Below the pieces are notes generated by a model. It was not told where the DNA came from. It saw only the letters and a list, made by a program, of their open reading frames with translations, and did not search any database. Positions 1-23,452 of a stretch of DNA of 23,452 bases are shown in pieces. Origin of the DNA: a virus; IMG/VR virus record IMGVR_UViG_3300011254_000156, positions 822-24,273 of that record; one strand, 5' to 3'. Position 1 is the stretch's first letter. Every line of letters begins with the position of its first letter. The translations under genes and the position numbers were made by a program.

Positions 1-1
1 A

Positions 2-520
2 GAATGGAATGGTTCATTTGTTCATTATACTGAGTTTGAACCAAAGCAACCACAATTAGAACCAAAACCAATTGGTGGAGATGGTGTTGCATTACTTAAT
101 GTTAGAACAGATAGGACAGAACCAATAACAACAGTTATGATTCCTGAAAATGGTTTTAAAACTTATCAAGCAGGATCAGGTGTTTTAAATGTAAATGTTC
201 CAGGACATGGTTTAACAAACGGTACAACATATTTATTTAGAGGAGCGCCAACTGTATCGCCTGGTACAGGAACATCTACTAATCCTGTTTTTGCTTATGC
301 AGCAATTCCAAATTTTGATGGAATAACTGGAGCGCAAATAACTCAAGGATCTGGATACGCTATTACAACTGGTTTATTTAAAAATGGAATAAGAATTACA
401 ACTGATTTTGCATTGAGTAATTTCTTCTTCTTTACAGTTAATACAGATACTGCTACAACAGGAAATATAAAAGGAGGAGGTTATGGGTGTTCTGTAGGAC
501 CTATAACGATATCACCATGA
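2..520 (+). CDS. Phage structural protein, 5'-truncated by window edge
   Basis: The frame is open from base 2 to the TGA at 518-520, and the first in-frame ATG (137) lies inside continuous, similar-looking protein, so the gene almost certainly starts upstream of the window. The visible 172 residues are rich in Gly, Thr, Asn and aromatics, typical of beta-structured virion proteins. A GHGLTNGTTYLFRG segment (about bases 203-244) followed by short strands resembles the HGL-x-x-G beta module inserted in many phage tail proteins, and a similar stretch occurs in the protein at 10355-12286. The product is probably a tail or head-surface component, since the next recognisable gene is the head-tail adaptor. 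The exact role is not recognised. The stop overlaps the next start (ATGA). Confidence 0.75.
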   Translation, partial: EWNGSFVHYTEFEPKQPQLEPKPIGGDGVALLNVRTDRTEPITTVMIPENGFKTYQAGSGVLNVNVPGHGLTNGTTYLFRGAPTVSPGTGTSTNPVFAYAAIPNFDGITGAQITQGSGYAITTGLFKNGIRITTDFALSNFFFFTVNTDTATTGNIKGGGYGCSVGPITISP

Positions 521-636
521 TTAAAAAATTTATTAAATTTATTAAAAACTTATTTAAACCTGAACTTCAAGAAATAATAGAAGAAGATCGTAAAGTAAAA
601 AAAATACGTAGAAAATATAAGGAGAGTTCTGAATAA
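517..636 (+). CDS. Small basic protein, 39 aa, unknown function
   Basis: ATG at 517 overlaps the preceding TGA in an ATGA arrangement, and the stop TAA (634-636) overlaps the adaptor start (TAATG), so the frame fits exactly between two real genes. The product starts MIKKFIKFIKNLFKPEL, an amphipathic Lys/Phe/Ile helix, then becomes a charged Glu/Arg/Lys helix ending in ESSE. The first helix has Lys on one face and Ile/Phe/Leu on the other and could bind membrane or another protein; this is inference. The last codons carry AAGGAG, which serves as ribosome binding site for the adaptor gene, so translation of the two genes is probably coupled. No family recognised. A leader-only role is possible. 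Confidence 0.6.
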   Translation: MIKKFIKFIKNLFKPELQEIIEEDRKVKKIRRKYKESSE

Positions 637-1280
637 TGACTTATGCAGAATTAGTACAAAAAATCAGCGATTATACGGAGGTAGATAGTAATGTATTAAC
701 TACTACTATTGTAAACGGTTTTATTGAAAATGCTGAATTTAGAATTTTTAGAGATGTAGATTCTGATAATAATAGAAGATATGCTACAGCTAATTTAGTT
801 ACAAACGACAGGTTTATTTCTACTCCAAGTGATGCTTTAGTAATTAGATCTGTTCAAATAGTGAACGGTGGTTCAGGATCCACGAGAAATTTTTTAGAAT
901 TTAGAGATACAAGTTTTATGTCTGAATTTAATTCTACAGGAGTTACTGGAGAACCTAAATATTACGGTATGTGGGAGGATGATAAAATGGTTTTAGCACC
1001 TACTCCTAACTCAACATATCAAGTTCAAGTTAATTATATCTTGAAAGACCCAGGTTTATCTAGTACAAATACACAAACATACTTGAGTAAGTATTTTCCC
1101 AACGGACTTTTGTATGCATGTTTAGTCGAAGCTTTTAGTTTTTTAAAAGGACCAGCAGATCTTTTACAATTATATGAAGGACGATATAAACAAGCAATGC
1201 AAGGGTTTGCTACAGAACAAATGGGAAGAAGAAGACGTGATGAATACCAGTCAGGTGTTCCTCGTGTCGGAGGAAAATAA
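636..1280 (+). CDS. Head-tail adaptor protein (SU10-type)
   Basis: The 214-aa product opens with MTYAELVQKISDYTE, then alternates helices with a beta-rich middle (FISTPSDALVIRSVQI, GEPKYYGMWEDDKMVLAPTP, YQVQVNYILKDPGLS) and ends in a helical region with a basic tail (GRRRRDEYQSG). This order matches the adaptor proteins of podoviruses such as phage SU10, which sit under the portal ring and connect it to the tail nozzle. The P-S/T-D-A-L-V-I-R and W-x-D-D-K-M-x-L-A-P-x-P stretches are the family-like parts. Start: TAATG overlap with the upstream gene, with AAGGAG about 12 nt before. An adaptor here, with a nozzle-type protein downstream, supports a short-tailed virion. The family assignment is from memory of sequence style, not from a search. 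Confidence 0.72.
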   Translation: MTYAELVQKISDYTEVDSNVLTTTIVNGFIENAEFRIFRDVDSDNNRRYATANLVTNDRFISTPSDALVIRSVQIVNGGSGSTRNFLEFRDTSFMSEFNSTGVTGEPKYYGMWEDDKMVLAPTPNSTYQVQVNYILKDPGLSSTNTQTYLSKYFPNGLLYACLVEAFSFLKGPADLLQLYEGRYKQAMQGFATEQMGRRRRDEYQSGVPRVGGK

Positions 1281-1290
1281 GAGATAAATT

Positions 1291-1743
1291 ATGGCTATAA
1301 CACAAGCAATCGCAAATGCATTTAAAAAACAATTATTAGAAGGTGACCACAATTTTAAACAATCAGGTGGTGATAAATTTAAGCTAGCTCTTTACACTTC
1401 TTCAGCAACTCTAAACTCAACTACAACTGCCTATGCATCTACTAACGAAATTAGTAACACAGGAACTTATGCAGCTGGTGGTGGAGCTTTAGTTAACAGC
1501 GGTACTTCTATTGGTTCAGGAACTGGTAAAGGTGTTGCTATTGTTGATTTTGCAGATTTGTCGTTTACTTCGGCAACAATTACAGCAAGAGGTGCATTAA
1601 TCTATAATACATCTTCAGCTACAACCAATGCAGCTGTTGCAGTATTAGATTTTGGAGCAGATAAAACTAGTACGTCAGGGACTTTCACAGTTGTATTTCC
1701 AGCATTTACAACTTCAGCAGCTATATTGAGAATCTCTGGTTAG
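1291..1743 (+). CDS. Beta-rich virion structural protein, unknown role
   Basis: The 150-aa product begins with an amphipathic helix (AITQAIANAFKKQLLEGDHNF), then KFKLALYTSSATLNSTTTAY and several Gly/Ser/Thr-rich strands, ending FTVVFPAFTTSAAILRI. This layout (short helix, F-K-L-A-L-Y-T-S strand, Gly-rich loops, final hydrophobic strand) recurs in small structural proteins encoded near adaptor and fibre genes of marine phages as I recall them; I know of no established role. It may be a decoration, neck or tail-attachment protein. It sits 10 nt after the adaptor and 9 nt before the giant fibre, so it is co-transcribed with both. The ribosome site is weak (AAGAGA). There is no signal peptide or membrane segment. 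Confidence 0.6.
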   Translation: MAITQAIANAFKKQLLEGDHNFKQSGGDKFKLALYTSSATLNSTTTAYASTNEISNTGTYAAGGGALVNSGTSIGSGTGKGVAIVDFADLSFTSATITARGALIYNTSSATTNAAVAVLDFGADKTSTSGTFTVVFPAFTTSAAILRISG

Positions 1744-1752
1744 GAGTATTAA

Positions 1753-4700
1753 ATGGCGTTAGTAATACATGACAGAGTAAGAGAAACCTCTACTACAACA
1801 GGTACAGGTAATTTTACATTAGCAGGAGCCGTTCAAGGTTTTGAAACATTTTCTAGTGCAATAGGAAATGGCAATACAACTTATTATGCAATCGTTAACC
1901 AAGCAAATTCAGAATTTGAAGTTGGTCTTGGAACGGTATCAGCAGGTGTTTTAGCAAGAACAACACCTATTACTTCATCAAACTCAAACAATGCTGTAAA
2001 CTTTTCAGCAGGTACAAAAGATGTATTCTGTACTCTACCTGCAACAAAGGCAGTTGTAGAAGATGCAAACAGTGATGTCACTCTTCCAGCAGATTTAAAT
2101 GTTGCTGTAAATTTAGATGTTGATGGTCTTACTACAACAGATGGAATAACTAATGCTGGTAATTTTTCTACAGATGGCGGCTCAATAAAATTAGATGGTA
2201 ATTATCCTACAGGAATAGAAAACGTTGCTTTAGGTGACACTGCTTTGGATAGTGTTCAATCAGACGGTAATTGTAATGTTGCTGTAGGTAGTAAATCTTT
2301 AACAGCTTTGACTACAGGAGATAATAATGTAGGAATTGGAGTATTAGCTTTGGCTGCTACTACAACAGCTTCTAACAATGTTGCTGTAGGTAGAAAAGCC
2401 ATGTGTACTAATATAACAGGTTTTTCAAATGTAGCTATCGGTATTCAATCTTTAGAACAAAACACAACAGGTGGAAACAATACAGCAGTTGGTACTCAAA
2501 CTCTAAAAGTTGCTACCACAGGCGCTGCAAATGTTGGTGTAGGTATTTGTGCTCTAGGCACTCTAACTACAGCCGCAGGTAATGTTGCAATGGGTTATCA
2601 TTCTTTAAAAGTAAACACTGCTAGTTATAATACAGGTTTAGGATATGAAACATTATTATCAAATACTTCAGGTGAATCTAACACAGCAATAGGTTCTTGT
2701 TCTTTAAGAGCAAACACTACAGGCTCTGGCAACACAGGTGTTGGTCTACGTTCAGGTTGCACAAATCAAACTTCTGATTCTAATACCTCTATGGGTCAAG
2801 ATTCTTTAAGACATAATACAGGTGGTTGTAATACTGCTATTGGTAGAAATGCAATGGAAAACAACACGACAGGTTCAACTAATGTTGGAGTTGGAGTAAA
2901 CACACTCATAGCCAATACTACAGGTAATGCTAGTGTTGCAATCGGTTGTGATGCCATGTGTAAAAATACTACAGGAGGAACAAGCGTTGCAATTGGTAGA
3001 AGTGCATTATGTAGTAACGTAACAGGTTCTGCAAACTCAGCTGTTGGTTATCAGGCTCTTAGAAAAAACACAGCTTCACATAATACAGCAGTAGGAGATA
3101 GTGCTTTAGGTCTTAACACATCAGGAGAGTTTAATGTAGGTATAGGTAGTGGCAATTTAGATGCTAATACTACAGGAGATAATAATACTTCTGTAGGTGC
3201 TTTTAGTTTAACACTCAATACTACAGGACACTGTAATACTGCTGTTGGACAAGAAGCGTTAGGTGACAATACCACAGCATCAAACAACACTGCAATTGGA
3301 TTTAATTCAATGTGTGGTACCACGACAGGGTGTAAAAATACATCAGTTGGTTCTTTATCAATGTGTTTAAATACAGAGGGTTGTCAAAATGCAGCTTTTG
3401 GTCATCAATCTTTACTATCAAATACGACAGGAGATAATAACACTGGACTTGGACAAAATGCTTTATATACTAATAGTACAGCAAACAACAACACAGCTGT
3501 TGGTAAAAGTGCTTTACTTTCTAATACTACAGCTTCTGATAGTACAGCTATGGGTTTTTGTGCTTTAGGAAGTAGTACAGGTTGCAGGAATACAGCAATT
3601 GGATCTTGTTCTTTAAAAGCTAACACAACAGGTACTCACAACGTTGCTTCTGGTTATGCATCTTTGTTTGCTAATACAGAGGGAATAAAAAACACTGCTT
3701 ATGGATATAGTTCTTTAGGTGCTAACACTACAGGAGATAACAATGTTGCGGTAGGTTGTGGTTCTTTAGGTGGAAACACAACAGCAAATAATAACACAGC
3801 TATTGGATTTGATTCTTTAAAAGCTAACACAACAGGTGCATCAAATGTAGCAGTTGGTTATCTATCTTCAAATAGTAACACAACAGGTCTTGCTAACACT
3901 TCTGTGGGTACTAATTCTTTAGAAGATAATACTACAGGTACTCTTAATGTAGCAATAGGACAAGAATCACTTCGTAGAAATACTACAGCTAGTAATAACG
4001 TAGGTGTAGGTTATTTATCTTTATGTGCTAATACAACAGGAACTCCTAACGTAGCAGTTGGTAATAACGCACTAACAGCAAACACAACAGCTGGTAATAA
4101 CGTAGCTGTTGGAAATCAAGCTCTATGTAAAAATACAACAGGTTCAACAAACTCTGCTTTAGGTGGTAATTCATTATGTGCTAATACTACAGGAACAGGA
4201 AACACAGCAGTCGGTTATGATGCTTTACTTTTAAATACCACAGCAGGTAATAACACAGCTATGGGTTTAAATGCAATGCGTGCTAACACAACAGGTGCTG
4301 GTAATGTTGTTGTGGGTGCATATGCTTTAGACGCAAATCAAGTTGGAGCTTGTAATGTTGCAATAGGTAGAAGTGCCTTAACTGCTACTACAGTAGGTAA
4401 TCAAACAGCAGTAGGTGCTTGTTCATTATTTCAAAACACAACAGGTCATTCAAATACTGCAGTTGGTTATTTATCTTCTAAAGTATTAACAACAGCTTGT
4501 TATACTACTTCTTTGGGTAGACAAGCACTTGAAAGCACTACAACAGGAAATAATGTAACTGCTGTGGGTTATCATTCTTTAAAAGCTAATACAATAGGAG
4601 ATGGTAATACAGCTGTAGGTGTTTGTTCTTTAGTTGCAAATACTGAAGGAGGTGCTAGTTCAGCAGTTGGTTATCAAGCTATTGTAGCAAATACTACAGG

Positions 4701-6969
4701 ACATAGTCATGCTGCTATAGGTTACAGATCTTTATGTTCTAATACAACAGGTACTTATAATACGGGTTTAGGTAAAGAAGCTCTAGCAAAAAATACATCA
4801 GCAGGTAATAACACGGCTGTAGGATATAGGTCTGCATATTCTAATACAACGGGTGCAAATAATGTAGCACTAGGTGTTTTTTCTCTATGTTTAAACACAA
4901 CAGGAGGCCATGGTGTAGGAATTGGAAGATCAGCACTTCAATCTAATACTACAGGTTGTTGTAATGTAGGTGTGGGTTTTGCTGCACTACTTGATAATAC
5001 CGAGGGTGACAATAACACAGCTATTGGAGAGTGTGCTTTATCAAATAATACTACAGCCGACCTTAATACAGCAGTAGGTGCTTTTAGTTTATTTACAAAT
5101 ACTACAGGAACAAAAAATACGGCAGTTGGTAAAAGTTCTTTAGCAAGTAACACTACAGGTGATTGTAATACTGTATTAGGTGTAGATGCTTTAACAAATA
5201 GTACAACTGGATATAATAATGTAGCAATTGGAGTATCAGCTTTAGCATCAAATACAATAGGAAACCAAAGTGTAGCCATTGGGTATAAAGCCTCATGTTC
5301 AAATACAGAGGGTTTTAAAAATATTGCTGTTGGTCAATGTGCTTTGTTAAACAATACTACAGGAGATGAAAATACAGCAATTGGTTTTAAATCTTTAATG
5401 ACAGGTACAGACGTAAAAAGAAACGTAGCTATTGGTTGCCATGCGTTATGTGCTAATACTGCTAACGATAATATAGCAATAGGTGTTGAAGCACTGAAAG
5501 CTAATACTTCTGGTACTTCAAACACAGCTGTAGGTAGAGCGGCATTACTTGTTAACACAACAGGTACTGACAATATTGCTTTAGGAAGATCAGCTTTAGT
5601 AAAAAATACAGAGGGAAATTGTAACACAGCAGTTGGTGGTTCAAATAGTTTAGCTTGTAATATAACAGGATGTCGTAATACTGCATTAGGTCATTCGGCT
5701 TTATGCTCTAACACAACAGCTAATAACAACACAGCAGTTGGTGTTAATGCTATGCTAAAAAATACAACAGGTTCTACTAATACAGCTTTAGGTTATTTAT
5801 CTTTATGTAATAATGTGACAGGTGCTTCTAATACAGCTGTTGGACATGGTAGTTTAAGAAATACTACAGCTGATTGCAACACAGGAGTTGGAAATGATGT
5901 CTTAAATGCTAACACTTCAGGTTCTAATAATACAGCATTAGGTACATGTGCTTTAGGTGTCAACACATCAGGTGCTAACAATACAGCAGTTGGTAGAAAT
6001 TCTTTAGACGCAAACACAACAGGTCAAAAAAATACAGCAGTTGGTCAAGGTGCATTAGGTGCTAATACAGAGGCTAATGATAATACAGCTGTAGGTAATT
6101 CTGCTCTAACAGCTAACACAACAGGTACAAAAAATACAGCAGTAGGTGTTAATGCTTTAACAGCCAATACAACAGCAGATAATAATGTTGCAATAGGTTG
6201 TGGTGCTTTACTTACTAACACTATAGGTGCAGAAAATGTAGCAGTAGGTAACTCTTCTTTATGTGCAAATACTGAAGGTACTAATAACACAGCACTAGGT
6301 CATCTTGCACTTAGAACAAACACAACAGCAGATAATAACACCGCAGTTGGTATGAGTGCTCTAACAGCTAACACAACAGGTGGAGATAACGTAGCTGTTG
6401 GAATTAATTCTTTATTAAATAACACGACAGGTTCATACAATGTTGCAGTGGGTTGTAATGCTTTATGTACTCAAACAATAGCAACTAATAACACAGCAAT
6501 TGGTAAAAATGCTGGTAGAAGTGTGACATCAGGAGATGAAAATATAATGTTGGGAGTTGATGCTGGTCGTAGTATCTCTCCCTTTGAAGTAACAGACCAA
6601 GATCATAGAGTTGTTATAGGTAATAATACTGTTACAAACGCTTACATAAAAGTAGCATTTACAGTAACATCTGATTTAAGAGATAAAACTAATTTTGGTG
6701 AAGTTCCACATGGATTAGATTTTGTTAATAAATTAAATCCTGTCTCATTTCAATTTAAAAAATCAAGAGAAGATGAAACTCCAACAGGAGATTTAAAATA
6801 TGGATTTAAAGCACAAGATATTCTTAAACTTGAGGGAGATAATAATGTTATCATTGATACAGAAGAACCACATCATTTAAAATATAAAGGTGAACATTTA
6901 GTTCCTGTATTAGTAAACGCAATAAAAGAATTGACAAAAAGAGTAAAAGAATTAGAAGATAAAGAATAA
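1753..6969 (+). CDS. Giant tail fibre with 17-residue repeats and S74 chaperone
   Basis: A 1738-aa fibre with three parts. Residues 1-110 (ALVIHDRVRETSTTTGTGNF and following) look like a conserved virion-anchoring domain. Residues about 155-1607 are some 86 tandem copies of a 17-residue unit, consensus N-T/V-A-V/I-G-x-x-S/A-L-x-x-N-T-T-G-x-x, which resembles the left-handed beta-roll (Hep/Hag-like) repeats of YadA-type trimeric adhesins. A few copies are 16 or 18 residues. Residues about 1635-1738 are a Peptidase_S74 (endosialidase-type) intramolecular chaperone. The S-D-L-R-D-K motif gives the expected catalytic Ser1640 and Lys1645, and a final coiled coil (LVNAIKELTKRVKELEDKE) would hold the trimer. 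In this family the chaperone folds the trimer and cuts itself off at the serine. About 45 cysteines lie in the repeats, which is unusual. The ribosome site TAGGAG is made by the upstream stop codon. The target is probably a host surface receptor (inference). Confidence 0.88.
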   Translation: MALVIHDRVRETSTTTGTGNFTLAGAVQGFETFSSAIGNGNTTYYAIVNQANSEFEVGLGTVSAGVLARTTPITSSNSNNAVNFSAGTKDVFCTLPATKAVVEDANSDVTLPADLNVAVNLDVDGLTTTDGITNAGNFSTDGGSIKLDGNYPTGIENVALGDTALDSVQSDGNCNVAVGSKSLTALTTGDNNVGIGVLALAATTTASNNVAVGRKAMCTNITGFSNVAIGIQSLEQNTTGGNNTAVGTQTLKVATTGAANVGVGICALGTLTTAAGNVAMGYHSLKVNTASYNTGLGYETLLSNTSGESNTAIGSCSLRANTTGSGNTGVGLRSGCTNQTSDSNTSMGQDSLRHNTGGCNTAIGRNAMENNTTGSTNVGVGVNTLIANTTGNASVAIGCDAMCKNTTGGTSVAIGRSALCSNVTGSANSAVGYQALRKNTASHNTAVGDSALGLNTSGEFNVGIGSGNLDANTTGDNNTSVGAFSLTLNTTGHCNTAVGQEALGDNTTASNNTAIGFNSMCGTTTGCKNTSVGSLSMCLNTEGCQNAAFGHQSLLSNTTGDNNTGLGQNALYTNSTANNNTAVGKSALLSNTTASDSTAMGFCALGSSTGCRNTAIGSCSLKANTTGTHNVASGYASLFANTEGIKNTAYGYSSLGANTTGDNNVAVGCGSLGGNTTANNNTAIGFDSLKANTTGASNVAVGYLSSNSNTTGLANTSVGTNSLEDNTTGTLNVAIGQESLRRNTTASNNVGVGYLSLCANTTGTPNVAVGNNALTANTTAGNNVAVGNQALCKNTTGSTNSALGGNSLCANTTGTGNTAVGYDALLLNTTAGNNTAMGLNAMRANTTGAGNVVVGAYALDANQVGACNVAIGRSALTATTVGNQTAVGACSLFQNTTGHSNTAVGYLSSKVLTTACYTTSLGRQALESTTTGNNVTAVGYHSLKANTIGDGNTAVGVCSLVANTEGGASSAVGYQAIVANTTGHSHAAIGYRSLCSNTTGTYNTGLGKEALAKNTSAGNNTAVGYRSAYSNTTGANNVALGVFSLCLNTTGGHGVGIGRSALQSNTTGCCNVGVGFAALLDNTEGDNNTAIGECALSNNTTADLNTAVGAFSLFTNTTGTKNTAVGKSSLASNTTGDCNTVLGVDALTNSTTGYNNVAIGVSALASNTIGNQSVAIGYKASCSNTEGFKNIAVGQCALLNNTTGDENTAIGFKSLMTGTDVKRNVAIGCHALCANTANDNIAIGVEALKANTSGTSNTAVGRAALLVNTTGTDNIALGRSALVKNTEGNCNTAVGGSNSLACNITGCRNTALGHSALCSNTTANNNTAVGVNAMLKNTTGSTNTALGYLSLCNNVTGASNTAVGHGSLRNTTADCNTGVGNDVLNANTSGSNNTALGTCALGVNTSGANNTAVGRNSLDANTTGQKNTAVGQGALGANTEANDNTAVGNSALTANTTGTKNTAVGVNALTANTTADNNVAIGCGALLTNTIGAENVAVGNSSLCANTEGTNNTALGHLALRTNTTADNNTAVGMSALTANTTGGDNVAVGINSLLNNTTGSYNVAVGCNALCTQTIATNNTAIGKNAGRSVTSGDENIMLGVDAGRSISPFEVTDQDHRVVIGNNTVTNAYIKVAFTVTSDLRDKTNFGEVPHGLDFVNKLNPVSFQFKKSREDETPTGDLKYGFKAQDILKLEGDNNVIIDTEEPHHLKYKGEHLVPVLVNAIKELTKRVKELEDKE
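2215..6573 (+). repeat. About 86 diverged 51-bp tandem repeats (17 aa each)
   Basis: Period 51 bp, in frame. The unit encodes a strand N-T-A-V-G, a turn with S/A-L, then N-T-T-G. By manual splitting I count about 86 units, with 16-residue units for example at the SNTAVGHGSLRNTTAD copy and one 18-residue unit (CNTAVGGSNSLACNITGC). Copies differ at many codons, so this is old or diversified protein repetition, not a fresh DNA expansion, although short shared stretches such as AACACAACAGGT are frequent. All length changes keep the frame. Confidence 0.9.
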
Positions 6970-6984
6970 ACGAAAGGAAACATA

Positions 6985-7866
6985 ATGTTAAATACGTACG
7001 TCGTAGAAGGTGGTGTTGGTAAATGTACTGCATTCACTGCTTTACTACCTAAATTAAAGAAAAAATCAGAGGTGCAAATATATACACCTTACATAGATTG
7101 TTTTGCAGGAAACCCTGATGTTAAACTTGCATTAGAACAAACTATACCGTTACAAGATCCAAGAATTATGGCATCTGATAATATTTATTATTCAGAGCCC
7201 TACAAATCAAATTTTCAATTTGGTAAACAACATCTTATTGAAAGTTATTGTGAACATCATGGCGTCAAATATGATAAATCAATGACACCTAAATTACATA
7301 CAGAACAACACAAAGCATCTGTTAATAAATGGTTAGGCGATAATAATATTGGTAAATATATTATGATTCAGTTATCTGGTGGTCAAGCTAAGTGGAATTA
7401 TGCAGATGGTGTTCAATATCAAAACATAAACCCCAATAGAAATTATCAACCCTTTTTAGCACAACAATTAGTTAATATGCTTAGAGAAGAGTATAAAGAT
7501 ACAACTATTATAAATTGTGTATTACCTAACGAACCACATTTTAATGGTACAATTAGATGTGATTTACACTGGGCCGAGATTCATGAAATGTTAAAAGGAT
7601 CTGAAGGGTTCGTTAGTATTGATAGTTGTTTACAACATTTTTCAGCATCGACCAAGACTCATGGTGTTGTGATATGGGGTTCAACAAGATGGACTCAGTT
7701 TGGTTATTCTCACAATAAAAACCTACATTTTCATATGGGAAAAGAGTGGGATGAAACTAAATTTATTGATAGTGATCCAAGAAATAATATGGTAGAACCT
7801 CAATTAATTATTGATAATTTTAAAAAATTAGATAAAACCAAAACTGTTGCATGTGCAACAAAATAA
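6985..7866 (+). CDS. GT9-like (GT-B fold) glycosyltransferase
   Basis: The 293-aa product resembles the heptosyltransferase/GT9 family, which transfers activated sugars and has a GT-B fold. The N-terminus has the Gly-rich turn GGVGKCTAFTALLPKLKK (residues 9-26) followed by strand-loop text ending in a G-N-P-D-V element, as in phage and bacterial GT9 proteins. The C-terminal half has S-I-D-S-C-L-Q-H (211-218) and V-V-I-W-G-S-T-R-W (about 228-236), corresponding to the family's D-S-x-x-x-H and loss-or-gain W/F-G-x-T motifs of the nucleotide-sugar pocket. The ribosome site GAAAGGAAA lies 15 nt after the fibre stop. The acceptor is unknown: host lipopolysaccharide, or the fibre encoded just upstream. 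No signal peptide, so the protein should be cytoplasmic. Confidence 0.72.
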   Translation: MLNTYVVEGGVGKCTAFTALLPKLKKKSEVQIYTPYIDCFAGNPDVKLALEQTIPLQDPRIMASDNIYYSEPYKSNFQFGKQHLIESYCEHHGVKYDKSMTPKLHTEQHKASVNKWLGDNNIGKYIMIQLSGGQAKWNYADGVQYQNINPNRNYQPFLAQQLVNMLREEYKDTTIINCVLPNEPHFNGTIRCDLHWAEIHEMLKGSEGFVSIDSCLQHFSASTKTHGVVIWGSTRWTQFGYSHNKNLHFHMGKEWDETKFIDSDPRNNMVEPQLIIDNFKKLDKTKTVACATK

Positions 7867-7878
7867 GGAGAAACTAAT

Positions 7879-8127
7879 ATGAGTGAAGTAAGAAACGCTG
7901 AACAATTAGCACAAGACTATACAGCTATGGGTCATTCTGTAGATTTAATCAATGGTATCATTGATGGTTCTAAAATGGCTAGTGAATCAGCTGAAGATAG
8001 ACAAAATTGTGTTGACAGAAACGTTGAGCATTTAGAGATTATGGTTGCTAAAACTGATTGGGGAAGTGAAGATATGACTGCCACTAATTCAGCTATCACT
8101 GCAGGCAAAGCATACACAGCTAGCTAG
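7879..8127 (+). CDS. Small helical protein, 82 aa, unknown function
   Basis: An acidic, probably all-helical protein with no recognised family: RNAEQLAQDYTAMGHSVDLI, a short linker GSKMASESAEDRQNCVDRN, then VEHLEIMVAKTDW and a Thr/Ala-rich end. It has a strong ribosome site, AAGGAG at 7865-7870, overlapping the stop of the glycosyltransferase gene. Its position between a glycosyltransferase and two tail proteins suggests a virion or assembly role, but nothing in the sequence proves it. The stop TAG forms part of the next gene's TAGGAG ribosome site. Confidence 0.6.
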   Translation: MSEVRNAEQLAQDYTAMGHSVDLINGIIDGSKMASESAEDRQNCVDRNVEHLEIMVAKTDWGSEDMTATNSAITAGKAYTAS

Positions 8128-8138
8128 GAGTCTAACTA

Positions 8139-8516
8139 ATGGCTTTTGGTATAAACGCTTTCGCACAAAGTGCGTTTTCATCATTAGTCAATAATAATAG
8201 TTCGCCTATATTGACTGGTATACCTCTTGCTATGCAAGAAGGTAATACCACTGTTACTGCCAATGCTGATGTAAATGTTACTGGTATAGCTCTTGCTATG
8301 CAAGAAGGTAACGCAACTGTTATTGGAAGTGCTGTAGTTGATTTAACTGGAATTGGTTTTGCAGCAACATTAGGAACTGCAAACGTTGTTATATGGACAC
8401 AAGTTCCAACAGGACCTGTACAGACATTTACACCAGTCAACACAGGACCAGTGCAAACTTATACTGAAGTTAGTACAGGAAATGCTCCTACTTCAGGTTA
8501 TTATCCAGTGTCTTAA
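8139..8516 (+). CDS. Repeat-built structural protein, 125 aa
   Basis: The product is almost entirely internal repeats. Residues 25-46 and 47-68 are two near-identical 22-residue units (T-G-I-x-L-A-M-Q-E-G-N-x-T-V), and a third, diverged unit spans 69-90. They are followed by an 11-residue repeat T-G-P-V-Q-T-F/Y-T-x-V-N/S at 91-101 and 102-112, and a short tail ending GYYPVS. Alternating Val/Thr/Ile and regular Gly predict stacked beta strands. Similar T-G-x-x-x-x-x-x-x-G-x-x-x-V repeats occur in marine phage virion proteins in my recollection; the role is not known. The ribosome site is TAGGAG at 8125-8130. It may be a tail-surface or fibre-attachment protein. Confidence 0.6.
   Translation: MAFGINAFAQSAFSSLVNNNSSPILTGIPLAMQEGNTTVTANADVNVTGIALAMQEGNATVIGSAVVDLTGIGFAATLGTANVVIWTQVPTGPVQTFTPVNTGPVQTYTEVSTGNAPTSGYYPVS
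8214..8408 (+). repeat. 66-bp direct repeats (22 aa) inside 8139-8516
   Basis: ACTGGTATA at 8214 and again at 8280 starts two copies that share CTCTTGCTATGCAAGAAGGTAA almost without change, 66 bp apart. A diverged third copy starts near 8346. The near identity of the first two at silent positions, in contrast to the diverged third, points to a recent duplication or conversion. Confidence 0.8.
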
Positions 8517-8520
8517 TAAA

Positions 8521-8549
8521 TTGACACTGCTAAACAAATTTAATATCAT
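8521..8549 (+). promoter_or_regulatory. Putative sigma70 promoter upstream of second fibre gene
   Basis: TTGACA (8521-8526) is a perfect -35 box. Exactly 17 nt further lies TATCAT (8544-8549), a 5/6 match to the -10 consensus. It falls in the 56-nt gap between the stop at 8516 and the ATG at 8573, one of the few true gaps in the window, and would start transcription near 8556, leaving a short leader with TAGGAA as ribosome site. In AT-rich DNA chance -10 boxes are common, but a perfect -35 at ideal spacing in an intergenic gap is not. Confidence 0.55.
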
Positions 8550-8572
8550 GCACTAATTTAGGAATTTAAAAT

Positions 8573-10093
8573 ATGGCTAATACTTTTTCAGACGATTTAA
8601 AACTCACAGTTCAAGGAACAGGAGATAATGCTGGAACTTGGGGTCAAATTACTAATACCAATTTACAAATTGTAGAACAAGCAATAGGTGGATTTGAAGC
8701 AGTTGGAATTACTTCAGGTGCAACTTTATCTTTTACTGATGGAACAAAATCTAATGGTAAAAATCAAGTATTAAAATTAACAGGAACTATATCTGGAAAC
8801 GTTAATGTAATAGTTCCAGATGCTGGTTCAGGAACAGCTCCAGAAAAAACTTATATTGTAGAAAATGCAACAACAGGAGCACACACTGTAACTTTTAAAA
8901 CAACTTCAGGAACAGGAGTTACTTTTAGTGCAACTGATAAAGGTAAAAAAATACTATATTCTGACGGAACTAATATTGTTGAAGGTGTAACTTCAGTAGG
9001 AAATTTAACTACAGGTACTGTTACTGCTACTGGTAATATAACTACTACTGGTACTATAACTTCTACAGGATCAGTTTCAGGTCCTTTAAATGCAGATAAT
9101 CTTACCAGCGGGACAGTGCCCGATGCTCGTATTACAGGGTCTTACACAGGTCTAACAAATTTAACTATGTCTGGAGATTTAACAGTCGACACAGATACTT
9201 TGGTTGTAGATGCTTCTGCAAACACTGTTGGTATTAACACTGCAAGTGCTGCAAGAGCTTTGCATGTAGTAAGTTCTCAAGAAATTGTTGCACGACTAGA
9301 ATCTTCAGGAGCTGCTTCAAGATTAAAATTAATAGATTCAGGTACAACATCTAGTGGAAATGCACCAATTCTTTCTAGTGCAGGAGATTTATTTATACTG
9401 AATACAGGAGGTTCAGAACGTCTTAGAGTTTTAGCTAATGGAAATGTTGGGATCGCAAACACAAATCCGTCCGAAAAATTAGAAGTAACAGGAACTGTTA
9501 AAGCCACAGCTTTTGAAGGTGATGGTTCTGCATTAACAGGTATTAGTGCAGGTTTAGTAAATCTAGGAACAACAAGTGTTTCTTCTGCTTCTACAATTAC
9601 TATAACACTGCCTTCTACATATAAAAAATTTTTTGTTACTGTTACTGGTCTTAAAGGAAGTGGAGGTGTTGGTGTTCATCCTAATGTGCAATTTGGAGTT
9701 GGTGGCACTATACAAACTTCTAGTTTATATTATCAACAAGGTTTTCAATACAAAGGTTCAGGAGCTGGAAGTCCAGTAGTTACATCTGAACTAATAGTTG
9801 GTAATCTTGCTGGCAATTCATATATTGCTTTAGGACATCAAAATATGTATAATACTAATAGTTATAGAAATTTTAATGCACAATTTGAAATAGAAACAGG
9901 TACATCTTCATCAAATCCTGGTTTGAATTTTAATACTTTTGGAAATGTTGGAACCTCTACCGCTGATAATTATGTTGCTAGCGGAAGAGCAGCGTATAGA
10001 GACTTTGTTACAATTGATAGAATTCAACTTACTATCAGTAATGGATCAAGTTGGGATGCAAGTGGAAGTGTAACAGTTTGGGGATTAATATAA
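8573..10093 (+). CDS. Second tail fibre protein, 506 aa
   Basis: The N-terminus (ANTFSDDLKLTVQGTGDNAGTWG, then N-T-N-L-Q-I-V-E-Q-A-I-G-G) is the type of virion-attachment domain seen on many phage fibres. The middle is Gly/Thr-rich strand repeats (TTGTVTATGNITTTGTITST), followed by the fibre motif N-G-N-V-G-I-x-N-T-N-P-S-E-K-L-E-V-T-G (starting near residue 289) and F-E-G-D-G-S-A-L-T-G-I. The last 170 residues form a separate beta domain (TLPSTYKKFFVTVTGLKGSG to VTVWGLI), probably the receptor-binding tip. There is no S74 chaperone at the C-terminus, unlike the fibre at 1753-6969. It has its own putative promoter at 8521-8549, and its stop overlaps the next start (TAATG). Confidence 0.8.
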   Translation: MANTFSDDLKLTVQGTGDNAGTWGQITNTNLQIVEQAIGGFEAVGITSGATLSFTDGTKSNGKNQVLKLTGTISGNVNVIVPDAGSGTAPEKTYIVENATTGAHTVTFKTTSGTGVTFSATDKGKKILYSDGTNIVEGVTSVGNLTTGTVTATGNITTTGTITSTGSVSGPLNADNLTSGTVPDARITGSYTGLTNLTMSGDLTVDTDTLVVDASANTVGINTASAARALHVVSSQEIVARLESSGAASRLKLIDSGTTSSGNAPILSSAGDLFILNTGGSERLRVLANGNVGIANTNPSEKLEVTGTVKATAFEGDGSALTGISAGLVNLGTTSVSSASTITITLPSTYKKFFVTVTGLKGSGGVGVHPNVQFGVGGTIQTSSLYYQQGFQYKGSGAGSPVVTSELIVGNLAGNSYIALGHQNMYNTNSYRNFNAQFEIETGTSSSNPGLNFNTFGNVGTSTADNYVASGRAAYRDFVTIDRIQLTISNGSSWDASGSVTVWGLI

Positions 10094-10302
10094 TGAAATA
10101 TAATTGTATAGATGGAAAACTTGTTGAAATGACAGCTGAAGAAGAAGCAGAATTTGATGCTTCTATAATTCAGGCACAAGAACAAGAACAAAAAATAAAA
10201 GATGCTCAGGCAGCAAAAGAAGCTAAAAAAACGTCTGGTAAACAAAAACTATTGGATTTGGGTCTAACTGAAGAAGAAGTAAACGCTCTTATTGGTAATT
10301 AA
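10093..10302 (+). CDS. Small acidic/helical partner of the tail fibre, 69 aa
   Basis: The start is placed at ATG 10093, which overlaps the fibre stop as TAATG. An in-frame ATG further upstream at 10051 lies inside the fibre gene and would add 14 residues unlike the family. The product MKYNCIDGKLVEMTAEEEAEF continues as a charged Gln/Glu/Lys/Ala coiled coil and ends KQKLLDLGLTEEEVNALIGN. Small proteins of this shape (short strand, M-T-A/P-E-E-E, coiled coil, final L-T-E-E-E-V-x-A-L helix) follow tail fibre genes in many phages and are thought to be fibre-assembly helpers or attachment proteins. That role is inferred from position and shape. Confidence 0.65.
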   Translation: MKYNCIDGKLVEMTAEEEAEFDASIIQAQEQEQKIKDAQAAKEAKKTSGKQKLLDLGLTEEEVNALIGN

Positions 10303-10354
10303 ACAATTTTAGTTTACACTTTATAGTTACAATAAAATGGAGTACATTGTGTAA

Positions 10355-12286
10355 ATGTTACAAAAACTTAATTTCAAACCAGGTTTCAATAAACAAGTCA
10401 CAGAGTCAGGAGCTGAATCTCAATGGACAGATGGAGATTTTGTTAGATTTAGATATGGACTACCAGAAAAAATAGGTGGTTGGTCACAACTTACATCAAA
10501 TACTTTACCTGGTGCAGCTAGAGCACAGCATGCTTTTGCTAGTTTAGCAGGAGAAAAATATGCAGCTATTGGAACAAATAAAGGTTTATTCTTATATTAT
10601 GGAGGAAATTTTTTTGATATTACTCCTTTAGACACAGCTATAACAGGAGCAACTTTTACAGTAACATCTGGATCAGCTACTGTTACTGTTAACAAAACAA
10701 ATCATGGATTATCTGATGGTGACTACATAACTTTTTCAAGTGTAACTAGTCCTACAAACTCTGGTTATGCTACTACTTTATTTACAGATAATTCTTTTGA
10801 AGTTTTAAATTCACAAGCAAATACTTTTCAAATTACAATGCCATCAAATTCTGCAGGTGCTAGTAGTGCTACTGGTGCTGGAACAATTGATCCATATGTA
10901 ACAGTTGGTCCAGCTGTTCAAACCGCTGGTTATGGTTGGGGTACATCTACATGGGGAGCAGGCACTTGGAATACTCCTAGATCAACTAGTAATGTAGTAT
11001 TGGATCCAGGTCTTTGGTCTTTAGATAATTTTGGTCAAGTTCTTATTGCAACTATACACAATGGTAAAACATTTACATGGAATGCAGGAGCAGCTAATGC
11101 AAGAACAGTTAGAGCTTCAACATCAACATCTGGTTTTTCTACGTCAGCTAATCCAACGGCAAGTAGATTTACTTTAGTATCAGATAGAGATAGACACGTA
11201 TTTCATTTTGGAACAGAAACAACTATTGGAAATACATCAACACAAGATCCAATGTTTATTAGATTTTCTGATCAAGAAAATTTAAATGACTATACTCCAA
11301 CAGCAACAAACACTTCAGGTACATTTAGATTAGATACAGGTAATGAGATTAGAGGAGCTATTCAAGGTAAAGATTATACTTTAGTTTTAACAGATAGCGC
11401 TGCTTATATAATTCAGTTTATAGGAGCACCTTTTACATTTAGTGTAAGACAAGTAGGTACTAACTGTGGACTTATTGGTCAAAGTGCTTTGAGTTATTCT
11501 AATGGTAGAATTTTTTGGATGTCGGGCGAAGGTGGATTTTTTGTCTATGATGGTACAGTTAAAATGTTGCCGTGTCTTGTTGAAGATTTTGTATTTACAA
11601 CAGGAGGAAATAACTTAGGTATTAATTACACTTCTGCAGGAATAACGTATGCAGAACATAATAGTCTATATAATGAAGTTAGTTGGTTTTATCCTAAAAG
11701 TGGTTCTTCACAAATAGATAGATGTGTTTCATATAATTATGGTGAAAATTGTTGGACAACTAGTTCTCTTTCACGATCTACATATATAGATCAAGGAGTA
11801 TTTGATTTACCTTATGCAACTGAATTTAATAAAACAGCAACACCTGTATTTGATATACAAGGTATAACTAATACATCAGGAGCTAGTACATATTATGAAC
11901 ACGAAAAAGGAACTGATCAAGTAAATGCATCTGGAACTTCTTCTATAAACGCTTTTATTAGATCAGGAGATTTTGATATAACAGGCAGTAGAGATTCTGT
12001 AAGTTATAGAGGTGATGGAGAATTTTTTATGTCTGTAAAAAGATTTATACCAGATTATCAGTTAATTAGTGGTAATTCAAAAGTTACTATATTTATAAAT
12101 GATTATCCAAATAATACAGCTACAAGCTCACCACTTGGACCCTTTACAGTTAATGCTTCTACTGATAAAATAGATACACGTGCCAGAGGACGATTAGTTT
12201 CTCTTAAAATAGAAAACGATGCTGTAGGTGAAACATGGCGTTATGGTACATTTAGACTTGATGCAAAACCAGATGGACGTAGATAA
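10355..12286 (+). CDS. Nozzle/tail-hub type protein
   Basis: The 643-aa product opens LQKLNFKPGFNKQVTESGAE and continues with W-x-D-G-D-F-V-R-F-R-Y-G-L-P-E-K-I-G-G-W. This is the signature opening of podovirus tail proteins annotated as P22 gp10-like or nozzle proteins, which close the short tail and are beta-propellers with inserted domains. An inserted beta module with N-H-G-L-S-D-G-D-Y-I-T-F spans about residues 105-170. Propeller-like strands follow, for example LVSDRDRHVFHFG, F-I-R-F-S-D-Q-E-N and RIFWMSGEGGFFVYDG. The C-terminus is WRYGTFRLDAKPDGRR. GGAG at 10339-10342 is 12 nt before the ATG, a rather long spacing. With the adaptor at 636-1280 it gives a complete adaptor-nozzle pair. 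Precise homology to gp10 or gp12-type proteins needs a structure-based search. Confidence 0.7.
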   Translation: MLQKLNFKPGFNKQVTESGAESQWTDGDFVRFRYGLPEKIGGWSQLTSNTLPGAARAQHAFASLAGEKYAAIGTNKGLFLYYGGNFFDITPLDTAITGATFTVTSGSATVTVNKTNHGLSDGDYITFSSVTSPTNSGYATTLFTDNSFEVLNSQANTFQITMPSNSAGASSATGAGTIDPYVTVGPAVQTAGYGWGTSTWGAGTWNTPRSTSNVVLDPGLWSLDNFGQVLIATIHNGKTFTWNAGAANARTVRASTSTSGFSTSANPTASRFTLVSDRDRHVFHFGTETTIGNTSTQDPMFIRFSDQENLNDYTPTATNTSGTFRLDTGNEIRGAIQGKDYTLVLTDSAAYIIQFIGAPFTFSVRQVGTNCGLIGQSALSYSNGRIFWMSGEGGFFVYDGTVKMLPCLVEDFVFTTGGNNLGINYTSAGITYAEHNSLYNEVSWFYPKSGSSQIDRCVSYNYGENCWTTSSLSRSTYIDQGVFDLPYATEFNKTATPVFDIQGITNTSGASTYYEHEKGTDQVNASGTSSINAFIRSGDFDITGSRDSVSYRGDGEFFMSVKRFIPDYQLISGNSKVTIFINDYPNNTATSSPLGPFTVNASTDKIDTRARGRLVSLKIENDAVGETWRYGTFRLDAKPDGRR

Positions 12287-12450
12287 TGGCTAAAATAAGT
12301 GTATACATACCTGAACCACAAGAAGAATATAGTTCTGAAAATCAAAGACAAATATTAGAATCTATTGATACTGTAAAAAATCAACTTAACTTTGCTTTTC
12401 AACAAGACTTAAAACAAGAACAAGATATATTTAACTATTTCATGTCATGA
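12286..12450 (+). CDS. Small protein, 54 aa, unknown function
   Basis: ATG at 12286 overlaps the nozzle stop (TAATG), and the TGA at 12448-12450 overlaps the next start (ATGA), so the frame fills the interval exactly. The product begins AKISVYIPEPQEEYSSENQR and continues as a Gln/Asp/Phe-rich amphipathic helix (QILESIDTVKNQLNFAFQQD, ending DIFNYFMS). It may trimerise through the helix or bind the adjacent tail proteins; I know of no function. The packing of both ends strongly suggests it is a real gene. Confidence 0.68.
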   Translation: MAKISVYIPEPQEEYSSENQRQILESIDTVKNQLNFAFQQDLKQEQDIFNYFMS

Positions 12451-12782
12451 CAATACAATACAAAAGCGCTACATTTGATTTAACATCTACTAATGCAACA
12501 ACAGTGTTGTCTATATCAACATCCGCTATTGCAATTGTTAGAACTGTACAAGCGGTCCATGATACAGCCAGCAATGTAGATACACATTTAATATTAAAAA
12601 AATCAGGTGCATCTGATGTTAAAATAGCTTATAAAGAAATTAATAAAGATACAGATAGCATGTTAACAGGACCATTAAACTTAGAAGCAGGTGATGCTAT
12701 TAAAATGCAAGCAGGAACTGCAAATGAAATAACAGGGTCTGTTAGTTATGCCTTAATAGATAGATCACAGGAGAATGGATAA
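12447..12782 (+). CDS. Small beta-sandwich structural protein, 111 aa
   Basis: TIQYKSATFDLTSTNATTVL opens a protein with regular alternating strands, T-H-L-I-L-K-K-S-G, a loop (KEINKDTDSMLTGPLNLEAG), then D-A-I-K-M-Q-A-G-T and a final strand SVSYALIDRSQENG. The L-x-L-E-A-G-D-x-I-x-x-x-A pattern is typical of small phage virion proteins with a jelly-roll or Ig-like fold (decoration or tail-tip components). I cannot assign a specific family. ATGA overlap with the gene before and TAATG overlap with the gene after make translational coupling likely. Confidence 0.6.
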   Translation: MTIQYKSATFDLTSTNATTVLSISTSAIAIVRTVQAVHDTASNVDTHLILKKSGASDVKIAYKEINKDTDSMLTGPLNLEAGDAIKMQAGTANEITGSVSYALIDRSQENG

Positions 12783-13009
12783 TGTCAGATGATCTACTTA
12801 AAATACATTGTACAACTACAGTTACAATAAGAAACACAAGAAAGAACAAAATATATGCTAACGAAACAGAAAGAGATGCTGATGTAGCTGATCCTAATAC
12901 AGATACAACAATTGATGATATTGAACAAGACGTTAGAGTAGAAATATCACCAAAAGGATTAGAAGCATTAAAAAGAGTGATGAACCAAAACAATGAATCA
13001 AACACCTAA
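12782..13009 (+). CDS. Small acidic protein, 75 aa, unknown function
   Basis: The N-terminal strand region (DLLKIHCTTTVTIRNTRKNK) is followed by an Asp-rich stretch (DADVADPNTDTTIDDIEQD) and a helix (SPKGLEALKRVMNQNNESNT). It looks like a small structural or assembly protein with no recognised family. The start overlaps the previous stop (TAATG), and the last 17 nt overlap the glycosyltransferase that begins at 12993. The Asp-rich loop could bind calcium, but no canonical EF-hand spacing is present. Confidence 0.55.
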   Translation: MSDDLLKIHCTTTVTIRNTRKNKIYANETERDADVADPNTDTTIDDIEQDVRVEISPKGLEALKRVMNQNNESNT

Positions 13010-13925
13010 AGGTGGGACAGAGTTACAATTAGGTTTTTTAAATAAATATGTAGATAAAGATCTACTAAATAAATTTTCTATTTGTACATCGGTTCCTGAA
13101 AAAATACCTCTTGATAAAGATAAGATAAATATCTTATGGCAAAAAAATTCATACGATCAACCTAATCTTGCACCATGGTTCACGGACCACGGCAATCATG
13201 ACAAGTATGATTGGTATGTATTTAACAGTCATTGGACATTTGAAAAATTTAGAATAGCTTTTGATTTACCAACTAGTAAATGTGTTGTTATAAAAAATGG
13301 TATAGAAAAAATAGAACCAACAACACCTTATGTAAAAGGTCAACCTATAAAGATCATACATCAAAACACACCTTGGAGAGGACTAAATGTTTTATTAGGT
13401 GCTATGCAATTAGTAAAAAATCCATTAATTACTTTAGATGTATATTCTTCTACAGAAGTTTACGGTAAAGACTTTCATAAGGCTAATCATAAATTTTATG
13501 AAACATTGTACGAGCAAGCTGAAACATTATCTAATGTAAATTACATAGGTTACAAACCTAACGAGTATATAAAAAAGCATATTAAAGATTATCAGATGTA
13601 TGTATATCCTAGTATCTGGGAAGAAACATCTTGTATATCATTACTAGAATGTATGGCAGGTGGTTTGTATTGTATTACAACTAATCTAGGTGCATTGTTT
13701 GAAACAGGTGCTGAGTTTCCAATATATGTTCCATATCTAACAGACCACAAGCAGTTAGCTAGAAAATTTGCAAATGCAATAGAAGCTGCAGCGTTGACTT
13801 TAGATAATAAGATTATACAAGAACATTTACAGTTTCAATCAAAATACACTAATCAATATTATAATTGGAATAAACAAGCAATGGCCTGGACTAATTTTTT
13901 AAAAGGAGCAATTAATGCAAAATAA
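12993..13925 (+). CDS. GT4-type glycosyltransferase
   Basis: A 310-aa GT-B fold retaining glycosyltransferase, shorter than the usual 350-400 aa. The N-terminus NQTPKGGTELQLGFLNKY holds the Gly-rich K-G-G-T-E motif of GT4 enzymes. The middle (FNSHWTFEKF, VIKNGIEKIEP) and H-Q-N-T-P-W-R-G-L-N-V-L-L match the start of the second Rossmann domain. The E-x7-E nucleotide-sugar signature is E-E-T-S-C-I-S-L-L-E (Glu211 and Glu219), followed by C-M-A-G-G and T-N-L-G-A-L-F-E. The enzyme should be cytoplasmic, with no membrane segment. The start overlaps the upstream gene by 17 nt, and the C-terminal end overlaps the next glycosyltransferase by 11 nt, so the two are co-translated. The substrate is unknown. 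Confidence 0.85.
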   Translation: MNQTPKGGTELQLGFLNKYVDKDLLNKFSICTSVPEKIPLDKDKINILWQKNSYDQPNLAPWFTDHGNHDKYDWYVFNSHWTFEKFRIAFDLPTSKCVVIKNGIEKIEPTTPYVKGQPIKIIHQNTPWRGLNVLLGAMQLVKNPLITLDVYSSTEVYGKDFHKANHKFYETLYEQAETLSNVNYIGYKPNEYIKKHIKDYQMYVYPSIWEETSCISLLECMAGGLYCITTNLGALFETGAEFPIYVPYLTDHKQLARKFANAIEAAALTLDNKIIQEHLQFQSKYTNQYYNWNKQAMAWTNFLKGAINAK

Positions 13926-14772
13926 TGAACCCATATGGTTTGGCGAAGAATCAGAAAGTATAGAAATAAATTTAAGTGGAGAACCCAAATATAAGATTAT
14001 GGTTTGTACACCATGTCATAGTGATGTTTCAATGCATTACTGTCAGTCTGTATTAATGTTTCAACAAAAATGTTTAAAGAAAAATATATTAGTTAGTTTT
14101 ACAATGTTAAAATCATCTTTAGTTACACAAGGAAGAAATCTATGTGTATCAGATTTCTTGAACCACGAACATAATTATGAGCATTTATTGTTTATAGATT
14201 CTGACATAGACTTTGAATTTGATACCATAATGAAAATGATAAAAGCTGACAAAGATATTATTGCCTGTCCTTATCCTATGAAAAACTATGATGTAGATAA
14301 GGCATGGAAAAGATTAAAAGAAACAGACATGGTTAAGACTAAAGAAGACTTACTTGCCAATGGTCTTATGTATCCAATGAAAGTAAAGGACAGAAAGAAC
14401 ATAGAAGTCAAAAAGGGCATTATGGAAGTAACCCATGCTCCTACGGGATGTATGCTAATCAAGAGAGAAGTGTTGGAAAAAATGATTAAAAAACACCCTG
14501 AATTAGAGATATTTCAACCAACAATTATTAACGGAAAAGAAATAAAAAGGGAGAATTTTTTTAATTTATTTGATACACTACATGACGTAAAAACCAAAAG
14601 ATATTTTGGTGAAGACTTCGGATTTTGTCAAAGATGGAGAGATATGAACGGTAAGATACACGCTCTTGTAACTGAATATATAACCCATGTTGGGGAGTAC
14701 CAATACAAAGGTCGTTTCTTTGATGAACTATTAAGTCTTAAACATATTGACGACACAGAAAAAACCAAATAA
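13915..14772 (+). CDS. GT-A fold glycosyltransferase (GT2/Anp1-like)
   Basis: A 285-aa protein starting with YKIMVCTPCHSDVSMHYCQS (near residue 26), then S-L-V-T-Q-G-R-N-L-C-V-S-D-F-L and L-L-F-I-D-S-D-I-D-F-E. The D-S-D (Asp95-Asp97) is the metal and nucleotide-sugar binding DxD of GT-A transferases. H-A-P-T-G-C-M-L-I-K-R-E-V and Y-F-G-E-D-F-G-F-C-Q-R-W (G232-E-D-F) match the acceptor/catalytic end of this phage-borne family. It overlaps the GT4 gene by 11 nt, with AAGGAG just inside that gene as ribosome site. Proteins of this shape are frequent in marine phage genomes. Target sugar and acceptor are unknown. Confidence 0.8.
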   Translation: MQNNEPIWFGEESESIEINLSGEPKYKIMVCTPCHSDVSMHYCQSVLMFQQKCLKKNILVSFTMLKSSLVTQGRNLCVSDFLNHEHNYEHLLFIDSDIDFEFDTIMKMIKADKDIIACPYPMKNYDVDKAWKRLKETDMVKTKEDLLANGLMYPMKVKDRKNIEVKKGIMEVTHAPTGCMLIKREVLEKMIKKHPELEIFQPTIINGKEIKRENFFNLFDTLHDVKTKRYFGEDFGFCQRWRDMNGKIHALVTEYITHVGEYQYKGRFFDELLSLKHIDDTEKTK

Positions 14773-14781
14773 AATAACAAA

Positions 14782-17046
14782 ATGGCCATAACAAGATCAC
14801 AACAAGCTAAACAATTATTACAAAAAGGTGGACGTGCAGGATTTTTTTCGGCAGGTTTAGCTGCAGGAGATAACATATCACCAGGAACATCTACTTCTGG
14901 TGGTAGAAGAGGTGATGCAGACGGTCCTAATAGACAACAAAAAACACCAAAGAAACAACAAACACCAAAGAAAAAACCTAAAAAAACTAATAAAAATACA
15001 GGACCAAGTTTAAATCCTTTTGAAAAATTTAGATTAGCAGGTTTAAAAAATTTATATGATCAAAAAGCTGGTCTTAAAACACCAGCACTTGGGTTTTCAA
15101 ATATATTAAAGTATGCAGACCCTTCTTTAGATTTTTATGAGTCTACTTCTGATACTGATATAATGGATACAGGTTATGGTTTATCTGGAAAAAATTTAAC
15201 CGACATGGATAGATTAGCAGATGCGATTAATTTAGCTGAAAGAACTGGAAATTTAAAACAAAGTCAGTTTGAAAAAGCTTTTTATGGACCTGAAGGAAAC
15301 AAATTTATTCCAGATAACAGAGGTGACGGGGCAAATATTATTATACCACCAACTGTAGAAGAAATTGAAGAGGAGATCGAAGAAAAAAAAGATCCTATAG
15401 CTTATAGATTTATGGCCGATGGTGGTAGAGCTGCTTTTCAAGAAGGCGGAATATTTTCAAGAATAGATGAATTAGGAAACGATATATCTTCTGCTGAACA
15501 AGAATTAACTTCTATTAATCAAAGATTAGACACAGCACAATCTTCTTTAGGTCAACCTAGTGGTGGAGGAGGAATTATGGATAGTTCTATTGTTCCTGAT
15601 GCACCTGCTGTAGAGGCTACACCTTTTCCTGCAGTTACACCCGATGCACCTATTGCTGATAATATTTCTGTAAATCCTGCTGGCTCTCCTCAAAACACGG
15701 CTCCTATCAAAACTGTAAACCCTGTAGTCGGAGGAGGAAGAGTTCCTGGAGGACCTGAAAATCCAAACATTGATATAGGTACAATAAGTATCCCTGGTCC
15801 AATTTCTGGTCCAAGACCTGCAGTTGATTTACCTGGAGGAATGCCTTCAAAACCTATCATGAGTAATCAGATACTGCCTATGAGTAATGTATATACACAT
15901 CCAACACTTCCTCCTTTACAAGGTGGTGGTCCAAGAATTCCAAGACTTCCTCCTAACGTTAACACAGGTATATCAAACCTAGGTAATATGCTTCCATTGC
16001 AAACTGCTCAACAAGCAGGTAGTCTTGTTGGTTATGGTAAACCAGCTGATCCTAGAATGGGAGGAGTACAGGTTGCTGGAAATACGCTTCAACAAATGAT
16101 GAGAGGTAGTTTTGCTGATGGTGGAATGCCTGAATATCAAGGTGGGATCATGGACCTTGAATCAGGAAGACAAATGTATTTTTTAGGTAAGCTAGTTAAA
16201 AAAGCAAAAAGAGCTGTTAAAAAAGTTATTAAATCTCCATTTGGTAAAGCTGCTTTATTAGTAGGTGGAGCTGGATTATTTGGAGCAGGGCCAGCTGCAA
16301 GTTTATTTAGTGGTGGTAAAGGTTTAGCATTTAAAAAAATGCTACTAGGTGGTAAAACACTTCCTCCTAGTTTGGGTTTTAAAAGTAAAGGTTTACTAGG
16401 TGGAGTAATAGATTATGCTAAAGGCAATCCATTAAAAACAATAGCAGCAGCATCTGGATTAGCAGGATTATTAACATCACAAGAAGAAGAGGACGAAGGT
16501 CTAGATAGAGGAGAGGGTATAGATATTGAAGCTATTAGAAATAGTCCTTATAGATATTTAGCTCCTAGATTTATGGCTGATGGAGGTAGAATAAATTATT
16601 CATCTGGTTCAGGAGAAGATTTTTCAAAAAGTAAAGTTTATAAAAAATGGGTTCAAAGATACGAGGCTAATCCAGACAGTCCCCTAGTTACGATGCATGA
16701 AAAAGCAGATGCTTTTAAAGATTTTTATGAAAGAAATAAAAATGCAAAAGCAGAAGGTTCTAAAGAACCAGTGGCTAAAGAAACTATGCCTTTATTAGAT
16801 ATGGGTGGTAAAGAAATGGATCTAAGAGCTGAAGGTGGTTTTGTTCCTATAGGTAGAATGGAAAAAGCAGATGATGTCCCTGCAAGGCTATCAAAAAATG
16901 AGTTTGTATTTACAGCAGATGCTGTTAGAAATGCAGGCAATGGAAATGTAGACAAGGGTGCAGAAGTTATGTATAATACCATGAAGAATCTTGAATCTGG
17001 AGGAAAAATCTCTAAAAAATCTCAAGGATTAGAAGGAATACTATAA
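14782..17046 (+). CDS. Putative internal virion/ejection protein with GGR motifs
   Basis: A 754-aa low-complexity protein. The N-terminus carries K-G-G-R-A-G-F-F (residues 15-22) and a Lys/Pro-rich linker (TPKKQQTPKKKPKKTNK). A motif like A-D-G-G-R recurs at about residues 211 (FMADGGRAAF), 444 (FADGGMPEY), 598 (FMADGGRINY) and 683 (AEGGFVPIG). Residues about 240-420 are Pro/Gly-rich and disordered. Residues 470-489 are a cationic helix (KLVKKAKRAVKKVIKSPFGK) followed by a hydrophobic Gly/Ala stretch to about 511, which could touch membranes. The C-terminus from about 695 (K-A-D-D-V-P-A-R-L-S-K-N-E-F-V) is a conserved-looking domain also known to me from other phage structural proteins. Position at the head of the ejection-protein block supports an internal virion role (inference). 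The ribosome site is weak. Confidence 0.6.
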   Translation: MAITRSQQAKQLLQKGGRAGFFSAGLAAGDNISPGTSTSGGRRGDADGPNRQQKTPKKQQTPKKKPKKTNKNTGPSLNPFEKFRLAGLKNLYDQKAGLKTPALGFSNILKYADPSLDFYESTSDTDIMDTGYGLSGKNLTDMDRLADAINLAERTGNLKQSQFEKAFYGPEGNKFIPDNRGDGANIIIPPTVEEIEEEIEEKKDPIAYRFMADGGRAAFQEGGIFSRIDELGNDISSAEQELTSINQRLDTAQSSLGQPSGGGGIMDSSIVPDAPAVEATPFPAVTPDAPIADNISVNPAGSPQNTAPIKTVNPVVGGGRVPGGPENPNIDIGTISIPGPISGPRPAVDLPGGMPSKPIMSNQILPMSNVYTHPTLPPLQGGGPRIPRLPPNVNTGISNLGNMLPLQTAQQAGSLVGYGKPADPRMGGVQVAGNTLQQMMRGSFADGGMPEYQGGIMDLESGRQMYFLGKLVKKAKRAVKKVIKSPFGKAALLVGGAGLFGAGPAASLFSGGKGLAFKKMLLGGKTLPPSLGFKSKGLLGGVIDYAKGNPLKTIAAASGLAGLLTSQEEEDEGLDRGEGIDIEAIRNSPYRYLAPRFMADGGRINYSSGSGEDFSKSKVYKKWVQRYEANPDSPLVTMHEKADAFKDFYERNKNAKAEGSKEPVAKETMPLLDMGGKEMDLRAEGGFVPIGRMEKADDVPARLSKNEFVFTADAVRNAGNGNVDKGAEVMYNTMKNLESGGKISKKSQGLEGIL

Positions 17047-17954
17047 TGGCAACACAAGTAACGCAAACTTTACCACCAAAATTTGTAGAAGATTTAGGAA
17101 AAGATCTAGCAACACAAGTAACCGCACAGACAGGTGTTCCAATTGTAACATCTGGAGCAGGTACTCTTACACAACAAACAGGTGAAACAGCAGAACAGTT
17201 TGCAGCCAGACAAAAAGCTGCTCAACAATTTGATATTAGAAAACAAAGTTTAGCAGGAATTGCACCAGGTGTTGCTGGTCAAGATGCTTTACAACAACAA
17301 GCACAAGCTTTAGCACAATCAGGTATTGGTTCTTATCAACCATTTTTACAGGCAGCGCAAGCTGCTACAGGACCACAAGCTTTTCAACAATACATGTCTC
17401 CGTATCAATCACAAGTTATTGATACTACACTAAAAGAATTTGATAGAAACAAACAAATACAAGAACAACAAATAAGAGACAATGCAGTTGCTTCAGGAGC
17501 TTTTGGTGGAGGTAGAGAAGGTGTTCAACTAGCAGAGTTTGGTTCAGGTATGGCTAGAGAAAGAGCTGGATTACAGGCTCAATTACAACAACAAGGTTTT
17601 GAAGCTGCAAAAAAAGCTGCACAACAACAATTTGCTAATCAACAAGGTTTAGCACAACTACTTCCTAGTTTACAAAGTGCAGATGTTTCAACATTAGGTA
17701 AATTTGGTGCTATTAATCAAGCTCAAAAACAAGCAGAGATGGATGCTGAAAGAGAAGCAGCAAAGATGGCAGCTTATCAACCACAGGAACAAGTTGATAG
17801 ATATGCAAACATAGTAACTGGAATTATGGGTGGATACCCTGGAGGATCACAATCAACTAACGTACCTAACGCTTCTCCATTACAAAGTGCACTGGGTATC
17901 GGTTCAACACTTGCAGGTATTTATGGCAGCTTAGGTGGAAAACTTTTTGGATAA
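17046..17954 (+). CDS. Putative internal virion protein, Gln/Ala-rich, 302 aa
   Basis: Gln/Ala-rich and mostly helical. The core is QYMSPYQSQVIDTTLKEFDR, then N-K-Q-I-Q-E-Q-Q-I-R-D-N-A-V-A-S-G-A-F-G-G-G-R-E-G, a region shared in style with virion proteins of marine podoviruses. Coiled-coil stretches with repeated QQQ follow. The C-terminus is Gly-rich (SALGIGSTLAGIYGSLGGKL) and mildly hydrophobic. Such small helical proteins next to much larger ones match P22 gp7/gp20/gp16-like or T7-like ejection sets, where several proteins leave the capsid and form a conduit. The assignment is by position and composition only. TAATG overlaps link it to both neighbours. Confidence 0.6.
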   Translation: MATQVTQTLPPKFVEDLGKDLATQVTAQTGVPIVTSGAGTLTQQTGETAEQFAARQKAAQQFDIRKQSLAGIAPGVAGQDALQQQAQALAQSGIGSYQPFLQAAQAATGPQAFQQYMSPYQSQVIDTTLKEFDRNKQIQEQQIRDNAVASGAFGGGREGVQLAEFGSGMARERAGLQAQLQQQGFEAAKKAAQQQFANQQGLAQLLPSLQSADVSTLGKFGAINQAQKQAEMDAEREAAKMAAYQPQEQVDRYANIVTGIMGGYPGGSQSTNVPNASPLQSALGIGSTLAGIYGSLGGKLFG

Positions 17955-19096
17955 TGAATAATAGAATATTAAAAAGACCGATGTTTAGAATGGGTGGTCG
18001 TAGTGATGATGGTATTATGTCAGTTAGACCTGGTTTTAAAAGAGGAACTAGTCTTTTAACAGATCCTCAACTATATTTAGAAGCAGAAAAACTTAAACAA
18101 AAACCTTTTTTAAGTAATAAAAAAATAGAAGATAAATATCAAGATGCCATAGAATCAGCAGATTTATCTGTAGATTTTTCTGATGTTGAAGGTGGTTTAA
18201 GGCTTCCTGGATCTTTTCAACAAAAAGAAATAGCAAAAGCAGAATTTTTAAAAACTCCAGAAGGAGAAGCATTTTTTAAAAAACCTCTTTTAGAACAACA
18301 ATCAAAAGAAATTGAAGAAAGAGAAGCCCTTGGTGTTCCTATACCCGATAACACAATAAATTTAGGTTCTGATCTTGAAGAAGATCAAGATTCATCGATA
18401 ACTTTGAAAGGCAAACCTGTCTCTGCAGATGATACAGAGACACAAAAACTTTCTGACAATGATCTTAAAACAATGTATCAAGATTTATTACCATTATTTA
18501 AATCAGAATTATCTGCAGACGAAGATGAATTAAAAAGACAAAAATATTTAGAGCTTGCTAAATTTGGTGCTAATTTATTAGCACAACCTGGCGGTAATTT
18601 AATTGGTGCTATCGGTAAGGCTGGTGCTTCAAGTCTTGAAGGTCTATCAAGAATTGCAGAAACTAAAAGAAAAACAGATGCTGGTGCTAAAGCTATGGCA
18701 TTAGAAGCTGCATTAAAACAGGCTGATCCTGGTACAATTATGAAACAAGTTAAAGATATTATGAGATTGGATAAAAATATAAGTCAAGAAGATGCTCTAG
18801 CAAAAGTATTGTCTACTGGCTCTGCTACAAAAGGAAGAACTAAACAATCTAGAATAGATAATTATGCTACAGATTTAATTGAAAGTGATTATGTTACAGA
18901 TAAAAAATCAGCTAAATCAGCAGCTGAAGCAATTGAAAAATCTGGTTTAGGTATAGGAGTTTTTCAAAAAGACCCTGGCAGTGATTATGCTCCTGGAGCA
19001 TTTTATATTTTTAAAAATGGTAAAGTAGGAAAATACATAGGTAAAGACAAAAACGGTAAAGACGATTTTGCAGAACCTGGTGATGATAACTTTTAA
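17954..19096 (+). CDS. Putative internal virion protein, 380 aa
   Basis: The N-terminus NNRILKRPMFRMGGRSDDGI carries a GGR motif like those of the 754-aa protein upstream, followed by a basic loop and a charged helical region. A Leu-rich helical block (LKTMYQDLLPLFKSELSADE, residues about 173-192) and an Ala/Gly-rich segment (FGANLLAQPGGNLIGAIGKA) follow. The C-terminal domain reads D-Y-A-P-G-A-F-Y-I-F-K-N-G-K-V-G-K-Y-I-G-K-D. The function is not recognised. The place between two putative ejection proteins, the TAATG overlap and the shared motif suggest a third member of the same complex. The stop codon region supplies a perfect AAGGAGG for the next gene. Confidence 0.58.
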   Translation: MNNRILKRPMFRMGGRSDDGIMSVRPGFKRGTSLLTDPQLYLEAEKLKQKPFLSNKKIEDKYQDAIESADLSVDFSDVEGGLRLPGSFQQKEIAKAEFLKTPEGEAFFKKPLLEQQSKEIEEREALGVPIPDNTINLGSDLEEDQDSSITLKGKPVSADDTETQKLSDNDLKTMYQDLLPLFKSELSADEDELKRQKYLELAKFGANLLAQPGGNLIGAIGKAGASSLEGLSRIAETKRKTDAGAKAMALEAALKQADPGTIMKQVKDIMRLDKNISQEDALAKVLSTGSATKGRTKQSRIDNYATDLIESDYVTDKKSAKSAAEAIEKSGLGIGVFQKDPGSDYAPGAFYIFKNGKVGKYIGKDKNGKDDFAEPGDDNF

Positions 19097-19101
19097 GGAG
19101 G
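19095..19101 (+). promoter_or_regulatory. Perfect Shine-Dalgarno AAGGAGG for the 1419-aa gene
   Basis: AAGGAGG is fully complementary to the 16S 3' end, starts inside the stop codon of the previous gene and is 4 nt before the ATG at 19106. It is the strongest ribosome site in the window; many neighbouring genes rely on stop/start overlaps instead. It supports 19106 as the start. Confidence 0.7.
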
Positions 19102-19105
19102 TAGC

Positions 19106-22100
19106 ATGGGCTTTCAAATATCCTCTGAAGATTCTAAAACAGAAAAGAAAAAAGAACAGGACGTAGGTTTTTTTGAGTCTGCGTTAGCTGGTGTAGCAAC
19201 TGGTTTATGGAATATACCAAAAGGTTTTGTATCGCTAGGTGCAGAAATATATGACCTAGCGGCAGATACTAATACAGCCAAAGATGTCGAACAATGGTTT
19301 GATGAAGTCAATCCATTTGATGACGAAGCAGAAGCTAGAACAATCGGAAAAATTACACAAGCAATAACACAGATAGCGCCGCTTGCTATTAAAGGAGCTC
19401 AAGTTGGAACAAGGGCAGCATTAATTGCTAAAAGAGCTTTAGATGCAAAAAAAACTGGTAAGTATTTAAGTTTAGCAAGAGTTGGATCTAAGATAATGGG
19501 ACCAACTACAGGAGCAATTGTTGGATCAGGTGTCGGTGAAGCAATTGTTGCTGATGAAGATATTGGAACATTTGCTGATATTGCTAGAGGAACATCATTA
19601 GAGCCTTTTGCAATTACTATGATGGACAAAGAAACTAAAGAGGGTAGATCAGAAGCTTATAGAAGATTAAAAAATAGATTAAAATTTGGAACAGAAGGTG
19701 CTATATTTAATCTTGCACTAGTAGGTGCTGGTAAAGGTATACAACAATTAAGAAAACCATCAGAAACAGGGTTATTAGAATATGCTGAAAGCCCATTAAA
19801 AAGAAGATTACAAAAATATGGATTGTTTGGACTAAAACCAGAGGGAACTGGAACTAAATATACATTTGAAGCAAGACGTTTTGGTTTAGACAATATTAAA
19901 GCAACAGAATTTGCAGCAAGTAAATCAGTTCAAGAACTAGATACATCTATTAAAGAATTAGGAGATGTAGTTAAAACACAATATTACACTGCGCCTAAAG
20001 GATTAAAAGAAACTGTAAGTTCACAAGAAAAATTTTTAACAGATTTGTATGATGTAATACGACCCATGGACAACGGATCAGAGTCTCTATTAACAGCTAC
20101 TAGAAGAGAAGGGGGTAGAGATATTATAAAAAAACAAATAGATGATGTTATTGCATTTAAAAATTTAAATGATGGAATAAAAGAAGTTACTGATCAAACA
20201 ATTAAACTTGGTGATGATAGAGCTAAAAATTTAATTACAGAATCTCAATTCGTGGAACAAAGTCAGTCTTTATTAAAACAATCAAATACTTTAACTAAAC
20301 AATTAGATGAAATAATTAAACGAAGACCAAATATAGAACAGTTAGTTAAAAAAACAGAAAAAGGTTTTTTTAAACAAAAAGATTACACCAATACAAAACA
20401 ATTTAATGATATATTAGAAAAAGTTAGAAAAGCTGGTGGTAATACAGAAAAACTAGAAAATGCTGTAAAAAATTTTAGAATGTCTGTCGATAATATGTCT
20501 GTTAGACTTCTTCAAAAAAGAATGCCCTCTGATGTTGCTGATGGAATAAAAGAAAATTTAGGGAGATATTTAAATGCTCAATATAAACAATTTGAAATGT
20601 CTGGTCCTCTAGAAAAATATAAACCAACGGAACAACAAATTAATACAGCAATAGAGTCTGTTAAAGCAAACAAAATAAAAGGATATCAACAGTTAAATAA
20701 AACTACACCCTCAAAAGAAGTTCTTGAAAAATTAAATCAAGAAGCAGTTGATGAAGTTAATCAGTTTTTAAAAACTAAATCTGTAGATGAAGTTGATGTA
20801 TTAAATTTAAAAAATGAAACTGGAGATGTTTTAAATAAAGCTACAAAATCAGAAGTTGATTCTGTTGTTATTAAAGATTCGGTATTAAAAAATAAAGTAT
20901 TGCAGCCCTGGCAAGAAGAATTAGCTGGATTAATAAAAGATCCTTCATATAGTTTTTATGCAACAGTTAGTAAACAGGGACATTTAAATTACACTTTAAA
21001 ATATTTAGATGATATTGCAAAAGCAGGTTCAGAAGGACCAAACAAATTTATATTTAATGCAGATGAATTAACACAAGCTCAAAAAGCAGATCCATTAAGA
21101 TTTAAATACATAGAACCAGGATCTTCTACAAAAGGTTTATCTCCATTAGAGGGTAAATTTATTAGAACACCTTTTTATGATTCAGTATTTGACACAACAA
21201 GTAATTGGTTGAATCGAAGTGGAGTTGGGACATTTTATAAATATGCAGTTTTAGCACCGAAAGCTGCATCACAGATTGCAAAAACAATTTTATCTCCACT
21301 AACACATGTTAGAAACTTTATTAGTGCTGGTGCTTTTGTATCTGCCAATGGAGCATTTTTTCCAAACTATGGTGACATATCTACTTTGTTGCCTAAGTCT
21401 TTAGGAGGTCAAGGTGTATTTAAACAAGCGTATGATCTAACAGGAAAAAGAATACTAGGTACTATGACAAAAGCTGATGATGCTTTATATGAAAGATTAT
21501 TAAAAGTAGGTGTAGTTGATAGTCAGGTTCAAGTTGGTGAATCAAAAAGACTATTAAAAGATGTATTAGATAATCCAGCAACCGCTGATTCAAAAGCTTA
21601 CACTGATTTAACAAACAATTTAAAAGATAAACTATTAAAATTTTATGGTAAAACTCAAGATGCATATGTTGCTGAGGATGATTTTTGGAAAGTTATAAAT
21701 TGGAACCTAGAAAGAAATAGATATTCTAAACTATCAGAAACATTAAATATTAACAAAGATAATTATAAAAAAATATTAGCTGAAGAGTCTACTAAAGGTA
21801 AATATTTTAGAAAACTTGTTCAAAGAGATGAATATGCAATGGAGAGTTTTGATAATTTTTTAGATGAAATAGCAGGTAATATAACTAGAAATAGAGTTCC
21901 TAACTATGGTTATGTAGGAAGAACTGCAAAAGCATTAAGACAAACTCCTTTTGGAAATTTTATAGCGTTTCCTTTAGAAATTATGAGAACGGGAAATAAT
22001 ATATTTACAGGTGCTATTGATGATATAACCGCAGGTATAGGTAAAGGTACATTTGCAAATCCTGAAATACCTGAACTAATGCAACTTGGTTTAAAAAGAT

Positions 22101-23365
22101 TAACTAGTTTTGGAATGACTGTAGGTGGTGTTCCTTATGCATTAGCGGAAACGTTTAAAGCTAAAAATAATGTTACCGACGAAGAAATGAATGCACTTAG
22201 AAGAATAGTTCCTGAATGGTCTAAAAATTCTACATTGTTACCTACGGGAAGAGATGAAAAAGGATATTTAAAATATGTAGATTTTAGTTATTCAAACGCT
22301 TATGACACCTTAACTAGACCTTTTAGATCTGTAATGGGTGCATTAACTCAAGGAGATATTACTGAAGAATCTTTAAAAAGTTCTTTAGCAAAAGGTATGT
22401 CTGATAGTTTGTATGAAATATTAGAACCATTTGCTTCAGAATCTATTTATACAGAAGCATTGTTAGACTCTACAATTAGAAGAGGCATTGGTAGAGGTGG
22501 TAGAAGAGTGTGGTCAGAAGAAGATGATTTTGGTGTTAGATCTTTTAAAGGTATTACACACATTGCAAATTCATTGATGCCTGGATCTATCTCACAATTT
22601 AAAAGATTAGAGAGAGCTACAAGAGGGTTAGCTGATAAAAAATATGGACAAACATTTAACTTACAAGATGAGTTGCCAGGACTTTTTGGTTTTAGAAGTA
22701 TTCAATCTGATCCTGAAAGATCATTAAAATATATGACAACAAGATTTAGTTCTAAATTAAAAAAAGATGATAACTTATTTATATCACCGTTACTTAAAGG
22801 TGGAAGAGTTAGTCCTAGAGATATTTTAAATTCTTATAAATATTCTGAATTTAGAAGATTTGCTACACTAAAAGAAATGTATCAGGACATTGAAGCCGCT
22901 AGAACTTTAGGTATGTCTAATTCTAAAATTAGAAGAGAAATACAAAAAAGAAAAGGTATAAAGAAAAAAGTAGTTAATGATTTACTTAGAGGTGTTTATA
23001 CACCTAATTCTCCAAGTAATTTTTTTGAAGACAGGATAAGAAAAATAAATAGAGATTTAAATGAAAAAGAAGGAGTTGAAATAGAAAATCCATACATAAT
23101 TGCTTCTCCTTTTATTAGACAAATAATATCAGAAAATAGATCTATTAATTTATTAGAAGATAGTCCTTTATTTCCTAATTTTGAAATACCACAACCACAA
23201 ATAACTCAACAAGAACCACGGATCACGACACCTAATTTAAACGTGCCAACAGGTACAATAGTAAATAATCAAACACAAAATGTTATCTCGACAGCTTCTG
23301 GATATAATGTTAATCTACCTGTTGCTGAACGAAATAAAATAATAGAGGATTTTTTTACAGGATGA
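19106..23365 (+). CDS. Large internal virion (DNA-ejection) protein
   Basis: 1419 aa, the second largest product here. The N-terminus contains F-F-E-S-A-L-A-G-V-A-T-G-L-W-N-I-P-K-G-F-V-S-L-G, an amphipathic opening typical in my recollection of large internal proteins of marine podoviruses. Residues about 85-210 hold several Ala/Gly/Ile helices that could insert in membranes (ITQIAPLAIKGAQVG, MGPTTGAIVGSGVGEAI). Residues about 270-620 are long charged coiled-coil text. S-P-L-T-H-V-R-N-F-I-S-A-G-A-F (from 730), Y-V-A-E-D-D-F-W-K (about 854) and F-G-N-F-I-A-F-P-L-E-I-M-R-T (from 949) look conserved. The C-terminus is Pro/Asn/Gln-rich and ends IIEDFFTG. In podoviruses such proteins leave the head and span the host envelope. 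I see no lysozyme or transglycosylase motif, unlike T7 gp16. The ribosome site AAGGAGG is perfect. Confidence 0.65.
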   Translation: MGFQISSEDSKTEKKKEQDVGFFESALAGVATGLWNIPKGFVSLGAEIYDLAADTNTAKDVEQWFDEVNPFDDEAEARTIGKITQAITQIAPLAIKGAQVGTRAALIAKRALDAKKTGKYLSLARVGSKIMGPTTGAIVGSGVGEAIVADEDIGTFADIARGTSLEPFAITMMDKETKEGRSEAYRRLKNRLKFGTEGAIFNLALVGAGKGIQQLRKPSETGLLEYAESPLKRRLQKYGLFGLKPEGTGTKYTFEARRFGLDNIKATEFAASKSVQELDTSIKELGDVVKTQYYTAPKGLKETVSSQEKFLTDLYDVIRPMDNGSESLLTATRREGGRDIIKKQIDDVIAFKNLNDGIKEVTDQTIKLGDDRAKNLITESQFVEQSQSLLKQSNTLTKQLDEIIKRRPNIEQLVKKTEKGFFKQKDYTNTKQFNDILEKVRKAGGNTEKLENAVKNFRMSVDNMSVRLLQKRMPSDVADGIKENLGRYLNAQYKQFEMSGPLEKYKPTEQQINTAIESVKANKIKGYQQLNKTTPSKEVLEKLNQEAVDEVNQFLKTKSVDEVDVLNLKNETGDVLNKATKSEVDSVVIKDSVLKNKVLQPWQEELAGLIKDPSYSFYATVSKQGHLNYTLKYLDDIAKAGSEGPNKFIFNADELTQAQKADPLRFKYIEPGSSTKGLSPLEGKFIRTPFYDSVFDTTSNWLNRSGVGTFYKYAVLAPKAASQIAKTILSPLTHVRNFISAGAFVSANGAFFPNYGDISTLLPKSLGGQGVFKQAYDLTGKRILGTMTKADDALYERLLKVGVVDSQVQVGESKRLLKDVLDNPATADSKAYTDLTNNLKDKLLKFYGKTQDAYVAEDDFWKVINWNLERNRYSKLSETLNINKDNYKKILAEESTKGKYFRKLVQRDEYAMESFDNFLDEIAGNITRNRVPNYGYVGRTAKALRQTPFGNFIAFPLEIMRTGNNIFTGAIDDITAGIGKGTFANPEIPELMQLGLKRLTSFGMTVGGVPYALAETFKAKNNVTDEEMNALRRIVPEWSKNSTLLPTGRDEKGYLKYVDFSYSNAYDTLTRPFRSVMGALTQGDITEESLKSSLAKGMSDSLYEILEPFASESIYTEALLDSTIRRGIGRGGRRVWSEEDDFGVRSFKGITHIANSLMPGSISQFKRLERATRGLADKKYGQTFNLQDELPGLFGFRSIQSDPERSLKYMTTRFSSKLKKDDNLFISPLLKGGRVSPRDILNSYKYSEFRRFATLKEMYQDIEAARTLGMSNSKIRREIQKRKGIKKKVVNDLLRGVYTPNSPSNFFEDRIRKINRDLNEKEGVEIENPYIIASPFIRQIISENRSINLLEDSPLFPNFEIPQPQITQQEPRITTPNLNVPTGTIVNNQTQNVISTASGYNVNLPVAERNKIIEDFFTG

Positions 23366-23442
23366 TAAATAAAATTAAAAGTTTGGGCGGTGTGATAGGT
23401 CTATCCTATCGGGTTTCTATTGTAGCGGGGGTTACAATATAA
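23362..23442 (+). CDS. Possible 26-aa peptide gene
   Basis: ATG at 23362 overlaps the large gene's TGA (ATGA), and the TAA at 23440-23442 overlaps the next ATG (TAATG), the same packing as the other small genes in the window. The product begins MINKIKSLGGVIGLSYRVSI and ends VAGVTI, with one hydrophobic segment after a short basic start. Without a family it may be a real peptide, a translational coupler, or chance. The DNA is more G-rich than its surroundings and contains a hairpin. Confidence 0.35.
   Translation: MINKIKSLGGVIGLSYRVSIVAGVTI
23394..23410 (+). other. Small hairpin GATAGG/CCTATC
   Basis: GATAGG (23394-23399), loop TCTAT, CCTATC (23405-23410) form a perfect 6-bp stem, followed by GGGTTTCTATT. 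The stem is weak and the T run is short, so an efficient terminator is unlikely. It may slow ribosomes or polymerase or mark an RNA processing site before the next gene. Confidence 0.35.
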
Positions 23443-23452
23443 TGGCTAATAG
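23442..23452 (+). CDS. Start of next gene, 3'-truncated
   Basis: ATG at 23442 in a TAATG overlap, followed by GCTAATAG (MAN...). Only three full codons are visible, so nothing can be said about the product. The M-A-N opening and the overlap are like other gene starts in this operon. Confidence 0.4.

Follow-up and report, generated by a model that had tools for sequence, protein, structure and literature searches.

A repeat fibre of a marine phage lies beside a GT9-like glycosyltransferase gene, and the cysteine pattern of its shaft follows that gene

A repeat fibre gene and a transferase gene on a pelagiphage backbone

The DNA analyzed here, which we call the window, is the whole stretch of 23,452 nt at positions 822-24,273 of IMG/VR record IMGVR_UViG_3300011254_000156, itself a 24 kb fragment. 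The structural genes of the window are those of HTVC023P/HTVC027P-type pelagiphages, with their order kept. Since several genes share 72-73% DNA identity with HTVC027P (window 632-1742, 10352-12289 and 12279-14726), the backbone is of HTVC027P type and points to a podovirus-like pelagiphage. Its relatives suggest SAR11 bacteria as the probable hosts of this marine phage. A GT1-type (PF00534) glycosyltransferase-like gene at 12993-13925 and a weakly Anp1-like one at 13915-14772 are found in the HTVC027P region too. The features on which the rest of this work centers are as follows.

1753..6969, + strand: fibre gene, 1738 aa, with an N-terminal anchor, a shaft of 17-residue repeats and an S74 tip
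1753..2214, + strand: conserved N-terminal part of 154 aa, presumed to anchor the fibre to the virion; the array behind it diverges at once
2221..6540 (aa 157-1596), + strand: shaft of 85-86 tandem 17-residue units
6541..6966, + strand: C-terminal tip, including the Peptidase_S74 (intramolecular chaperone) domain at aa 1640-1692 (nt 6670-6828)
6985..7866, + strand: GT9-like glycosyltransferase, 293 aa, proposed shaft decorator, starting 15 nt past the fibre stop codon
7879..8127, + strand: 82-aa protein, small ORF after the transferase

Another small ORF, at 8139-8516, contains a 66-nt tandem duplication whose copies are 80% alike (8214-8350).

The N-terminal part of the fibre is 97-99% identical at the protein level in its closest relatives. 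At the other end, the Peptidase_S74 profile PF13884 scores 36 bits (cut-off 22, E 8e-9), and it matches all 38 fibre relatives. The Ser-Lys pair for self-cleavage lies in an SDxRDK motif (SDLRDK in the window), and S1640 and K1645 are invariant in the 38 sequences. Profiles PHROG 23837, 6002 and 4636, which stand for phage virion structural and tail-spike proteins, match the window repeats with 1024, 747 and 688 bits (E 0 to 3e-206). Thus, 17-residue-repeat fibres with an S74 tip are an already known kind. The first-pass annotation had supposed that few phage fibres carry such arrays, yet similar sequence occurs in 117 phage records, including cyanophages, roseophages and Bacillus phages, and other arrays reach 85-137 units. 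The longest seen, on a 173 kb contig (L273:6420), has 137 units and no surface Cys; a different contig has five consecutive repeat-fibre ORFs with a single transferase (L031:3929-13892). NCBIfam gave no name for the window fibre, and a search with the full fibre found no solved structure related by sequence. The C-terminal profile matched solved structures weakly, best in its S74 part to a phage neck-appendage protein (3gud, E 0.034).

The shaft is an old array of units predicted to form one solenoid coil each

A full profile counts 85 units and a profile blanked at variable positions 86, spaced by 17 residues in 75 of 84 cases, by 16 in 7 and by 18 in 2. These counts bear out the first-pass annotation of about 86 units of 17 residues at 2215-6573, with boundaries agreeing within one unit, and its observation that indels keep the frame, as every change in spacing is of whole residues. 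Self-identity of the fibre at a shift of 17 residues is 0.405, far above the maximum of 0.133 across all shifts in 200 shuffles; thus the array is not due to chance. The unit consensus is N-T/V-A-V/I-G-x-x-A/S-L-x-x-N-T-T-G-x-N, with Gly at position 5 invariant (85/85 units) and positions 12-14 mostly N/T/T.

The array had also been described as uniform, which is true of the protein but not of the DNA, where units average 55% identity however far apart they lie and no exact repeat is longer than 25 nt. Third bases of like codons agree between units at a frequency of 0.558, and codon usage alone gives 0.525. Taken with the 55% identity, this closeness indicates old units that are near saturation. 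Long antisense ORFs within the array (- strand; 3051-3323, 4938-5279, 5334-5627 and 6045-6290) are probably by-products of its codon make-up.

We modeled single chains with AlphaFold2, using the last eight repeats plus the tip together with 37 relatives (C-terminal model) and the first repeats (N-terminal model). In the C-terminal model, strands step exactly 17 residues, with pLDDT of about 85-93 over the better repeats; the S74 part was poor. The coil per unit envisaged in the first-pass annotation is therefore what structure prediction gives, and a solenoid of one strand-turn coil per 17-residue unit is well supported by modeling.

The likeness to Hep/Hag repeats fared less evenly. With VIA-align, the top rank for the C-terminal model went to YadA-type heads (1p9h, Z 15.3, rmsd 3.6, 160 aligned; 7o23, Z 14.1, rmsd 2.1, 133 aligned). 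For the N-terminal model, whose repeats are of the same type, right-handed helices came first (5w6f, Z 10.6, rmsd 2.2, 119 aligned), so that the two models do not agree on handedness. Foldseek with the C-terminal model returned no match below E 0.6. The YadA-head motif GxNSVAIG (PMC9543794) can be placed on the unit in one register, with a fit that 46 of 100,000 shuffled motifs equal. Pfam YadA_head (PF05658) did not match the window protein at E 10 and matched 1 of the 38 fibre relatives (E 0.2). We therefore do not assign the repeats to YadA_head/Hep_Hag by sequence, the period being 17 rather than 14 and the profile unmatched; the SP8 fibre copy carries a Hep_Hag annotation from its depositors. 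The left-handed parallel beta-roll heads of YadA, BpaC and UspA1 share with the window the coil per repeat, GxNSVAIG at one register and a variable repeat number. They differ in their period of 14, and the window sequence is a phage fibre of period 17 with an S74 tip and no Pfam match. The rise of 4.8 Å per layer of YadA-type rolls (PMC9543794), if it applies here, gives a shaft of about 41 nm, which does not bear out the suggestion of a very long one.

Arrays differ through blocks of units exchanged between phages

Among relatives whose N-terminus resembles that of the window fibre, arrays that are complete, or close to it, number 63, 72, 84-86 and 93 units; the complete ones span 72-93. Close relatives thus differ in repeat number, and by whole units. 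In two contigs, L060 and L061, the upstream genes and anchor are as in the window (97-99% protein identity), and the first units are unrelated to those of the window. Farther along come blocks of 20-30 units that match the window in order and at 97-99% identity, with foreign units between them and offsets of +204 nt (4 units) or +1020 nt (20 units). Overall, blocks shared between phages are 95-100% identical and bordered by unrelated units. The opposite arrangement occurs in L003 and L004, where the tip and 8 kb downstream are 96% like the window and the array is unrelated.

In these data, recent tandem duplication does not account for changes in array length, as nearly all arrays lack any pair of units with at least 90% DNA identity; within the window, no pair exceeds 80%. 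Short-read metagenomic assembly may lose tandem duplicates, a caveat on their absence; in the array of P-SSM2, an early isolate genome rather than a metagenome, we saw no recent tandem duplicates either. From the ordered shared blocks, the foreign units and the near-absence of recent duplicates, we infer that each array is a mosaic, assembled from blocks that divergent arrays have exchanged. The earlier proposal that length varies is thus borne out, the differences being of whole units; simple repeat recombination within one array is not supported, since blocks are shared between phages.

Within collinear blocks we rejected diversifying selection at exposed positions: pN/pS was 0.30 for the variable positions and 0.29 for the core, indicating purifying selection on both alike. 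Cys residues at variable positions were kept in 94 of 99 comparisons, a rate not distinguishable from that of other residues (p 0.25). Tail fibres that are hypervariable between nearly identical genomes have been described in metaviromic islands of marine phages, with a conserved N-terminus and a specific repeat stretch as in the window fibre (PMC3909814). Beyond this, the window array is a mosaic of exchanged blocks and is paired with a conserved transferase.

The transferase gene accompanies the repeats rather than the tip

The transferase scores 18.1 bits against PF01075 (GT9), and the HTVC112P enzyme 22.1, with the Pfam cut-off at 22. Among named models, those for LPS heptosyltransferases match it best (TIGR02193, E about 1e-3). 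A C-terminal IDSxxxH...WG motif is kept across divergent transferases. A PDB sequence search with the transferase profile found no relative, TibC and other solved GT9 enzymes included. Since the window enzyme lies below the family cut-off and has no PDB relative, its GT9-like fold and its sugar are putative.

In the best 80 of 226 viral contigs the transferase is 81-99% identical while the array is not conserved. We picked these 80 loci, which form 58 clusters at 97% DNA identity, by the transferase alone, and 75 of them were testable for pairing. Directly upstream of the transferase, 70 of the 75 have a 17-residue-repeat fibre. The remaining five comprise three repeat fibres with a non-S74 end, one frameshifted repeat fibre and one locus without (L181), so that a repeat fibre lies upstream in 74 of 75 once the exceptions are examined, on podovirus and siphovirus backbones. 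Because the transferase loci include repeat fibres with non-S74 ends, the pairing follows the repeats and not the S74 tip. In L144, from the same contig as L052, a frameshift-broken repeat fibre lies beside an intact transferase (2-2378), either by sequencing error or as a pseudogene.

About 103 transferase loci have HTVC027P-like backbones and 18 HTVC111P-like ones. Among 50,697 phage records the enzyme occurs only in HTVC111P, HTVC112P and AG-345-L05, and a search of 84,980 genomes for bacterial homologues found one locus, L292, which is itself phage-like. Window 6611-8134, which holds the fibre end and tip, the transferase and the small ORF, shares 77-80% DNA identity with HTVC111P and HTVC112P, whose other genes are of long-tailed phage type (tape measure, minor tail protein) and otherwise unrelated to the window. 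In two contigs (L062 and L076), the anchor and transferase are kept and the tip is of another type. Tip, shaft, transferase and backbone thus move as modules between unrelated SAR11 phages.

Cysteine at variable unit positions co-varies with the transferase

The window shaft contains 46 Cys (3.2%), compared with 0-0.6% in the large structural proteins of the window and about 1% in other large ORFs of these loci. Of these, 43 fall at unit positions 6, 7, 10, 16 and 17 (5, 9, 17, 6 and 6, respectively), which are variable and probably exposed. We noticed the Cys signal post hoc, in the composition of units with and without the gene, when the set without the transferase was small. For this reason, we re-scored it on more loci with the profile blanked at variable positions. 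In 81 arrays with the transferase, Cys makes up 7.8% of positions 6, 7, 10, 11, 16 and 17 (lowest array, 4.2%); in 34 arrays without it, the median at the same positions is 0. Core positions are nearly free of Cys in either class. Arrays that lack the transferase often have Tyr at some of these variable positions (6, 10 and 17).

Three outlier arrays looked Cys-rich without the gene. A profile search located a divergent transferase elsewhere on the AG-345-L05 record (E 1.2e-10), and a GT9 search of L051 found another, 56% identical to that of AG-345-L05. The third, L022, is a fragment whose contig stops at its fibres. This divergent, or B-type, transferase is 26-27% identical to that of the window. 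A fresh test drew on 80 loci chosen by the divergent transferase alone which, with L292, made 81 examined. Of these, 49 hold 17-residue arrays within 10 kb, and the arrays are Cys-rich (0.056-0.24), the sole exception being one extra array of 7 units (L352).

Pooling the arrays gave 137 Cys-rich and 1 poor with the gene, and 1 rich (L022) and 31 poor without it (Fisher 1e-31, with rows that are not independent, L051 and L220 reclassified by a gene located elsewhere on the record, and the class without the gene searched over whole length for some records). The poor array with the gene is a third fibre of L184 (0.032), and rich arrays without the gene all lie on contigs that end nearby. Of 22 named phages scored, HTVC111P, HTVC112P and AG-345-L05 alone are Cys-rich, the same three that have the enzyme. 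The PHROG 23837/6002/4636 fibres of Prochlorococcus phage P-SSM2 and Bacillus phages SPO1 and SP8 have the same repeat and chaperone tip as the window, but surface Cys is absent or nearly so and there is no such transferase; P-SSM2 has a weak GT9-like match, yet its fibre is Cys-free. A tree built from 140 S74 tips requires 13 changes of Cys state, at least 8 of which are forced by supported branches, and the state follows the transferase gene. We found no earlier description of a link between a transferase and exposed Cys in the literature searched; our case for it comes from comparative sequence analysis.

The B-type loci have further enzymes. A sulfotransferase lies within 3 kb of the divergent transferase in 78 of 83 loci (L277, L283, L292 and B-type L293-L372), and 67 of the 83 have a carbamoyltransferase. 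Together with the transferase, these genes are as expected of a glycan-building cassette. The 82-aa protein occurs in 122 of 129 A-type loci and 7 of 83 B-type loci, and we rejected it as a general partner of Cys-rich arrays since most B-type loci lack it. L292 is a phage-like contig that was binned with a Flavobacteriaceae MAG. There (6681-13052), collagen-like fibres adjoin the divergent transferase, and 15 of the 19 copies of their repeat have Cys before TEEY; these may be another type of fibre that bears the same putative modification.

A fibre shaft that may be glycosylated by the phage

The simplest reading of these results, given that the gene tracks the repeats rather than the tip, that Cys is the residue that differs and that Cys mostly occurs singly in a unit, is glycosylation of the shaft, most likely on Cys. 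We propose, with slightly better than even confidence, that the window encodes a trimeric host-recognition fibre whose beta-solenoid shaft is glycosylated by the neighboring GT9-like enzyme, most likely on Cys. The N-terminal part would anchor the fibre to the virion, each of the 85-86 units would form one coil of the shaft, and the S74 tip would drive trimer folding and then probably be cleaved off. Inside the infected cell, the enzyme would glycosylate the shaft, with exposed Cys at unit positions 6, 7, 10, 11, 16 and 17 as the most likely acceptors of an S-linked sugar. The sugar may shield the fibre or serve adhesion to the host, and block exchange between phages would alter both how long the array is and where the acceptor residues lie.

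The enzyme might instead modify host LPS, for superinfection exclusion or receptor masking, as in the published reading of pelagimyophage glycosyltransferases near tail fibres (PMC7029224). It would then travel with the fibre only because the two act on a common receptor, and the Cys would have another role. The LPS heptosyltransferase models that match best fit this account, as does infection of one and the same Pelagibacter strain (HTCC7211) by HTVC111P and HTVC112P. However, modification of a receptor predicts linkage to the tip, and the gene keeps to the repeats where the tip is of another type or lacks S74. A residue-specific link to shaft Cys in two divergent enzyme groups is also left unaccounted for, and we consider LPS as the target unlikely. 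The pelagimyophage study further reports rfaE, an ADP-heptose pathway gene, in those phages (PMC7029224).

The enzyme could instead glycosylate the shaft on Ser, Thr or Asn, for example within the NTT at positions 12-14 found in most units, with Cys serving, for instance, to cross-link the trimer. Known enzyme-adhesin pairs do use Ser (PMC4358343). Yet Ser plus Thr at positions 13 and 14 differs little, at 83 and 76% in arrays lacking the gene and at 90 and 85% (type A enzyme) or 78 and 72% (type B) in those with it, and Cys is the residue that differs; we regard acceptors other than Cys as distinctly unlikely.

Alternatively, the Cys could form disulfides that stiffen the shaft, with the transferase link inherited rather than functional. 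Adjacent units do share Cys above the shuffled expectation at position 7 (49 versus 32.5) and position 16 (26 versus 12.5), as would be seen in a disulfide ladder too. Against this, two Cys in one unit are rarer than chance across the 81 arrays (206 versus 258 expected; 16 versus 42 for positions 7 and 10 of one unit), most Cys-bearing units hold a single Cys, 42 of the 81 arrays hold an odd number, and the changes of state forced on the tip tree follow the gene. The Cys statistics of the arrays yielded no disulfide pairing rule, and we see a slim chance that disulfides explain the pattern.

We give very little credence to descent plus a host effect, by which SAR11 phages would share fibre, gene and Cys from a common pool with no functional link: Cys-rich arrays are mostly from marine contigs, many probably of SAR11 phages, and the rows are not independent, but enzymes only 26-27% identical with different repeat consensuses (NNFFG..AG versus NTAVG..AL) share the pattern, the sister tips L056 and L250 differ in both Cys state and gene, and so do L038, L046, L047 and L048 inside a Cys-rich clade.

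The proposed shaft glycosylation by the neighboring enzyme would have counterparts in known systems. The pair would work as do autotransporter heptosyltransferases that decorate beta-helical adhesins, such as TibC, which modifies Ser of TibA; known enzymes of this group use Ser, not Cys (PMC4358343). As in TibC-TibA and AAH-AIDA-I (PMC4358343), the transferase gene of the window, with its putative GT9-like core, adjoins the gene of a repetitive fibre, here one predicted to be a beta-solenoid. Unlike those pairs, which have Ser acceptors and act at the cell surface, the window pair is proposed to use Cys on a phage virion, and it has no iron finger. In TibC, this finger comprises C339, C342, C358 and C370 (PMC4358343). 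Its C-x-x-C pair is absent from 34 aligned transferases, so we do not class the enzyme as a TibC-like BAHT. As summarized in PMC12363180, which cites Freeman et al. 2023, mycobacteriophage enzymes glycosylate the phage's own virion proteins, as we propose for the window phage. The targets named there are capsid and tail tube, rather than the fibre shaft proposed here, and the enzyme family is another one.

It is quite possible, though we would stop short of calling it probable, that unrelated marine and possibly freshwater tailed phages use a dedicated GT9-like enzyme to add sugars to fibre-shaft Cys, that the Cys pattern of a shuffled array acts as a sugar code and that a second group adds a sulfotransferase and a carbamoyltransferase for further decoration of the glycan.

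The transferase and the Cys pattern, both absent from the first-pass annotation, are the most informative features of this locus, and the array illustrates how repeat shafts change through block exchange between phages. Repeat fibres of this type are widespread and commonly regarded as passive shafts. The link between transferase and Cys offers a testable alternative to the LPS reading (PMC7029224), in which the phage glycosylates its own receptor-binding fibre. Sulfur-linked glycosylation is known chiefly from small bacteriocins (PMC12139839). If our proposal is true, it would provide a new enzyme for modifying beta-solenoid proteins and would alter the view of host range and of the virion surface in some of the most abundant viruses in the ocean.
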